Source: Candidatus Methanophagaceae archaeon
GTDB lineage: Archaea > Halobacteriota > Syntropharchaeia > Alkanophagales > Methanospirareceae
Length of the DNA stretch: 64,000 nucleotides
NCBI GenBank assembly: GCA_003194435.1
Contig: PQXC01000012.1
Coordinates: 1 to 64,000, forward strand
Direction of reading: 5' to 3'
A model generated the notes under the pieces. That model was not told where the DNA came from. It worked only from the letters and a program-made list of their open reading frames with translations, and did not search any database. Within the stretch, counting starts at the first letter, position 1, and each line of letters begins with the position of its first letter. Made by a program: the position numbers and the translations under genes. Shown piece after piece: positions 1 to 64,000 of the stretch.

Positions 1-103
1 TAATCCGAAGGGAGTTATCTTTGTTTACGTTGACTTTTGGGATGAAGCCCAAAAAAGCAAGTTTTATATATAAAGACTCCTTAAAAATATAAGGAGCTGA
101 AAA

Positions 104-244
104 ATGGGAAAAATTATGATATCACTTATTTTGATAGTGTTACTTTTGATTTCAGTAGGATCTTACTTTGACAATGTCACATTTAATAAAGTTTATATAA
201 CCCATACTTCTATTGCAAAACGTATGTGCACTGAAGAATCATGA
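104..244 (+). CDS. Hypothetical 46-aa membrane peptide, probably a remnant next to an IS
   Basis: A short ORF with an AAGGAG ribosome site at 91-96 and a TATA-like run (TTTATATATA) at 62-71, correctly spaced for an archaeal promoter. The first 20 residues are a Lys-then-hydrophobic segment typical of a signal peptide or membrane anchor; nothing after it is recognisable. The ORF runs through the putative left end of the insertion sequence at 167-179, so its last 25 residues may be IS-derived and it may be the interrupted 5' end of a longer gene. It overlaps the transposase start. No function can be assigned. Confidence 0.35.
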   Translation: MGKIMISLILIVLLLISVGSYFDNVTFNKVYITHTSIAKRMCTEES

Positions 245-1930
245 ATCTGTATTCGACCCGCAACGATGGGGGCTACCAGAGGGCGTTGCACAGCGCCTTG
301 GCAAGCGATTATACGAGTTTTGGCAGCGATTTCGCGGGAGATTTAAGACAAAGACCCGCGATACCTGCGAATACGCCTATAACTATTTGGGTGGCCTGTT
401 AAGAATGGAAGAAAAGCGTAACTTTGCCAATATTGCGTCCACCACGGGAGTGGCAGAGCAGAATCTGCATCACTTCATGTCCAACTCCCCGTGGTCGGCA
501 CGAGCGGTGATACAGCAGGTGCAAGCGGAGATTGCAGCCACGCCGGGGTTAGAACGTGGCGGTGTTCTTGTTCTGGATGAGAGCGCGAACGCCAAGACCG
601 GGGAGAAGAGCGCAGGGTCCGGGCGGCAGTATAACGGGCGGTTGGGGAAAGTGGATATGAGCCAGGTAGGCACTTTCCTGGCTTATACCAATGGATCGGT
701 GTGGACGTGGGTGGACGGAGAGCTGTATCTGCCCGAAGATTGGTTTACAGCAGAGAAGGCGGAGTTAAGGGAGAAACTCGGGATTCCTGCTGAGCTGAAG
801 TTCAAGACGAAGATAGAACTCGGCTGGGAGATGATCCAGCGGGCGCATGCAAACGGTCTTCCCTTCGAGGCAATTTGCTGCGATGACTTCTACGGGAAGA
901 GCAGTGATTTCCGTGCAGAGATGCGCGCCGCAGGGCTCGTTTATATGGCTGATGTCCCGCACAATACGCGGGTTTACCTGAAACGCCCCGTTATAGGCGT
1001 ACCAGAGGTTAAATCTGGTAGACGTGGTCCAAAACCATCCAGGTCTCGTGTGTTATCGCCCGACAGACCTTTAAAGGTGTCAGAGGTTGCACACCGTGAA
1101 GATACGAACTGGCGCCGCGTTCGTGTGCGCAGTACCGAGCGAGGCGAGTTGAACGACGAATTCGCGGCACGACGTATCTGGACCATCCACGAGGACGAAC
1201 CTGTCCAGGAATGGCTGGTGATACGGCGAGAAAGCAACGGAAGATGCACGTATTCATTGAGCAATGCCTCCCCTAACACGCACCTGAAACGACTTGCATG
1301 GCTAAAATGTCAGCGATACTTCGTGGAACGTGCCAATCAAGATGCAAAAACTGAGCTGGGCTGGGACGAACTGGAAGCACAGAAGTATTTGGCATGGATG
1401 CACCATCTCGCGCTTACCATTCTCGCTCTGTGGTTCATCACGCAGACAAAAATCGAGTGGGCGGAGCAGTACGCTCGCGACCCAAGTCTATTGCAGCAGT
1501 TCGAGGTGGAAGTGTTACCGGCGTTGTCCACCGCCAATGTACGAGCTCTACTGCGTGCTGCCATGCCGTTGCCACAGCTAACGCCTGATGAAGCCAGGGC
1601 ACTGGTGACCAAACATCTGGTCAATCGGACCCGGTCGCGTAAAAGCAGAATGAAAGGCAGACATAAGGGTCCTTAAGTGGGTAATGGAAGCATAGAGCAA
1701 GCGAATTGACGAATGTCTATGATGATTGTCCAGTAGTGGTCAGCTTGGGCTATCTACGAATTTCCGCCATACATCCTCCATTCTCAAGGTACAATGAATG
1801 GATCTTCACGAGCTAAAAATTCTCCTCAGTCACATGCCGAGATCGAAAGGAATATTTCCGGATTATCATGTTATATCGCTATGCCAAGAAAATATCTTTA
1901 ATAAATTTATGCTAATATGACATTGTCAAA
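167..1930 (+). mobile_element. IS701-type insertion sequence (ends tentative)
   Basis: A single DDE transposase gene lies between matching 13-bp inverted sequences: TTTGACAATGTCA at 167-179 and its reverse complement at 1918-1930, repeated at 1942-1954. The core TGACA-N-TGTCA is itself palindromic, which weakens the match as proof of ends. No clean target-site duplication was found. The 250 bases after the transposase hold no convincing gene. The interior looks richer in G+C than the AT-rich flanks, in line with acquisition. Confidence 0.5.
213..1676 (+). CDS. IS701-family transposase (DDE superfamily endonuclease)
   Basis: A 487-residue transposase. The first catalytic Asp lies in VLDESANAKTG near residue 122, the second in CCDDFYG near 224, and the Glu region is VERANQDAKTELGWDEL near 372-387; these spacings and surrounding words fit the IS701 group of DDE enzymes, which cut and rejoin DNA at the ends of the element. 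TTG at 213 is the only plausible start in frame, as a stop lies five codons upstream and the next ATG is about 64 codons inside. Length is near the family norm and no frameshift is seen, so it may be active. Confidence 0.85.
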   Translation: MQNVCALKNHESVFDPQRWGLPEGVAQRLGKRLYEFWQRFRGRFKTKTRDTCEYAYNYLGGLLRMEEKRNFANIASTTGVAEQNLHHFMSNSPWSARAVIQQVQAEIAATPGLERGGVLVLDESANAKTGEKSAGSGRQYNGRLGKVDMSQVGTFLAYTNGSVWTWVDGELYLPEDWFTAEKAELREKLGIPAELKFKTKIELGWEMIQRAHANGLPFEAICCDDFYGKSSDFRAEMRAAGLVYMADVPHNTRVYLKRPVIGVPEVKSGRRGPKPSRSRVLSPDRPLKVSEVAHREDTNWRRVRVRSTERGELNDEFAARRIWTIHEDEPVQEWLVIRRESNGRCTYSLSNASPNTHLKRLAWLKCQRYFVERANQDAKTELGWDELEAQKYLAWMHHLALTILALWFITQTKIEWAEQYARDPSLLQQFEVEVLPALSTANVRALLRAAMPLPQLTPDEARALVTKHLVNRTRSRKSRMKGRHKGP

Positions 1931-1954
1931 TTATGCTAATATGACATTGTCAAA
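1907..1954. repeat. 24-bp direct tandem duplication at right side of the IS
   Basis: Two perfect 24-bp copies (1907-1930 and 1931-1954), each containing TGACATTGTCAAA and followed by a partial third TTAT. Each copy has an in-frame minus-strand TAG for the neighbouring nuclease-like gene, so that gene ends inside the second copy. It could be a duplicated IS end or slippage at the 3' end of that gene. Confidence 0.8.
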
Positions 1955-2283
1955 TTATTATATTCTTCTGGATATAAATATTTAACCACAACTCTAATAA
2001 AACTTGCTTTTCTAAAAGGTCGAGCATCTTCTGGAACAGCCTTATAGTAAAGCATTACTCGCTCATCTTCTGGGTCAATATGCCGAACATCTGGATTCTC
2101 AATTGTTTGGGTAATCAAATCTTTGTACGGTTCAATTTCTGGATGCCTCAACAAGATGTGTTCATTCCACACTACCTCTGCAAGAAATACAGGAACGCCG
2201 TCTTTATCTTTGACCTCTACGACATGCTCATCGGAATCAACAGCATCGTCAATGCGGTTTTCACTTGACATTGTGATATTCAC
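1936..2283 (-). CDS. PBECR2-like nuclease (toxin-type) protein
   Basis: 115 residues. The words VWNEHILLRHPEI, ENPDVRHID, MLYYK and FIRVVVKYL follow the pattern of the PBECR2 group of small barnase/EndoU/ColicinE5/RelE-like nuclease folds, seen in phage and toxin contexts; the family call is from memory of these motifs. The last six residues (NLTMSY) and the stop are encoded inside the 24-bp tandem repeat, so the C-terminus could be altered or could be natural. It lies 42 bases downstream of a decayed antitoxin-like gene on the same strand. Activity and target cannot be told. Confidence 0.5.
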   Translation of the reverse strand: MNITMSSENRIDDAVDSDEHVVEVKDKDGVPVFLAEVVWNEHILLRHPEIEPYKDLITQTIENPDVRHIDPEDERVMLYYKAVPEDARPFRKASFIRVVVKYLYPEEYNNLTMSY

Positions 2284-2325
2284 CTTTTTGGAAGCTTTTA
2301 CCCAAACTTTGCTATTTATGGCATT

Positions 2326-2744
2326 TTAATTTAACTCCACAATCCAACAATTCTCCTTCACGGTTATCTCCTTGTAGTATTTCCGATCCCCACCGCCTGA
2401 ATTTGACAATGCGATTATTTTAGCCCTCATTTTTATCGTCCCTTTCTCAATTTCTCTCACTCCTTCAATAACTTCATCCAAACATAAATCTTTTGTTTTC
2501 TCTCTTAGCTCTTTCGTTGCATCTCCTATTCTTGGCGTTACCATCCGAAGGTATGTCAAATACTCTTCAGTGCTGAGTTCTCATCTCAATATCTCAAATA
2601 CCTTATTCAACACCGCTGCTTCTGCACTCATTCATCCATCCACCTTTTTCGGGTTCTCGACTTCTACCCGTTTTATATGCATCCTATTCGTTTTAAAATA
2701 TCTCAGTGAGACGAACGATTTCCGCCACTCTGGCTATAATCTCC
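2326..2744 (-). pseudogene. Decayed partner gene of a PIN-type toxin (nonsense codons and frameshifts)
   Basis: The open part (2326-2559) encodes 77 residues from TTG. The same frame continues upstream through TGA at 2581-2583 to an ATG at 2629-2631, and through a second in-frame TGA just before that ATG, with protein-like sequence throughout: words such as FVSLRYFKTNR, VEVENPKKVDG, SAEAAVLNKVFEILR and ELSTEEYLTYL. Further upstream the reading moves to another frame (AVEEIIARVAE). I read this as one gene for a helical PIN-associated antitoxin-like protein, broken by two stops and at least one frameshift. A short product from the TTG or internal ATG could still be made. Confidence 0.5.
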
Positions 2745-2885
2745 TCAACTGCTTTCCTCTTTTTCTCTCCTCTTTTTCAATATCTCGACAAAAGCCATCG
2801 CCTCCTCCCAAATCCTATCATCGCTCACATCGTCAAAAGGTCTGCACCAAGCACATGTATCAAAATAAACTCTTATATTCCTCAT
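2745..2885 (-). pseudogene. Truncated PIN-domain ribonuclease (toxin remnant)
   Basis: 46 codons from ATG at 2883-2885 give VYFDTCAWCRPFDD and DRIWEEAMAFVEIL, the typical PIN N-terminus with its first metal-binding Asp. A stop follows at 2745-2747; PIN proteins are normally about 130 residues and the other acidic residues are missing. Its ATG overlaps the stop of the primase gene (ATGA), so it was probably cotranscribed. The Lys/Glu-rich purine run where the frame is lost suggests a slip frameshift. Confidence 0.55.
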
Positions 2886-3928
2886 TTTCCCAACTTCAAT
2901 TTTAACCTGTAATAGCTCAGGGGATGTGTGACCTTCTCACAGAACTCATCACTGCCCACGCAGTTGCCGTAGGTACGCATTGTAGCACATGAGGGCGCGG
3001 TATAGCGAGTGCCACTCTTAACACCTGCGATATGCTCCACCTGATACCTCGTCCGTGCTTCATCGAAGTCGGGTGAATTCCTGTATAGCTCTATCACCTC
3101 ATCCACAGACAGCCCGATATTCAACAGGAAAGCAGTAACTGCGAATCTCGCACTGTGTGGCACATTTATACCCGCTTTCAAATTGTTCAGGATGTTTGTT
3201 ATGCATGGCGGATATGAGCCTGGATCGCCACCTGGGGGTGTATGGAGTCCTTCCAGATTCTTACGCTTGACGCCGAGTTCCTTCCTTATGTGCTCAATAT
3301 GCTCACTCAGCGAATTGCAGATATCATCAGGGACATCCAGTGGCAGGTCTTTCACTATCCGCTCATACATCGCTTCCTGGACAATCCGCACGAATTCGGT
3401 CATTCCAAGGCGCACTTTACCACGCACCATGCTCCGATTCACGAGTTTCCATCTCTTGTCCCTGAGATTGGCGGTGAGCCGGAGATAGTCAGTGAACGGG
3501 AGCAGCACAAGATTGGGAGAGAACTCGGCATGTATGCCAAGGTCTTCGGACAGTTCATGGATGATACTATCATCAGAGCGCAAATCTTCTATTAAGCGCT
3601 TGTATGCCCCTTTTGCCTCTGCTAACGCATATCTGCGAATGAGATAGGAATCACGAATGCAAGATACGAGGATACGAGCAAAGGGATAAGATAGTAACTC
3701 CGTCTGCGCCTGCGTATCATCGCCTATAACGGGTCTCTGGATCACTCCGGTTCTTATAGCTTCTATCACTCGCTCTTTAGCTCGTATCCTCGCTGATACT
3801 GAGCTGATGAGGTCATCAAGTGTGAATCCCGCCTCCTTTACATATTCCAATGCTCTGGATAGAAAGGGATAGAAGCATAAATGCCGATGTAAACGCAACT
3901 GCAAATGTAAATGCTCCAGTTCTCTCAT
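2882..3928 (-). CDS. priL: DNA primase large subunit PriL
   Basis: Large, iron-sulfur subunit of the archaeal primase, which with the catalytic small subunit makes RNA primers. Numbered from ATG at 3926-3928, the C-terminal domain has Cys near residues 242, 314, 323 and 330 (PPC, APSC, GNC, EFC), which fits the [4Fe-4S] site. [12 protein letters not shown] and QVEHIAG are further family words. The frame stays open to 4030, but the extra 34 residues overlap aroC and look non-native, while the ATG at 3928 forms an ATGA overlap with the aroC stop. The small subunit is not in the window. Confidence 0.85.
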
Positions 3929-5043
3929 TTCTGTCTCATAGTCTCTAATCTCCCACCACGCATAATCATCATGTAATCTATGAGTACAAGAGCAACCATC
4001 GCTTCTGCTACCGGCACTATCCTGGGGCATATACAGGGGTCATGCCTGCCTCTTATCCTCAGTTCCACCTCCTCCATTCGCGCCATGTCCACACTCCGCT
4101 GCGGCTTTGCAATAGACGGGGTGGGTTTCACCGCCACTCTACATATCACAGGCTCGCCAGTTGAGATACCACCCAAGATACCACCTGCATTGTTCGTCCT
4201 TGTTCTTATCCTCCCATCTTCTGTATCTATATAAAATTCATCGTTCATCTCACTGCCTCGCATCCTCGCTGCTCCAAATCCAACGCCTATCTCAACACCC
4301 TTCACCGCACCGATACTCATAAGCGCCTTTGCCAGTTCTGCATCGAGTTTATCGAAGACAGGTTCGCCCAGTCCAGGCGGAACGCCAGTTGCAATCACCT
4401 CCACGATACCACCCACACTATCACCTTCGCGTTTTGCCCTTTTTATCAATTCCTGCATCTGCACTGCCGCTTCTGGATCCGCACACCTTACTGCGTTCAT
4501 CTCAGCATTCCTCTTTATCTCTTTCACGTCCACTTCCTTTGCTCTTGCCCTCGCTCTTATACCCCCTATCTCAACCACATGCCCCACAATCTCTATATTG
4601 TGATATGCCAGAACCTTCCTGGCAATTGCACCTGCGGCTACACGTGCGAGAGTCTCTCTGCCAGATGCGCGCCCACCACCTCGATAATCCCGCAGCCCAT
4701 ACTTCATCTGGTAGGAATAATCCGCCTGACCGGGTCTCGCAATGTGCTTTATCGCCTCATAAGGCGTGGAATCAACATCCCTATTCCATACAAGCATGGA
4801 TATAGGGGACCCAAGTGTTTTGCCCTCGAATACACCGGACAATATCAGCACTTCATCTGCCTCGCGCCTCTCACTCGCTATCTCGCTCATGCCCGGTCTT
4901 CTCCTGTCCAGCTCGTGCTGTATGTCCGCAGCTGAGAGTTCAATACCCGCAGGGCAGCCGTCAACAACAACTCCTAAGGCTTCGCCATGCGACTCGCCCC
5001 ATGTCATCACACGGAATAACCGCCCAAAGGAATTACCTGACAT
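3925..5043 (-). CDS. aroC: Chorismate synthase
   Basis: Last step of the shikimate pathway, converting EPSP to chorismate with reduced FMN. 372 residues with the family N-terminus ([18 protein letters not shown]), [42 protein letters not shown] and a C-terminal [11 protein letters not shown]; full length. It overlaps priL by four bases downstream. The start ATG at 5043 lies about 50 bases from the divergent gene at 5094, so the short gap should hold both promoters. aroE lies elsewhere in the window at 42.1 kb. Confidence 0.95.
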
Positions 5044-5093
5044 AGAATTCTTATATCACGATGGTTTTTAAAACAAATAAATAATGCATAACC

Positions 5094-5621
5094 ATGGTGC
5101 AGGTGGATTTGAGGCTGGTGAAAGCGTGTGTAATGGGCGGTGGCGAGATTACAGAACTATTAAGGAGTTACAAATTGAAGGACGTGCGTGAGATACCTGC
5201 GGGATTGGGGTTGGTAGAGCTCAAACAGCTGTTAAAGGGCACTGATGTGGTGATTGGAGGCTATGGCTATGTAGAGCAGCGAGAAGTTGCGAGAGCGGCA
5301 TCTGAACTCGGTGTACCATTCATCACATACCCGGTGATAACCACGATATTGCCAGATGGCATATCATTTGATGAGATAGAATTCCCGGACTCGCGAACGC
5401 AACCGCAAACCACATCGCATCTTTTGGATTCGATTGCACGCTCTCTTCAGCTCGTTGAGATGTTAAGATTGTTCAGTGGTGTGGGTGAGCTCCTATTTGC
5501 ACCAAAGGCGCTCGTGCTCTACCCTGATGCGGGCAGTCAGGATTTGAGGCTGAAGAGTGTAGAGTTAAGGCTAAAGGATAATAAAGGTGATGGTGACGGC
5601 GGTGATGACGATGTGGCGTGA
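5094..5621 (+). CDS. Conserved hypothetical protein upstream of the clamp-loader gene
   Basis: 175 residues, not recognised with confidence. It looks like an alpha/beta protein: KACVMGGGEITELL near the start, then GTDVVIGGYGYVEQREVARAASELGVPFITYPVITTILPDGISF and a C-terminal beta-rich part, ending in an Asp/Gly-rich tail. There is a faint resemblance to regions following the Rossmann core in ThiF/HesA-like proteins, too weak to name it. Its last codons overlap the ATG of the RFC-like gene at 5611, so the two are translationally linked. Confidence 0.6.
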   Translation: MVQVDLRLVKACVMGGGEITELLRSYKLKDVREIPAGLGLVELKQLLKGTDVVIGGYGYVEQREVARAASELGVPFITYPVITTILPDGISFDEIEFPDSRTQPQTTSHLLDSIARSLQLVEMLRLFSGVGELLFAPKALVLYPDAGSQDLRLKSVELRLKDNKGDGDGGDDDVA

Positions 5622-6657
5622 GAAATATAGACCTACGAGCCTGGCAGAGATAGAGGGTCAGGATGATGTGATAGATAGATTAAAGAGCTTTGCTGAGCGT
5701 AAGCAGTTACCAAATCTGCTGCTATGGGGCTCAAGAGGTGTGGGCAAGACCTCTTCTGTATTAGCCTTAGCTCGGGAACTCTATGGCTCGCATGATGAGA
5801 ACCTGTTCATTGTGGAGTGCCGCGATTTTGTTGAGCAGCGTAAGAAATGGTTGCGTGCTGATAAGAGGTTTAGATTCTACTATGATGAGCATAAATCAGC
5901 GCTGGACATCTTTAAAGAAATGATAAGGAGCTATGCAGTGTTAGCACCAATAAATGCGGAATTCAAGCTGATGGCGTTCAATAATGCGGACCTGCTGCCT
6001 GTGGATGCTCAGCAAGCGCTCCGAAGAATAATGGAACGAAGTAGCCGCACAAGTAGATTCATATTCATCACCACAAAACCCTCTGCTATAATACCCGCTA
6101 TAAGGTCAAGGTGTTTGAACCTCCACTTCCAACCCCTAACCCTGACCAAGACCAGGACCCAGACCAAGAGTGGAGCAATGGATAGATTGCTGCTGCGAAT
6201 CGCCTCGCAGGAGGGGTTAGAACTTACAGACCAGGGTTTGGAGATGCTGAAGCGGTATGCTGGTGGTGATGCTGGTACTGCCATAGATATAATGGAGGCG
6301 GCATCGGTGGTTTCTGACTCTAACAGGATTGGTAGTGAAGAGATAGAGATAGTGGTGCAGGAGTTGCGAAAGAGGAGCAATAAGGTAGCGGATTTGATAG
6401 ATATGGCGCTTGCGGGTCGCTATCAGGAACTGAGAGCGGACTTAAAGGTGTTGATGAGGGACGAGAAGATGAGTGGCAAGGAGATTGTGGAGGCGATACA
6501 CGATGTGATGCTCCATAGAAAAGCCAGGTTAGGTGCGAGAAGATTAGCAAAGATTATGATGCACATAGGCGATGCAGACTACAAACTTTGCAGTGCTTTT
6601 AATAGCATGATACACATTGAGGAATTGATGGTGAGATGTCGGCATTGGCATTTATAG
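5611..6657 (+). CDS. Replication factor C small-subunit-like protein (clamp loader paralogue)
   Basis: AAA+ protein of about 348 residues from ATG at 5611, where MWREKYRP is the usual RFC box II start. Walker A is GSRGVGKTS (about 40-48) and the SRC arginine finger is at about 166-168. The Walker B / DEAD box, normally LDEAD, reads FNNAD (about 123-127), so the catalytic acidic pair is lost. RFC small subunits load the PCNA clamp; one with a dead Walker B is more likely a regulatory or second small subunit than the main ATPase. The frame extends upstream to 5587, but that part overlaps the previous gene. Confidence 0.8.
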   Translation: MWREKYRPTSLAEIEGQDDVIDRLKSFAERKQLPNLLLWGSRGVGKTSSVLALARELYGSHDENLFIVECRDFVEQRKKWLRADKRFRFYYDEHKSALDIFKEMIRSYAVLAPINAEFKLMAFNNADLLPVDAQQALRRIMERSSRTSRFIFITTKPSAIIPAIRSRCLNLHFQPLTLTKTRTQTKSGAMDRLLLRIASQEGLELTDQGLEMLKRYAGGDAGTAIDIMEAASVVSDSNRIGSEEIEIVVQELRKRSNKVADLIDMALAGRYQELRADLKVLMRDEKMSGKEIVEAIHDVMLHRKARLGARRLAKIMMHIGDADYKLCSAFNSMIHIEELMVRCRHWHL

Positions 6658-6675
6658 TTCTACTTCACTCAACAC

Positions 6676-7164
6676 TCACGAAAAACTCTTCAATTTCTCT
6701 ATTAACTTCTCAATGTCTCTGATGGCAACTTCTAACGATTCCCTGTTCATCTGGTTCTCATAAAAGTTCCTATGCAAGCCATTCGCTACAATAAAAAGTG
6801 TAACAAGTTCTTCATCCCCGCTCTCCCTTGAAAGCCTGCTTACAAAATCCCACAAACTCCCGTGCTTCTCTAATTTCAATCCCCTCTTCGCCGCTACCAT
6901 CTTAACTGCCAGTGCAGCAGCACCCCACAGTTTTTCTGATACCTGGACTAAATCATCTTTATCTAAGAATTCCTTCGCATCTGCGAGATATTTCTCACTT
7001 AAAGCCTGGTAGTGTTCCACAAGGTCCTCGGGATCTAACTCCTCGTTTAGACTGTTACGCACAAGTTCAACTCCTAATTCCTCAGGCAAATAGCCTCTCT
7101 CTTCTGCTTTCTCCCTCAATCGCTCCCCGAGCCTCTTTGGCAAAATAATACAGGTGACTTCCAT
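6676..7164 (-). CDS. PaREP1/PaREP8-like family protein
   Basis: About 162 residues, all-helical. The central part (HYQALSEKYLADAKEFLDKDDLVQVSEKLWGAAALAVK) and the later FIVANGLHRNFYENQMN match the archaeal PaREP1 family, small HEPN-like helical proteins of unknown role common in archaea. ATG at 7164 is preferred to GTG at 7182 because AGAAGG sits just before it. The start (EVTCIILPKRLGERLREKAEERG) resembles a short DNA-binding antitoxin-like helix. It converges with the RFC-like gene. Confidence 0.65.
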   Translation of the reverse strand: MEVTCIILPKRLGERLREKAEERGYLPEELGVELVRNSLNEELDPEDLVEHYQALSEKYLADAKEFLDKDDLVQVSEKLWGAAALAVKMVAAKRGLKLEKHGSLWDFVSRLSRESGDEELVTLFIVANGLHRNFYENQMNRESLEVAIRDIEKLIEKLKSFS

Positions 7165-7276
7165 CTTCCTTCTTCCACGCACTCTTTTATATTATCTCAT
7201 ACGCGTTTATAAAATAAAAGTTGCCTTTTCAGGGCTGTAGGCTGGATACTGTATGCCTGAGACCTTCGTTTTTATT

Positions 7277-8425
7277 TCATCTTCGGAGCACTATACTCAC
7301 AACATCACCATCTGCGAGTACATGAGTGAGACCTACACGCTGCCCCGCATACTTAACCGAACGCCCCCAGATCTGAGCATAGCGGAATTTAGCTAAGAAA
7401 TCGCGATGGATCGCAGCACAGGCATCCGCAACAGTGGAGTATCGCCGCAAGACCAGTGGATTATGCATATCAGGCGGAGCACCCTGGGGCTTCATGTATA
7501 TCTGTATGAACCCCAGTGCTGCGTAAATTCTCTCTTTTAGTGCTTCAAGGTTGATATTACCTTCGGCTGAGATGAAGACAGCATCAGGATACCGTTTGCG
7601 GATACGCTCAAGCATTGAAGGCTCTGCGAGGTCTATCTTGTTTATCACTGTGATTGCATCGAGATATTTGCGATTACCGATAACGGCATCTATGAACTCT
7701 TCGGGTGTGATTGGTTCTCTTTCCCTTATAATAACCTCAGCATTGTGTATCCTGTATTCTGCCAGTACAGCACGAATGAAATCCTCATCAACCCCTGCTA
7801 TGCCTGCACCTATGGTCTCGATTCTTATTCCACCACGGCTCAATTTATTGATACTCACATTCGGTGGTCTGGAATTGATTCTGATGCCGGCGTTATATAG
7901 CTCCCTCGCCAGTATCTCATGTTGCTTCACCGCGTTATTGGTTATATCAAGGATGAAGAGTATCAAATCGGCGTTTCGTAATGCCGAAATGACCTCCTTG
8001 CCCCTGCCACGACCGTAAGAAGCGCCCTGTATTAGTCCGGGCACATCGAGTATCTGGATGCGAGTACCTTTATAATGGAGTGTACCGGGAATGACCCTGA
8101 GAGTGGTGAAATCGTAAGAAGCGACCTCGGCATTGGCATTGGTTAGACGGTTGAGCAATGTGGATTTACCAACAGAAGGAAAACCGACCATAGCAACAGT
8201 GGCATCGCCTGCTCGCTTTATATCGAAACCTTTACTTTTACCTGTGCCTGTGCCTTTACCCGCTGCTGTTGCTGTTGCCTTTGCCAGTTTGCGCTCCCTC
8301 AGACGTGCCAGTTTCGCCTTCAGGCGTCCGATGTGATGAGAAGTAGCCTTATTGTAGGGCGTTCTCCGGATTTCATCCTCAATTCGTTTTATATCTTCAT
8401 CAATGCTGCTGCTACTGCTGCTCAT
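7277..8425 (-). CDS. DRG-family GTPase (OBG/DRG, TGS domain)
   Basis: Translation-associated GTPase. From ATG at 8425 (16th codon of the longest frame): an N-terminal helical part with RTPYNKATSHHIGRLKAKLARLRE, the G domain with GFPSVGKST (G1), DVPGLIQGAS (G3) and NKIDL (G4), and a C-terminal TGS domain (GRSVKYAGQRVGLTHVLADGDVVSI). A low-complexity Ala/Thr/Gly-Lys stretch separates the first two parts. The longer frame to 8470 overlaps the upstream gene and starts with GTG. Archaeal DRG proteins are about 370 residues, matching this start. Confidence 0.88.
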   Translation of the reverse strand: MSSSSSSIDEDIKRIEDEIRRTPYNKATSHHIGRLKAKLARLRERKLAKATATAAGKGTGTGKSKGFDIKRAGDATVAMVGFPSVGKSTLLNRLTNANAEVASYDFTTLRVIPGTLHYKGTRIQILDVPGLIQGASYGRGRGKEVISALRNADLILFILDITNNAVKQHEILARELYNAGIRINSRPPNVSINKLSRGGIRIETIGAGIAGVDEDFIRAVLAEYRIHNAEVIIREREPITPEEFIDAVIGNRKYLDAITVINKIDLAEPSMLERIRKRYPDAVFISAEGNINLEALKERIYAALGFIQIYMKPQGAPPDMHNPLVLRRYSTVADACAAIHRDFLAKFRYAQIWGRSVKYAGQRVGLTHVLADGDVVSIVLRR

Positions 8426-8450
8426 ATTATATATCATATCCATATCGTCT

Positions 8451-9380
8451 CTACAAATCAGGTTTAACACGAGCGAGTTTTATCTCACTTACTTCTCCAG
8501 TCACCGGTGTGAATATCACCACGCAGCTATCTTTCATATTCACGCCCATTAATATCCCGAGACCCAGACAAACATTCCGTGCGTCAAAAAGCCCCACCAG
8601 CCTGCCAACCTCAAATTGATAATCATAGTCATAATCACGAATCATAATAGAAGGGAAGGCGCGGTATTTTGCAGTCCTGAAATATCTACGATAAGAATAA
8701 GCACGCATTCGCCGCCGCTCCTCTCTCGTACGACACACCACTCTTTCGTCAGCGTGTAACCTTAGTATTACCGGAAGTATAGGGCAGTTATCCTTATCCT
8801 TATTGTTATGGTTATGGTTATCAGAGTAGACCAGCAACAGCCTGAGAATAGGTTCCAGTTCATTATCACGTTCGATAGCGATGATAAGAGAAGGTTCTAC
8901 CAGTGATATCTCACGCAATTTGAAGTTACGGGCTTCTTCCCCTTCTATCCACCCTGTGGAGTCCACGATGATAATATCAGGATTGAGCGCTTTAGCATCA
9001 TGTACAGCGGCAGCGATGCCACGCAGACATTCCCTGATGCAGCCAGTGGGAGAGGTATTACCCACGAAATAAAGGCTGCAAGGCTCCACTTCATGAAGGT
9101 TCATTATTCGCTTATGGGGCATACCCATGCCTATACAGCATGGAGGACCGATGTCGCTCTGACCCACATCTGCATCAATTATGGCTACCCGCAACCCCCA
9201 GTCATAGCACATATTCGCGATCTCTATCACTGTATGGGTCTTCCCCACATCGGTAGACCCGAGCATATAGAGAGTGGGTTGCGACGGTCTCTTTCTCTTC
9301 AGTGCATCCTCCACTGCTTCCTTTATCTGCCACGCACGATTCTGGCTCTGGTTCTGGTTCTGGATCCGGTTCTGGTTCAT
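8451..9380 (-). CDS. Clp1/Grc3-type polynucleotide 5'-hydroxyl kinase
   Basis: 309 residues with P-loop GSTDVGKTH, then RVAIIDADVGQSDIGPP and IIIVDSTGWIEG, the Clp1/Nol9 pattern. Family members phosphorylate RNA or DNA 5'-OH ends and are tied to tRNA or rRNA maturation. The first 20 residues are an Asn/Gln-rich low-complexity run (repeats of N-Q). The gene directly precedes the DRG GTPase, and a GTG reading of that gene would overlap it. Substrate is inferred from the family only. Confidence 0.75.
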   Translation of the reverse strand: MNQNRIQNQNQSQNRAWQIKEAVEDALKRKRPSQPTLYMLGSTDVGKTHTVIEIANMCYDWGLRVAIIDADVGQSDIGPPCCIGMGMPHKRIMNLHEVEPCSLYFVGNTSPTGCIRECLRGIAAAVHDAKALNPDIIIVDSTGWIEGEEARNFKLREISLVEPSLIIAIERDNELEPILRLLLVYSDNHNHNNKDKDNCPILPVILRLHADERVVCRTREERRRMRAYSYRRYFRTAKYRAFPSIMIRDYDYDYQFEVGRLVGLFDARNVCLGLGILMGVNMKDSCVVIFTPVTGEVSEIKLARVKPDL

Positions 9381-9540
9381 CCCTCACTCTTTATTATTGG
9401 TTATTGCTATCCTATAATCTCATTATAGAATAGAATAGAAAAAGTTTCAAACCCTCAAATCTCTATTACCAGAACCTGAAAGTTGATTGACGTCCATCGT
9501 CGGTTTTTATAATGGCAAACGAGCAATTTTTGCCTGAGGA

Positions 9541-11796
9541 ATGAGTAATAGCAGTAACAGGAATAGTAGCAGTAAATTTGAGTTTTTAATAGCGAGAGAG
9601 GAAGCAGTCAGCACCGCACTCGGATTCGTACTCATTGTCGGTATCCTCGTGACTTCGTTCACCATCTTCATGGCTACACAGGTGCCTCAAACCACAAAAG
9701 TGCTCGAGGCGCAGCACTCATACAGGATACCCGAGGACTTCTCCAGGCTTGCTGCCGCGATAGACACTGCCATATTGTATAACAATACGGTGCGGGGTAG
9801 TGAAGTGGATATGGAGCCGAAAGGAGTGCCAATCGTGGGTGTACTGCCCGCTGGCGGCAGGCTTGAGTTCAATGCAACAGGAGAACGGTTCAGTTATAAA
9901 GCATGTGCACCTTCTGATACTCTCCCTCCGGACAATAACACCACACACTGGTGGAATAGTACTCCCGCTAATTTCTCGGTGTATAAGAAGTACCATGTGG
10001 TAACCACTGAAAATGGTACTGAACTGGCACTGGAAGTGCCCGAACAAAATCTGATATTCGATAGTGGTAAGGTAGAGAATATCGCCGGCGTATTCAGATG
10101 CAATAACTTCGTGGTTAATAACTCCACCGTCTTATGGACTTCCGGTTTAATCGTCCGGGCACTGAATATCTACGTTGGACCTAACTCAATAATAAGCGCA
10201 AGCGGTCATGGCGCAGCGGGTGGAATACAGGATCACGATGGTGAAGGAGCCAGCCCAGGTAAAAACTCCGGTAATAATTGCTCGGGCGGTGGCGGTGGCG
10301 GATACGGCGGCAAAGGTGGCAAAGGTGGTAATTCCTCTCATGGTGATGGTGGTGCAGGAGGTGAGGCAGACTGCGACCCCACCGATTATCGCGTATATAA
10401 ATCAGGTTCGGGCGGCGGTGGTGGTTCAACCGGTGAGTTCCAGCCAGGAGGCAGCCAGATAATAGCAGGAGAGGGCGGCAATGGCGGCGGTTACATCGTG
10501 CTCGATGCTCAAAACATCACCATCGCAGGCATATTATCGGTGAACGGCGGTAATGGAGGTAATGGAGGCGGCGGTGGCAGTGATTCCGCAGGTGGTGGCG
10601 GCGGTGGCGGCGCAGGAGGATGTATACTGCTCAGAGGTGATTATATCAATCTCACAAAGGCGGTCTTCTATGCGAAAGGCGGAAATGGTGGTGATGGTGG
10701 TGAACCCGGTAGTGAGCCAGGAGGAGGTGGCGGTGGTGGCGGTGGTGGAGTAATCAAGATCTTTTATAATTCTTCTTTCATTAACGATAGCTTTACATAT
10801 GATGTGAGCGGTGGCAGAGGTGGCAAGAAAGGGGGTACTTTTAATGGTACGCAGGATGGCGAGAATGGAACAAATGGAACATACAGCGTCATAAAACAGC
10901 AATATTACCCGGAAGTCTATTATTATGCCTCTGGCTGGCTTGAATCGAGCGTGTACGATACAGGGACACCTCTCGTCCGGTATGGTAACATCACATGGAA
11001 TGCGACCGTTCCAGAGGACACGAGCATTGTGATACGCGTTCGCACCTCAATAGACCCTGATATGAGCACTGCACTCCCATGGGAGGATTGTCCACCTGTG
11101 GTTAACGGAGCGGATATCTCTGATTTGCCTTCGGTCTCTAATGGGCATCGCTATGTGCAGTGGCGTGCGGAATTCTATACCACCGACCTGTATAGAACAC
11201 CGGTTCTACATTATGTGAACCTCAGTTATGAACACGGCATTCCATTCCTGGTGAACTCGTCTGGATATATTGAGTACCATTCTCAATACACGAGATATCC
11301 CGATTTCCGTACCCTGTATGCCCAGGGAGGGATATTAAAGAAGCAGGGCAAAAAAGGGTTTATGCTCACTGGACCTCATATCTCAATAAGCAGAGAGAAG
11401 TTCAACGGTGTGGATATTGCATCTCTGCATATCACCACGATAAACCTCACAGGCAACGCCACCAGTAGCGAAGTGAGTGGCAGACTAAAGCCGAGTATAA
11501 AACCCTCCGGTACTGATTCCACAGTGATTACCGACGGGCTGTACTACTGCAATCTCTCCATTAATATATTCACTGAGCATCCAGAAGCATGGTATAACTG
11601 GTTCAATAAGACGTGTAATGGCACCGGATTGAATTGGAGCAAACCGCCGGTCAATTGGAGCAAAGCACCGGTCTATTATATCAACGATAGCGCTACGAAC
11701 AGATTGCAGGTGGTATTCTATGGTAACGAGACGGTTCCAGTGAGATTGTGGTTGACGCGAGCGGAAACGCGGATAAACCTGGAGAGCGGGTTGTGA
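9541..11796 (+). CDS. Large Gly-rich surface protein with pilin-like N-terminal anchor
   Basis: 751 residues. A single hydrophobic helix at about 24-45 (AVSTALGFVLIVGILV) preceded by charged residues resembles archaeal type IV pilin or archaellin N-termini; the rest should lie outside the cell. A beta-rich region full of N-x-S/T sites is followed by about 220 residues with long runs of Gly (such as GGGGGGYGGKGGKGG). After that comes a module with VIRVRTSIDPDM and GHRYVQWRAEF that recurs in the two later genes of this island, then a C-terminal part with two seven-residue WSKxPV repeats. GAGGA precedes the ATG and a TATA-like TTTTTATAATGG lies about 30-40 bases upstream. Role inferred as adhesin or matrix protein. 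Confidence 0.65.
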   Translation: MSNSSNRNSSSKFEFLIAREEAVSTALGFVLIVGILVTSFTIFMATQVPQTTKVLEAQHSYRIPEDFSRLAAAIDTAILYNNTVRGSEVDMEPKGVPIVGVLPAGGRLEFNATGERFSYKACAPSDTLPPDNNTTHWWNSTPANFSVYKKYHVVTTENGTELALEVPEQNLIFDSGKVENIAGVFRCNNFVVNNSTVLWTSGLIVRALNIYVGPNSIISASGHGAAGGIQDHDGEGASPGKNSGNNCSGGGGGGYGGKGGKGGNSSHGDGGAGGEADCDPTDYRVYKSGSGGGGGSTGEFQPGGSQIIAGEGGNGGGYIVLDAQNITIAGILSVNGGNGGNGGGGGSDSAGGGGGGGAGGCILLRGDYINLTKAVFYAKGGNGGDGGEPGSEPGGGGGGGGGGVIKIFYNSSFINDSFTYDVSGGRGGKKGGTFNGTQDGENGTNGTYSVIKQQYYPEVYYYASGWLESSVYDTGTPLVRYGNITWNATVPEDTSIVIRVRTSIDPDMSTALPWEDCPPVVNGADISDLPSVSNGHRYVQWRAEFYTTDLYRTPVLHYVNLSYEHGIPFLVNSSGYIEYHSQYTRYPDFRTLYAQGGILKKQGKKGFMLTGPHISISREKFNGVDIASLHITTINLTGNATSSEVSGRLKPSIKPSGTDSTVITDGLYYCNLSINIFTEHPEAWYNWFNKTCNGTGLNWSKPPVNWSKAPVYYINDSATNRLQVVFYGNETVPVRLWLTRAETRINLESGL
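11578..11732 (+). repeat. Copy 1 of a 155-bp near-identical segment shared by two surface genes
   Basis: This 3' segment matches 14074-14228 with about seven base differences in 155, far closer than the rest of the two genes. It contains an internal 21-bp tandem repeat (AATTGGAGCAAA-CCGCCGGTC type) coding for the WSKPPVN/WSKAPVY pair. Confidence 0.85.
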
Positions 11797-11829
11797 CGAG
11801 ATCGTATAGGAGCTAAAATCAAGAAGAGA

Positions 11830-14295
11830 ATGAAAAAATTAAAATTATGGTCGGGTGCAGAAGAAGAGGCACAGTCGGTTGCTCTTGGGTTCGTTATCAT
11901 CATGGGTATTGCAATCACCACCTCGGTCATTCTCTTCAGTATCCAGGTACCGGTGCAGACCTCGAAATTCGAGTTCAAACACGAGCAGAATATACCGAAT
12001 GATTTCGCCAGGCTCAGTACGGCAATAGACGATGTCGCACTTGCCGGCTCCGCATCGGGCGCGGGCGCGGGAGCTGGAGCCTTTGAAACCGTCGTGGTGG
12101 GTATGAAACCCGGCAGCATCCCACAGCTCGGTATCTTCGCTTCCGGCGGGATATTGCGTTTCTTCAATTCGAGTAATAGTACAGAGAAGTTCGAATGCGT
12201 AGCGTGTTCACCGGAGGAGAAAGCGACCAACCTCAGCGGTAACTACTCGTGGCTCTGGAACAATCCCTATGACTACGAGAATAAATCTTATGTGGACATC
12301 TTCGCAGACGGAGTGAGATTGCAACTGGAGTCAGGCAAAAATATGATATTCAATTCTAGCGGTGATGAGTATCTATCCGGAGAATACTGGTGCAATAATT
12401 TCAAAGTTTATAATGGCACCAACCTGAATACGCCATGGCTCTATATCCATGCGAAATACATATATGTGGGTCCGAACTCCACGATTAATGCCACCGGACG
12501 CGGTCTCGCAGGTGGTACTACAATTCCTGAGTGGGGTACGCCGATGAGTGCAGATGGTACGGGCGAAGGAGGCGGTAAGATACCCACTTGCAGACATCCA
12601 AAAGTTCCATGGTGGGTGGTAGGGGGTGAGAAGTATTGCTACTGCGGTGCCGGTGGTGGCGGCGCCGGGCACTGGGGTAAGGGTGGCAAAGGCGGAAATT
12701 CGTCGACTGGACCAGATCCATACTGTAACGATAAGGACAACACCCCCCATGATGGTGGTGATGGAGGAGACTCATACGAAAATGATGCCACATTAAAAGA
12801 TATCTCGGTGGCATACCCGGGTTCTGGAGGCGCATGTGGCGCTTGGGGGCAGGTTGCAAACGGATATATATACGAAGGCGGTGCAGGCGGTGATGGCGGT
12901 GGTGTCATCATACTCGATGCACCCATAATAAACATCAGCGGTAAGGTAACAGTGGACGGAGAAGACGGGCATTACTCCAATGATCTGGACCGTGCAGATG
13001 ATTCTGCAGGTGGCGGCGGCGGTGGCGGTTCCGGGGGTACAATCCTCATCAAAGGCGGTAAGGTCACCATCATCGGGACACTATCCGCAAGGGGCGGTAA
13101 CGGCGCCAATGGTGCAAAAGCATGTGATGATTCCGATACCTATGATAGTAATGGCGGCGGTGGCGGTGGCGGTTCCGGGGGTGTGATAAAGGTATTCAAT
13201 AAGACCTGCCTGTATGATGCAGAAGGACCCATGAATTATACGCAATTCCAGGAGAAACACACCAATGTCAGTGGTGGAGCAGGCGGCATAAAGGGCATTG
13301 GTAACGGTACATACTGCGGTCCGGGCGATGCGCCACCTGAAGATAAAGCGGGAAATGGCTCTCGGGGTGAAGATGGAATCGTTTACAATCAATCGTATGA
13401 GTATGTGGAATCAATACCGCATTTCCCATCCGGGTATATCGTCTCAAAACCTTTTGATGCTGGTAATAACTCCACTACCTCAATGGTCCTCTATGGCAAC
13501 ATTAGCTGGAATGCGACAACACCTTCGGGCACATTCATCATCATGAAGGTGCGAACCTCCCCCAATGAGGATATGAGTGGAGCAACGCCGTGGCATGAGT
13601 GTCTGCCGGTAAAAAACGGAGCGGACATCTCTGACCTGCATTCCGTATCTGATGGGCACCGTTATGTGCAGTGGCGTGCGGAACTCTACACCTATGAACG
13701 CTCGAGAACGCCGGTTCTTCATTCTGTATGCATCAACTACTCGTGGGGCAAACCCGTAATCGCCACATGCTCTGGTAGTATCGAGTTCAATTCCTCATAC
13801 TTCTATGCTCCCAATTTCGTGCTCACTTATGCTCATGGTGGCACCATAAAGAGCCAGCGCCAGGGTAAGAGTTTCATGCTGTTACCTCCTCCTATTTCCA
13901 TCACCAGAAATGGTAATACTACCGACATCAGTATAACAGCCGTGGATTTAATCGGCAACACGAGGTTTGTGAGCGGGTTGCCCACGCACACCATAAAAAT
14001 CACAAACGGGAGTTCGGATTTGCTCGCTGGGGGGCTTGAATTTAATAATATAACCTTGAATTTCTACACTGCACATCCAGAAGCATGGTATGACTGGTTC
14101 AATAAGACGTGTAATGACACTGGATTGAATTGGAGCAAACCACCGGTCAATTGGAGCAAAGCACCGGTCTATTATATTAACGATAGCGCTACGGACAGAT
14201 TGCAGGTGGTATTCTATGGTAATGAGACATATCCGATACGATTGTGGTTGAAAAGGGAGAGAGTGGAAGTGAAGATAGAGATAGAGGAAATCTAA
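11830..14295 (+). CDS. Large Gly-rich surface protein, paralogue of the preceding gene
   Basis: 821 residues with the same layout as the gene before it: a pilin-like hydrophobic helix (about 17-42, SVALGFVIIMGIAITTSVIL), a QVPVQTSKFEFKHEQ stretch, an N-glycosylation-rich region, Gly-rich stretches, the VRTSPNEDM...GHRYVQWRAEL module, and a C-terminus almost identical in DNA to its neighbour. Unlike its neighbour it holds a Cys-rich insert (CRHPK, KYCYCGAGGG) near residue 255-275. An Ala/Gly run (SASGAGAGAGAF) lies near residue 77. The genes are 33 bases apart, so probably one operon. A terminator-like hairpin follows at 14341. No enzymatic motif is visible. Confidence 0.65.
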   Translation: MKKLKLWSGAEEEAQSVALGFVIIMGIAITTSVILFSIQVPVQTSKFEFKHEQNIPNDFARLSTAIDDVALAGSASGAGAGAGAFETVVVGMKPGSIPQLGIFASGGILRFFNSSNSTEKFECVACSPEEKATNLSGNYSWLWNNPYDYENKSYVDIFADGVRLQLESGKNMIFNSSGDEYLSGEYWCNNFKVYNGTNLNTPWLYIHAKYIYVGPNSTINATGRGLAGGTTIPEWGTPMSADGTGEGGGKIPTCRHPKVPWWVVGGEKYCYCGAGGGGAGHWGKGGKGGNSSTGPDPYCNDKDNTPHDGGDGGDSYENDATLKDISVAYPGSGGACGAWGQVANGYIYEGGAGGDGGGVIILDAPIINISGKVTVDGEDGHYSNDLDRADDSAGGGGGGGSGGTILIKGGKVTIIGTLSARGGNGANGAKACDDSDTYDSNGGGGGGGSGGVIKVFNKTCLYDAEGPMNYTQFQEKHTNVSGGAGGIKGIGNGTYCGPGDAPPEDKAGNGSRGEDGIVYNQSYEYVESIPHFPSGYIVSKPFDAGNNSTTSMVLYGNISWNATTPSGTFIIMKVRTSPNEDMSGATPWHECLPVKNGADISDLHSVSDGHRYVQWRAELYTYERSRTPVLHSVCINYSWGKPVIATCSGSIEFNSSYFYAPNFVLTYAHGGTIKSQRQGKSFMLLPPPISITRNGNTTDISITAVDLIGNTRFVSGLPTHTIKITNGSSDLLAGGLEFNNITLNFYTAHPEAWYDWFNKTCNDTGLNWSKPPVNWSKAPVYYINDSATDRLQVVFYGNETYPIRLWLKRERVEVKIEIEEI
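14074..14228 (+). repeat. Copy 2 of the 155-bp near-identical segment
   Basis: Partner of 11578-11732, offset 2496 bases. The strong local identity against more diverged flanks suggests recent gene conversion between the two paralogues. Confidence 0.85.
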
Positions 14296-14340
14296 CTAAC
14301 TAATATTCCAATATAGTATTCAATGCCACAATATTCAGGA

Positions 14341-14377
14341 GGTTACAAATATTTGCATAAGTAACCGGAATTTTTTT
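14341..14377 (+). terminator. Terminator-like hairpin and T-run
   Basis: GGTTAC at 14341-14346 pairs with GTAACC at 14361-14366, followed by seven T at 14371-14377. It lies 45 bases after the second Gly-rich gene and before the next start, so it probably ends that transcript. Archaea mainly use the T-run; the stem is short. Confidence 0.45.
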
Positions 14378-14410
14378 ACACTCTCATATCATGAAATAGT
14401 CTGATGGGTA

Positions 14411-15034
14411 ATGATAAAGACAACAATACGAAAAAAGCGGTTATTGTTATTCGTTCCGCTGTTACTCCTTTGGAGCTCGGTCATGGTTGTCCAGGCTGTA
14501 AATCCTGAATGGTATCTGTATCCGGATTTGAAACTCAATAGCACACCACCTTCCGTAACCTCTTATTATTCTCTCAACGGCTTGCAGGAATGGGTTGCGG
14601 AACCCACGCAATCTGCTGTGACCTTAAATCCTGGTGATTGGGTACTGTTTCTTGATTATTCCACTCCCTGTGAGGTCTGCTGGGGGCGACTGTGGATAGA
14701 GGTCTGGAATGACTCGGCAAAAATTGCTGATGGTAATATGCTTATTGATACGGGATATCATGGCACGATGAGTATATACATGAGGAACGGTATCAGAGCG
14801 GACTTTAAAGAGGGTGAGCGTCTCAGGCTGAAGATGAAGTGGGAGCCGGTGGGTTACAGTGGTAGTATCAAGCTATATTGTGGAGCGAGCAGGTCGAAAC
14901 TCTCGGGACCACCGGTGAATACAAATGCGCCGGTACCGGAATCAAGTGCTTTTGTACTCTTTGCGAGTGGTCTCTCCGTGCTCTCTGGTTATTTAGGAAT
15001 GTGTGCTCGCAAACGTAGGCGTGACATCAAATAG
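14411..15034 (+). CDS. Secreted protein with PEF/PEP-CTERM-like sorting tail
   Basis: 207 residues. A basic start and hydrophobic core (KKRLLLFVPLLLLWSSVMVVQA, cleavage likely after VQA) form a signal peptide. The C-terminus has VPES, a hydrophobic segment (FVLFASGLSVLSGYLG) and a basic tail (ARKRRR), the layout of archaeosortase/exosortase sorting signals, although the exact PEF motif is not present. The middle is beta-rich with a single Cys pair (CEVC) and no known domain seen. It sits between Gly-rich surface genes, so it may be part of the same surface structure. Confidence 0.6.
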   Translation: MIKTTIRKKRLLLFVPLLLLWSSVMVVQAVNPEWYLYPDLKLNSTPPSVTSYYSLNGLQEWVAEPTQSAVTLNPGDWVLFLDYSTPCEVCWGRLWIEVWNDSAKIADGNMLIDTGYHGTMSIYMRNGIRADFKEGERLRLKMKWEPVGYSGSIKLYCGASRSKLSGPPVNTNAPVPESSAFVLFASGLSVLSGYLGMCARKRRRDIK

Positions 15035-15134
15035 CTCGTATCCCCATATCCATTAAATCATCAAATCTTGTTGAAGACCTTTGATAGGGTTCTATAAGAG
15101 ATAATCAGCTTTAAATAGCGGCGATTCCAATGTT

Positions 15135-15153
15135 TAAGATAAGAGCTATCTTA
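15135..15153. promoter_or_regulatory. Inverted repeat just upstream of the third surface gene
   Basis: TAAGATA (15135-15141) and TATCTTA (15147-15153) are perfect 7-bp arms five bases apart, 12 bases before the ATG at 15166. A TATA-like TTTAAATA lies near 15111-15118, which would place the transcription start near the repeat, so it could be an operator or a leader hairpin covering the start region. Confidence 0.4.
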
Positions 15154-15165
15154 TAAAACGGCGGT

Positions 15166-16617
15166 ATGAGTATAACTATGACAATGAATCAGAATGCGTT
15201 CATAGCGTCCACAGACGCCCAGGTATTTGCTATCGGCGCTGTCATGTTAATTACTATTGTAGTCATCACCGCCACCATCTATTTCGCAATTAACGCGCCT
15301 GTAAATACCAAGACGTATGAACTCCAGCACTCTGAAGAGGTAATTGAGGATTTCTTTTCGCTCCGTGCGAGCATAAACATGCTGCGGGATTATGCTGATT
15401 CGCTGATTCAGCAGGCATGTGAAAAAGCACCAGAAATTTGTCAGCGCCATTCTTCTATGAGTTCTAAGGTTCGTTCCAATGCATTGACGTCTTCCGTTTC
15501 TATCAAGAGCTTGCCAACCGGGGATTCTTTCATCGCTCTGCCACCCGCTTCTGGCAACATGAACTTTTCACCCGCGGATGGTAAGGTTGTGGTGAGTCTC
15601 AGTGACAGTGATTCAAGCACCAATGTATCATGCTCATGCGTGTGGGAAGTAGAGAATTTCACGGGTAATTATTCGGTGGAATACGGCACTGTAAACACCT
15701 CCTCGAATGGCAACCTCACGCCTGAAGGTCCACCATACGCCTCTGCTACCGTTTGTATACCCGGCAACTTCGGGTTCGATACCGGCAGCAACAATACTGT
15801 GTATAAAAATATCACCTGGTATGCGGAGAACGTCACCGGGTATACGGATATAATACTGAAAGTCAGAACAGACATGTTCCCTGACATGCGGCATGCAACC
15901 GGCTGGGACGAGTGTTACAGTATCAAATCAAGCGATTATATAACAAGTGGTAAAGGTAGGGGCTCTTTTCCTCTTTATGATTTAACTTCGGTATCTAAGG
16001 GGCATCGGTACGTCCAGCTACGGATAGAGCTGAAGTCCTATGACCCTCAAAAGGCTCCCACACTCGTTAACTTCAGCATTGGTTATAATCACACTACCAG
16101 CCTGAAGCTCGGGGAATCTTCGGGCAGTATCACTTTCTCCGCCCCTTATCATTATCTCCCGGGTATGTCACTCACGTACGAGAATGGTGCGGTGATAAAG
16201 AGCCAGACGGAAGGGGAATTTGTTGATAATCGCGATAATCGCACGCCACCTTTTATGCTATCGCTTAAGAAAATGCCTGATAACAGAACGCGAATAAGCA
16301 TGACACTGGTGAATTTAACAGGGAAAGAGGTACCGGGCAGATCAGGGGAGGATGTACTCGTACGATTATGGTTAGCTAACCGGGAACTCATTGCAAATGG
16401 CGTATTCTATCCGAATATCACGATAAACATCACTTCTCGCTACTATCGTGCATACGCTAAATGGTTCAATGAAACGCTCAGAGAGGCTAATATGTGCGCT
16501 GAAGATTACGAGCTCATGGTTAATGATACACAGAGAACTGTTTCAGTGGAGTTTTATGGAAAAGAGCATGGTGTGGAGCTCTATCTGGAGAAGATAACGG
16601 TGCAGGTGGGCATGTAA
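15166..16617 (+). CDS. Surface protein with pilin-like anchor, lacking the Gly-rich region
   Basis: 483 residues. Hydrophobic helix at about 20-43 (FAIGAVMLITIVVITATIYFA) then NAPVNTKTYELQHSEEVIEDF, colinear with the N-termini of the two Gly-rich proteins. It keeps the shared module (ILKVRTDMFPDM, GHRYVQLRIEL, KAPTLVNFSIGY) and the late LTYENGAVIKSQ region but has no Gly-rich middle. A Cys pair CSC lies near residue 154. Many N-x-S/T sites point to a glycosylated exterior. It looks like the basic form of the family from which the other two differ by the Gly-rich insert. Confidence 0.65.
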   Translation: MSITMTMNQNAFIASTDAQVFAIGAVMLITIVVITATIYFAINAPVNTKTYELQHSEEVIEDFFSLRASINMLRDYADSLIQQACEKAPEICQRHSSMSSKVRSNALTSSVSIKSLPTGDSFIALPPASGNMNFSPADGKVVVSLSDSDSSTNVSCSCVWEVENFTGNYSVEYGTVNTSSNGNLTPEGPPYASATVCIPGNFGFDTGSNNTVYKNITWYAENVTGYTDIILKVRTDMFPDMRHATGWDECYSIKSSDYITSGKGRGSFPLYDLTSVSKGHRYVQLRIELKSYDPQKAPTLVNFSIGYNHTTSLKLGESSGSITFSAPYHYLPGMSLTYENGAVIKSQTEGEFVDNRDNRTPPFMLSLKKMPDNRTRISMTLVNLTGKEVPGRSGEDVLVRLWLANRELIANGVFYPNITINITSRYYRAYAKWFNETLREANMCAEDYELMVNDTQRTVSVEFYGKEHGVELYLEKITVQVGM

Positions 16618-16637
16618 ATGTAAACTACAATTCCAAA

Positions 16638-19259
16638 TCATTGGTTATTGCCCACCGCGTAGTCATCGCCCATCGCCGCTTTCTTCAGCTCATACAGCTT
16701 ATTCAATGCCTCTATCGGCGCTATCTTATCTATATCCAGCCTTCTCAACGCCTCTACCACTGGATGCTCCTCAGTGACATACCGTACCTCCACCCTCCGC
16801 TCTGTTTCATGTGGTGTCTTATCCTCATCTTTTGCCTTATCCTTATCCTCATCCTCCATACGCTTCAGAACGCTCTTCGCCGTTTCTATCACCGTTTGAG
16901 GCAGTCCAGCGAGCCTGGCAGCCTGAATGCCATAGCTCTTCGTTCCTTTACCTTCCACCACCTTCCTTATGAAGAATATCTCATCACCCGATTCCTTTAT
17001 CGCAACATTGTAGCACTTCACACCACTCAGCCGGTCAGCGAGGCTCGTGAGCTCATGGAAATGCGTAGCGAACATCGTCTTCGCTTTTATCTTATCATGC
17101 ACATATTCCGCAACCGCCCATGCTATACTGAGCCCGTCAAGAGTGCTCGTGCCACGCCCGATCTCATCCAGTATCACCAGACTCCTCTCGGTTGCGTTAT
17201 TCAATATGTTCGCAGTCTCGCTCATCTCCACCATGAACGAACTCTGACCCATGGAGAGGTCATCATAAGCACCCACACGCGTGAATATCCGGTCAACGAT
17301 GCCTATTCTCGCCTCTCGCGCGGGCACGAAAGCGCCTATCTGCGCCATCAATACAATTAACGCCGTTTGCCGCATGTATGTGCTCTTACCGCTCATGTTC
17401 GGTCCCGTGATGATCATCAATCGTGTTGAATCATTGAAATGGACGTCATTGGGCACAAAACCTTCCTTCACCTCACGCTCCACCACCGGATGCCTGCCAT
17501 CCTTTATCGTCAGCTCCTGCCCTTCCACCACCTCGGGACAGCAGTATTGGTTCTCCACGGCAACCTCAGCAAGCGCCAATAGCATATCCAGCTCCGCAAT
17601 CAGGTTAGCAGCCTCCTGTATATCCTTACTCCGGGCAGCAATACTTCGCCTTATCTGCTCAAAGAGTTCGTATTCCAGCTCCTTTATTCGCTCATCGGCA
17701 CTCAGCGCCTTCGCTTCATACTCCTTCAACTCCTCTGTTATGTAACGCTCGGCTTCTGTCAGCGTCTGTTTCCTTATATAGGTGGATGGCACCTTCTTAA
17801 TCTGCGATTTCCTCACCTCTATGTAATACCCGAAGACCTTATTATAGCCCACTTTTAGCGATTTTATACCTGTTCGGGCTTTCTCACGCTCCTCAAAGTC
17901 CGCTAACCATTGCCTGCCCTCGTGCTTTATCCTTCTTAATTCATCCAGTTCCTCATTGAAGCCCTCCTTTATCACTCCCCCATCCCCTATCGTCGCTGGT
18001 GGCTCCTCTACTATTGCTCGCTCCACAAGCTCTACAATAGAAGAGAAGTCCATCGCCTTTAAGCTGTTCCTGATTTCTTTTAGCCTCTGGGCACGGCATT
18101 TCTTTAATAAATCACGAACCGCATTTATCTGCTCTAACGACCTTCGCAACAGTATCAAATCCCTGGCTTTTGCATTCCCATACGCCACACGGCTTATTAT
18201 CCGCTCAATATCGTATATCTCACTGAAAACATCCTTCAATGCCTCCCTGAGTAGAATATCATCGAAGAACTCCTTTATCACTTCCTGTCTCCTCCTTATC
18301 GCATCCACATCCAGTAAAGGATACCTCAAACTCTTCTTCAGCAATCGAGAACCCATACCAGTGAGTGTTTTATCCAGTACACTTATAAGCGTGCCTCTTT
18401 GCGTGCCATCCCTTATATTTGCGAATATCTCAAGGTTACGAACCGTTACACTGTCCACAACCATGTAATCCGATACAAACAAAGTCTTCAGCGGCTTTAT
18501 ATGTGGCAGGATGCGTTTCTGTGTATCCCTGAGATAGGATATAACAGCCCCTGCAGCCGATATACCAGCCTTCAGCCCGGCACAGCCAAAACCATCGAGC
18601 GATATAACACCAAAATGGTTTATCAATGCCGTATATGCGTTCTTATACTCGAAGTAATAATCGTCATAGCGCGATATTGCACATCCCACCTCGCATTCCC
18701 AATTGCATTCCAGTGATAGCGATTCTGGTATCACAATCTCCGCAGGTCTCACTCGCTCTATCTCATTCTCCAGTGAGCGTTCATCTTCCAGTTCCGTCAG
18801 CCAGAACTCCCCGGTTGATATGTCTATCGTGGCAATCCCTACTCTGCCCCCTACACGACTCACACACATGAGATAATTAGAAGCGCGCTCCTCCAGAAGT
18901 GTATCCTCTATGACCGTCCCGGGTGTAATGAGTCGCACAACCTCGCGCTTCTCTATACCCGTCCCTCGCTTCTGTCTGTCATCCATCTGCTCACATATAG
19001 CCACCTTATAGCCCTTCTTTATCAACTGCCGTATGTATGGCGTGACAGCATGAAAAGGCACTCCAGCCATTGGTATTCGTCCCGCTGCACCCTTACCGCG
19101 ACCCGTTGTGGTTAACGCAATCTGCAATTCCCGGGATGCTACCTTCGCATCTTCACCAAAAGTCTCGTAGAAATCACCCACACGGAATAGTAGTATCGCA
19201 TCCCGGTACTTCTCTTTTATCCTGTAATATTGCCGCATCATCGGCGTTAGCTCTGTCAT
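16638..19259 (-). CDS. mutS: DNA mismatch repair protein MutS
   Basis: About 873 residues from ATG at 19259 (a GTG at 19274 is possible; AAGG sits just before the ATG). The mismatch-reading domain starts with FRVGDFYETFGEDA, carrying the Phe-x-Glu motif. Clamp and lever regions follow, then the ABC ATPase with Walker A GPNMSGKST, LVILDEIGRGTSTLDG and the ATHFHEL motif. This is bacterial-type MutS1, patchy in archaea and usually seen as transferred. No mutL is present in the window. It lies directly downstream of serS on the same strand. Confidence 0.95.
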   Translation of the reverse strand: MTELTPMMRQYYRIKEKYRDAILLFRVGDFYETFGEDAKVASRELQIALTTTGRGKGAAGRIPMAGVPFHAVTPYIRQLIKKGYKVAICEQMDDRQKRGTGIEKREVVRLITPGTVIEDTLLEERASNYLMCVSRVGGRVGIATIDISTGEFWLTELEDERSLENEIERVRPAEIVIPESLSLECNWECEVGCAISRYDDYYFEYKNAYTALINHFGVISLDGFGCAGLKAGISAAGAVISYLRDTQKRILPHIKPLKTLFVSDYMVVDSVTVRNLEIFANIRDGTQRGTLISVLDKTLTGMGSRLLKKSLRYPLLDVDAIRRRQEVIKEFFDDILLREALKDVFSEIYDIERIISRVAYGNAKARDLILLRRSLEQINAVRDLLKKCRAQRLKEIRNSLKAMDFSSIVELVERAIVEEPPATIGDGGVIKEGFNEELDELRRIKHEGRQWLADFEEREKARTGIKSLKVGYNKVFGYYIEVRKSQIKKVPSTYIRKQTLTEAERYITEELKEYEAKALSADERIKELEYELFEQIRRSIAARSKDIQEAANLIAELDMLLALAEVAVENQYCCPEVVEGQELTIKDGRHPVVEREVKEGFVPNDVHFNDSTRLMIITGPNMSGKSTYMRQTALIVLMAQIGAFVPAREARIGIVDRIFTRVGAYDDLSMGQSSFMVEMSETANILNNATERSLVILDEIGRGTSTLDGLSIAWAVAEYVHDKIKAKTMFATHFHELTSLADRLSGVKCYNVAIKESGDEIFFIRKVVEGKGTKSYGIQAARLAGLPQTVIETAKSVLKRMEDEDKDKAKDEDKTPHETERRVEVRYVTEEHPVVEALRRLDIDKIAPIEALNKLYELKKAAMGDDYAVGNNQ

Positions 19260-19310
19260 CTTCCTTACTAACACCTGTACCTATATTCTATCCATCTTGA
19301 AACGAAAGGT

Positions 19311-19345
19311 ATCAATCATATACCAATCATATACCAATCATATAC
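19311..19345. repeat. 11-bp tandem repeats between serS and mutS
   Basis: ATACCAATCAT occurs twice perfectly (19320-19330 and 19331-19341), flanked by partial copies ATCAATCAT before and ATACATCAG after. It lies in the short gap between the serS stop and the mutS start. Either replication slippage or a reiterated binding site. Confidence 0.7.
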
Positions 19346-19346
19346 A

Positions 19347-20861
19347 TCAGAGGAACCTGAACACTTCGGGCAGCTCGCCCGTTATTCGTCTGAACTCCTC
19401 TGTCCATTGCTCAGGCTCCAAGCCATTCTGTGCGAGCATCACCGCAGCCCAGCGCTCCAGACCCACACCGGAACAGCCGGACCACAGCTCTTTTCCACTC
19501 TGCAGCTTCACACTGAACCCTTTTGGATATTTGTCACCATTAACACTCACATTCTGGAATTCCAGCCATTTGCCACTGTAAGGCAGAATAGCCTCAAAAT
19601 CTACCGTGCCCACCTCCTTCAACTCAGCCAGACCCGCCTTACCCTCCTGCGCCATGAACCATGGCGTCACCCACGCTTCCCGCCATTCTATATCCAGTAT
19701 CTCTGCGAATATACGGCGATAACGCTCACGTAGCTCGTTAGCATGCTCTATCACCTGCTCTTTTGTCCCTATCCATACAATCTCCACCCTGTGGAACTCA
19801 TCCAGCCGTTCTATACCATGAAGCCCGCCGCTTTCATATCTGTGTGAAGTGCCCGACCTGTCAAATACCCTTATCGGAAGAATTGAATCCGGCAATGTCT
19901 TACCCATGAGAAATATCCAGAATGGAGGGCATTGCGCATAACACATCCCCCCTATGGGCTCTATTCGCTCCTTTATCATCTCCAGCGGCACTTCGTTTGT
20001 CACTTTGTAATAATCCATCACCTCCTCCCAGTACTCAGGGTCTCGTGTCTTCGGTGCGCATACGTAATAAGCCTCGGGATAGATACCCCTTGCATGCCCC
20101 GACCTCTTCCAGACCTCCCATGGCACCAGCTTCGGAAATACCATCTCCTCATAACCCAGCGGCTTCAATACCTCTTCTATCAGTATGCGCTCAAACGCTC
20201 TGAAGATTCTCGTTATCTGTGGTCCATAAATCCACTGACCGCGTCCTGCGGCATGTCTTATCCAGCCTCGCTTCACCATCTCCTCCGTGGGGTCTTTATC
20301 AAACCTGAAAGACTTCTTCCTCTCGCTCCTGCTCTCAAATAGCAATTCCCAGTGCTCGCTCTTGCCCTTCCAGCTCGCTGCGGTCTTCTTCTCGTCCAGT
20401 AGCCTTAACAACCTATCAGGAATCCGCTTCTCCAGTGCCGCGTAGTCCACATCGAGATAGAGTGTTAAACGTCCGTCACTATGCTTTAACTCCTTCACAA
20501 ACGGTAATCGTCTCAACTTGATGCCCTCTTCCCAGTTCATTGTTATCTCATAGCTCTCTATCTCTATGCCCCTTATCCCGATCCGGTATTTAGCGAGGAA
20601 TCTACCGAGCTCCTTCTTCAGTCTGATAAGAGCATCATGAGCCCTTACGAATCTATCGGAGCTCAAATCCAGCTTTAACTGCTCTCCCGAGACGCCCCAT
20701 CCCTCTATCTCTGCACCACATCCCGGTGGCGCGCCGCGTTTCAGTAAAGGCTCTGCGGACTCGCGCATAAAACCGTTTAGCTCTGATAATTTTATATCGT
20801 TATCATCCAGACTGCTACTGCATTTAACTACCGCCTTCAATTGAAACTGGATATCGTCCAT
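19347..20861 (-). CDS. serS: Seryl-tRNA synthetase, methanogen type (SerS2)
   Basis: Charges tRNA-Ser; 504 residues, the usual length of the rare zinc-dependent type found mainly in methanogenic archaea and relatives. The N-terminal tRNA-binding domain is the type-2 fold without the long coiled coil. The class II core includes MVFPKLVPWEVWKRSGH, GGMCYAQCPPFW (Cys zinc ligand), FDRSGTSHRYESGGLHGIERLDEFHRVE (motif 2 region) and GCSGVGLERWAAVML (motif 3). This type is a good lineage marker. A tRNA-Ser(UGA) is at 58.6 kb. Confidence 0.95.
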   Translation of the reverse strand: MDDIQFQLKAVVKCSSSLDDNDIKLSELNGFMRESAEPLLKRGAPPGCGAEIEGWGVSGEQLKLDLSSDRFVRAHDALIRLKKELGRFLAKYRIGIRGIEIESYEITMNWEEGIKLRRLPFVKELKHSDGRLTLYLDVDYAALEKRIPDRLLRLLDEKKTAASWKGKSEHWELLFESRSERKKSFRFDKDPTEEMVKRGWIRHAAGRGQWIYGPQITRIFRAFERILIEEVLKPLGYEEMVFPKLVPWEVWKRSGHARGIYPEAYYVCAPKTRDPEYWEEVMDYYKVTNEVPLEMIKERIEPIGGMCYAQCPPFWIFLMGKTLPDSILPIRVFDRSGTSHRYESGGLHGIERLDEFHRVEIVWIGTKEQVIEHANELRERYRRIFAEILDIEWREAWVTPWFMAQEGKAGLAELKEVGTVDFEAILPYSGKWLEFQNVSVNGDKYPKGFSVKLQSGKELWSGCSGVGLERWAAVMLAQNGLEPEQWTEEFRRITGELPEVFRFL

Positions 20862-20934
20862 GATTCATTCACGCAACAAATAGAAAATGAGTTTATTTGA
20901 TATTAAATGATGCACACATAATATATAGTTATAG

Positions 20935-21282
20935 ATGCGAAGAGCAAGAAGGAGGAGATGTGTTGGCTTCCAGCCGAATTTTATCTACTTTGAACCTCGC
21001 GACCGTGCATATACGTGTGGAGAGGAGGTATTGAAGCTGGAAGAGCTGGAGAGTATAAGATTGAAGGACTTTTTGCAACTCGACCAGGCGAGTGCGGCGG
21101 CGCAGATGGGCATTTCTCAACCCACTTTCCATCGTATCATAACGGAAGCGCATCGTAAGATAGCGCGCGCACTCATTGAGGGTAAGGCTATAAGGATAGA
21201 GGGTGGGCATTATGTGATGGTGGACAGGACTTGCTGGCAGGGTTATAAAAAAGGTCCTATGGGTGTTGTTGAGAGGAGGTGA
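20935..21282 (+). CDS. DUF134 family HTH protein
   Basis: 115 residues of the DUF134 group: a basic start ([12 protein letters not shown]), [62 protein letters not shown], a sigma-70 region-4-like helix-turn-helix. Such genes are usually found beside Mrp-like ATPases and NifX-like proteins, as here, and are thought to regulate or assist them. The stop lies eight bases before the Mrp start and within its ribosome site. Confidence 0.85.
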
Positions 21283-21289
21283 TAAGGAT

Positions 21290-22123
21290 ATGGCAGAAGA
21301 GAGAGAAGAGGGTAGAAGGAGTATGGCAGAGCAGGAGAGGGCGGTACAGGCGATGATGGAGAAGGTGAAGCATAAGGTGATGGTGATGAGCGGAAAGGGA
21401 GGAGTGGGGAAGACGACGGTGGCGGCGAATCTCGCGTTCGCTCTCGGTATGCAAGGTCTGGACGTGGGTCTAATGGATGCAGACATACACGGACCCGATA
21501 TACCGAAGATACTGGGGATAGAAGATAAGCGACCGGGTGCATCGGGCAATAAAATACTCCCGATATTTGTTACACCGCGTTTGAAAGCGATGTCCATCGG
21601 TTTTCTCCTGCCCGACAGGGATTCCGCTATTATATGGCGGGGACCGATGAAGATGAATGCGATAAGGCAGTTCCTCTCTGATGTGGACTGGGGTGAGCTT
21701 GACTATCTCGTCATAGACCTCCCGCCGGGCACAGGTGATGAGCCACTGAGTGTTGCGCAATTGATAAAGAATGTGGATGGCGCGATAATAGTAACAACGC
21801 CACAGGATTTAGCATTGCTGGATTCGAGGAAGGCAGTGAACTTCTCAAGGGTGCTTAAAGTGCCTGTTATAGGGATAATAGAGAACATGAGTGGTTTTGT
21901 CTGCCCTTACTGTGGCAAAGAGATAAACATCTTCAAATATGGCGGTGGTGAGCGGTCGGCGCGTGAACTTGGTGTTACCTTCCTTGGTAGGGTGCCTATT
22001 GACCCCGGGATGGTGATAGCTGCGGATAACGGAACTCCGTTCGTATTGCAGAAGGATTCTAAGGTGCGTGAGGCATTCGAGCATATAGTGGAGAAGGTGC
22101 GTGAGATAGTGGAGAAGAAGTAA
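21290..22123 (+). CDS. Mrp/NBP35-type P-loop ATPase (Fe-S carrier)
   Basis: 277 residues from ATG at 21290, chosen for the perfect GGAGGTGAT at 21275-21283. Deviant Walker [11 protein letters not shown] at about 34-43, [30 protein letters not shown] and a CPYC pair near residue 205 that can hold a bridging Fe-S cluster. Mrp/ApbC proteins bind and hand over Fe-S clusters. The helical first 25 residues ([23 protein letters not shown]) lack the Cys motif of true NBP35. Neighbours suggest it serves the NifX-like cofactor proteins downstream. Confidence 0.9.
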
Positions 22124-22152
22124 TGGGCAAAAGCAATTTATATTTTTATATG

Positions 22153-22168
22153 ATGAATATATATTCAT
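22153..22168. promoter_or_regulatory. Perfect 16-bp palindrome upstream of NifX-like genes
   Basis: ATGAATATATATTCAT reads the same on both strands and lies 50 bases before the next gene, in the 94-base gap after the Mrp gene. A homodimeric regulator such as DUF134 or DtxR could bind it, and it overlaps TATA-like sequence, so repression by occlusion is possible. Confidence 0.45.
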
Positions 22169-22217
22169 ATAAGTGTGTGAGTGATAAAAGGGAAAGAGGA
22201 AGCGAGGCGATATAGAA

Positions 22218-22760
22218 ATGAAGGTATGCGTAACTGCAATGGGAAAGGACCTGGATGCAGAGGTGGATCCGAGGTTCGGGCGAAGTCAGTATTTTATATT
22301 CGTTGACACAGATACAATGGCGTTCGAAGCTGTGGAGAACACCGCTGTAGCGGCACCAGGTGGGGCAGGGATTCAGGCTGCACAGACCGTTGTGAATAAA
22401 GGCGCAGATGTGCTCATCTCGGGCAACATCGGTCCCAATGCCTTCCAGGTGCTTTCTACTGCGGGTGTAAAGGTCGCAACAGGCGCTTATGGGACTGTGA
22501 GAGAAGCAATAGAGATGTATAAAAATGGTAAGTTGAACGTGAGCGGAGGTTCGACAGTTGGTGCTCATGCCGGTATGGGTATGGGCATGGGCATGGGCGG
22601 AGGTCGCGGTATGGAACGAGGTATGGGGCAAAGCATGGTTATGCCACAGGGAGAAAAAGCTGAAAAAGAGAGTCTTGAAGGACTCGAGGAGATGGTAAAT
22701 AAACTGGAGAGCGAATTAAAGGAAGTGAAGAAGCGTATAGAGGAGCTCAAGCGGAGGTGA
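22218..22760 (+). CDS. NifX/NifB-type dinitrogenase cofactor domain protein with Met/Gly tail
   Basis: 180 residues. Residues 1-110 are a NifX-like (DIMC) domain: MKVCVTAMGKDLDAEVDPRFGRSQYFIFVD, GADVLISGNIGPNAFQVLSTAGVKVATGAYGTVREAI. This RNase-H-like fold binds Fe-S or Mo/Cu-S clusters. A Met/Gly-rich stretch (GMGMGMGMGGGRGM) near 120-140 could bind metal, and the last 40 residues form a charged coiled coil. No nitrogenase genes are in the window, so this is not evidence for nitrogen fixation. Confidence 0.85.
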   Translation: MKVCVTAMGKDLDAEVDPRFGRSQYFIFVDTDTMAFEAVENTAVAAPGGAGIQAAQTVVNKGADVLISGNIGPNAFQVLSTAGVKVATGAYGTVREAIEMYKNGKLNVSGGSTVGAHAGMGMGMGMGGGRGMERGMGQSMVMPQGEKAEKESLEGLEEMVNKLESELKEVKKRIEELKRR

Positions 22761-22772
22761 GGTGATGCAGGA

Positions 22773-23132
22773 ATGAAGATTGCCGTTCCCGTAATCGGAA
22801 CGCAGGGGTTGGACGCCCCTGTGAGTGAGCATTTTGGTAGAGCGCCCGCTTTCACCATAGTGGATATGAGCACGAAGGAGGTGAAGGTGGTCCCGAACTC
22901 GGGTGAGCATTTTGGTGGCATTAAAGTAGCACCCGAGATATTAGCAGAGGAAGGTGTGGAAATAGTGCTCTGCTCAGGATTAGGACCGAAGGCAATAAAC
23001 ATGTTTGAGCAGTTTGGTATAGAGGTCTATGTGGGTGCGAGTGGAACGGTAAGAGATGCAATAAGAGCATTTCAGGCTGGCTTGCTTCACGAAGCTTCGG
23101 ATAAAGACGCATGTATGATGCACAGGCATTGA
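22773..23132 (+). CDS. NifX-type dinitrogenase cofactor domain protein
   Basis: 119 residues: MKIAVPVIGTQGLDAPVSEHFGRAPAFTIVD, VEIVLCSGLGPKAINMFEQFGIEVYVGASGTVRDAI. Same fold as the gene before it, but without the Met/Gly and coiled-coil tail; it ends in a His/Cys-containing DKDACMMHRH that could bind metal. The start follows the previous stop by 12 bases with a GGAGGTGAGGTGATG ribosome region. Two different members side by side are typical of orange-protein-like operons. Confidence 0.88.
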   Translation: MKIAVPVIGTQGLDAPVSEHFGRAPAFTIVDMSTKEVKVVPNSGEHFGGIKVAPEILAEEGVEIVLCSGLGPKAINMFEQFGIEVYVGASGTVRDAIRAFQAGLLHEASDKDACMMHRH

Positions 23133-23156
23133 TTCAAATAGGAGGTGATATAAAAG

Positions 23157-23312
23157 ATGAGTGGAGGAAGAGGGCGAATGGGCGGTAGAGGACTGGGTCC
23201 TGGTGGTGAGTGCGTATGCCCGAATTGTGGATACCGGGTGTCGCATTCGCGTGGTGAACCCTGCTACAATAAGACATGCCCGAAATGCGGTGCGAAGATG
23301 ACGAGGGCATGA
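23157..23312 (+). CDS. 51-aa zinc-ribbon protein
   Basis: A small gene of 52 codons with a perfect GGAGGTGAT at 23141-23149. After a Gly/Arg-rich start (SGGRGRMGGRGLGPGG) come two CxxC knuckles (CVCPNC, then CYNKTCPKC), giving one or two zinc or iron sites in about 30 residues. Similar small Cys proteins accompany DUF5320 and NifX-like genes in anaerobes. Probably a metal-binding partner of its neighbours. Confidence 0.75.
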   Translation: MSGGRGRMGGRGLGPGGECVCPNCGYRVSHSRGEPCYNKTCPKCGAKMTRA

Positions 23313-23364
23313 TGCATGATGTTCATGTGTAGAAATATAAGAAGTTAGGAGGTGATGTGAAAAA

Positions 23365-23712
23365 ATGGCGTTCGGGTGGTATGGAAGAGGTGGATACCGC
23401 TGGAGAAATATGTATTACCTCACGGGCTTGCCAGGCTGGATGAGGTTCGGGTTCTCTCCAGGCTGGATAGGTAGAAGCCCAACTGGATTGCCACCGACAG
23501 CTCAGTATCTCATGCAGAGCGGACTGTTGCCCCAGTTCAGTTCATGGATACAGCAGCAGATGCCGGTAACTGGTATGGGTATGGGCATTGGCATGGGTAC
23601 GATGCCCGGCATGACAAGGGAGCAGGAGATTTCGATGCTGGAGAATCAGGCGAAGATGCTCAGTGAGCAGTTGGAGCAGATAAAGAAGAGACTGGATGAA
23701 TTGAAGAAATGA
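23365..23712 (+). CDS. DUF5320-like protein
   Basis: 115 residues: an aromatic, Gly-rich start (FGWYGRGGYRWRNMYYLTGLPGWMRFGFSPGW), a Met/Gly-rich centre (GMGMGIGMGTMPGM) and a C-terminal coiled coil (EISMLENQAKMLSEQLEQIKKRLDELKK). The layout fits DUF5320, found beside Mrp/NifX genes. Its coiled coil resembles the one ending the 180-residue NifX-like protein, so the two may pair. GGAGGTGAT at 23348-23356 precedes the ATG. Confidence 0.7.
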   Translation: MAFGWYGRGGYRWRNMYYLTGLPGWMRFGFSPGWIGRSPTGLPPTAQYLMQSGLLPQFSSWIQQQMPVTGMGMGIGMGTMPGMTREQEISMLENQAKMLSEQLEQIKKRLDELKK

Positions 23713-23716
23713 TGCA

Positions 23717-23742
23717 GGGGGTCTAATCCCCCCTATTTTTTT
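23717..23742 (+). terminator. Strong hairpin terminator after DUF5320
   Basis: GGGGG (23717-23721), loop TCTAAT, CCCCC(C) (23728-23733), then TATTTTTTT. This is a textbook intrinsic terminator, beginning four bases after the DUF5320 stop. It should end most transcripts of the DUF134-Mrp-NifX operon and leave the ferredoxin gene to read-through. Confidence 0.75.
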
Positions 23743-23749
23743 CAATGCG

Positions 23750-24040
23750 ATGGTTTGGTTATGGAAGGCTTTTGTTGATGACCATTTATGTGTGGGCTGT
23801 GGCAAGTGCACCAGAGTCTGCTGGACCGGTGCGATCAGGCTTGCGGATGTGGATAAGAAAGCCAGAGTTGATTTCAGACGCTGTGTCTGCTGTACCGCAT
23901 GTGTGAGGACATGTCCAGCAGGTGCTGTACAGATAGTACCATATCCAATCGGGAATTTGGAATTTGAGGAGTTAAGTGCTCGTTTAAATATAATAGAGAG
24001 GCAGCTTAAAGACTTAACAAGGAGCATTGAGCAGTTATAA
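23750..24040 (+). CDS. 2[4Fe-4S] ferredoxin with C-terminal helix
   Basis: 96 residues with two cluster motifs: CVGCGKCTRVC (about 14-24) and CVCCTACVRTC (about 45-55), each followed by the usual Gly/Ala region. The last 30 residues form an extra helix (FEELSARLNIIERQLKDLTRSIEQL), resembling the coiled-coil tails of the DUF5320 and NifX proteins upstream, so it may dock to them. There is no clear ribosome site, since the gene starts eight bases after a terminator T-run; translation may be leaderless or fed by read-through. Confidence 0.85.
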   Translation: MVWLWKAFVDDHLCVGCGKCTRVCWTGAIRLADVDKKARVDFRRCVCCTACVRTCPAGAVQIVPYPIGNLEFEELSARLNIIERQLKDLTRSIEQL

Positions 24041-24043
24041 TTG

Positions 24044-24526
24044 TTACCCCTCATTTAGCAGCATAGTGATGCCTTTATCAACACCCTCACAGGGATGCCT
24101 CCCGGTCTTACAGAATGTTTCAAAGTGCTGTAGCCACTGTGGATAGTCGGGAGCGGAGCGGACGAAGCGGACGAAGCTTCTCAACTGCTCTATCGTCTCG
24201 GGCTCCAGTTCATGCTCCATTATGCATGCATCCTTATTCGCTATCCGCGGTGGTACTTTTATTATCTCAAGAAAAGCACGTATGGTCTCATGTCTGTCTT
24301 TCACCACTCTCGCTACCTTCTCACCCTTTGGCGTCAGGGTTATACCCTCATACTTCCTGTAATTGACAAGCCCCATCCCGTTTAGCCTCCTTGCCATCTC
24401 CACAACACTGGATGGTTTCACATTTAATGCTTTCGCTATCTCTTTCACCCTTGCATAGCCCTTACCCTCTCGCGAGGAGATGTTCAAAATCGCTTCAAGA
24501 TAATCTTCCGCCTTCCTGCTCAACAT
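24044..24526 (-). CDS. DtxR/MntR-family metal-dependent repressor
   Basis: About 160 residues from ATG at 24526 (the longer frame has GTG codons at 24538-24529). N-terminal winged helix (SRKAEDYLEAILNISSREGKGYARVKEIAKALNVKPSSVVEMARRLNGMGLVNYRKYEGITLT) and a metal-sensing dimer domain with the CIMEHELE word. There is no SH3-like third domain. Such proteins bind Fe(II) or Mn(II) and block promoters. It converges with the ferredoxin gene, four bases apart, suggesting control of the iron-sulfur cluster. A palindrome in its own promoter points to autoregulation. Confidence 0.88.
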   Translation of the reverse strand: MLSRKAEDYLEAILNISSREGKGYARVKEIAKALNVKPSSVVEMARRLNGMGLVNYRKYEGITLTPKGEKVARVVKDRHETIRAFLEIIKVPPRIANKDACIMEHELEPETIEQLRSFVRFVRSAPDYPQWLQHFETFCKTGRHPCEGVDKGITMLLNEG

Positions 24527-24545
24527 CACCAGCACCACAATAAAT

Positions 24546-24575
24546 TAGGTCTACCTATATAAAGTAGGCTACACT
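24546..24575. promoter_or_regulatory. Promoter and probable operator of the DtxR-family gene
   Basis: TAGGTCTACCTA (24546-24557) has perfect 5-bp arms TAGGT/ACCTA around CT, 20 bases upstream of the ATG, and overlaps a minus-strand TATA box (TTTATATA, 24556-24563). A second half-like element GTAGGCTAC follows at about 24565-24573. The TAGG...CCTA pattern resembles DtxR/IdeR boxes. Confidence 0.5.
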
Positions 24576-24622
24576 CACACATATTAATATTCCTTTTATA
24601 TCAATATCGGAATGGATAGGAA

Positions 24623-25654
24623 ATGATAATCTTCTTCGATCTCGAGGGACCTCTATCACCGCAGGACAATGCATACGAGGTGATGAAGCTAATAGGGGAT
24701 GAAGGTGCACGTATCTTTGAAGCTATAAGCAAGTATGATGACATATTGGCGCTGGAGGGGCGAGAAGGTTACGAGCCGGGTGATACTCTCGCATTGATCA
24801 TCCCCTTCCTCATGCTGCACGGTATAACAGAAGAGGACATAAAACGAGTATCAGAACGTGCAACGCTCGTGCGAGGTGCGAAATATCTATTTGAGAGGTT
24901 ACGTGCTGAGGGCTGGGATATATATATCATCTCAACGAGTTATGAGCAGCACGCATACAATATAGGTCGCAGGCTGGGGCTTGAACCCTCAAGGATTATC
25001 TGTACAGCCTTAACCTTAAATCAGGATTGGATGTCAGGAAAGGAGAAGGAATCAGTGCTATCACTGACGAAGCGGGTAGAAAAGAGGATAATTGAGCTTC
25101 ATACCCATACACATTCACAAATTAACGAGCTCAGGTCGGTAATGGACGAGTTCTTCTTCCACCAGTTGCCACGTTACGGGTTTGATGTATTACGACAGGT
25201 GAGGGTGATAGGTGGAGAGCGGAAGGCGGAGGCAATAAGGGGCATCATGGAAGAGAAGGGTAAGCCACTCAGTGACGCTATTGCTGTCGGGGATAGTATC
25301 ACCGATTATAAGATGCTAAAGTTGGTAAAAGAGCACGGTGGCTTATCGGTTGTATTCAATGGCAATGAGTATGCAGTGCCGTATGCCACAGTGGGACTTG
25401 CATCTGTTGATATATCCCCCCTCATCATACTCTGCGATGCGTTCGTCCAGGGCGGTAAGGCGAGGGTAAAGGAGATAGTGAAGATGAGGGAAGCGAACAG
25501 TGCGGATTTCGAGGGGAATCTTAAGAGCAGGAAAGAGCCACTTCCTTATTTTCACGATATCGAGAGTGCGGATGATAGCGAGATAGAGGCGATAATAAGG
25601 GTACATAAGCGGATAAGAACGGAGGTAAGAGCCCAGGCAGGGAGATTGGGCTGA
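24623..25654 (+). CDS. HAD-superfamily hydrolase-like protein (archaeal COG4030-like)
   Basis: 343 residues. HAD motif I is FFDLEGPLSP near the start: the first nucleophilic Asp is present, but the usual second Asp (DxD) is Glu, as in phosphonatase-like and some other branches. Motif II is IYIISTSYEQHAYNIGRRLGL, and motif IV is AIAVGDSITDYKMLKL near 215-230. The large cap of about 150 residues fits an uncharacterised methanogen-associated group that I recall as COG4030. Substrate unknown. Confidence 0.65.
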   Translation: MIIFFDLEGPLSPQDNAYEVMKLIGDEGARIFEAISKYDDILALEGREGYEPGDTLALIIPFLMLHGITEEDIKRVSERATLVRGAKYLFERLRAEGWDIYIISTSYEQHAYNIGRRLGLEPSRIICTALTLNQDWMSGKEKESVLSLTKRVEKRIIELHTHTHSQINELRSVMDEFFFHQLPRYGFDVLRQVRVIGGERKAEAIRGIMEEKGKPLSDAIAVGDSITDYKMLKLVKEHGGLSVVFNGNEYAVPYATVGLASVDISPLIILCDAFVQGGKARVKEIVKMREANSADFEGNLKSRKEPLPYFHDIESADDSEIEAIIRVHKRIRTEVRAQAGRLG

Positions 25655-25710
25655 ATTCCCTGGTGATAAAGATCACTTCAAGAGTGCCCTGTTTTTGCAG
25701 CCATCCGCAT

Positions 25711-26838
25711 TCAGGGAGATGTGCGCTCCAGTAATAGAAAGTTCTTTAGCATCTCGGGTTCCAACTCCATATTCAACACTCTTATGGGTTCGAGCCTGGC
25801 GAGGATGTTCCTCAGATTCTCACGCTTCTTATACAATGCCAGGTTCCTTATCTCCTCTATTTTCGATTCTGATAGCTCCTTCAAATCTATCAATCCCTCT
25901 GCCTCTGTTCTATTCACCAATTCCAATCCCGATTCGCTCCTCGGTATCACCGTTGACCATCCCGGTTCCGAGCCAATCGAGCCGACGGAGATATCAGCGA
26001 ACTCAGCAGCGAAGTCATAACAGTAGTTGCATGCCTCGCGTACACAATCTCGCATCTTCTTTATGGGTGTCTTCAGTACCTCTCCCGATCTCTTCTGAAT
26101 AATAAAGCTGCCTTTCTTTATATTGAACTTCTCTACATCTCTTATATCGTTCACACCCAGTTCCGTAAGCTTCTTCCTGAGCTTTGTGGTATCAAACGTC
26201 TCGGTGCAGAAAAGCCCGATGAGCAACTTCACCCTATCCGCGTGGACATCAAACAGCTTTGATAACTGGGCTTTCCTCATACCCTGTACATGGCATGGCA
26301 GACCAACAAATGCGATATTCTTATAGCCCGCTTCTATAGCATCACCAACGCCCAGCACTGCCGGGCACTGAGTATATTTCGAGCCCGCTGCAGCTATTAC
26401 ATCCTCCCTCTTCGTCGCTATAAAAGGCTCTGGCTCCCACTCACCGGTCGCTTTTGTTACCACTGCGGCATCTATATCACCTTTTGCGAGCAGGTAAGCG
26501 AGCAATGTGGAAACAAATCCTCCATCCTGAGCTTTATCTCTTATATCTCCTTCTTTTGCTCTCGCCGTATATATAGCACCTCTGTAATAGCCTAAGAGAT
26601 TGTCAGCCCTTATATCGCCAAATACCGCTCTCTCAACTGCATAAGGGGCAAAACTCGTACGTGGACAGAAATCATAGCATGCACCACAGATCTCATAGCA
26701 CTTCTTCTTTGTTATCGGTAGCTCATGCTCGAATGTTATATACTCCTTACAGAATGCACCACATGTCCCGCAATAACAGCACAATCCATTATATACCACT
26801 TCCGCCTCTAAATCCGTTATGTTACCCCTATCTTTCAT
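25711..26838 (-). CDS. FrhB/FdhB-family F420-dependent Fe-S flavoprotein
   Basis: 375 residues. The N-terminus has clustered Cys (CCYCGTCGAFC, then CYEICGACYDFCP), the two [4Fe-4S] sites of the F420-hydrogenase beta-subunit family. The core has AQDGGFVSTLLAYLL, GSKYTQCP and FVGLPCHVQGMRK, and a further Cys-rich CVREACNYCYDFAAEFADISVGSIG. Relatives pass electrons between ferredoxin or another partner and coenzyme F420 via FAD. No partner subunit lies next to it, so its electron partner is unknown. Confidence 0.85.
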   Translation of the reverse strand: MKDRGNITDLEAEVVYNGLCCYCGTCGAFCKEYITFEHELPITKKKCYEICGACYDFCPRTSFAPYAVERAVFGDIRADNLLGYYRGAIYTARAKEGDIRDKAQDGGFVSTLLAYLLAKGDIDAAVVTKATGEWEPEPFIATKREDVIAAAGSKYTQCPAVLGVGDAIEAGYKNIAFVGLPCHVQGMRKAQLSKLFDVHADRVKLLIGLFCTETFDTTKLRKKLTELGVNDIRDVEKFNIKKGSFIIQKRSGEVLKTPIKKMRDCVREACNYCYDFAAEFADISVGSIGSEPGWSTVIPRSESGLELVNRTEAEGLIDLKELSESKIEEIRNLALYKKRENLRNILARLEPIRVLNMELEPEMLKNFLLLERTSP

Positions 26839-26929
26839 ACTCTTCCTTATCCTCTATCTCTATAATGTATTTGTATATTAAACTCTTGCGTAACAAACCA
26901 CCCCAGATATAGAATGAGTATATGTGCAA

Positions 26930-27610
26930 TCATTGCATGACCCAGAATACCTTACCTCCTTGCTCCTCACTCCTCAGCTTACCATGAGACTCCATATTCG
27001 CCAGAACCTCTCGCAAGAGGTGATAGGGTATATATAAATCATATTCATCCTTCATTGCACTCCTTATCTCTTCCAGATCCGCTTTACCGCTCCTCTTTTC
27101 CATCATCTTCTCCATCAGTTCCATCATATCCTCATACACGCTCCACGGATAGATAATCCAGCGCCATTCAGTCATGAGCTCGCCATAGAAATCAGGCATA
27201 AAAGACGAGGAAGTTTTATGATGCATGGTTGCGGTCTTTACATCCAGGGGTTCAAACGCGCTCACATATTCGAGTGCGAATTTTATACTGTCCCCTGTAT
27301 CGGTCACGTCATCGGCGATTAATACTCTCTTGCCTTTCAATTTCTTCTGCGCCTCGCTATCAAGCCCGAATTTCAGCTCCGCAGCACCTGTAACAGTGGC
27401 TGTAACACCCCAGTGTTCCATCTTCAAGCTGAACAGGTCCTTGACCATGAAGAAGTCGCACAATACCCGTGCTAAATACCAGCCACCCCGCGCTACCCCT
27501 ATAATCACTTCCGGCATGAAACCCGCCGCCTTTATTCGCTCGCTTACATCCCTGCAAAGATTGTATGCATAATCCCAGTCAACAACCAGGCATGTGAACT
27601 TATCCTTCAT
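26930..27610 (-). CDS. Phosphoribosyltransferase domain protein
   Basis: 226 residues. The PRPP-binding motif is RVLIADDVTDTGDSIKFA (about 95-112), with PEVIIGVARGGWYLARVLCDFF before it, resembling xanthine/hypoxanthine-type enzymes (COG2236). The last 75 residues are an extra helical, winged-helix-like domain (KADLEEIRSAMKDEYDLYIPYHLLREVLANMESHGKLR) not needed for catalysis, so a regulatory role is possible. It is divergent from the M20 gene. Confidence 0.8.
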   Translation of the reverse strand: MKDKFTCLVVDWDYAYNLCRDVSERIKAAGFMPEVIIGVARGGWYLARVLCDFFMVKDLFSLKMEHWGVTATVTGAAELKFGLDSEAQKKLKGKRVLIADDVTDTGDSIKFALEYVSAFEPLDVKTATMHHKTSSSFMPDFYGELMTEWRWIIYPWSVYEDMMELMEKMMEKRSGKADLEEIRSAMKDEYDLYIPYHLLREVLANMESHGKLRSEEQGGKVFWVMQ

Positions 27611-27669
27611 CTCTCTTACCCATACTTCTTAAACTAATAAAACATTTACGGTATAGGTATGAGTTGAGT

Positions 27670-28965
27670 ATGAGAGATAGAGAAGAGCGGGAACTGGATA
27701 AACTGGTAGAGGAGCGAGAGAATGAACTGATAGAGTATCTCAGTGAGCTAGTGAGCATACCCACATTCGTACCTCCAGGTGAGAATTACGGCGAAATTGT
27801 AGACTGGCTCATACCGAAATTCAATGATTTGGGGTTCCGATGTGAGAGGATAGAGCTGCCACGGGATGTTCTGCATAGAATACAGGATGAGACAGAGGGA
27901 CTGATTGGCGAGCGAGTGAATCTTCTTGCAGTCAAGGATTCGAGTTCGAGTTCGGGAGCGAAGGAGAGCCTCGATATAGATATATACACGCATCTTGATG
28001 TCGTGCCAGCAGGCGAGGGATGGAGCACACCACCGTTCCGCACGGTGCGCAAAGGCAACAGGATATATGGGCGTGGTGTTGCGGACTCAAAGGGCAGTGT
28101 CGCCGCTCTTTTAATGGCATTGAGCTTAATGGAAGAGCTTAACCTCCACAGCAGGTATAATATACGCGTGGCATTGACCACAGATGAAGAAATAGGTTTA
28201 TACTCCGGTTTATGCTATTTCGCAGATGAAGGGCTACTGAAAGGCGATTATCTGCTCTGTATGGACGGCGATAACGAAGGCATCTGTATAGCGACGAACG
28301 GAGTGATGAACTGGGAGATAAGAGTGAATGGGAAATCGTGCCATAGCTCCACACCCTTTTTGGGTGTGAATGCAATAGAAAGAGCGAAACTGGTGATTGA
28401 TGAGTTAGAGCGGTTGAAAGAGCGAGTGGAGAGCCGCGAATCGGAAGTCCCCTGTAGCCCTTTTATGACCCAGGTAACAGGGCAGAAGCATATAAAACCG
28501 GTCTTTAACCTCACGATGATAAGCGGTGGTGTGAAGGAGAATATTATACCCCCGAGTTGCACATTGCGGGGCGACCGGCGGTATATACCGGAGGAGAATG
28601 AGAAAGAGGTGGTGAAAGAGCTTGAAGAGGCTCTGCAGCGACTGAAATTGGAGCATGAGCATGAACTCGATTTTGAACTCCAATGCCATCCTGGATTCCC
28701 ACCTATGTACACCAGTCCAGACGCAGATTGGGTGAAGGAGGTTCAGACTGCTGCTTCGGCTGCCTTTGGCGTTCATAAACCGATAACAGGTGTGCAGGGC
28801 GGTCTGGATGTTGCTTATGCAGTTCAGAAGACCAAGCAGCCGGTATGTGCATTTGGCGTTGGCAGTTCTATGGAGAGCAATGCGCACGGTGCGGACGAGA
28901 ATGTCAGAATAGAAGACCTGAAGAATTATGTTAAGTTCCTGGTGATGCTGCTGCTGCACGCGTGA
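27670..28965 (+). CDS. M20-family metallopeptidase (ArgE/DapE type)
   Basis: About 431 residues from ATG at 27670 (TTG at 27664 also possible). Metal-binding motifs are IYTHLDVVPAGEGW, GRGVADSKGSVAALLMAL and TTDEEIGLYSG, and a dimerisation domain sits in the middle (VNGKSCHSSTPFLGVNA). Later comes GVQGGLDVAYAV and a His near SNAHGADEN. The family removes acyl groups from amino acids (acetylornithine, succinyl-diaminopimelate) or cuts dipeptides; the exact substrate is not clear. The stop overlaps the longest reading of the next gene. Confidence 0.85.
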   Translation: MRDREERELDKLVEERENELIEYLSELVSIPTFVPPGENYGEIVDWLIPKFNDLGFRCERIELPRDVLHRIQDETEGLIGERVNLLAVKDSSSSSGAKESLDIDIYTHLDVVPAGEGWSTPPFRTVRKGNRIYGRGVADSKGSVAALLMALSLMEELNLHSRYNIRVALTTDEEIGLYSGLCYFADEGLLKGDYLLCMDGDNEGICIATNGVMNWEIRVNGKSCHSSTPFLGVNAIERAKLVIDELERLKERVESRESEVPCSPFMTQVTGQKHIKPVFNLTMISGGVKENIIPPSCTLRGDRRYIPEENEKEVVKELEEALQRLKLEHEHELDFELQCHPGFPPMYTSPDADWVKEVQTAASAAFGVHKPITGVQGGLDVAYAVQKTKQPVCAFGVGSSMESNAHGADENVRIEDLKNYVKFLVMLLLHA

Positions 28966-28973
28966 GCGCGAGA

Positions 28974-29642
28974 ATGAAGTTATACAGGTTTCCCGGTAGG
29001 AGTAGTGGTAGTGGTGGTACGAGGAAGCTCTTTGTTGGTGGACTGCATGGTGATGAGGGCTTATACACTGCCCCTATTTTAGAAACGCTGGCATCAGAAG
29101 TAGAAGCAGAAGCAGAAGTAGGTGATAATTATGGTGATTTAATAATTGTCCCTTCGCTCACCATGGGTGGTAGATACATAGGTGTCTTATCAGAGGAATA
29201 TTACCGGAGCAGGGAGGGCATGATACTTACGGGGCTCATAAAACGGTACAAACCTTCTTTCTATTTCGAACTCCATGCTTATGGTGAATCTTCTTATCAC
29301 AGACTTACGAACCCCGAACGTGAGAAGAGAGAGGGTGTGCCACCGTTCGTGGACCTTGATGACCATGAGCATACTCACAATCATATACTCCTGGGCTCCA
29401 TCGCGCCAGTTTTGAGGGAACTATTCAGTGCTGGCGATTTCTGCCTGACGATTGAGCTTCCGAAGTGGAGGAGTGATGAAGAAGGGGTTAGAGAAGAGGT
29501 GATGCAGATTTTACGTATCGGATTGCTGAGCGAGACAAAGAGAGAGATGCTGACTCAACTGAGGAAGATGTATCCTGACGCACTGAAGAGAGCGGAGGCA
29601 CTGTTTATACAATACTACCACTCACGACTTGAGCCCTTTTAG
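28974..29642 (+). CDS. DUF2119-like protein
   Basis: About 222 residues from ATG at 28974 (GTG at 28962 overlaps the previous stop). LFVGGLHGDEGLYT at the start, SFYFELHAYGES in the middle and CLTIELPKW late resemble zinc carboxypeptidase-like HxxE...H folds reduced to one compact domain, and match my memory of archaeal DUF2119. Coupling with the M20 peptidase hints at related substrates. Function unknown. Confidence 0.65.
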   Translation: MKLYRFPGRSSGSGGTRKLFVGGLHGDEGLYTAPILETLASEVEAEAEVGDNYGDLIIVPSLTMGGRYIGVLSEEYYRSREGMILTGLIKRYKPSFYFELHAYGESSYHRLTNPEREKREGVPPFVDLDDHEHTHNHILLGSIAPVLRELFSAGDFCLTIELPKWRSDEEGVREEVMQILRIGLLSETKREMLTQLRKMYPDALKRAEALFIQYYHSRLEPF

Positions 29643-29688
29643 GTTTTAATCGTGCAACAGCGAAATAGCAATAAACAATAAAATAAAG

Positions 29689-31281
29689 ATGGTTTTTGTG
29701 ACGGAGCATAAGGGTGTGAAGAAGAGGAAGAGAGAAGAGGGAAAGATATTGCAGGTGGCATTGGATGTGCTTGAGCTGGATAGGGCGATAGAGATAGGTA
29801 AAGAGAGCTTGGAAGGCGGTGCAGACTGGCTGGAGGTGGGTACGCCACTGATAAAGAGCGAAGGTATGCACGCAGTGAGAGTATTGCGCTCGACTTTCCC
29901 GGATGTGCCGATAGTAGCGGATATGAAGACGATGGATACGGGTGCGATAGAGGTGGAGATGGCGGCAAAATCAGGCGCTTCGGTCGTCTCTATTCTCGGT
30001 CTCGCCGATGACGCCACCGTCCGTGAGGGGATAGAATCGGCACACAAATACGGGATTGCCATTATGGTGGATATAATGAACACAATAGAGCCGGTGAAGC
30101 GAGGTATGCACGCAGTGAGAGTATTGCACTCGACTTTCCCGGATGTGCCGATAGTAGCGGATATGAAGACGATGGATACGGGTGCGATAGAGGTGGAGAT
30201 GGCGGCAAAATCAGGCGCTTCGGTCGTCTCTATTCTCGGACTCGCCGATGACGCCACCGTCCGTGAGGGGATAGAATCGGCACACAAATACGGGATTGCC
30301 ATCATGGTGGATATAATGAACACAATAGAGCCGGTGAAGCGTGCGAAGGAGATACAGGAGATGGGCGCTGATTATATCTGTGTCCATGTGGGGATAGACC
30401 AGCAGATGCGTGGGTTAGACGTGCTGAGTTTATTAGAGAGAGTTAGTAAAGCGGTGGATGTCCCTCTGGCTGTTGCTGGTGGTATGGATGCGGTAACGGT
30501 GTCTAAGGCTGTGAGCCTCGGTGCTGATATAGTAATCGTTGGTGGTAACATAACGAGGACAGCGAATGTGAAAGAATCAACAAGAGCGATAAAAGAGAGC
30601 ATGATGAGAAAGGAGGTCAGCGAAGGAGAGTGGAGAGCAGGGGCAGAAGCAGGAGGGAGAATGGATGATGAGCTCTTTAAACTGTTCATGCAGGTATCCA
30701 CACCCAATATATCGGATGCAATGCATCGTAAGGGTGTATTGCAGGGTATAAGACCCCTATTTGAAGGTATAAAGCTCGTTGGTAAAGCAGTCACGGTACA
30801 GACCTACGAAGGTGATTGGGCAAAGCCGGTGGAGGCTACGGATGCCGCAGGACCCGGGGATGTGATTGTCGTCTATGGTGGCTCGAAGGAGGTTGCACTA
30901 TGGGGCGAGCTGGCATCGTGGAGCTGTAAACAGAAGGGCATTGCGGGTATTGTCATTGATGGCGGTGTGCGTGATGTGGATGAGATAAGACGGATAAGAT
31001 TCCCGGTATTCGCACGATACGTGGTTCCAAATGCGGGTGAGCCAAAAGGGTTTGGTGAACTGAATGCGGAGATAAAGTGTGGCGGCGAATATGTCCGACC
31101 CGGTGATTGGATAATAGGTGATGACAATGGTGTGGTGGTGGTGCCAAAGGAGCGTGCTTATGAGATAGCGAGGCGAGCAAAAGAGGTATGGAAGAATGAG
31201 GAACGGATAAGAGAGGAGATAAAGCGTGGAAAGACATTATCTCAGGTGCTGGACCTGTATAAGTGGGAGAAGAAGCAATAA
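29689..31281 (+). CDS. Hps-RraA fusion: 3-hexulose-6-phosphate synthase plus RraA-like domain, with internal duplication
   Basis: 530 residues. The N-terminal part is an orotidine-decarboxylase-type barrel: VALDVLELDRAIEIGKESLEGGADWLEVGTPLIKSEG, then VADMKTMDTG with the catalytic Asp-x-Lys-x-x-Asp, and GADYICVHVGID. The C-terminal 200 residues (LFKLFMQVSTPNISDAMHRKG, GIVIDGGVRDVDEI, RPGDWIIGDDNGVVVVP) are the RraA/methyltransferase-like fold. Such fusions run about 430-450 residues; this one is longer by 80, because residues 59-138 are repeated almost exactly at 139-218, including the catalytic motif. Hps condenses formaldehyde with ribulose-5-phosphate or runs in reverse to make pentoses. 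Whether the duplicated barrel folds is doubtful. Confidence 0.85.
   Translation: MVFVTEHKGVKKRKREEGKILQVALDVLELDRAIEIGKESLEGGADWLEVGTPLIKSEGMHAVRVLRSTFPDVPIVADMKTMDTGAIEVEMAAKSGASVVSILGLADDATVREGIESAHKYGIAIMVDIMNTIEPVKRGMHAVRVLHSTFPDVPIVADMKTMDTGAIEVEMAAKSGASVVSILGLADDATVREGIESAHKYGIAIMVDIMNTIEPVKRAKEIQEMGADYICVHVGIDQQMRGLDVLSLLERVSKAVDVPLAVAGGMDAVTVSKAVSLGADIVIVGGNITRTANVKESTRAIKESMMRKEVSEGEWRAGAEAGGRMDDELFKLFMQVSTPNISDAMHRKGVLQGIRPLFEGIKLVGKAVTVQTYEGDWAKPVEATDAAGPGDVIVVYGGSKEVALWGELASWSCKQKGIAGIVIDGGVRDVDEIRRIRFPVFARYVVPNAGEPKGFGELNAEIKCGGEYVRPGDWIIGDDNGVVVVPKERAYEIARRAKEVWKNEERIREEIKRGKTLSQVLDLYKWEKKQ
29863..30342 (+). repeat. 240-bp in-frame tandem duplication inside the Hps domain
   Basis: Copy 1 is 29863-30102 and copy 2 is 30103-30342. 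I count about three to four base differences in 240, one changing Arg to His. 240 is divisible by three, so the frame stays open. Confidence 0.95.
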
Positions 31282-31390
31282 ATAATTGGAGTCGTTTTGA
31301 TGGGAATCATCGGGAATCGGAAACAGAAACCAAAAATGGAGTCGCTCCGGACGAAGTCCGTTGATGTAGAGACTGTTCCTCTTGAGAAAA

Positions 31391-32875
31391 CTACCGATGT
31401 GCTATTTCAATTATCTCATTGATAATCGCCACCGCAGAAGGAGTTCCACCCCTTGGTCCTCTTATCACAATGCAGGGGATATTACCCATAGACAATACCT
31501 TCTCCTTCATCTCCGCCGCGTTGACGAACCCAACGGGAGTGGCAACGACAAGCGCAGGCTTTTGCTCTTCGCTCGCGCCTCCTTTCTCGACAAGCGCACA
31601 AACCTCCTGGCATGCCGAAGGTGAGTTCCCAATAATCACGATGTTACCATGAATAAGCCTCTTCTCTTTTGCAAGTCGGATTCCCGCAGCAGTTCTCGTG
31701 AGCTTTTCGCGTTTCGCTATCTCTATTGTTTCTGGCGCATTCACGAAACACTGTACTTTTTTGCTGTATCTCTTATTGATGCCCGCTTTCACCATTTCTA
31801 TGTCTGTAATGATCATTTTCCCATTTTTTATACAGCGTATCCCTGTTTCAACCGGATGGTGCTTGAACACAAGCAAATCAAGAAACGAAGGGTCGGCATT
31901 GGCAAAAACTACGCGTCCCGCAACTCTTTTTTCCAGGTCACTTAAACTTAACGAACCCTGATATTTCGACACAATATCACGTACAATTGCCTTGCTCTTC
32001 TCCCACACCCTGTTTCCCGCATCTACATAACCACAACCCGCTGCTGGTGCTGGTGATACTGCTATACCCTCATCCTCTTCATTCACGTCTCCTCTCTCAT
32101 AATCGTATTTCCTTTCATATCCTCTTCGTGTCACCATTCGTGCACCGAGTTTTCTCGTACCCGAACAGCCAATAATAATTGTCGTTGACATATCTATACG
32201 GTGATAGTAGCCTGGCAAATCTTTTAATGTGGTTATCACAACTTCGCATCCCTCCCGCTCGGCATTTCTTACTATACCAACGACTGTATTCGCATTGCGG
32301 AACCGCATGAGAAGCTCGTATGCCTTCTCCAACTGAGCCGTTCTGGTTTTGCTCTTCGGGTTATATATCACTATAGTGATGTCCATCTTCGCTAAGCCTT
32401 CCAGTTTCTTCTCTATCTCGCTCCACGGCACCAGCAAATCACTCAAACTGACAACTGCGAAATCATTTGAGAGCGGTGCACCAAGTAAGGCAGCCGATGC
32501 GGATGCCGCCGTTATGCCCGGGACAATCTCCATATCAATCTCCCTATCCAGCTTTGAGGCTATTCCTGAATCTGAATCGCCCATGACCTCGATTATCAGC
32601 CCTGCCATACCATAAATACCCGCATCGCCTCCCGAGACAACAACAACGTTCTTGTTCTTGTGCTTACCCAGCTCAACCGCCTTCTTCGCTCGGTCTACCT
32701 CTGTCCCCATCCTGCCTATTATCACTTCTGCACTCCCCGGAATGGTGTCCTTTATTAGCTCTATGTATCTCTCGTTGCCCATAATAACATCAGCACTTGA
32801 AATCCGTGCTCTCGCCCTTTCTGTCAGTAAATCCTGAGCACCAGGTCCTATTCCCACTACCGATAACATATTCAC
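31391..32875 (-). CDS. cbiH-cbiC: Fusion of cobalt-precorrin-3B C17-methyltransferase and precorrin-8X methylmutase
   Basis: 494 residues. Residues 1 to about 245 are a SAM-dependent tetrapyrrole methylase, CbiH/CobJ type: VGIGPGAQDLLTERA, VVSGGDAGIYGMAGL, VPGITAASASAALLGAPLSNDFAVVSLSD, IYNPKSKTR. After a linker, residues from about 290 are CbiC/CobH: HHPVETGIRCIKNGKMIITDIEMVKAGI, APAL-like ALVVATPVGFVNAAEMKE and GPRGGTPSAVAIINEI. CbiH contracts the ring after C17 methylation; CbiC moves the C11 methyl to C12. The enzymes act several steps apart, so the fusion fixes stoichiometry rather than channelling one step. It overlaps cbiG-C by four bases. Confidence 0.9.
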   Translation of the reverse strand: MNMLSVVGIGPGAQDLLTERARARISSADVIMGNERYIELIKDTIPGSAEVIIGRMGTEVDRAKKAVELGKHKNKNVVVVSGGDAGIYGMAGLIIEVMGDSDSGIASKLDREIDMEIVPGITAASASAALLGAPLSNDFAVVSLSDLLVPWSEIEKKLEGLAKMDITIVIYNPKSKTRTAQLEKAYELLMRFRNANTVVGIVRNAEREGCEVVITTLKDLPGYYHRIDMSTTIIIGCSGTRKLGARMVTRRGYERKYDYERGDVNEEDEGIAVSPAPAAGCGYVDAGNRVWEKSKAIVRDIVSKYQGSLSLSDLEKRVAGRVVFANADPSFLDLLVFKHHPVETGIRCIKNGKMIITDIEMVKAGINKRYSKKVQCFVNAPETIEIAKREKLTRTAAGIRLAKEKRLIHGNIVIIGNSPSACQEVCALVEKGGASEEQKPALVVATPVGFVNAAEMKEKVLSMGNIPCIVIRGPRGGTPSAVAIINEIIEIAHR

Positions 32876-33294
32876 TTATTCCCTCCCTCTAGATCCCTCT
32901 CTTTAAGCACCACTGCCAGTGTTATCCTTCTATTGAATGATTTCCTCTTCACGAATTTGATTTTGCCATTGTTTCTGTTCGCTCCCAGAGTGGCACAGGG
33001 TTCTGCAACGCCTTTTATGTTAAAAGCGTCCATTGCTGCGCTTCTCGACTGCACATCCACACTGTTTATCTCATCCCGCGTAAAGAGAAGTATTGGAATC
33101 CCGAACTTAGCAGAAACCTCTTGCAACTCTTCCGTATTTTTGAAATCCACGGTGCATAAACCTTTAACTTCATTCTGTTCTATATCCAACTCCTTCAGGA
33201 ACTCGCGAATCGCCTGCTCTATCTCTCCAGCATCAACATCGCTATGAAATCCAAGACCGATATAAAAATCCCTATTATTGTTATTCATCTTCAT
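32872..33294 (-). CDS. cbiG: CbiG C-terminal domain protein
   Basis: 140 residues: YIGLGFHSDVDAGEIEQAIREFL, STVDFK-like CTVDFKNTEELQEVSAKFGIPILLFTRDEI, GVAEPCATLGAN and ITLAVVLKER make up the CbiG C-terminal domain. CbiG opens the lactone of cobalt-precorrin-5A and releases acetaldehyde. Here it is a separate gene overlapping the N-terminal part by 14 bases in a different frame. Confidence 0.85.
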   Translation of the reverse strand: MKMNNNNRDFYIGLGFHSDVDAGEIEQAIREFLKELDIEQNEVKGLCTVDFKNTEELQEVSAKFGIPILLFTRDEINSVDVQSRSAAMDAFNIKGVAEPCATLGANRNNGKIKFVKRKSFNRRITLAVVLKERDLEGGNK

Positions 33295-33676
33295 AGAGAG
33301 TTGTTATCACCGGTTCTGCGGATATCCCTTCTGCAATAAGCCTTGCGAATTCATTTGCTCCTCTATGCCCGTTCAGTACCGGTATGACATACCTGCCATT
33401 CTCATCTATGCAGACCACCCAGGGGTCTTCGGTCTTCTTCTTCGGCTCTATTGCCCGCACCACTACGCCCATAGGCAGAACAGCGACGATGTTCTTGTGC
33501 GCTTTGAAACTTTCTTTTATGGCGTGATAAACGCTTTTCACCTTCTCATCTGCGCCATCACACGAGATTTTTTCCGAACATATCAGCTCAGCATCGAATC
33601 CTTCGGCTAAGAGCACGCTTTTCACCTTTTCCGCAACTGCAACCGATTTCTGAGCGAGCGAGAAGATGGCAATCAT
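33281..33676 (-). CDS. cbiG: CbiG N-terminal domain protein
   Basis: 131 residues: IAIFSLAQKSVAVAEKVKSVL, VVAVLPMGVVVRAI-type NIVAVLPMGVVVRAIEPKKKTEDPWVVCIDENGRYVIPVLNGHRGANEFARLIAEG. This is the N-terminal and part of the middle region of CbiG; the C-terminal domain is the next gene. Together 271 residues against about 330-350 for one-piece CbiG, so the linker domain is short. Split with overlapping ends, it probably acts as a two-chain enzyme, although a frameshift in a single gene cannot be excluded. Confidence 0.85.
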   Translation of the reverse strand: MIAIFSLAQKSVAVAEKVKSVLLAEGFDAELICSEKISCDGADEKVKSVYHAIKESFKAHKNIVAVLPMGVVVRAIEPKKKTEDPWVVCIDENGRYVIPVLNGHRGANEFARLIAEGISAEPVITTLYEDE

Positions 33677-34446
33677 TTTTGACCTCCGTCATACAATTTT
33701 GAGATGCCTGATTGCTCAAGCACATCACCCACAATTATCAATGACTGGCTCTTTATGCCCGCACTCTTAACCCTGTCCGCTATATTCTCCAGAGTGCCCT
33801 TTATTATCTCCTCTTCCGTCCATGACGCTTTATGAACCACCGCTACTGGTGTCTCAGGAGGATAGCCTACCCGGAGTTCAGAAACGATATCGTCAATGAG
33901 ATGAACACCAAGAAAAACTATCATTGTTGCACCATGCGTTGATAGTTCCTTTATGCTTTCCTTCTCAGGCTTACCGGTCTTTCCTGTCGGTTTCGTGATT
34001 ATCAGCGTTTGCGATATGCCAGGCGAAGTGAATTCTCTTTTCAAAGATGCAGAAGCAGCGGAAAAAGAAGTAACGCCTGGAACAACTTCAAACTCTATAT
34101 TTTTAGAGTTTAGAAATTCCATCTGTTCTTGAATAGCGGAATAGAAGCTCAGGTCGCCTGAATGGAGTCTCACTACTACCTTACCCTCTTTCACAACAAA
34201 CTGTTCATAAAGGGTAAATATCTCAGTTCTGGTCTTTCCATGACTGTCTATGGCTATCACATCCTCTCTTGCGTATTTTAAGATCTCCTTGTTGATGAGC
34301 GAGCCTGCGTATATTATCACATCAGCATTTTCTATTTCCCGCTTTCCTCTAAGGGTGAGTAATTCGGGGTCGCCCGGTCCTGCACCTACAAATACCACTT
34401 TCGGTTTCACATTCACATTCATATTCATTTTCACAGTCATAATCAT
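33673..34446 (-). CDS. cbiF: Cobalt-precorrin-4 C11-methyltransferase
   Basis: 257 residues: VVFVGAGPGDPELLTLRGKREIENADVIIYAGSLIN, VVRLHSGDLSFYSAIQEQ, VVPGVTSFSAASASLKREFTSPGISQTLI, MIVFLGVH. The GDLSFY and SPGISQT words are diagnostic of CbiF/CobM. It methylates C11 of cobalt-precorrin-4 with SAM. An Asn/Met-rich start (MIMTVKMNMNVNVKP) suggests the true start may be a later Met. It overlaps the next gene by four bases. Confidence 0.92.
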   Translation of the reverse strand: MIMTVKMNMNVNVKPKVVFVGAGPGDPELLTLRGKREIENADVIIYAGSLINKEILKYAREDVIAIDSHGKTRTEIFTLYEQFVVKEGKVVVRLHSGDLSFYSAIQEQMEFLNSKNIEFEVVPGVTSFSAASASLKREFTSPGISQTLIITKPTGKTGKPEKESIKELSTHGATMIVFLGVHLIDDIVSELRVGYPPETPVAVVHKASWTEEEIIKGTLENIADRVKSAGIKSQSLIIVGDVLEQSGISKLYDGGQK

Positions 34447-34460
34447 AATCTTATCTATAT

Positions 34461-35186
34461 CTAAGCTCGTGGGTTGTTCTTTACGATAAGAGTGGAAAGG
34501 TAATGAGTTGGCACGTCTATTTCACTAACTTCCCCTGTGATTATTTCCTGGTCTTTAAATCCCACTCTGACACCTAAAATGGCTTTTTTATTGCACAGCT
34601 TATTCTCAATCACATCCATATTTTTGGGTTTGAGAAAGATCAGGGAATCTGAACTTTCGATTACTCGAAGAGCATTCTGGGTTTTTACATCGGGAACAAT
34701 AGAAACGATTTCATTTCCTTCCGCAACAGGAACTTTGGCGATAGCGGAACAAGCCGAGAAGGATGTAACCCCTGGAACTACTTCTATCTCGTCCACTACG
34801 TCTTTAAAAATCTCCATGAACCGGTAGAACGTGGAATACATGCTTGGGTCCCCCAGTGTGACGAAAGCCACAGTTTCACATCCCTTACCTTTTGCTTTTG
34901 CTTCTGCTTCTGCCCTCGCCAGCACAGCATCTCGCGCCTTTTCCCAATACTGTTCCAGCTTATCACGGTCTTTCGTCATCGGGAACACCGGTTCAACAAC
35001 GATGAGCCCATTTCCCCGCTCTTTTATAATCCCTTCAATCGTGAGTAAAGCCAGACTCCTTTTATCCTCCCTCGACTTCGGTGCAACTATCATATCCACT
35101 TCCTTGAGTATTCTGTATGCCTTCAGAGTGAGCAGTTCCGGGTCGCCCGGTCCTGCACCTATCCCATATAGCTTGCGGATTCTCAT
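34461..35186 (-). CDS. cbiL: Cobalt-precorrin-2 C20-methyltransferase
   Basis: 241 residues: LYGIGAGPGDPELLTLKAYRILKEVDMIVAPKS, FPMTKDRDKLEQYWEKA, VAFVTLGDPSMYSTFYRFMEI, EVVPGVTSFSACSAIAKVPVAEGNEIVSIVP. GDPSMYST and the VPGVTSF word place it in CbiL/CobI. It adds the methyl at C20, the first ring methylation after cobalt insertion in the anaerobic route. Full length. Confidence 0.92.
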   Translation of the reverse strand: MRIRKLYGIGAGPGDPELLTLKAYRILKEVDMIVAPKSREDKRSLALLTIEGIIKERGNGLIVVEPVFPMTKDRDKLEQYWEKARDAVLARAEAEAKAKGKGCETVAFVTLGDPSMYSTFYRFMEIFKDVVDEIEVVPGVTSFSACSAIAKVPVAEGNEIVSIVPDVKTQNALRVIESSDSLIFLKPKNMDVIENKLCNKKAILGVRVGFKDQEIITGEVSEIDVPTHYLSTLIVKNNPRA

Positions 35187-35189
35187 TTC

Positions 35190-35810
35190 TTATTTCTTGT
35201 CTCCATAGATCAGGAATATCGGATAAGAAGGAGCGAGTGCGGTTTTACCACCCAAGTCCTTGCCCCTGTTCAAGCAGATATTCAGAACCTCAGGATTGAT
35301 ACCTCTGTTCTTCAATACTGCTATGGCTTCCACCACAGTCTCAAGTCTGACTGCTGCAATAATAACCCTACCTCCCGTCTTCAAATGCTTGAACACGTTC
35401 TCAAACGATTTCTCAAGATTGTCCGTACCGCCGAAGAAGGCAACATCGAAACTATTACTATCTGTATCTGATAAATTGATATGTTCCATTTCACCAAAAA
35501 TAAGCCGGATCTTGTCAGCCAGTCCGAATTTTTCTATATTCTCACGTGCTATCTCGAAATTCTCTTCGTCCTTCTCCACCGCCGTGACATCGCAACCCAA
35601 CAGTGCGAATTCGATAGAAACGCTTCCTGAGCCCGTGCCCACATCTAAAATTCGCTCGGTTCCTTTTATCCGGGCTTTTGAGGTGATGACCGAGCGAATT
35701 TCTTCTCTTGTCAAGCCTGCTTTCGATCTTGAGAACAAGCTGTCAGGTATTCCGGTTGTTTTATATTGCCACTCCTGCTTCACTCCCAGATTCTGTTCCA
35801 CGTCACTCAT
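35190..35810 (-). CDS. cbiT: Cobalt-precorrin-6B C15-methyltransferase (decarboxylating)
   Basis: 206 residues: QYKTTGIPDSLFSRSKAGLTREEIRSVITSKARIKGTERILDVGTGSGSVSIEFALLG with the SAM-binding DVGTGSGS, then VTAVEKDEENFEIARENIEKFG. It methylates C15 and decarboxylates the C12 acetate chain. CbiE, its usual partner, is not seen here. Its 5' part is duplicated upstream (36013-36246). The intact copy keeps its own start but follows duplicated sequence instead of cbiO directly. Confidence 0.92.
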   Translation of the reverse strand: MSDVEQNLGVKQEWQYKTTGIPDSLFSRSKAGLTREEIRSVITSKARIKGTERILDVGTGSGSVSIEFALLGCDVTAVEKDEENFEIARENIEKFGLADKIRLIFGEMEHINLSDTDSNSFDVAFFGGTDNLEKSFENVFKHLKTGGRVIIAAVRLETVVEAIAVLKNRGINPEVLNICLNRGKDLGGKTALAPSYPIFLIYGDKK

Positions 35811-35857
35811 ATCGTTCTTGTTTTTCTTGTTTCCCTTTTTCCTTCACTTTCTCATCC

Positions 35858-36070
35858 TTATCCTTTTATCCTTTTATCATTTATTACTCTCATTATTTCA
35901 TTTCTCGCACCTCTAATAGTCAAAGGATACGGATTTTTTAGTGGTAAATTGTCCTCTTTATGTAGTATTTCCATCAAACGCGCGATTCGCGGCAACCTCA
36001 AGTGTGATTCTCTTATGACAGAGGCATTAGAAAAGACCGCCTCAGGCGTGCCTTCTGCCACGAACCGCAC
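35858..36070 (-). pseudogene. Fragment of cbiO (3' end), from the duplication
   Basis: 70 codons equal to the last part of CbiO (RFVAEGTPEAVFSNASVIRESHLRLPRIARLMEILHKED), with few substitutions. It has no ATPase motifs. In frame it is joined at its start to the truncated cbiT fragment in another frame, so it is debris. Confidence 0.85.
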
Positions 36071-36246
36071 AGTGCGAATTCGATAGAAACGCTTCCTGAG
36101 CCCGTGCCCACATCTAAAATCCGCTCGGTCCCTTTTATCCGGGCTTTTGAGGTGATGATCGAACGAACTTCTTCTCTTGTCAAGCCTGCTTTCGATCTTG
36201 AGAACAGGCTGTCAGGTATTCCGGTTGTTTTATATTGCCACTTCAC
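36013..36246 (-). pseudogene. Fragment of cbiT (5' end), from the duplication
   Basis: The first 60 codons match CbiT (KTTGIPDSLFSRSKAGLTREEVRSIITSKARIKGTERILDVGTGSGSVSIEFALCG), then the frame runs out of cbiT homology into antisense-of-frame cbiO sequence (SWQKARLRRSFLMPLS). It ends without the rest of the enzyme. The N-terminus lacks the MSDVEQNLGVKQ start of the intact copy. Confidence 0.85.
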
Positions 36247-36267
36247 TTCTCCTTCACTCTCTCATCC

Positions 36268-37119
36268 TTATCCTTTTGTCCTTTCCTTTATTACTCTCAT
36301 TATTTCATTTCTCGCACCTCTAATAGTCAAAGGATACGGATTTTTTAGTGGCAACCTGTCCTCTTTATGCAGTATTTCCATCAAACGCGCGATTCGCGGC
36401 AACCTCAGGTGTGATTCTCTTATGACAGAAGCATTAGAAAAGACCGCCTCAGGCGTGCCTTCCGCCACGAACCGCCCCTCGTGCATCACATATATCCTGT
36501 CCGCATATTGTGGTACCGCATCCACATCATGAGTGGCGATAATCAATGCGATATTCATCCTTCTGCTCAAATCCACTAAGAGGTGCATCACTGCACTTGA
36601 CGTGCAAGGGTCTAAATTAGACGTGGGTTCGTCCAGCACAATGATTTCCGGATTCATTGCAAGAACTCCTGCGATAGAAACCAATCGCTTCTGACCACCG
36701 CTAAGATTGTCCGGTCTCTTATCCTTCAAATCCGCTATGTGCAGCATATTCAATGCGCTATTTACTCGCTCTGCCACTTCGCGCTTTGAAAGTCCCATGT
36801 TCCTCGGTCCGAATGCCACATCTTCCCATACCGTCGGTGCGAACAACTGATCGTCCGGGTCCTGAAATACAAGTCCTACCGTCATCCTTATCTTATCTAA
36901 ATTAGTCTTTGTTATCTCTTCCTCGTTGATAAGAACCGTGCCTTTCGTGGGTGAAAATAAGCCATTAAGATGGTAGAATAGAGTAGATTTACCACTGCCA
37001 TTCGAGCCAATAACCGCTACTCTCTCGCCTTCCATTACCTTAAAGTTAACACCTTTCAACGCTTCTGTTCCGTCTGGATATGTATAGAAAAGGTCCACTA
37101 CGTTTACTGCACACTTCAT
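36268..37119 (-). CDS. cbiO: Cobalt ECF transporter ATPase
   Basis: 283 residues. ABC ATPase with Walker A GSNGSGKST, Q-loop VFQDPDDQLF, signature LSGGQKR and Walker B EIIVLDEPTSNLD. A-component of the energy-coupling-factor cobalt transporter, partner of CbiQ, which it overlaps by four bases. Its 3' third is repeated downstream as a fragment. Confidence 0.95.
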   Translation of the reverse strand: MKCAVNVVDLFYTYPDGTEALKGVNFKVMEGERVAVIGSNGSGKSTLFYHLNGLFSPTKGTVLINEEEITKTNLDKIRMTVGLVFQDPDDQLFAPTVWEDVAFGPRNMGLSKREVAERVNSALNMLHIADLKDKRPDNLSGGQKRLVSIAGVLAMNPEIIVLDEPTSNLDPCTSSAVMHLLVDLSRRMNIALIIATHDVDAVPQYADRIYVMHEGRFVAEGTPEAVFSNASVIRESHLRLPRIARLMEILHKEDRLPLKNPYPLTIRGARNEIMRVIKERTKG

Positions 37120-37937
37120 AACCAGGTTACTACTCCAGGTACTATACCTATATGGTCAACAATTACAAGTAGTACCGAAGTCAGGATAATTATAACACAT
37201 AATAGAGCGTTTTTTAATGATAACGGTTCGATTTCTGTAAGCCTGGAATCCGGGTTATATCCACGTGACAGCATTGCGGCATATACACGTTCACCGCGTT
37301 TTAATGCCCTCAAGATGAGCGAACCTGCAATGGTACCGAGATTATTCATCTTTTGCTTATAGCTGAGTCTACGGGAGAAGCCGCACCTTGATGCCTGTGC
37401 TCTGTACATCCTTACGCTTTCTTCAGATAGCAGATGGATATAGCGCAGCATCATTATAGCGAGGTCAACCATAATCTTTGGCACCTTAAACCAACGCATT
37501 GCTTCCGCAGCCGCCAACACCTCTGTAGTAGCTACAAACACGCTCAATATAGAAATCGATGCTATTATTCGTGCGAAAAGCAAAACGGCAAACGAGCACG
37601 ATTCATGGTAGATTGGCAGCCCGAAGAGGGATGCTATTTGATGCTCACCGCCATACGTGAATATAACAACGACAAGCACGACAGCCGCAACAGAGAACGG
37701 AAGCAGAACTAACCTTTTCAGGTATGTCCGCAGCGGTATTTTGATTGCGAGAGCAATAAGTGTGGCAGAAAGAAATATAACGAGAGGGATAGTAGGGCTA
37801 TGCATGGAAATGACAGCGAATATAAGTGCAAAAGCTCCTAAAAGCTTTACACGTGCATCAAGCCGGTGGATTACCGAATTGCTACCTACTACCAGTCTCT
37901 CAAAGTCTACTTCTTGTATTATATCCGTGAAACGCAT
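37116..37937 (-). CDS. cbiQ: Cobalt ECF transporter T component
   Basis: 273 residues. About five to six membrane segments, with the T-component signature region (AMRWFKVPKIMVDLAIMMLRYIHLLSEESVRMYRAQASRCG), whose Ala-Arg coupling helix contacts the ATPase. Family length is 220-270. Lies between the small membrane ORF and cbiO. Confidence 0.9.
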   Translation of the reverse strand: MRFTDIIQEVDFERLVVGSNSVIHRLDARVKLLGAFALIFAVISMHSPTIPLVIFLSATLIALAIKIPLRTYLKRLVLLPFSVAAVVLVVVIFTYGGEHQIASLFGLPIYHESCSFAVLLFARIIASISILSVFVATTEVLAAAEAMRWFKVPKIMVDLAIMMLRYIHLLSEESVRMYRAQASRCGFSRRLSYKQKMNNLGTIAGSLILRALKRGERVYAAMLSRGYNPDSRLTEIEPLSLKNALLCVIIILTSVLLVIVDHIGIVPGVVTWL

Positions 37938-37968
37938 CGTTTATCTGTTCTTTATCGTTATCCTTATT

Positions 37969-38079
37969 TTATTTCGTTTCCCTTAGCAGTCGCAGATAGT
38001 GCCCGATGATCAGGAATACAAAGAACCCAATTGTGGTTCCAATTCCACACAACGGGTCGCCAGACAGCCATTCAAGCAT
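37969..38079 (-). CDS. 36-aa small membrane protein in the cobalt transport operon
   Basis: A 37-codon gene with a strong GGAGGGAGGAG ribosome site just before its ATG at 38077-38079, overlapping the end of the CbiN-like gene by eight bases. The product has a short polar start (MLEWLSGDPLCG) and one hydrophobic helix (GTTIGFFVFLIIGHYL) with a basic tail. Not recognised; it may be an extra small subunit of the transporter. Spacing and ribosome site make it likely real. Confidence 0.65.
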   Translation of the reverse strand: MLEWLSGDPLCGIGTTIGFFVFLIIGHYLRLLRETK

Positions 38080-38362
38080 TCTCCTCCCTCCTGAATAGCC
38101 CTGTCCATAAATAGCCGACTATAAAGCCGGCAACTATTCCCGCAATTGTGAAGCCCAACGGCTCTCCTACCAGGTCGGTAATTGCAGGAACTGACGATGT
38201 TGCCTCGACATTTACAGCAGTGCTCGCCGCGTGTTCCTCCACTATTGCATCTGTCCCTTCCATCTCATGACCGCCTATATAGCCAAGATACGCACCGGTA
38301 ATGAAGATCGCAGTTAGTACTACCATCAGAACCAAAGCCGTCTTTGTAAATCGGTCAAGCAT
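38072..38362 (-). CDS. cbiN: CbiN/PDGLE-type small cobalt transporter subunit
   Basis: 96 residues with a membrane helix near each end (ALVLMVVLTAIFITGAYLGYI and FTIAGIVAGFIVGYLW) and an acidic, Ala/Thr-rich outside loop. This two-helix plan and its place right after cbiM fit CbiN or the PDGLE domain, needed with CbiM for cobalt uptake. Sequence conservation in this family is low, so the name rests on topology and context. It overlaps cbiM by eight bases. Confidence 0.75.
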   Translation of the reverse strand: MLDRFTKTALVLMVVLTAIFITGAYLGYIGGHEMEGTDAIVEEHAASTAVNVEATSSVPAITDLVGEPLGFTIAGIVAGFIVGYLWTGLFRREENA

Positions 38363-39020
38363 CTGTTACCTCACCCCATAACTTCCCCAGCATAAGGTCT
38401 GGTCTCCTGTCTGCAATATACTGCACAATGCCTGCGCTGAACACAAACTCGGCAACTGCAAGTGGCAACTGCGTCGGCATGTATCCCAGTGAATAGATTG
38501 CCCAGTGTGAGAGCACAGAACCGGGATTGAGCGACAATGCGAGTTCAAGTGCTGCCGCTAAATAGCACAATATATCACCTACGAATCCTGCCATCCCTGC
38601 GGCAACCCACAACGGCGAGTTTATCTTCCTCAGCAGTACGTAGATGAGATAACCACCGAATGTCCCTGTAATCCCCATTGATACTGTATTCGCACCGAGC
38701 GTTGTGAGTCCACCATGACCAAAAAACGTCTGGAAGAAGAGTGCAATCGTACTCAGTACCACAGTTGGAAAAGGACCGACAATTATCGCTGACATCGGTG
38801 TGCCTATCGGATGTGAGCACGATCCCGTTACCGGTACAGGAATGTGCCAGACAGAGATTATGAAGACCGCAGCGCCCATCATTGCAAGCATCGGCAGATA
38901 CGATGCGTTCTCTTTTGTATTCCTCTTCATCTGCCATACCCCTATTGCTATAAAGGGTATGGCGATTGCAAACCATGCTAAACACCACTCTGGCGTCAAT
39001 ATGCCGTCTGATATATGCAT
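38355..39020 (-). CDS. cbiM: Cobalt transporter substrate-specific component
   Basis: 221 residues. It starts MHISDGIL, the metal-binding N-terminus of CbiM/NikM, where the N-terminal amine and His2 hold the metal. Also HIPVPVTGSCSHPIGTPM and about six or seven hydrophobic segments. First gene of the minus-strand cobalt/cobalamin run. Confidence 0.95.
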   Translation of the reverse strand: MHISDGILTPEWCLAWFAIAIPFIAIGVWQMKRNTKENASYLPMLAMMGAAVFIISVWHIPVPVTGSCSHPIGTPMSAIIVGPFPTVVLSTIALFFQTFFGHGGLTTLGANTVSMGITGTFGGYLIYVLLRKINSPLWVAAGMAGFVGDILCYLAAALELALSLNPGSVLSHWAIYSLGYMPTQLPLAVAEFVFSAGIVQYIADRRPDLMLGKLWGEVTDA

Positions 39021-39052
39021 TTTTTATCACCGAATTATAGGTCTTGTTGAAG

Positions 39053-39091
39053 AACATCTATTTAAAAACTTGTTTTTTGATAATAGATGTT
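39053..39091. promoter_or_regulatory. Inverted repeat upstream of cbiM (candidate operator)
   Basis: AACATCTAT (39053-39061) and ATAGATGTT (39083-39091) form 9-bp perfect arms; inside them AAAAAC and GTTTTT pair again, giving a 39-bp nested palindrome 33 bases before the cbiM ATG. Its AT-rich centre overlaps the likely TATA region. A metal-responsive repressor site is the simplest reading. Confidence 0.5.
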
Positions 39092-39135
39092 ATCTAAATG
39101 GGTAACCTCTCTGATGGATGTGTGTTGCTCTTCTG

Positions 39136-39441
39136 TCAGGTGGAAGCAACCGCTATAAAGATCACATCACTGAAGAGCCTGCGAAGTATGTCCTTCTCCC
39201 CATACTTCAAATACGCAGGGAAACCGCCTGCTTCAATATATTGTGCGAGGCTCCTTTTGATTTTTACCTGTTCCTCTGTAATATATTCACATTCAAAATT
39301 CTCTTTCAATCCGATTTTTTTGAACTTTAAAAATTCACTGCATGTAAAATCTTCAGATATTTTCTTATCGCATCCAGACCTTTCTCGCTCTATTTCCCTG
39401 TCCTTCTCTTTTAGCTCTTTCCTCTGTTGAACAGCTATCAC
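39136..39441 (-). pseudogene. Fragment of a DUF4143-type AAA ATPase
   Basis: 101 residues matching only an inner part of archaeal COG1373-like ATPases (SEFLKFKKIGLKENFE, ITEEQVKIKRSLAQYIEAGGFPAYLKYGEKDILRRLFSDVIF). The P-loop half and the DUF4143 C-terminus are missing. Its ATG overlaps the cbiA stop (ATGA), so it is transcribed from cbiA. Between it and cbiM no gene is seen. Confidence 0.6.
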
Positions 39442-40802
39442 CTCGTAGCTGCAGCCACAGTCTCCAGGAACCTCAGGAACGCCTTCTCGGTGCCCATCCC
39501 CAATGCGTGAAGATGGGTATAAGAAGCGAGGACGTTTCCTTGGTATATTCCATCCCTTTTGTTCTCTATTCCAACACCTTTTAGAAGCTCGTATGCGAAT
39601 TCCGCCGTAACTCCGTTCACAGTAGAATAATGGAACTCGTGCCCGCGAAATCTCGCACCACGCGGGAAAAAAAGGTTGTCCACTACGGAAACCGCTTCGA
39701 CATAGCCCACCGCATGGAGCCGGTTTGTGAGCTTTGCAGAACCTTTGAATAAGCCGAGCATCTCCCTACCTTCAAGTTGCTCAAGGCAGTAAAGCAAGCC
39801 ACCGCATTCAGCATAGAGCGGCGACCCATGCCGAATCGCATCAACAAGCGCCTCACGTAAAGAACCGTTCTCTTCCAGCTGCTCTGCGTATAGTTCAGGA
39901 TAGCCGCCACCGATGTAGAAACCGTCAACATCAGGCAAATCGTCCCGAAGCGGAGAGAACGGAACGACTTCAGCACCGAAATCACGCAATACGTCTAAGT
40001 TCTCCGGATAGTAGAAACAAAACGCCTCGTCCATCGCCACCCCTATCCTGATACCATCAACAGCCTTTAACTGCGGCTCAGCACCAGCACCAGCACTAGC
40101 ATCAGCCTCAGCACCAGGAATCTTTACCTCTGTCGCCTCAAGCAAGCTATCCATGTCTATATTATCCTCTATGAGTTTTGAATAGCTGTTCAATACCGTG
40201 TGGTCAACCTCATGAGCCATAAAGAGCCCTAAGTGTCTTTCCGGGATTTTCAGGTATTCGTCCTTTGGAATAGCTCCAAAAACAGTCGTAACTCCTCGTA
40301 ATGCCTCTTCAAGTAGCTCCCGGTGCCGTTCACTTCCAACCCTGTTCAGGATGACGCCAGCGAACTTTAGCGAAGGGTCAAAGGTCTTATACCCGTGGAC
40401 TAATGCACTAACACTGCCCGCAAGCGCGTGGGCATCAACAACGAGGACTACCGGTATGTCCAATAGTTTCGCAAGGTGCGAGGTGCTACCCTGCCCTCCC
40501 GCGGCTGCGGAAGCGCCATCAAAGAGACCCATAACGCCCTCAACTATCGTCACTTCCGACATGTTCTTCCTGAATGACTGGACAACCGCAGAACGTGGCA
40601 TCATGAACGTATCAAGATTTCTTGATGGTTTTCCCGCGGCAAGCGTGTGCAGACTCGTATCTATGAAGTCAGGACCCACTTTGAACGTCTGGACATCGTA
40701 TCCGCGACGACGAAATGCGGAAATAAGCCCAATAGTGAGCGTGGTCTTTCCCACGCCACTGTGCGTTCCTGCAACTACGAAAGCCGAACTTTTCTGTTTC
40801 AT
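39438..40802 (-). CDS. cbiA: Cobyrinate a,c-diamide synthase (CbiA; CfbB possible)
   Basis: 454 residues. N-terminal ATPase part: AGTHSGVGKTTLTIGLISAF, FKVGPDFIDTSLHTLAAG, VEGVMGLFDG. C-terminal glutamine amidotransferase-like part with YIGGGYPELYAEQLEENGSLR and the catalytic Cys in PLYAECGGLLYCL, ending RGHEFHYSTV. It amidates the a and c side chains of cobyrinate. In methanogens a close relative (CfbB) acts on Ni-sirohydrochlorin for F430, and sequence alone does not separate them; the cbi neighbours favour cobalamin. Confidence 0.88.
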   Translation of the reverse strand: MKQKSSAFVVAGTHSGVGKTTLTIGLISAFRRRGYDVQTFKVGPDFIDTSLHTLAAGKPSRNLDTFMMPRSAVVQSFRKNMSEVTIVEGVMGLFDGASAAAGGQGSTSHLAKLLDIPVVLVVDAHALAGSVSALVHGYKTFDPSLKFAGVILNRVGSERHRELLEEALRGVTTVFGAIPKDEYLKIPERHLGLFMAHEVDHTVLNSYSKLIEDNIDMDSLLEATEVKIPGAEADASAGAGAEPQLKAVDGIRIGVAMDEAFCFYYPENLDVLRDFGAEVVPFSPLRDDLPDVDGFYIGGGYPELYAEQLEENGSLREALVDAIRHGSPLYAECGGLLYCLEQLEGREMLGLFKGSAKLTNRLHAVGYVEAVSVVDNLFFPRGARFRGHEFHYSTVNGVTAEFAYELLKGVGIENKRDGIYQGNVLASYTHLHALGMGTEKAFLRFLETVAAATR

Positions 40803-40872
40803 GCTTACCTTATCTTACCGAAAAGCTTTTATTATGATAAAAACGATAGAATAGAAGTTATAAAATCATATT

Positions 40873-41904
40873 ATGAAGCTTGAGCTCACATTTGATGGCG
40901 GTATGAAGCGGCTGATATTCATCTCCTTACTGTTAATTTTGCTGTTGCTTTTACCACACGTTCATGCACTGCAGATGTTATCTGACGATCAGGTATCAAT
41001 TGATTCCCCAATAGATGATGATGTTTTTGCTACGGGTGGTACTGTAACCATCAATGCTCCAGTTACGAGTGCTGTGATTGCGGGTGGCACTGTTATTATC
41101 AATGCACCGGTAAGCGGTGATGTTTTTGTTGCTGGCGGGCAAATATTGGTTAATTCTGATATTAAAGGAAAAATTGTGGCTGCAGGCGGGGACATAGACT
41201 TGAGAGGGGCTGCAGAAAATGCTGTTATTGCAGGCGGTGATATTGACATCCACTCTACCACGGTTATTAACAGGGATGCAGTCATTACCGGTGGGAATGT
41301 TTCCAATGCCGGCAAGATTCTTGGCAATTTAACTGTAAGAGCGGATAAGTTCCTGAATACCGGAAGTGCGGGTAGTATAGATTTTGAGAAAACTGAAGGT
41401 CTGCGGGGTTTACGAAATTTGATAAATATCTTCAGCATTCTCATGACCGCCGGGTTCCTGATAGTCGGTATAATCTTGCTCAAGTTGTTCCCGAGGCAAT
41501 TCTTTATCGTAGAGAGTGAAATAAGGAAATCTCCGGTAAAAAATACACTGGTAGGATTCGTTCTTATAATCGCATCAGTAATTGTGATAACCTTGCTATC
41601 TCTAACCATTGTTGGTTTTCCGATTGCGTTAATTATGGGAATGCTTTTTATCATAGCATTGATGCTCTCCAGTATTTTCGTATCCTTCGCCGTTGGCAGG
41701 AAGATTGTGGACTTATTTAAAGTTAAGCTTAAGTTTAAGCCTAAGTTTAATGATTTGCTGATTTTTGTTCTCGGGTTTGTCATTCTAAGCCTGCTCTTCA
41801 GAATTCCCTATGCCGGTGTGTTAATAGTTATTATAGCAGTTAGTTTGGGATTTGGCGCGATTATTTATGCATTGCGTGAGAACTGGCAGAATATAACTAC
41901 CTAA
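40873..41904 (+). CDS. Membrane protein with bactofilin-like repeat domain
   Basis: 343 residues. A signal sequence (ISLLLILLLLLPHVHA) suggests the exported start may be ATG at 40903. Residues 45-165 are short repeats on a GTVxINAPVxxxVxxAGGxIxI pattern, a right-handed beta-helix like polymer-forming cytoskeletal (bactofilin) domains, here outside the cell. The last half has about four membrane helices separated by basic loops (KLKFKPKFND). Divergent from cbiA. Role unknown; probably a membrane-linked structural protein. Confidence 0.7.
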   Translation: MKLELTFDGGMKRLIFISLLLILLLLLPHVHALQMLSDDQVSIDSPIDDDVFATGGTVTINAPVTSAVIAGGTVIINAPVSGDVFVAGGQILVNSDIKGKIVAAGGDIDLRGAAENAVIAGGDIDIHSTTVINRDAVITGGNVSNAGKILGNLTVRADKFLNTGSAGSIDFEKTEGLRGLRNLINIFSILMTAGFLIVGIILLKLFPRQFFIVESEIRKSPVKNTLVGFVLIIASVIVITLLSLTIVGFPIALIMGMLFIIALMLSSIFVSFAVGRKIVDLFKVKLKFKPKFNDLLIFVLGFVILSLLFRIPYAGVLIVIIAVSLGFGAIIYALRENWQNITT

Positions 41905-42064
41905 TCATCTAACCACCTAACCACCTAATAAAGTTCTACCTTCTCACGTTTTTACCTTTTTCTACGTTTAAAGCCTAACGAATAGGCAAAGTTTTTGATA
42001 GAAAGTCTATGATTATTTATATTTATACTCTGAAAGTTAGTTAGGGTAATAAAGGAGTTACGGC

Positions 42065-42895
42065 ATGGTTAAGAAGGTATACGGAGTCATAGGCAATCCG
42101 ATAGAGCATAGCCTCTCGCCCGTTATGCATAATGCGGCATTTGAGGCTCTGGGGCTGGATGCTATTTATCTCGCATTTAGAGTGGCTGAGCATGAGCTTG
42201 GTGATGCGATAAGGGGTGCAAAGAGTCTTGGCATCGCCGGGCTCAATGTGACTATACCACTGAAGGAGAAGGCACTTGCTTTCGTTGACGCTGATGATAT
42301 AGCGAGCCGGATAGGTGCGATAAATACAATAGATTTCAGTACCGATACTCCCACTGGCTACAATACCGATGGTATAGGTGCATTGACGGTATTGAAGGAG
42401 AGGGTGGGAGAAATAAGAGGTAAGGAGGTCTTAATTCTCGGCGCTGGCGGTGCAGCACGTGCTATCGCATTCTATCTTGATGCCGAAGGTGCGAGACTAA
42501 CGATAGCGAATCGAACAGAAGATAGAGCTGCTATGCTCGCTTCTTCACTCCACAATGCGGGTTTTATCAGTTTGCGCGAGGAAGAGCTTAAACGCCATAT
42601 CAGAGATGCCGATATCCTGATAAATACCACCCCAGTTGGTATGTATCCACGGACAGATGTAACGTTAGTGAATGCCGGGATGATGCATTCCGAGCTCGTG
42701 GTGTTCGATATCGTCTATAATCCTGCGGAGACGAAGTTGTTGAGGGAAGCGAAGAAGGCGGGTGTGCAAACGATAATCGAGGGCGTGAAGATGCTTGTGT
42801 ATCAGGGTGCCGCATCGTTCAGGATATGGACGGGCATGGAACCCCCGGTGGAAATAATGGAGTCGGCAGTTCGAAAAGCACTGTCGCTATCATGA
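42065..42895 (+). CDS. aroE: Shikimate dehydrogenase
   Basis: 276 residues. NADPH-dependent reduction of 3-dehydroshikimate. GNPIEHSLSPVMHNAAF holds the substrate Ser residues, GLNVTIPLKEKAL has the catalytic Lys, GYNTDGIGALTVL, the NADP loop is LILGAGGAARAIAF followed by ANRTEDRA, and the end has GAASFRIWTGMEPP. AAAGGAG at about 42051 precedes the ATG and a TATA-like TTATTTATATTT lies near 42013-42025. Confidence 0.95.
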   Translation: MVKKVYGVIGNPIEHSLSPVMHNAAFEALGLDAIYLAFRVAEHELGDAIRGAKSLGIAGLNVTIPLKEKALAFVDADDIASRIGAINTIDFSTDTPTGYNTDGIGALTVLKERVGEIRGKEVLILGAGGAARAIAFYLDAEGARLTIANRTEDRAAMLASSLHNAGFISLREEELKRHIRDADILINTTPVGMYPRTDVTLVNAGMMHSELVVFDIVYNPAETKLLREAKKAGVQTIIEGVKMLVYQGAASFRIWTGMEPPVEIMESAVRKALSLS

Positions 42896-42995
42896 CCCCA
42901 AGTTATGCATCGTGGCGTATGGCGTGGAGTTCGACCTGCTTCTGACGCCAATCCACAAAAAGCTGAAAGTTTACCATTAATAAAAGCCCGCCCGA

Positions 42996-43119
42996 AGCGA
43001 TTTTATATAACGTTCTGGGGATATGTGAAGTTTGCGAGAGCAAATTTGGGCGAGCGTGAGCGAGCCACATATCCTCCTGTTATGCGCAGCGAACGCCCGT
43101 GAGCGTAGTGTGAAAATCG
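42996..43119 (+). ncRNA. Candidate structured RNA with two GNRA-capped hairpins
   Basis: Nested pairings: outer GCGATTTT (42996-43003) with AAAATCGC (43112-43119); ATAAC (43007-43011) with GTTAT (43079-43083); GGATATGT (43019-43026) with ACATATCC (43067-43074). Inside lie two hairpins: TTTGC-GAGA-GCAAA (43031-43044) and GGC-GA-GC-GTGA-GC-GA-GCC (43049-43066), the latter with opposed GA/GA steps able to form sheared pairs. Both loops fit GNRA on the plus strand. No known RNA family was recognised. The overlapping plus-strand frame (42905-43102) has no protein-like features. Confidence 0.5.
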
Positions 43120-43141
43120 CAAAGCAATCCTCCCATATTAA

Positions 43142-44371
43142 TTAATTGCCTTTTTCTCCAACTATTTCAAATTTTGATGGCAGCGGGTATTTTGCATACT
43201 CATTTCTAATAACTCTTGCCTTATGGGAATAAATGTACCCTTGAGCATCCTTTACAAAATACTCTGTTGTGACGATAACTCCAGATATAGTAGAATTATT
43301 TTTCAGTAATTGTTTAATCAGGGAGTCGAGTCGCTCGAAATCCCTATCTATCATCTTACGATCTATCATGTTTAAATTAACGTAGATTAATCCAGGTCGC
43401 TTTCCACTTAACTGTTGTTTAGCATCTTTAATAGTTTCAATTACACTTGTAATACGCTCAGGAAGTACAGCACTTTTGAAGCCAAAAATTCTTGGATTTC
43501 TGATAAAAATTTTACCATTTTCTTTTTTTCGTACTTCTACTGCTGGAACCACATAATCAAGTTCCTCACTTGTACCAAACTCAATTCCTTCTGATTCTAT
43601 TTCTTGATCCTTTAAAGAAAGTATCTGTAAAGTAATGCCAATACCTCTATCACGAAATGCGAACCTGCCCTGCTTTTTTTCTTTTATAAGCTTCTGAAGT
43701 TGCCGTAAGATAAATTCCACGTCTTCCTTTTCAGGATCTCTTTGTGTTTTGATATAAAGTGCATAATTTAGTCCGAAGTGCTCCATCATTCCAGATGCCT
43801 TACGCGAAATCAATTTCCAATATTCGGTATTTCTTATATCTCTGTTAGTCTTTCTATCTTTTTTCTTACATTCAACTTCAACCTCTTTATTGACCAATAA
43901 GTCTGGAGTTTTTTCTCGTTCTTTTGATTTTGTCTCTACAAATTCAACAGAATAACCTTTCCGTGCATATGCAGCAGCTACTTCGATTTCATAAGTTGTT
44001 TTATCAAAAAGTGCTTTGTCAGATGAAGTCAAATCCCGAATTTTCCCATCTAAACCTTTGGTATTCTGATTCTTCAAAACAAACAGGTTCTCACCAAGGT
44101 AAGATAATCTTAGAATTTGTTCGGAAACCTCAAAAAATTTCTTTTCAACACAAGTTTTCAATTGCTTATCTGTTTGATAAATTAGAAAAGCTAAAGGGTG
44201 AAATCTTTCAGTATAGTCAATAAAACTCAATTTTCTTAACTTCTTAGGTGGTTTATAAGAATAAATCTTCTCAAGTTCTTTAGAGAGCCAAGCATTTCCA
44301 ACTACATCTCCAACTAATTGTTTAACTAGCATTATATATTTTATGCAATTCTCAAAATTTATTTCCCTCAT
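43142..44371 (-). CDS. PD-(D/E)XK-like nuclease domain protein, AT-rich
   Basis: 409 residues, Lys/Glu/Ile-rich. Residues about 130-180 hold YEIEVAAAYARKGYSVEFVE, then TPDLLV and VEVECKKKD, the E...PD...(D/E)xK layout of restriction-endonuclease-like folds (compare archaeal Holliday resolvase and Mrr-like domains). The C-terminal half has no recognised domain. The DNA is clearly more AT-rich than neighbouring genes, and flanks hold structured repeats, so it is probably horizontally acquired. No methyltransferase is adjacent. Role (defence, repair or selfish) is open. Confidence 0.6.
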   Translation of the reverse strand: MREINFENCIKYIMLVKQLVGDVVGNAWLSKELEKIYSYKPPKKLRKLSFIDYTERFHPLAFLIYQTDKQLKTCVEKKFFEVSEQILRLSYLGENLFVLKNQNTKGLDGKIRDLTSSDKALFDKTTYEIEVAAAYARKGYSVEFVETKSKEREKTPDLLVNKEVEVECKKKDRKTNRDIRNTEYWKLISRKASGMMEHFGLNYALYIKTQRDPEKEDVEFILRQLQKLIKEKKQGRFAFRDRGIGITLQILSLKDQEIESEGIEFGTSEELDYVVPAVEVRKKENGKIFIRNPRIFGFKSAVLPERITSVIETIKDAKQQLSGKRPGLIYVNLNMIDRKMIDRDFERLDSLIKQLLKNNSTISGVIVTTEYFVKDAQGYIYSHKARVIRNEYAKYPLPSKFEIVGEKGN

Positions 44372-44395
44372 AGTAGTCCCTCATATCTACCCTTC

Positions 44396-44536
44396 TTAAA
44401 ACCGATTTGAGCATTGCGTATAACTCGTTATATCTGCAATGCGTATATCCTTCCATTTTGGTGTTATATCCGCAATATTGCGCATATACATCCCTCTGGA
44501 TGAAACTCCCATTTCCTCGATCTTCCTTCCTTTCAT
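44396..44536 (-). CDS. Possible 46-aa ORF upstream of the nuclease-like gene
   Basis: 47 codons from ATG, ending 25 bases before the nuclease start on the same strand. The product (start MKGRKIEEMGVSSRGMYMRN) repeats an (R/D)IADIT word twice (NIADITPKWKDIRIADITSY), which mirrors palindromic DNA in this stretch. No family recognised and only a weak ribosome site, so it could be leader sequence. Confidence 0.3.
   Translation of the reverse strand: MKGRKIEEMGVSSRGMYMRNIADITPKWKDIRIADITSYTQCSNRF
44411..44482. promoter_or_regulatory. Cluster of palindromes upstream of the nuclease-like gene
   Basis: GCATTGC (44411-44417) pairs with GCAATGC (44436-44442), and inside them TATAAC pairs with GTTATA. 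Thirty bases on is a perfect 12-bp palindrome CGCAATATTGCG (44471-44482). The GCAAT/ATTGC core recurs four times in 72 bases, as expected of multiple sites for one dimeric regulator. Confidence 0.45.
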
Positions 44537-44584
44537 CCTTTTACGCCTCCTCCATTCTCTTTCTCAAACAAACTATCTAACTAT

Positions 44585-45274
44585 CTAATGGACTGGGATG
44601 CACCCCGCTATCAGTCGTTTTGCCCACTTCAGTTTCTTCCTCTTCCTTTCGGTTACTTGCGTATCCTCGAAATCAAACCCTAAAAGCTCTATCCGCCTCG
44701 CACCAAACTCCTTCGCAACGAATACACAGCGGTCACCATCAGTGAATCCCCCGAAGTTGAAGATATTCGTATTCGAGGCGTGCCCGTGAGGCGTTATCGG
44801 ACTGCTCTGGGCTGTGCATATCACATTCGCATTCAGTGCGGGCAGTACCTTCTTCAACATCTCTATATTGTCACCATGCGCATGCACAATGACTATCGAA
44901 CCGAGTCTGTTTGCATATATTATATCAGGGATATATCCATCCAGGTCACTAACAATGACATCGGGTAATATAGCATCGCGAATGAGAACAGAAGTGGCGC
45001 CGTCCGCGGCGATTATAACGCGTCCACGCTGAGAAGGTTCGCGTTCGAGCCCCTTAGCCCTTATATCCATCTCCAGACAGGGCGCATTGCCACATATCAT
45101 CGCTTCTTTACCATTTATTCGCTCTTCTAATTCATTCTGTACCCTCAAGCTATCTATGGCTCTATGACCCATAATTTCTGAGGCTATTCTCATCGCTTCC
45201 TTGTCTCTCTCTTCATCAAACCCAAAATCTTTCAGTATATCTTCATATATCGCGCGCCAATCACTGTTCCGCAT
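44585..45274 (-). CDS. mptE: 6-hydroxymethylpterin pyrophosphokinase, archaeal type (DUF115)
   Basis: 229 residues. MICGNAPCLEMDI, VIIAADGATSVLIRDAILPDVIVSDLDGYIPDI, VHAHGDNIEMLKKVLP and FGGFTDGDRCVFVAKEFGARRIELLGFDF are the DUF115/MptE words. MptE diphosphorylates 6-hydroxymethyl-7,8-dihydropterin on the way to tetrahydromethanopterin. It replaces bacterial FolK in archaea, and fits the C1 genes in this window (Fae-Hps, MfnB). Confidence 0.88.
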   Translation of the reverse strand: MRNSDWRAIYEDILKDFGFDEERDKEAMRIASEIMGHRAIDSLRVQNELEERINGKEAMICGNAPCLEMDIRAKGLEREPSQRGRVIIAADGATSVLIRDAILPDVIVSDLDGYIPDIIYANRLGSIVIVHAHGDNIEMLKKVLPALNANVICTAQSSPITPHGHASNTNIFNFGGFTDGDRCVFVAKEFGARRIELLGFDFEDTQVTERKRKKLKWAKRLIAGCIPVH

Positions 45275-45350
45275 TATCTTAATAATAGTAATAAATGATA
45301 CATTGTGAGTATGTATATTAGGTAATTAGTTAAAAGAATAGTTTAAGCAA

Positions 45351-46838
45351 ATGGCAGGAGATACAGATGCTGAGGTAAGCGGGGCAGAGCAGAAGAGAGG
45401 GAAAGTAGTACAGGTTATCTTTGGCTGCGGGCGAATGGGCTACGCAGTGGCAAAGGAATTGAAACGGTGTGGTAGTGATGTTGTCATCGTGGATATAGAT
45501 GATAAGAAGGTGGAACTGCTGAAGGAAGAGGACTTCATTGCGTTCGTGGGGGATATAAGCGACCCGGATACAGTGGAGGTTATAAAAAGCGAGGGCACGC
45601 CGGAAGTGGTCTTTGTCATGAGCAGCAATGGCGAGGTGAACAGGAAGGCGGCGAGGAATATAAAGGAGAAGCTACCAGATGCTCAGCTTGTGGTGCGAGC
45701 GATTGAACCGGGGGATAAAGAGGCACTGAAGGAGCTGGATGTGGATGTGATTCTTGCTATACCAGATCTGACAGCGAAAACAGCACTGGACTATCTGGAG
45801 CGGATGAAGTTCAGGAAGAAGGCGAAGAAATTAACGCAAATAATAGGCGAGATAAAGAAGAAGCCTGACGGTAAGTTAGGTATTGTCGTCCATGACAGCC
45901 CAGACCCTGACGCAATAGCTTCCGGGCTCGCACTCAAGCAGATAGCAAGGCAGGTAGGAGTACCAGCGGACATACTCTACAGGGGCGAGATAGGACACCA
46001 TGTGAATCGCGCATTTGTGAACATCCTGGGGATAGAGATGCGGAGGATAGAAAGAGAAGATGATTTGCGAAGCTATGCGAAACTGGCACTGGTTGACGCC
46101 TCTGTTCCTGGCGCTAACAATCCATTAACCGATAAAAATGACGTATCTATTATCATAGATCACCATGTAGCGAACGATAAGGGTAAAGTGCATGCCGAAT
46201 TCATAGATATACAGACGGATAGTGGTGCAACATCAACGATAATGACGAGGTATCTGCGTGAGCTGGGTATACCGGTAGACAAAATTCTTGCAACTGCGTT
46301 ATTACATGGTATAAGGACAGATACAAGTGGATTTAAGCGAGAGACACACCCGGCAGATTTCTATGCCGCGGCATTCCTGCATTTGAGGGCAGATAAAGAG
46401 CTATTAGATCAGATAGAGACACCTCCCATGTCCACAGAGATGTTGAATGTGGTGGGTGGTGCGATACAGCATAAGAAGATAAAGGGGAGCTATCTGATCA
46501 CGAGTGTGGGGGTAGTAGCGAATCGCGATGCCATACCGCAGGCGGCGGATTATCTGCTCAATCTGGAAGGGATATCAACGGTGGTGGTGATAGGGCTATG
46601 CGAGGACATGATATGCGTTTCAGGGCGGAGTAAAGATATAAGGGTGAATATAGGAGATGCCTTTGTACGCGCGTTCGGGGATATCGGCTCAGCGGGCGGG
46701 CATGCCACTATGGCTGCGGCGCAGTTGCCACTGGGCATCTTCAAGGGTGTAAAGGACAAGGAGACGATAATGCAGCTTGCGGAAGATGCGGTATCAAGGC
46801 GGTTCCTCTCGGTGATGAAGGAAGAGAAGAGCGAATAG
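45351..46838 (+). CDS. RCK (TrkA-N) and DHH/DHHA1 phosphoesterase fusion
   Basis: 495 residues. Residues 20-140 form an RCK NAD-binding domain (IFGCGRMGYAVAKELKRCGSDVVIVDID). From about 175 a DHH phosphoesterase: VVHDSPDPDAIASGLALKQIA, DASVPGANNP, IIIDHHVAN (the DHH motif) and a C-terminal DHHA1 part with GGHATMAAAQLP. Archaeal relatives resemble c-di-AMP or nanoRNA-cleaving enzymes. Joining a ligand-sensing RCK domain to a DHH domain suggests cleavage tuned by a nucleotide or redox state. Substrate is not known. Confidence 0.88.
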   Translation: MAGDTDAEVSGAEQKRGKVVQVIFGCGRMGYAVAKELKRCGSDVVIVDIDDKKVELLKEEDFIAFVGDISDPDTVEVIKSEGTPEVVFVMSSNGEVNRKAARNIKEKLPDAQLVVRAIEPGDKEALKELDVDVILAIPDLTAKTALDYLERMKFRKKAKKLTQIIGEIKKKPDGKLGIVVHDSPDPDAIASGLALKQIARQVGVPADILYRGEIGHHVNRAFVNILGIEMRRIEREDDLRSYAKLALVDASVPGANNPLTDKNDVSIIIDHHVANDKGKVHAEFIDIQTDSGATSTIMTRYLRELGIPVDKILATALLHGIRTDTSGFKRETHPADFYAAAFLHLRADKELLDQIETPPMSTEMLNVVGGAIQHKKIKGSYLITSVGVVANRDAIPQAADYLLNLEGISTVVVIGLCEDMICVSGRSKDIRVNIGDAFVRAFGDIGSAGGHATMAAAQLPLGIFKGVKDKETIMQLAEDAVSRRFLSVMKEEKSE

Positions 46839-46847
46839 ATAAAAAAT

Positions 46848-47153
46848 TTATATACGCACCATCTGTGCGTGCGGTACACCACCAATGAATATCACGTTTG
46901 CCTCTTCAATGAAGGAATTGGCAAGTGCACATCTCACCGCCCTTTCTCCAACCAGATTCGCAATCGTTGCCTGTCTCAGACTTGCAACCACTTCGCTCTC
47001 AGTTACTGCTTCGCCTTTATAAAAGGACTCAGATACCTCAAGAGTGAGCCCGCCCTCCTCTAAGTGCTTACCTATCAGCTCGATATCGCAAACCGCCACG
47101 AGTACGTCAGGCCCGATGTCATACCTCTTTATGTATATATCCCCCTGATTCAC
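46848..47153 (-). CDS. DUF424 family protein
   Basis: 101 residues: VLVAVCDIELIGKHLEEGGLTLEVSESFYKGE and LVGERAVRCALANSFIEEANVIFIGGVPHAQMVRI match DUF424, a small archaeal family often placed near translation genes and of unknown function. It converges with the RCK-DHH gene, nine bases between stops. Confidence 0.8.
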   Translation of the reverse strand: MNQGDIYIKRYDIGPDVLVAVCDIELIGKHLEEGGLTLEVSESFYKGEAVTESEVVASLRQATIANLVGERAVRCALANSFIEEANVIFIGGVPHAQMVRI

Positions 47154-47301
47154 AATGGTAATAAAAAGAGATAGTAAAAGAAAAATGTTTGGAATAAAAT
47201 GAAATGAATGAACAAATGAGGCTATACAAAGAAAAGGAAATAAAACTTTTAGTAGTGCAGAATGACTATATCTTAATTAATTATCTTTAAGATTATGTTA
47301 A

Positions 47302-47376
47302 GGGCTCGTAGCTTAGGCTGGTTGGAGCGCTCGGCTGATAACCGAGAGGTCCGGAGTTCAAATCTCCGCGGGCCCA
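47302..47376 (+). tRNA. tRNA-Ile (GAU)
   Basis: Acceptor GGGCTCG pairs with CGGGCCC (last base 47375), discriminator A at 47376. D-arm region TAGCTTAGGCTGGTTGGAGC, anticodon stem CTCGG-CTGATAA-CCGAG with GAT, and T-arm CGGAGTTCAAATCTCCG. No intron and no encoded CCA. It lies 26 bases before the marker protein 6 gene. Confidence 0.95.
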
Positions 47377-47401
47377 TAAAATAAAGGAGGAAGAGAAGGA
47401 G

Positions 47402-47767
47402 ATGGGTATTGAGACGAGGGTGATAATGATCTCACCCGACTCAAATGTAACACCGGCACAAATAAAGAGCAAAATTCTGTCAATACTTAGTGACCCGGAC
47501 TCGAACAGGGATATCAAGGTGAAGGAGACATGTTATGGTGCATTACTGGAGGGAGAAGCGGCGGACTTGAAGCGGATAATGGAGGAGGTGAGGGAAATGG
47601 ACAGGAATGGCATCTACTCGAAACCGCGAGGCTTTCCTGTTGGTGACCCGCGAATATGCCGTGCAACGAGGCGAGGGGGTCCGAGACCAGGTTTCCATCA
47701 GCTTGAACTGGAGAACTCGCTCTTGCCAAAGGTAAGACGGGCACTGGATAAGATAGAAGGGGAATAA
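47402..47767 (+). CDS. Methanogenesis marker protein 6
   Basis: 121 residues. [18 protein letters not shown] at the start and [52 protein letters not shown] at the end match the marker 6 family, confined to methanogens and related methyl-coenzyme M reductase carriers. Function unproven; thought to be tied to MCR maturation or modification. GGAGGAAGAGAAGGAG precedes the ATG, and fae-hps follows five bases after the stop. Confidence 0.88.
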
Positions 47768-47771
47768 GGCT

Positions 47772-48959
47772 ATGTATGTTGGTGAGGCACTGATAGGGGA
47801 AGGTCCAGAGGTCGCTCACATTGATCTGATGATAGGTGACAAGTATGGACCTGTTGGAGTAGCATTCACAAATGCTCTCAGTCAGTTATCTGCTGGACAC
47901 ACTCCGGTATTCGCAGTGATAAGACCGAATCTACCGGTAAAACCACCTACATTGATCGTGCCGAAAGTGACAGTGCAGAACATGAAGGATGCGGATAAGA
48001 TCTTTGGACCCGCACAGAGTGCAGTAGCGAAGGCGGTAGCAGATTCGGTGGAGGAGGGGATAATACAGGCGGATAAGGCAGAAGATTTCGTGGTGATTGC
48101 GAGTGTATTCGTGCATCCCAAGGCGCGTGATTATAATAAGATATACCGGTTCAACTATGGAGCGGCGAAATTAGCGATAAAACGTGCGATGACCGGCTTC
48201 CCGGATGTAAAGAAGGTGCTGTACGAGAAGGACAGGTCACGGCATCCTTCACTGGGTATGAAAGTGACGAAGTTGTGGGACCCACCATATCTGCAGGTTG
48301 CACTGGACATACCAAATTGGAATCACATGGAGCGGGTGGTAAAGGAATTACCAAGGAATGACCATCTGATTATAGAGGCGGGCACGCCACTGATAAAGCG
48401 ATATGGAGTGGATATAGTGGGTAAGATAAAGGAGATAAAGCCCGAGACGTTTGTGGTCGCCGATTTGAAGACGCTCGATACAGGTAATCTGGAAGCGAGA
48501 ATGGTTGCGGACTCTGGTGCTGATGCGGTAGTGATCTCTGGTCTTGCACCGCTTCGGACAATAGAGAAAGCGATAGAAGAGGCGAGGAAGACAGGCATAT
48601 ACTCCAGCCTGGATATGTTGAATGTTAGAAGCCCAATAGAACTGCTAAAAGAGTTGAGCATAGGTGGGCTGATGCCGGATGTTGTGGAACTGCATCGTGC
48701 GATAGACGTTGAGGAACTGGGCGAAGAGCATGCGTGGGGTAACATAGAAGAGATAAAACGCATAGGTGGTAACATTCTGGTTGCAGTTGCAGGTGGGATA
48801 AGGGAGGAGAATGCACCTGAGGCATTGAAGGGCGGTGCAGATATACTGATTGTGGGTCGTGGTATAACGAACTCGAAGGATGTGGAGGGCACAGCGAGGC
48901 GATTCCTGAGATTGATGAAGGAGGAGATAGACCAGTACCGGGTGATGACCGATTTCTGA
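47772..48959 (+). CDS. fae-hps: Bifunctional formaldehyde-activating enzyme / 3-hexulose-6-phosphate synthase
   Basis: 395 residues. Residues 1-165 are Fae ([59 protein letters not shown]), which joins formaldehyde to tetrahydromethanopterin. From about 175 Hps follows ([31 protein letters not shown] with the catalytic Asp-x-Lys-x-x-Asp, [13 protein letters not shown]). In archaea the fusion releases ribulose-5-phosphate from hexulose phosphate and passes formaldehyde to the carrier, which makes pentoses without the oxidative route. The Hps half is intact, unlike the duplicated one at 29.7 kb. Confidence 0.93.
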
Positions 48960-48975
48960 TTTCTAATATCTGAAC

Positions 48976-49698
48976 ATGAGGCTGTTCTTCGTGATGGACC
49001 TGCTCAACGGCATGGTGGTGCATGCGGATGCGAAGAGAGGTGCACGTGCGAAGTATCAGCCGATTCATCTTTACAGTTCGATTGTCAGCACATCGGAACC
49101 CATGCAAGTAATTGAGGAGATAAGACCCGCTGCTGTTTATATCGCCGACCTGAACAGGCTTATGGGTACCGGCTCCAACCGTGAGATACTGGATGCGCTG
49201 AGACAAAAGTACAGAGCGATGTGGATGGCACTGGATTACGGTATAAAATCCATAGAGGACGTCGGAGACATAATCGAGATGGCTGACAGTATCATTCTGG
49301 GCACGGAAACAGCGTCACTGGATTTGATTCGTGAAGTGAGCGCTAAATACTCGGCGGTGCATGCACCTTCAATAACAGTGAGTATAGACCTCTTCAATAA
49401 GGAGGTGCAGACCACTGATAGGAGGATGAGGATGGACCCACTGAGCTTGATAATGGAGCTAAATTCTTATCCAATTCATGATATTATCATACTGGAACTG
49501 GACAGAGTGGGCACGGGGGTAGGTGTGGACTTTGATTTCCTCGCTCGCGCAGTAGAAAGCTCCGAGCATGATATTCTGTGCGGCGGTGGTGTGAGGAGTT
49601 GTGAAGACCTCTACAAGATGGAGGATATGGGCATAAAGGGTGCACTTGTTGCTACTGCTATTCATAATGGTGCAATCCCGGTATCTTACCTGCATTAA
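48976..49698 (+). CDS. HisA-related barrel protein (COG1411-like)
   Basis: 240 residues: FFVMDLLNGMVVHADAKRGARAKYQPI, AAVYIADLNRLMGTGSN, MALDYGIKSIEDV, IILELDRVGTGVGVDFDFLARAVE and ILCGGGVRSCEDLYKME, a ProFAR-isomerase-like barrel with the phosphate-binding CGGGV. True HisA has a different DxD pattern and adjacent histidine genes; neither is present. Archaeal relatives are uncharacterised; the C1 and pentose neighbours may hint at sugar phosphates. Confidence 0.78.
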   Translation: MRLFFVMDLLNGMVVHADAKRGARAKYQPIHLYSSIVSTSEPMQVIEEIRPAAVYIADLNRLMGTGSNREILDALRQKYRAMWMALDYGIKSIEDVGDIIEMADSIILGTETASLDLIREVSAKYSAVHAPSITVSIDLFNKEVQTTDRRMRMDPLSLIMELNSYPIHDIIILELDRVGTGVGVDFDFLARAVESSEHDILCGGGVRSCEDLYKMEDMGIKGALVATAIHNGAIPVSYLH

Positions 49699-49719
49699 TT
49701 GCTATTGCTGTTGGTTGCT

Positions 49720-50061
49720 ATGGATGAGTCTGAGACATTTCAGGAAGCGGTATTGAAGCTGGTGATGCGGATACCGAAGGGCAGAGTGACGACTTACGGT
49801 AGTATAGCGACCGAAATAAAGGGTTCAGTACATGCTGCACGTGCAGTTGGGCAGGCACTTGCGAGGAATCCCCGTCCGGGTGTTATACCCTGCCATCGGG
49901 TGGTGCGAAGTGACGGTGATGTAGGAGGTTATAGTCGTGGTATAGCGAAGAAGATAGAGCTACTGAGAGCAGAGGGGATAGAGATAGAAGGTAGAAGGGT
50001 GAAGAATATCAATGAGGTACTTTTTCAGTTTTCCAGTTTTTCCAGCGTTGAGACAGGATGA
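49720..50061 (+). CDS. ogt: Methylated-DNA-protein cysteine methyltransferase (MGMT/Ogt)
   Basis: About 113 residues from ATG at 49720; TTG at 49699 would add LLLLV and directly abut the upstream gene. FQEAVLKLVMRIPKGRVTTYGSIATEI, ARAVGQALARNPRPGVIPCHRVVRSDGDVGGYSRG contain the active PCHRV Cys that takes alkyl groups from O6-alkylguanine. There is no N-terminal Ada-like domain, so this is the short form (alkyltransferase-like proteins have Trp instead of the Cys). It overlaps the next gene by four bases. Confidence 0.9.
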   Translation: MDESETFQEAVLKLVMRIPKGRVTTYGSIATEIKGSVHAARAVGQALARNPRPGVIPCHRVVRSDGDVGGYSRGIAKKIELLRAEGIEIEGRRVKNINEVLFQFSSFSSVETG

Positions 50062-50579
50062 GATTCGTAACTGACAGGATGCTGGGGAAGTTGAGCACAT
50101 GGTTGCGTATCCTGGGCTACGATACCGTATATGCGGCGGACCTGGATGTTAAAAATGATGAAGACCGATTTATAATCACATTCGCGGAACGAGAGGGGCG
50201 GATATTGCTCACACGTGACAGGGGTATGATAAGAGAGGCAAAGCGGAGGGGTATTCAACATGTGTATGTGAGAGATGGGGAAGTGATGGAACAATTGAAG
50301 GAGTTACTTCACCATAAAATAGATATAAATCTTGAACCTGTGCCGCGTCGGTGCAGCATCTGCAATGGTGAGCTCAGGAAGGTGAAGGAAGGTGAGGAGG
50401 CTATGCTGCTGGCTAAGAGCTATGTACCAAGAGATAAAATAGGGAAGACCGAGTTCTGGGTCTGCAATAACTGTGGCAGGATATACTGGAAAGGCTCTCA
50501 CTGGTTGAATATGCGTGCGAGACTGAATGATGTAAAAGGCAAAAATAGAAAAATACTTAATATGGAAGAGACAGATTGA
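50058..50579 (+). CDS. Mut7-C RNase domain protein with zinc ribbon
   Basis: 173 residues. RFVTDRMLGKLSTWLRILGYDTVYAADL and GRILLTRDRGMIREAKRRGI form the Mut7-C PIN-like RNase domain, with acidic residues in VTD and TRD. Two CxxC pairs (CSICNGEL and CNNCGRIYW) make a C-terminal zinc ribbon. These are stand-alone in archaea with RNA-processing roles inferred only. Coupled to the MGMT gene. Confidence 0.85.
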   Translation: MRFVTDRMLGKLSTWLRILGYDTVYAADLDVKNDEDRFIITFAEREGRILLTRDRGMIREAKRRGIQHVYVRDGEVMEQLKELLHHKIDINLEPVPRRCSICNGELRKVKEGEEAMLLAKSYVPRDKIGKTEFWVCNNCGRIYWKGSHWLNMRARLNDVKGKNRKILNMEETD

Positions 50580-50582
50580 GGG

Positions 50583-51296
50583 ATGATGGCGGTGGTGGAC
50601 GAGCGAGAGAAGGCGAGGAGGAAGGAGAAAGCGGCGGAATCCGTTGCGTCAATGGTGAAAGATGGCATGGTGGTCGGTCTTGGCACGGGTTCCACAGCGG
50701 AACTGGCGATAAAGAAGCTGGGCGAGCGAGTGAAAGCGGAGGAGCTTGAGATTCTCGGTGTCCCCACTTCGCTCAGGACCGAGATGGTCGCAATAGAAGC
50801 CGGTATTCGCGTTACCACACTCTCTGAGCACCCTTCGCTCGATATCAGCATAGATGGTGCAGACCAGGTTGATTCGCAGTTAAACCTGCTAAAGGGCGGC
50901 TGGGGCTCCCATACGAAGGAGAAGATAGTATCATATGCGGCGCGTAGGTTTGTTATCTGCGTTGATGACGGTAAAATGACGAAGAGGTTGAATAAGCCAG
51001 TTCCTTTAGAGGTATTGCCATACGCAGTGAAGGTGGTTGAAGCGCAGGTGAAGCGACTTGGTGGTGTTCCTGTGCTGAGGGCAGATGGTAATAGAGGCGG
51101 TTATTTCATCACGGAGGGTGGGAATCTGATAATGGATGTGGATTTTGGTGTTATAAATAATCCAGAGGAGATGAACATGACCCTCTCTTCGATTGTTGGC
51201 TCTGTTGAGCATGGCATCTTTACCAATGCTTCGGAAGTGCATGTGGGTGTGGGTGATGGTGGTGATGATGAGGGTGTGGAGATACTGAGGAGATGA
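50583..51296 (+). CDS. rpiA: Ribose-5-phosphate isomerase A
   Basis: 237 residues. GLGTGSTAELAIKKLGERV, DISIDGADQVDSQLNLLKGGWGSHTKEKIV and FVICVDDGKMTKRL are RpiA words, though the usual GRGGALLREK reads GGWGSHTKEK. It interconverts ribulose-5- and ribose-5-phosphate and so uses the product of Fae-Hps, three genes upstream. The end is an Asp/Gly-rich tail. Three bases separate it from the previous stop. Confidence 0.93.
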   Translation: MMAVVDEREKARRKEKAAESVASMVKDGMVVGLGTGSTAELAIKKLGERVKAEELEILGVPTSLRTEMVAIEAGIRVTTLSEHPSLDISIDGADQVDSQLNLLKGGWGSHTKEKIVSYAARRFVICVDDGKMTKRLNKPVPLEVLPYAVKVVEAQVKRLGGVPVLRADGNRGGYFITEGGNLIMDVDFGVINNPEEMNMTLSSIVGSVEHGIFTNASEVHVGVGDGGDDEGVEILRR

Positions 51297-51303
51297 AAGA
51301 GAG

Positions 51304-52020
51304 ATGAAACTGCTGGTGAGTCCGAGGGATGTGGAAGAGGCGAAGGCGGTGATTCAGGGTAATGCGGACATAGTGGATGTGAAGAATCCAGGTGAGGGCT
51401 CTCTGGGTGCTAATTTCCCATGGGTTATCAAATCGGTAAAGGAGCTGGTGATGAGTGAGTGTGGAGACACGGTGGAAGTGAGTGCTGCGATAGGGGACTT
51501 CGATTACAGACCGGGAACAGCTTCTTTGGCTGCCTCGGGTGCCGCATCTGCCGGTGCTGACTACATAAAGGTCGGGCTCTTCAGGATAAGAGATAAGCGT
51601 GAGGCGATAGATTTGCTATCAGCGGTGGTTAGAGCGGTGAAGAGCCTCGCATCCACGAAGAAAGTTGTTTCCGCTTTCTATTCTGACTATAAGCGAATAA
51701 ATTCAATCTCACCTTTTGAGGTCGCTGAGATTGCCAGTGCAGTGAACATAGATGTGGCAATGCTCGATACGGGTATAAAAGACGGGCGTTCAACACTGGA
51801 ATTCATGAGTGAAGAGGAACTCAGGCGCTTCGTTGAAGAGTCAAGGGCGCTTGGGCTGGAAACAGCACTTGCAGGCTCGCTCAAGTTCGAGGATGTACCG
51901 AAGCTAAAGGAGATAGCGCCCGATATAATAGGCGTCCGGGGCATGGTCTGCGGAGGCGATAGAAGAGCGAATATAAGGGCAGACCTGGTACGGGATTTGA
52001 AGAGAATGGTAGCTGAGTGA
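51304..52020 (+). CDS. mfnB: 4-(hydroxymethyl)-2-furancarboxaldehyde-phosphate synthase
   Basis: 238 residues: MKLLVSPRDVEEAKAVIQGNADIVDVKNPGEGSLGANFPWVI, VSAAIGDFDYRPGTASLAASGAASAGADYIKVGLF, MLDTGIKDGRS and GSLKFEDVPKLKEIAPDIIGVRG match DUF556/MfnB. It makes the furan unit of methanofuran from two glyceraldehyde-3-phosphate. With MptE it shows that the host makes methanogenic C1 cofactors. Confidence 0.92.
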   Translation: MKLLVSPRDVEEAKAVIQGNADIVDVKNPGEGSLGANFPWVIKSVKELVMSECGDTVEVSAAIGDFDYRPGTASLAASGAASAGADYIKVGLFRIRDKREAIDLLSAVVRAVKSLASTKKVVSAFYSDYKRINSISPFEVAEIASAVNIDVAMLDTGIKDGRSTLEFMSEEELRRFVEESRALGLETALAGSLKFEDVPKLKEIAPDIIGVRGMVCGGDRRANIRADLVRDLKRMVAE

Positions 52021-52122
52021 TAATATTTATTTATGATAATGGTGAATATAGAATTGCCCTCTTCGAAGAGTAGTAAGATAAGATGATTACTATGGGCAAA
52101 CAGGGGGCAACAGAAACAGAAG

Positions 52123-52202
52123 CCGTATTGTACGGTCCCTGCGGTAGCAACATTTGATTTGATTCAGGCAATGACCGCAAGAGGTAACCACAATACGGTA
52201 CA
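52123..52202 (+). ncRNA. Candidate structured RNA, possibly an H/ACA-type guide
   Basis: CCGTATTGT (52123-52131) pairs perfectly with ACAATACGG (52190-52198). Within it CTGCGGT pairs with ACCGC(A)AG-type sequence (about 52139-52145 with 52173-52180, one bulge). A two-stem shape with an internal loop results, the lower stem is followed after one base by ACA (52200-52202), and the apical part holds TTGATTTGA, which could form a kink-loop. That is the plan of archaeal H/ACA guide RNAs, but the loop-to-ACA distance is a little long. It sits in the 270-base gap before the thioredoxin gene. Confidence 0.4.
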
Positions 52203-52292
52203 TCATATAACATATTCATGCAACACAAAACTTATAATAGACAAAAGCTATTTCTTATGCTATTTCACAAAGACAAAGGAGGGCATCAGGAT

Positions 52293-52745
52293 ATGAAGGA
52301 AGAGGAAGAGGATAGTAGCAATAAAAATAAAGATTTCGAGATAGAGCAGATAAAAGCGAAGAAGATGCGTGAGATGGAAGCGAGAATGAAGGCGAAGAAA
52401 GAGGGTAAGAAAGGTGAGCAGTTAATTGACCACCCACTGACCCTGGATGACAGCAGTTTTATACCAACCGTGAGGAAATATCCGCTGGTCGTGGTAGATT
52501 GCTGGGCTCCCTGGTGTGCACCATGCAGAATGGTAGCACCGATAATAGATGAACTGGCACGTGAATATGCGGGTAAGGTTGTATTTGGGAAACTGAATGT
52601 GGACGAGAATCCGCGGATTGCCTCTGAGTTCGCTATCATGGCTATACCCACCATGTTCATATTCAAGAATGGCGAGCCGGTAGATGTTATCCAGGGCGCG
52701 TTACCAAAACCCTATCTCGAAGCGAAGTTGAAGGAATGGATCTGA
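52293..52745 (+). CDS. Thioredoxin-family protein with charged N-terminal extension
   Basis: About 150 residues from ATG at 52293, preferred to the open frame from 52218 because AAGGAGG sits about 12 bases before it. The thioredoxin fold has VVVDCWAPWCAPCRMVAPIIDELA with the redox CAPC pair and AIMAIPTMFIFKNGEP with the cis-Pro. Before it come about 45 Lys/Glu-rich residues (KKMREMEARMKAKKEGKKG) likely forming a helix. Reduces disulfides; partner reductase not in the window. Confidence 0.9.
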   Translation: MKEEEEDSSNKNKDFEIEQIKAKKMREMEARMKAKKEGKKGEQLIDHPLTLDDSSFIPTVRKYPLVVVDCWAPWCAPCRMVAPIIDELAREYAGKVVFGKLNVDENPRIASEFAIMAIPTMFIFKNGEPVDVIQGALPKPYLEAKLKEWI

Positions 52746-52771
52746 TCTGAGCCGGGACTCTACCAAAAGCG

Positions 52772-54301
52772 ATGCATGGTCCAAAGCGCGGAGGCAGGGA
52801 GACAGAGATAGGGGCAGGGGTTGAGTTAGAGATAGTAAAGCGATTTGCCGAGCTGGGATATCAGGTACAGCCTGATGCTGTTGATTTATTAAAGCGATAC
52901 CAATTAGAGCAAGGAGTCGGTATCAGCGAGATAGCAGAATGGGTGGCTAATTCACTTGATTCCTCCTCCGTATTTGTCATCTCTGAAGAGCATATAGCAG
53001 AAGTCATCAAACATCAGCATCAGCATCAGACTCAGCATCGAGTACCGAATCAGGAGCGAGCACCAGCACCTCCTGTGATTATTAAATCTTTCTCCAACAG
53101 TGCCAGCAGTGTACAGCAGAGTGATTTCTTACAGCATTTCATCAGCAGATACGAGGAGATAGGGGGTATAATAAAGAGGAGAATGAATTGTTACCAGATA
53201 AGGTCTGTTAGGAATATAAGAACAAGAACAGACGAAGATATTTCCGTGGTGGGCATAGTCTCCTCAGTGAACAAAACAGCGAGGGGTAATCTCCTGGTAG
53301 ATTTAGAAGACCCTTCAGGGCATATACCCGTAGTCCTATCCAACCACAGTGAGGTAATCCCCGATGAGGTGATAGGTGTGACCGGTACGCTAACCAGGAG
53401 CGGTTATCTGTTTGCCCACAGGCTGGTGTATCCCGATGTCCCGCTCCATAAATCAGCGTCAGCACAGTCTTCTTTGCCGCTCGCATCCTCAGGTGAAGGT
53501 GAAGAACCCGGGTATGCGGTGTTTATATCAGATATGCATGTAGGTAGCCGGGCTTTCCGTGAAGATGCATGGGATAGCTTTGTGGACTGGCTGAGAGAAG
53601 CGGTCAGGAGCAGGAGTATAGATATTGGTTATCTGATTGTTGCAGGTGATATTGTAGATGGGATAGGTGTATACCCGGGACAGGAGAGTGATCTGGCAAT
53701 TGCGGATATAGAGGAGCAGTATAAGATGGCAGCGCACTGTCTCAAGCGTATACCCGGAAGCATACACGTGGTACTTGCACCGGGTAACCACGATGCAGTG
53801 AGGAGCGCAGAGCCTCAACCGCCATTGTACGAGGATTTTCGACGCTTCTTCTCACCTGATACCTGCTTCGTGAGTAATCCTGCATACATAAAAATAGGCG
53901 GCAGAATTGTTTTGATCTATCACGGTCAATCTTTTGACGATTTCGTTAACGCGGTATCGCGCCTGGATTATTCAAAACCTGCGGATATGATGGTAGAGAT
54001 GCTAAGGAGGAGGCATATAGCGCCGATATACGGTAATAGCGTATCTATTATTCCGGATGGGCATGATTATGGCGTGATAAACCCCATACCTGATATACTC
54101 CATTGCGGGCATACACATACAGTTGGAATTGCAAGATATCGTGATGTGCTACTGATAAATTCAGGAGCCTGGCAGTCACAGACGGAGTATCAGAAGAAGA
54201 GGGGTATAAACCCAGTTGTCGGGTGTGCAACACTTGTAGAGCTCTCGGAGATGAAGACGAAAGTGCTGGACTTTGGTAAAGACAAAGGTAAGGAGGGATA
54301 G
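52772..54301 (+). CDS. polB: DNA polymerase D small subunit (DP1)
   Basis: 509 residues. N-terminal helical part (LLKRYQLEQGVGISEIAEW), a low-complexity His/Gln run (about 72-84), an OB fold (ISVVGIVSSVNKTARGNLLVDLEDPSGHIPVVL), then a calcineurin-like exonuclease domain: FISDMHVGS, VAGDIVDGIGVYPGQ, APGNHDAVRSAEPQP, LIYHGQS and LHCGHTHTVGI. These residues fit a working Mre11-like 3'-5' proofreading exonuclease. The DP2 subunit is not in the window. Followed after two bases by uppS. Confidence 0.95.
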   Translation: MHGPKRGGRETEIGAGVELEIVKRFAELGYQVQPDAVDLLKRYQLEQGVGISEIAEWVANSLDSSSVFVISEEHIAEVIKHQHQHQTQHRVPNQERAPAPPVIIKSFSNSASSVQQSDFLQHFISRYEEIGGIIKRRMNCYQIRSVRNIRTRTDEDISVVGIVSSVNKTARGNLLVDLEDPSGHIPVVLSNHSEVIPDEVIGVTGTLTRSGYLFAHRLVYPDVPLHKSASAQSSLPLASSGEGEEPGYAVFISDMHVGSRAFREDAWDSFVDWLREAVRSRSIDIGYLIVAGDIVDGIGVYPGQESDLAIADIEEQYKMAAHCLKRIPGSIHVVLAPGNHDAVRSAEPQPPLYEDFRRFFSPDTCFVSNPAYIKIGGRIVLIYHGQSFDDFVNAVSRLDYSKPADMMVEMLRRRHIAPIYGNSVSIIPDGHDYGVINPIPDILHCGHTHTVGIARYRDVLLINSGAWQSQTEYQKKRGINPVVGCATLVELSEMKTKVLDFGKDKGKEG

Positions 54302-54303
54302 AG

Positions 54304-55191
54304 ATGAAGCGAGGAGTTGCGAGGCTGTGCAACTGGCTTCGTGACAGGGCGTACGGAGAATATGAGAGGATGCTGGAGGAGGAGATACTGGGACGGGGTT
54401 TGCCAGAACACGTGGCTATAATCATGGATGGTAACAGGCGATTTGCGAGGGAGATAGGAATTTCCACAGAGAAGGGCTACCTTTATGGCGCTGAGGTGAC
54501 AGAGCGAATGATCGAGTGGTGTTTTGATCTTGGCATAAAGCAACTCACGATATACGCTTTCTCAGTCGAGAACTTCTGCCGTACGGAAGAGGAGAAGAAG
54601 CAGTTATTTGAGCTCATGCGTGCCGAGTTTGAGAAGATAAGTAAGGATGATAGGGTACACCGTCGCGGTGTACGGGTAAGAGCAATAGGGAATATCAACT
54701 TACTGCCGGCGAGTGTAAGAGAAGCGATAAAGAAAGCAGAGCACGCAACCGAGCGATACAGGAATTTCAGGTTATTTATAGCAGTGGCTTATAGTGGCAG
54801 GATGGAGATACTGGATTCAGTACGAATAATTGCGAGCATGGTGAAGAAGGGACTGCTATCCGCATCAGAGATAAATGAAGATACAATATCACAGCATCTG
54901 TATATAAGTGAGAGCGAGTTGGGGGATGGGAGTAGAGGTAGAGGTACAGAGGATGGTGCGAAGACAGCAGTGGACCTGATTATAAGGACAGGTGGCGAGA
55001 TGAGGTTGAGCAATTTTGTGCCATGGCAGGCACTGGGCAACGAATGCGCAGCTTATTTCTGCGCACCTTTCTGGCCAGAGTTCAGGAGAATAGACCTGCT
55101 GAGGGCGATAAGAACCTATCAGGAACGTGAGGAGGAGAGACGGAGATACACAGTAAAGAGAATATTAAAATTGGTGAAGGCGTTCTCCTGA
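54304..55191 (+). CDS. uppS: cis-Prenyltransferase (undecaprenyl/decaprenyl diphosphate synthase type)
   Basis: 295 residues. HVAIIMDGNRRFARE carries the catalytic Asp, ITIYAFSVENF-like LTIYAFSVENFCR, FIAVAYSGRMEIL, DLIIRTGGEMRLSNFVPWQ and CAPFWPEF follow the UppS pattern (the usual RTSGE reads RTGGE). It makes long cis-polyprenyl carriers for protein glycosylation and surface polymers, in keeping with the heavily N-x-S/T surface proteins. ATG has its own GGAGG-like AAGGAGG upstream inside polB. Confidence 0.93.
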   Translation: MKRGVARLCNWLRDRAYGEYERMLEEEILGRGLPEHVAIIMDGNRRFAREIGISTEKGYLYGAEVTERMIEWCFDLGIKQLTIYAFSVENFCRTEEEKKQLFELMRAEFEKISKDDRVHRRGVRVRAIGNINLLPASVREAIKKAEHATERYRNFRLFIAVAYSGRMEILDSVRIIASMVKKGLLSASEINEDTISQHLYISESELGDGSRGRGTEDGAKTAVDLIIRTGGEMRLSNFVPWQALGNECAAYFCAPFWPEFRRIDLLRAIRTYQEREEERRRYTVKRILKLVKAFS

Positions 55192-55208
55192 TTTCATCTT
55201 TCTTCACA

Positions 55209-55472
55209 TCACTTTGGTACAAGCTTCTCTATCAGGATACTCTTGCCGCAGTTGCTACATTTCAATCTATAAGGTCTTCTCCTGAGCGTTACGCTTGATT
55301 CCTCCTCTGTCCCACAATAAGGGCACTTCAACCAGTAGTTGAAAGCTTCCTCGCCCTTCTTGCGCCACAGGAATACCTCACCCTTCACTTCTCCATCTTC
55401 GTCCCTCAGTTTTCGCCGCGTTATGTATGCAAAATCCTTTATATTATCCTTTATCTCTGCTGGTAGTTTCAT
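55209..55472 (-). CDS. Small zinc-ribbon protein
   Basis: 87 residues from ATG at 55472 (TTG at 55481 possible), overlapping the arfC end. Two Cys pairs (CPYCGTEE and CSNCGKS) with 28 residues between, flanked by FLWRKKGEEAFNYWLK and RRRPYRLK. Reminiscent of archaeal zinc-finger proteins of unknown role. Probably in one transcript with arfC. Confidence 0.7.
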   Translation of the reverse strand: MKLPAEIKDNIKDFAYITRRKLRDEDGEVKGEVFLWRKKGEEAFNYWLKCPYCGTEEESSVTLRRRPYRLKCSNCGKSILIEKLVPK

Positions 55473-56220
55473 ACAATTCAATTATGTCTCCCTTATGATT
55501 ACGATTACAATTATGATTAAGAACACGCCATTTCAATAATACACCTTCATCCATTTTATCTGCACTTATAAGCTCCAGCTTTACCAGTTCCTCATCTCTT
55601 ACGAAACCCGCACCGTCCACCGGCGTTGGTGCGCTCTCGCCTCCTATTACCACATTGCCCACATAGATATAAATCTCATCAACCAGCCTTTGGGAGAGCA
55701 GAGACCAGTTGAGCGTTCCGCCACCCTCCACCATCAATCTGTTCACACCCCGGAGCCATAAGAGATATAACAGCTCTTTCAGGTCCACTTCTTCCCTGCC
55801 ACAGACCACGACCTCCGTATCCGCTTTGTCACCCAATCGCCCCACATCTTCTACAATTGCGCGTTCTGAGACTGCAATTATTCGCATGCCCGCACCTCTG
55901 TTCAGAACTTCAGCATCTATCGGTGTTCTCGCCTTGCTGTCCACGACCACGCGGATAGGATTTTCGGGTTTACCCATTTTTTTGCGTTCTTCTCTCCTCT
56001 TTTCTGACTTCACGGTTAGTGAAGGATTATCAGCCAGGACAGTGCCTATACCGACCATGATCGCATCGCTACCTGCTCTCAGAGAGTCAACCCTATCAAA
56101 ATCTTCCACACCGCTTATCCTGAGCTGTTCCCGTCTCACTGATGAGACTTTACCATCCACACTCATCGCCATATTTATGAATACAAAAGGTCGGTGTCTG
56201 GCGTTCATGGTACTGGACAT
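55444..56220 (-). CDS. arfC: 2,5-diamino-6-ribosylamino-pyrimidinone 5'-phosphate reductase
   Basis: 258 residues of the RibD C-terminal reductase fold: VFINMAMSVDGKVSSVRREQLRISG, DAIMVGIGTVLADNPSLTVK, IRVVVDSKARTP and LMVEGGGTLNWSLL. In archaea this stand-alone enzyme reduces the ribosyl side chain before deamination on the way to riboflavin and F420. Its C-terminal 12 residues are Asp/Glu-rich and may be extra. Full length for the archaeal type. Confidence 0.9.
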   Translation of the reverse strand: MSSTMNARHRPFVFINMAMSVDGKVSSVRREQLRISGVEDFDRVDSLRAGSDAIMVGIGTVLADNPSLTVKSEKRREERKKMGKPENPIRVVVDSKARTPIDAEVLNRGAGMRIIAVSERAIVEDVGRLGDKADTEVVVCGREEVDLKELLYLLWLRGVNRLMVEGGGTLNWSLLSQRLVDEIYIYVGNVVIGGESAPTPVDGAGFVRDEELVKLELISADKMDEGVLLKWRVLNHNCNRNHKGDIIELYETTSRDKG

Positions 56221-56341
56221 GGTCTATATCTCTTTCTTCTCACCTTGCTTTAATCTAATCGGAGATTCTATTCTTCTATTTAATATTTTCGATTATTTTC
56301 GTTTTTGATAATAGCACGATAGTCCCGCATAACTCTTAATG

Positions 56342-57433
56342 TTAATGAATAAAACTCTTGCACTCCTTTCCCTTTGCTTTCATCACAGCCTGTAATATCT
56401 CGGTGGTCTCGTCCATCGTGTGTCTGTCTACCGGATAAGGCACGCCATCTTTACCACCAAACGCAAATGAGAACTTAACAGGGTCTCGCCAGCTTGGCTT
56501 CGCTCCATATATCAACTCAGCGATAAGCGCTAAAGCCCGCACTGTTGCAGGCCCCAAACCGCGAATACACAAAAGCTGTTCGAAATCCGATGGCTGATGC
56601 TCATATGCTATACGAAGTGCATCCCAGTTCACGCGCCTCGGCAACTTGAAAGATGCAAATGCAGAGGCAGACGCAGAGGTGGGTGCACTGAAGTTTAATA
56701 AGGTCCTCTGCCCTCTCTTCATTCTGAAGTCGCTCTCAAGCTCCTTATACAATCGCTTTAACTCTCCACTCTTACTCTTTACCAGATCAACAGAGACTTC
56801 ACGGCATTCTCTACTATCCTTTGCAGTCATATCCAGCACATGGCTGTGTGGGAATCCGACGATGCCCTGATGCGGCTCCTCATAACTCTTTACTGCCGAC
56901 GAGAGCCAGTGATACCGTCTTGCATACCTGTTGTGGGGATTCATACCCTGCTGTATCACTGCCCATTCGCCCTTCTCGGTGATGACCATCGAGTGATGAT
57001 ATAGCTGATAGCCATCTTGAATACACGCGTTATCCACCTTTGCAGATATCCTGCTGGCGTATTTCAGCTCCTCAATCTTTGCATCACTGAGGCTCAGTTT
57101 TAGTCCTATCTCTTCTATATCAGATGTCGTATTTCTCGATGCCTTACCCTTACCGCCAGCGATACCAATGCCAAACTCCTCCGGGTCTATCACCGATTTT
57201 AAGACGCCACACACCACCGTTGTGGTACCACTGCTGTGCCAGTCATAGGCGAGTACGCAAGAGAGCGACTGAAACCATAACGGGTCCGCCAGTTTCTCTA
57301 ACACTCCGCCTACCCCATATTCCTCAACCAGCAGCTCAAAGATAGCATGAGCTAAGCTCTTCATTCGCTTTACCAGCCAGTAAGGTGCTGAACCACCATG
57401 AAGTGGCAGATCCACCACACCCACTCTCTTCAT
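56342..57433 (-). CDS. DUF763 family protein
   Basis: 363 residues: GVVDLPLHGGSAPYWLVKRMKSLA, LADPLWFQSLSCVLAYDWHSSGTTTVVCGVLK, VDNACIQDGYQLYHHSMVITEKGEWAVIQQGMN, HRRYHWLS-type RRYHWLSSAVKSYEEPHQGI, and a helix-hairpin-helix-like LLCIRGLGPATVRALALIAELIYGA. Matches DUF763, archaeal and thermophile proteins of unknown role with a possible DNA-binding end. It directly abuts eL15 (one shared base). Confidence 0.88.
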   Translation of the reverse strand: MKRVGVVDLPLHGGSAPYWLVKRMKSLAHAIFELLVEEYGVGGVLEKLADPLWFQSLSCVLAYDWHSSGTTTVVCGVLKSVIDPEEFGIGIAGGKGKASRNTTSDIEEIGLKLSLSDAKIEELKYASRISAKVDNACIQDGYQLYHHSMVITEKGEWAVIQQGMNPHNRYARRYHWLSSAVKSYEEPHQGIVGFPHSHVLDMTAKDSRECREVSVDLVKSKSGELKRLYKELESDFRMKRGQRTLLNFSAPTSASASAFASFKLPRRVNWDALRIAYEHQPSDFEQLLCIRGLGPATVRALALIAELIYGAKPSWRDPVKFSFAFGGKDGVPYPVDRHTMDETTEILQAVMKAKGKECKSFIH

Positions 57434-57960
57434 TAAACCAGGGCTCTTCCCTTTTTTCCCGCTGAGGTCAAACCTCTAAAGGCTCTACCCCTATGCTTAT
57501 GCTCACAGATCCAGTTGAGGTTCTTATCAGACTTTATCACGGGGTTTGCAGGTTCAACCATTATTATCTCAAACCATTTCCTCTTACCATCCTCTGCGAC
57601 CCAGTAGGAGTTAAGAACTTCCATATTGGGATATTTACGCGCTGCTCGCTCCTCTGCAATCCGCTGTAAGCTCTTGCCAGGCGTTATCTTATGTACACCC
57701 ATCCTTTTCGGTCTCCTGCCCTTCTTCGGTCTCGGTCTTCGCCTGCCACCACGCCTAACCTTCACCCTCACCAAAATGAACCCCTGTTTCGCTTTATAAC
57801 CAAGAGCCCGTGCACGATCTAACCTCGTTGGATGCTCTATCCTGACAACTGCAGGCTCTCTTCGCCACTCCGGCAGTCTCACACGCCTCAATTCGCCCAC
57901 GTAAGACTCACCCGGTCTCTTCCATGCATCACCTATGTATTCATAAAAGGACTTTACCAT
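57433..57960 (-). CDS. rpl15e: 50S ribosomal protein eL15
   Basis: 175 residues: [115 protein letters not shown] and [19 protein letters not shown]. Somewhat shorter than the usual 190 or so because the end is trimmed. Archaeal/eukaryotic-only large-subunit protein. Confidence 0.95.
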
Positions 57961-58051
57961 CTCACTCCCTCGCTATCGGCTATCGCTATTTGCATAAGAG
58001 GATATAATATAGACTATGTGCTATGATATTAATAGTTCAAAACAATAATAA

Positions 58052-58569
<518 letters not shown>

Positions 58570-58575
58570 ATATCA

Positions 58576-58661
58576 GCCGAGGTAGCTTAGCGGACAAAAG
58601 CGCCGGCCTTGAGAGCCGGTGTCCCTCACGGGACGCAAGGGTTCAAATCCCTTCCTCGGCG
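58576..58661 (+). tRNA. tRNA-Ser (UGA)
   Basis: Acceptor GCCGAGG pairs with CCTCGGC (ends 58660), discriminator G at 58661. Anticodon stem CCGGC-CTTGAGA-GCCGG with TGA, and a long variable arm (GTCCCTCACGGGAC) mark a class II serine tRNA. T-arm AGGGTTCAAATCCCT. No intron and no encoded CCA. Confidence 0.95.
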
Positions 58662-58697
58662 CTTGATAGGAGGAGAGCGAGGTAGAGGTACTGAAAC

Positions 58698-59132
58698 ATG
58701 GAAGATCATGAATATGAGAAGCTTTTGGATCGAGCTTTAAGCCTGTTACCGGCGAATATAAAGAGTAATGAATCCCGATTTGTCATACCTAACGCAAAGG
58801 TCTTCATCGAGGGTAAGACCACCATCTTCGATAATTTTGATGCGATATGCAATTATATAAACCGAAGACCTGAGTACGTAATGAAATTCCTGCTCAGCGA
58901 ACTGGGTACTGCGGGTAAGATAGAAGGAAGCAGAGCGATATTCCAGGGCAGATTCTCTCGTGAGGAGATTCAGCGTCAAATTCAACGGTTCATACATGAA
59001 TATGTGTTATGCTGGGAATGTAAGAAGCCAGATACGCACTTATCCAAAATGGAGCGTGTATGGGTATTGAAATGTGATGCATGCGGTGCTATTCGTCCTA
59101 TAGCGAAGATAAAAGGAAGTGTTAGGAGATAA
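58698..59132 (+). CDS. Translation initiation factor 2 subunit beta
   Basis: 144 residues: YEKLLDRALSLLPANIKSNESRFVIPNAKVFIEGKTTIFDNFDAICNYINRRPEYVMKFLLSELGTAGKIEGSRAIFQGRF and a zinc finger CWECKKPDTHLSKMERVWVLKCDACGA. Part of the trimeric factor bringing Met-tRNA to the small subunit. Full archaeal length; follows tRNA-Ser in a translation-gene run. Confidence 0.95.
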   Translation: MEDHEYEKLLDRALSLLPANIKSNESRFVIPNAKVFIEGKTTIFDNFDAICNYINRRPEYVMKFLLSELGTAGKIEGSRAIFQGRFSREEIQRQIQRFIHEYVLCWECKKPDTHLSKMERVWVLKCDACGAIRPIAKIKGSVRR

Positions 59133-59160
59133 ACAGATAAACATAAATATAAATAAGCTG

Positions 59161-60093
59161 CTATAACTCCACTTTTATCCCCATTATCTCATTCTTGCCA
59201 TAATATACATCCCTTGCTATCTCTGCGCATCCTATTGCTGCACTGTATCTCGTTAATGTTTGTGTCTTCACATCCAGAAGCTGGTCTATCCTCTCTTTCA
59301 TCCTGTCCTTCTCTCCCTCTGAACCGGTTAAGAAGATTGCATTAGCGGATATACATATACCATAGTCATTCATGAGTACACGCATCGCGGAGATCTCCAT
59401 CGCCACGAACAATGATAATGTGGCTAATGCATCGGCTGTTATCCGCTTACGCATGACACCGGCATTAGCGAAGGCTTCGCCTGCACTCAATTTCCCACTG
59501 TCAATATCCCTTATCAGCTGGAGGTCAATAGGACCCTGATAAAGTCCTGGCGCACCTATGCATGCATCTATTCCCCCTATTATCACTCCGTTCGCCACGC
59601 ATATCGTTACTGTGTTGGAACTAATGTCAGAGAAGATGAAGTGCTCAAAACCTTTCTTATATATGTGATACGCAACACCAACCTTCTCAGGACTTGCGCA
59701 ATGAGAGAAGAATCTCATTCTTGGGTCTATACTCTCACTACGTGCGTGTATTCCGGGTATCATTATAGTAGGGATACCGGAGTTCTTTATGGCATCGAAG
59801 ACGTTCGTACCACCACCAATCCGCGTACCTGCTCCTCCTTCACCGCTCAATCCTCTGTTATTGACCTTCTCAATCTTTTTTATTCTTGAGAAGCCATCCC
59901 CCATCGAGTAAGTCAATGCAATGAGTTCTATTGCCTCTGTCCTTGTTTCCAGACCTGTTTCTACCCTATCCACTATCGCCTCAGCATCCATTCTCGCAGC
60001 TTCTTCACGTGATAGCTCGAAGATTCTCATCTCATTATCCTCTATCCCGGCAAACCGTATCCCTATCGTTCCGTGGTCTACACCTATAAACAT
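59161..60093 (-). CDS. Methanogenesis marker protein 12
   Basis: 310 residues: FIGVDHGTIGIRFA, LIALTYSMGDGFSRIKKIEKVNNRGL, FSHCASPEKVGVAYHIYKKGF, FIFSDISSNTVTICVANGVIIGGIDACIGAPGLYQGPIDLQLIRDID. An ASKHA-type (actin/hexokinase-like) fold, in a family limited to methanogens and MCR-bearing relatives. Molecular role unknown. Directly followed on the same strand by no gene, and preceded with no gap by UPF0179. Confidence 0.88.
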   Translation of the reverse strand: MFIGVDHGTIGIRFAGIEDNEMRIFELSREEAARMDAEAIVDRVETGLETRTEAIELIALTYSMGDGFSRIKKIEKVNNRGLSGEGGAGTRIGGGTNVFDAIKNSGIPTIMIPGIHARSESIDPRMRFFSHCASPEKVGVAYHIYKKGFEHFIFSDISSNTVTICVANGVIIGGIDACIGAPGLYQGPIDLQLIRDIDSGKLSAGEAFANAGVMRKRITADALATLSLFVAMEISAMRVLMNDYGICISANAIFLTGSEGEKDRMKERIDQLLDVKTQTLTRYSAAIGCAEIARDVYYGKNEIMGIKVEL

Positions 60094-60528
60094 CTACTTT
60101 GCTTCTCTCCTTAGTTCCACCAGTTTCAAACCAGCAGAGATATCGCTTATCACATCCAGGACGGTGCATCTATCGCCATCCTTGAGACCAGCGGGATGAC
60201 ATAAATCGAGCAGTGATGGTGATGATTCGCAATTCACGGTTTTGAATACGATTTTTGAGCCTTTTACTGCCTTTTTCGCATCAATCACTGCTTTTATTGG
60301 TGGTTCTATCACCTCAACAACACAGACTCCCCCTTCGTGGATATAACAATCGTGCTTTATACCTTCTCTTATCCGCTCCACTCTGTATCTTCGCCCAACT
60401 TCGAGGTTCGCACATGCTTTCTTTAATCTGCACTCATCGCACTTCTTCGCCGTACCCATGAAGATGAACTCTTCACCTTCCTTCGCCAGCTTCTCGCCTA
60501 TTAAAGTTACTATTCTCCCTTCTTCCAT
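60094..60528 (-). CDS. UPF0179 family protein
   Basis: 144 residues: GTAKKCDECRLKKACANLEVGRRYRVERIREGIKHDCYIHEGGVCVVEV and KTVNCESSPSLLDLCHPAGLKDGDRC. Five or more conserved Cys and two CxxC-like sites suggest metal or Fe-S binding. UPF0179 occurs in euryarchaea with no set function. Its stop abuts the marker 12 start. Confidence 0.85.
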   Translation of the reverse strand: MEEGRIVTLIGEKLAKEGEEFIFMGTAKKCDECRLKKACANLEVGRRYRVERIREGIKHDCYIHEGGVCVVEVIEPPIKAVIDAKKAVKGSKIVFKTVNCESSPSLLDLCHPAGLKDGDRCTVLDVISDISAGLKLVELRREAK

Positions 60529-60550
60529 CTTCGTTATCCCCTATTCCTGA

Positions 60551-61621
60551 CTATTCAATCACGCCGGTAGCAAGAGCGAGTCTCACCGCTGCTTCCTTCG
60601 TTAGTCCCGACTCACCCAGAATTGTATATCGTTCGGGATTAATCTTGTGTGCTATTGTGAGAGCCTCGATGATATATTCATCCTTTATACCCAGCTCTTT
60701 TGCGGTCGTGGGCGCACCAATCTCCTTCAATGTATCACGAATCCGCTGCCAGTCATCCCCGTATAGGTATGACATCATTATGGTTCCAACACCGCACTGC
60801 TCACCATGTAAAGCGGGCTTATCTGCTATCATATCAAGGGCATGGCTGAATTTATGCTCAGAGCCAGATGCAGGTGCTGAAGAACCTGCAATGCTTATAG
60901 CAACACCGCTTGACACCAGCGCCTTTACCACCGTCCATGCTGCCTTTTCATCCCTCTTCTTTATCTTCGCTGCGTTCTCCAGTATCATGTTCGCGGTCAT
61001 CTCAGAGAGAGCAGCGGCATAGCTACTGAATTCAGCATTCTGGAGTCGCTGAGCGAGTTGCCAGTCCCGTACCGCTGTATAGTTCGCGAGGATATCACCA
61101 CAGCCTGCAGCGGTAAACCTGAAAGGTGCAGAGGATATTATCCGTGTATCAGCAATAACAGCAAGTGGAGCTTGAGCTTGCCTGGACACCGGGCTGCGGT
61201 CATCGCCTTTAATAGAAGCCCTGGGCGATGCAATACCATCATGTGAGGCGATAGTAGGAACTGAGATGAAGGGGATACCAAGTTCGAAGGAGGTAATCTT
61301 GGCGGTATCAATAATTGTACCGCCGCCAACGCCCAGCACGAAACTCATTTTGTTCTCTTTTATTATCTCCCTGACGCGCTCTATACTGTCGGGGTTTATA
61401 GCCTGGACCTCCACCAGCTGAACTTCGTAGCCCGAATCTGCTAAAATCTCTACCACCCTCTCTCCTGCTATCTTCCTTGTATAACGCGCTCCTGTAACCA
61501 CAGTGGCGCCGCCTCGCAGCCCAAGGTGCCTGCATACACGCCCTATTTCCTCCAATACTCCATGACCAACCAGAACTTCTCGCGGCAGTTGCATCCACTT
61601 CACCTTCTCACAAGGTTCCAT
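60551..61621 (-). CDS. egsA: sn-Glycerol-1-phosphate dehydrogenase
   Basis: 356 residues. MQLPREVLVGHGVLEEIG, ATVVTGARYTRKIAGERV, VLGVGGGTIIDTAK (NAD loop), SVPTIASHDGIASPRASIKGDD, SGSEHKFSHALDMIADKPALHGEQCGVGTIMMSYLYG with zinc-binding His/Asp residues. Makes the sn-glycerol-1-phosphate backbone of archaeal ether lipids, a domain-level marker. The usual start is near MQLPRE, so the first nine residues may be extra. Confidence 0.95.
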   Translation of the reverse strand: MEPCEKVKWMQLPREVLVGHGVLEEIGRVCRHLGLRGGATVVTGARYTRKIAGERVVEILADSGYEVQLVEVQAINPDSIERVREIIKENKMSFVLGVGGGTIIDTAKITSFELGIPFISVPTIASHDGIASPRASIKGDDRSPVSRQAQAPLAVIADTRIISSAPFRFTAAGCGDILANYTAVRDWQLAQRLQNAEFSSYAAALSEMTANMILENAAKIKKRDEKAAWTVVKALVSSGVAISIAGSSAPASGSEHKFSHALDMIADKPALHGEQCGVGTIMMSYLYGDDWQRIRDTLKEIGAPTTAKELGIKDEYIIEALTIAHKINPERYTILGESGLTKEAAVRLALATGVIE

Positions 61622-61701
61622 TGCTTGGTTCCTTTCCTTTATTGTCCTTTGGATATGGAATACTCTCTCTTAATGTTAAAGCTTTCTATTACTTACTCAC
61701 T

Positions 61702-62403
61702 CTACTCATGAACCAGTGCCAGAACACCTGCTTCTGGCTCATAACACATGCCATCCGCAATGAGCTCGTCAATCACCTCTTCTATCCATGCTCCTTTCAG
61801 TCCCCTCTTCTCTAACTCTGCCATTAATCGTTCGCGAGTGCACTTATCCATTGTGTTCAAGAGATCAAGAGCTATATCCTTTGTAGTCCTGTTATAATGC
61901 AGCCACAACTGCTGAACCGCTTCTATTGCTGTGCTTTCGCATTCCTCCAGCTTGTTACTATTACCATAGTGCGTCAGAGCCTTTCTCATCCATGTGGTGG
62001 CGGGCATGGGCATCAGAGAGCGAAGCAGTTCTATCCGCCTCATTGTCCGTATAGCAGTACTCAGTATCCAGTTATCTCTTACAGTCGAGTCTACCATAGC
62101 CATCTCCTCTCCGAGTATCAGGAAGCCCCTCTCATGGTGGCGTATACGCAGGTTACCGAGGAATGCCAAGAAAGACTCTGGTTTGAACTTCGTCTTAATA
62201 CCAGTATACAGATTGATGACAGCAGTAGAATCATCTATCCTCAGCTTTGTTACCCTTCCTCTACTCTCCAATTCTTTCACTTCACCGACGCCGAACAGAG
62301 TTGAGCATCTCGCACATGTGGGTGTAACAACGGTATTATCAATAACGAAGTCACTGCTCATTAATTCTTTGAAGAAAACCCGACATGCTGCTACTCTTTG
62401 CAT
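61702..62403 (-). CDS. Rpa-associated protein (COG3390-like), OB fold plus winged helix
   Basis: 233 residues. VARCRVFFKEL-like start (AACRVFFKELMSSDFVID), CARCSTLFGVGEVKELESRGRVTKLRIDDSTAVINLYTG is an OB-fold strand set, and the end (ALDLLNTMDKCTRERLMAELEKRGLKGAWIEEVIDELIADGMCYEPEAGVLALV) is a winged helix. This fits euryarchaeal proteins paired with single-strand DNA-binding Rpa; the rpa gene itself is not adjacent. Name from pattern memory. Confidence 0.7.
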   Translation of the reverse strand: MQRVAACRVFFKELMSSDFVIDNTVVTPTCARCSTLFGVGEVKELESRGRVTKLRIDDSTAVINLYTGIKTKFKPESFLAFLGNLRIRHHERGFLILGEEMAMVDSTVRDNWILSTAIRTMRRIELLRSLMPMPATTWMRKALTHYGNSNKLEECESTAIEAVQQLWLHYNRTTKDIALDLLNTMDKCTRERLMAELEKRGLKGAWIEEVIDELIADGMCYEPEAGVLALVHE

Positions 62404-62421
62404 CGTATCGTGCCGAAGAAA

Positions 62422-63249
62422 TCAGAAGATTACGATACCTCCATAGCCAACCACACTCGCTCTATCGCCGGTGACATCGCCGCTGGTGGCGTATTTAACC
62501 AGTTGCCCATGCTTTGCACCGAGTTTCTTCGCTGCATACATCACTGATGCTATTGGACCAACACCGCAGGCAGAGGAGTTCAGTGCGAATATGCGGTTGT
62601 AGAACTTGCCAATATCCAGCTCTGTTATCGCTTCTATCACTGCTTCGTCCTTTTCACGCGCTATATGCTCCGGTTCATAATGTGTGAAGTCTGAAGAGGC
62701 AACCAGGATAAACTTCTTATGTTCATCTTTAAATCTGGCGATTGTATCTGCGAGGTCTTCCCCGATCTCTCGTGCGGTATCTTCATCACTGAGTGCCACG
62801 CAGATAGGAACAAAACGGAAGGTGGAGGTATCGAACCGGAATTGTAGAAACGGTAGCTGAACCTCTATCGAATGTTCATGCCTGTGTGCAGTCTCATCAA
62901 TATCAATGATCCGTCTTGGTAACGCATCCAGAAATGCGGTATCCACCTCCACACTACCCAGAGGAGTCATCCATGTCTCCTTTGATGCGGCAACGAGTGA
63001 GCCCAGCCCATAGTGGTTGGGCCCGAGAATGATGAAAGTATCGGCATGGGGGAGTTTTGCATAGACATGCGCGGCAACACCACCTGAATACATGTAGCCT
63101 GCATGCGGTACCACGGCACCAATAATACGCTCATCCACCTCCTCTCCCTCTTCAGGTGCTCGTACTCCCGCAAAGCATTCCTCTAATTGTGCTATCAATT
63201 TACTCCGGGTTGCTTCGTAGAAAGCACCTGCTACTGCTGCTCTTCTCAT
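62422..63249 (-). CDS. MEMO family protein (AmmeMemoRadiSam B)
   Basis: 275 residues: AVAGAFYEATRSKLIAQLEECF, GAVVPHAGYMYSGGVAAHVYAKL, FIILGPNHYGLGS, WMTPLGSVEVD, HRHEHSIEVQLPFLQF, ILVASSDFTHYEPEHIAREKDE and the Cys in NSSACGVGPI. The His/Cys set resembles class III dioxygenases and can bind metal. No AMMECR1 or radical SAM partner is next to it. Common in archaea near uS2. Confidence 0.92.
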   Translation of the reverse strand: MRRAAVAGAFYEATRSKLIAQLEECFAGVRAPEEGEEVDERIIGAVVPHAGYMYSGGVAAHVYAKLPHADTFIILGPNHYGLGSLVAASKETWMTPLGSVEVDTAFLDALPRRIIDIDETAHRHEHSIEVQLPFLQFRFDTSTFRFVPICVALSDEDTAREIGEDLADTIARFKDEHKKFILVASSDFTHYEPEHIAREKDEAVIEAITELDIGKFYNRIFALNSSACGVGPIASVMYAAKKLGAKHGQLVKYATSGDVTGDRASVVGYGGIVIF

Positions 63250-63262
63250 TACATATTATACC

Positions 63263-63940
63263 TTATACCTCAGCTTCAAAATCCTCCACACTGTACTCAA
63301 ATTTGAAATCCTCATCGCTCTTACCTTCTCGTCTGTGCCGCTCTCGCAAGAACTCACGTGCAAGCAGCCAATAAACGGTGGCAAGTGCTTTCCTGCCGTG
63401 ATTGTTCGTCGGTATGACAAAATCAACATTGGATGTGGAGTTGTTCGTATCACACAAAGCAACGATGGGCAAGCCAGTTCTTACACCCTCCTTTAATGCC
63501 TGTGCATCTGTCATCGGGTCGGTCAATATAAGAATGGAAGGTTCGACGAAATATTCGCTCTCCGGATTTGTCAGCGTACCGGGGATGAATCGTCCCACTA
63601 TTGCCATCGCACCCGTTACCCTGGCGAACATACTCGCCGGCTGATGCCCGTATTCCCGTGCGGATACAACAAGTATGGAAGAAGGTTCATAATTAGCTAA
63701 GAAGCGAGCCGCTATACGTAATCTCCTATCCATTATCCCTATATCAAGCAAGTAAAGACCATCAGGTCTTACCTGATAAATGAACCTCAACATATCACCG
63801 GTTTTTTGCTGCGTACCTATATGAACACCACTCGCCAGATAATCGGGACCGGGTATCAGGGTTTCTTCCATCTCTTCCTCCTTATCTTTATCCTTCTCCA
63901 TATCCTTATTCTCTACTTTGTCCATCATTCGCTCGCTCAT
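63263..63940 (-). CDS. rps2: 30S ribosomal protein uS2
   Basis: 225 residues: [134 protein letters not shown]. An Asp/Glu/Lys-rich leader of 25 residues precedes the conserved core. The remaining bases to the window end hold no gene; TTTATTTTTTATTTA-like sequence there may be its promoter. Confidence 0.95.
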
Positions 63941-64000
63941 TCATTATCACTATTCTCTTATTTCTTTTATTTTTTATTTATTTTTCATTATCTATTAAAT

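Follow-up and report, generated by a model that had tools for sequence, protein, structure and literature searches.

The window, a stretch of 64,000 nucleotides from a draft genome (1.81 Mb, about 93% complete) of a Candidatus Methanophagaceae archaeon, contains a short element between aroE and a nuclease gene, which a first-pass annotation had delimited at 42996-43119 and interpreted as a candidate structured RNA. aroE lies beyond the site at 43085-43005, on the opposite strand. Listed from mptE towards aroE, the features of the locus are:

45274-44585, minus strand: mptE (product name from reading of the sequence)
44540..44580, minus strand: 3'-terminal remnant of an integrase gene (...LDSLFEKEN...; about 13 codons), directly after mptE
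44425..44494, minus strand: attI-like site, which can be aligned with attI from complete systems and from contig C28 of this genome
44492-44465 and 44450-44429, minus strand: inverted-repeat units within the attI-like site
43079..44424, minus strand: gene cassette of 1,346 bp, opening with GTT (R' of attI) and closing with AAC (R'' of attC)
43142..44371, minus strand: cassette gene, 409 aa, PD-(D/E)XK nuclease-like (PDLLV...EVECKK, a motif common to distant homologues)
43079..43089, minus strand: R'' box CTGCGCATAAC, placed by cassette-end pairing and attI comparison
43005..43085, minus strand: attC-like recombination site (R'' ... R'), which folds and scores 95.7 bits (E 5e-21) with covariance model R1, the window itself being in the training set
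43067..43077, plus strand: 3' arm of helix P3 (fold and homologue alignment)
43049..43066, plus strand: hairpin C, GTGA loop (fold)
43028..43047, plus strand: hairpin D, GAGA loop (fold)
43017..43026, plus strand: 5' arm of helix P3, pairing with 43067-43077 with T43075 bulged (fold and homologue alignment)
42997..43011, minus strand: R' box and next bases GTTATATAAAATCGC, placed by cassette-end pairing and attI comparison

A conserved, folded site

Every pairing drawn in the first-pass annotation was found in 42980-43130. On folding both strands of this interval the plus strand stands out, with a minimum free energy of -49.2 kcal/mol where shuffled sequences give -38.7 +/- 3.2 (z -3.3; 1 shuffle in 200 did as well), and the minus strand does not (z -0.7); these energies use RNA parameters. 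We read the element as a DNA site whose 'bottom' strand, the one that folds, is the plus strand. The stem previously noted at 43019-43026/43067-43074 is part of the central helix P3, which hairpins C and D join to make a three-way junction. The original limits of the element enclose the site and its flanks, but the actual unit extends to 44580. Upstream of R'' in many sites (at L023 and L009, for instance, and at 43090-43129 in the window) there are two recurrent hairpin modules, ..GCGGTGCTTCGCACCTTGCCCTTCGGGTCACTTAAC and ..CTTCGGTGCTATCGCACTCGGACAAC, which may represent a terminator or an additional protein-binding arm.

Diverged copies were found by BLAST in the window's genome and in 23 of 59 relatives. 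An alignment of 28 homologous sites (A1) formed the basis of model R1, which, with E-values from a short calibration, located 15 sites in the window's genome and further sites in 45 of the 59 relatives, and none in 12 of 16 same-phylum genomes outside the class. Among the 28 homologues, 87.9% of cells are paired across the structure, double-sided changes number 81 against 29.6 in shuffles, and the covariation score is 0.353 against 0.161 when shuffled, a value that none of 500 shuffles reached. In P3 by itself the paired share is 91.8%, and 7 of its 10 pairs have changed on both sides, as in the arm pairs GGATATGTG/CACATATCC, GGGCTATACG/CGTATAGCCC and GAGCGTATCTG/CAGATACGCTC; the suspicion of a selected fold with compensatory changes in the named stems was well founded. 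Read on the minus strand, each site has the layout NNNNAAC-A-P3-[hairpin C]-CAAAT[hairpin D]ACTTC-P3'-AGAAC-GTTNNNNGAAAT, and in many cases a gene begins some tens of bases past its GTT.

Cassette ends, attI and the integrase

The sites form tandem arrays: neighbours are co-oriented (67:2) at a median spacing of 1.1 kb, and the longest ATG open reading frame lies on the cassette strand by 41:6 and 49:2 in two sets. Each cassette ends in the palindromic site, and the window holds one such cassette. We compared the five variable bases next to AAC/GTT between different sites. Over 67 pairs of neighbours, 3.91 of 5 bases match between R'' of one site (n) and R' of the preceding one (n-1), with 46% of the pairs perfect, against 2.85 for the two arms of a single site and 2.76 (8% perfect) at random; by permutation, pairing with the neighbour gives z 9.8 and pairing within the site z 1.0. 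Pairing between the outer arms of adjacent sites was considered and rejected, at 2.79 of 5; it is the inner arms that pair. R'' therefore pairs with the R' that opens the same cassette, these being both ends of one cassette, and the complementarity extends beyond the box (z 8.0 and 4.9). A second set, comprising sites beside related integrases in GTDB genomes, gave 4.21 of 5 over 53 pairs, with 62% perfect against a null of 6% (z 10.4), some R1 matches in this set being individually weak (E up to 0.5), though the bases compared, which belong to different sites, played no part in their selection. Many of the compared genomes are metagenome bins; cultured isolates give the same result. In the window, the cassette start GTTATACGCA and end TGCGCATAAC are complementary at 9 of 10 positions, with one mismatch. 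Co-oriented arrays with cassette ends matched in this way are the product expected when circular cassettes recombine at AAC|GTT, and neither a folded RNA nor a transposon end predicts them. We interpret this pairing across copies as the signature of an integron.

Arrays also have a partner for their first site. In 17 of 19 arrays, the first R'' has an 8/8 complement no more than 300 bp from the integrase stop, against 7% at other loci, and a lineage-conserved sequence precedes this complement; by its position and conservation, we identify this as attI, joined to the first cassette. In the window and at other loci, attI consists of repeats of about 40 bp with an inverted repeat, of the type TATATGCGCAATATTGCGGATATA, and repeat copy number varies, there being two in the window and three in the sister genome G006.

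Complete systems of integrase, attI and array are present in ANME-1-type archaea and, next to related integrases, in Paenibacillus, Saccharibacillus, Halanaerobacter, Nitrospirae and others. An array comes after the integrase on the same strand at L130, L131, L132 and L133, and a linked tyrosine-recombinase integrase is present at these, at L233 and at others; the window retains the 3' remnant only. The L133 integrase (351 aa) has the integron integrase IntI4 (2a3v) as its best PDB match, with the IntI-specific region missing, scores above the cut-off of NCBIfam recomb_XerA_Arch, and shows a weak HARP-like match at its N-terminus. The spacing from KGxKDR to HxLRH is 65-66 aa, with no insert, in all 41 integrases measured, where IntI1 carries an insert of about 41 extra residues; the additional (I2) domain specific to IntI, held to be indispensable in known integrons, is absent from the integrases examined, as judged from alignments to IntI4 and IntI1. 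In GTDB, relatives of the integrase occur in archaea (Methanophagales, Altarchaeum, Micrarchaeota) and in bacteria (Nitrospirae, Aminicenantes, Atribacteria, Treponema-type spirochaetes, Clostridia, Halanaerobacter, Paenibacillus, Saccharibacillus), and R1 sites near them lie downstream of the integrase by 91:3 and are co-oriented by 88:6; the link between integrase and sites is at the level of the genome. The NCBI product name for this protein group is already 'site-specific tyrosine recombinase/integron integrase'.

We are confident in reading the element as the attC-like site of a gene-capture system of the integron type, carried by an archaeon resembling Ca. Methanophagales (ANME-1). In the proposed mechanism, a tyrosine recombinase whose N-terminal part is a HARP-like domain would act on the double-stranded attI beside its own gene, and on the hairpin formed by the single-stranded bottom strand of attC; exchange between AAC and GTT would then insert or excise circular cassettes, each a gene with its site, all in one orientation. 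In the window the integrase has been deleted to its last ~13 codons, leaving attI, one PD-(D/E)XK nuclease cassette and its attC, and further movement would hence need an integrase in trans.

Weighing the alternatives

The most serious alternative concerns current activity and not the identity of the element: the locus may be a dead relic in the window's genome, which we consider possible but less likely than not. The integrase is deleted in the window, and a gene of this family was not found in the draft genome at the threshold used, where it may be missing from the draft or supplied in trans. In Methanophagales archaeon Kmv05 (L172), the 3' end of the integrase gene, coding for ...SPLDRLFEKESGEV up to the stop codon, and the attI after it are 83% identical to window positions 44580-44419; nucleotide matches of 80-89% between the Kmv05 contig and genomes of the window's family are the basis for assigning the host to Ca. 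Methanophagales. Against a relic stand the 15 sites in the genome and the cassette differences from a sister locus, which suggest recent turnover. In G006, mptE to attI is 94.97% identical to the window in nucleotides, and homology ends at 44428, 4 bp from the crossover predicted for the window attI between 44425 and 44424; beyond it lie different genes and two different sites. The two loci are one platform with different cargo, and the sequences show that cassettes have been exchanged here between sister species.

The cargo itself matched no significant family in Pfam, NCBIfam or PADLOC; its distant homologues are 25-29% identical, two of them also adjoining attC-like sites, and a role in defence may be envisaged. 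A truncated copy of this nuclease cassette with the R'' half is present in a genome of a different family (G040:C1:228394-228710; L063, L251), 92% identical in nucleotides over 311 bp (89% in amino acids) and broken just past R''. The window's genome also has a second platform (G000:C28:35470-41391, L150), with attI at 35470 and four co-oriented sites, in which the end of an IS3-like transposase open reading frame, as read from sequence, occupies the integrase position.

It is very unlikely that these are ordinary CALIN elements, that is, canonical attC sites moved in trans by a classical IntI with an I2 domain, even though the layout is integron-like and classical-IntI integrons are reported in archaea (PMC9668308). 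A search with the integron-integrase model found relatives below threshold in related genomes: TIGR02249 scored 237 (the L133 integrase) and 213 bits against a curated cut-off of 265, and nothing exceeded that cut-off among 59 relatives. The arrays instead adjoin the insert-less integrase. AAC/GTT cores are retained, but the full RYYYAAC...GTTRRRY consensus on both sides is satisfied by only 11 of 127 and 6 of 94 sites in two sets, and the layout of P3 with an internal loop is unlike the L boxes and spacer of attC.

The initial proposal of a structured non-coding RNA, a ribozyme or a leader now seems highly improbable. The fold is strong, conserved and covarying, and GNRA-like loops are present: the two GNRA hairpins described (GAGA and GTGA) do occur in the window's copy, but the feature is not general, GNA triloops being the commonest type (82 of 122) and the tetraloops among copies comprising 24 GNRA, 11 GNYA and 25 others. 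The sites are located at cassette junctions, beside attI and integrases, and the outer variable bases of R'' pair with R' of the neighbouring copy and not with their own, a pattern that DNA recombination accounts for and RNA does not. Furthermore, the better-folding strand is opposite to the transcript of the cassette genes in 123 of 127 copies, which is no more than consistent with recombination of a bottom-strand attC, and an Rfam search with the element returned no family at gathering score and none at E<=5.

Scarcely tenable, finally, is the view that a transposase has spread a MITE, a REP-like element or an IS-end palindrome. The site is an imperfect palindrome, dispersed and multi-copy, but the cross-copy pairing test led us to reject this reading: the copies are interspersed with unrelated genes in arrays of one orientation and show both the R''(n)-R'(n-1) pairing and the attI match, neither of which is predicted of such an element.

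Relation to known integrons and Xer recombinases

The integron layout is complete, and the I2 domain and, mostly, the R-box consensus are lacking; hence we describe an integron-type system that stands outside the classical IntI/attC families. As in the integrons of IntI1 and V. cholerae IntI4, a tyrosine recombinase is combined with attI and with co-oriented cassettes that end in a palindromic site, sharing an exchange point between AAC and GTT, a better-folding bottom strand and complementary cassette ends. Unlike in those systems, the integrase has no IntI-specific insert, can carry a HARP-like N-terminal domain and is co-oriented with its array; the R boxes mostly depart from RYYYAAC/GTTRRRY; the site has a 5x1 internal loop and apparently no consistent extrahelical base, one bulged base occurring on the L'' side in 11 of 28 aligned sites and being absent in the others; and the archaeal sites have a three-way junction with CAAAT/ACTTC motifs. 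The system thus reads as an integron in mechanism and, in its parts, as a variant new relative to the classical families. The missing insert and non-canonical R boxes probably explain why standard tools overlook such sites.

Integrons in archaea were reported in 2022, their integrases being classical IntIs with the additional domain (PMC9668308). The arrays of Ghaly et al. 2022 resemble ours in being carried by archaeal MAGs, mostly without an integrase, but differ in having IntIs with the IntI-specific domain and sites located via IntegronFinder/HattCI; the main text does not name ANME or Methanophagales (PMC9668308). With IntegronFinder 2.0, RefSeq archaea yielded no integron and Firmicutes/Bacillota a single complete one (PMC9024848). 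No I2-less integron was found in the openly accessible literature searched, and an earlier description elsewhere is possible. With XerA and XerC/D the integrase shares a catalytic domain without insert, and recomb_XerA_Arch above its cut-off; integration of CTX-phi by XerCD demonstrates that a folded single strand can serve as substrate for Xer proteins (PMC4792948). The system described here differs from both in that its integrase is a dedicated one, accompanied by an attI and a cassette array.

Integron theory sees co-evolution between the I2 domain and the extrahelical bases of attC; how I2 arose is, for Escudero et al. (PMC4792948), a chicken-and-egg paradox that might be resolved through intermediate forms. 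One such form is a complete integron layout whose integrase lacks I2. On balance we favour a separate I2-less integron lineage in archaea and many bacterial phyla, which would capture genes via folded single-stranded sites, escape current detectors, and represent either a long-sought intermediate between Xer and integrons or an independent origin of the integron mechanism. This lineage would take in Gram-positives in culture and, probably, a plasmid of the Bacteroidota. Cassette capture is now known to reach ANME-1-type methanotrophic archaea and Bacillota, and cultured carriers (Saccharibacillus sacchari DSM 19268, Paenibacillus spp. and Halanaerobacter jeridensis) make the question of I2 origin testable.

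Two observations concern plasmids. In Acinetobacter plasmids (e.g. NZ_CP104735.1), TnpF-type recombinases are ~52% identical to the catalytic part of the integrase. A Chryseobacterium plasmid (NZ_CP041688.1, 6959-9498; L255) encodes a HARP-type integrase of 41.8% identity; cassette-like genes in a common orientation accompany it, along with a single weak R1 site and, further on, an IS110 transposase.
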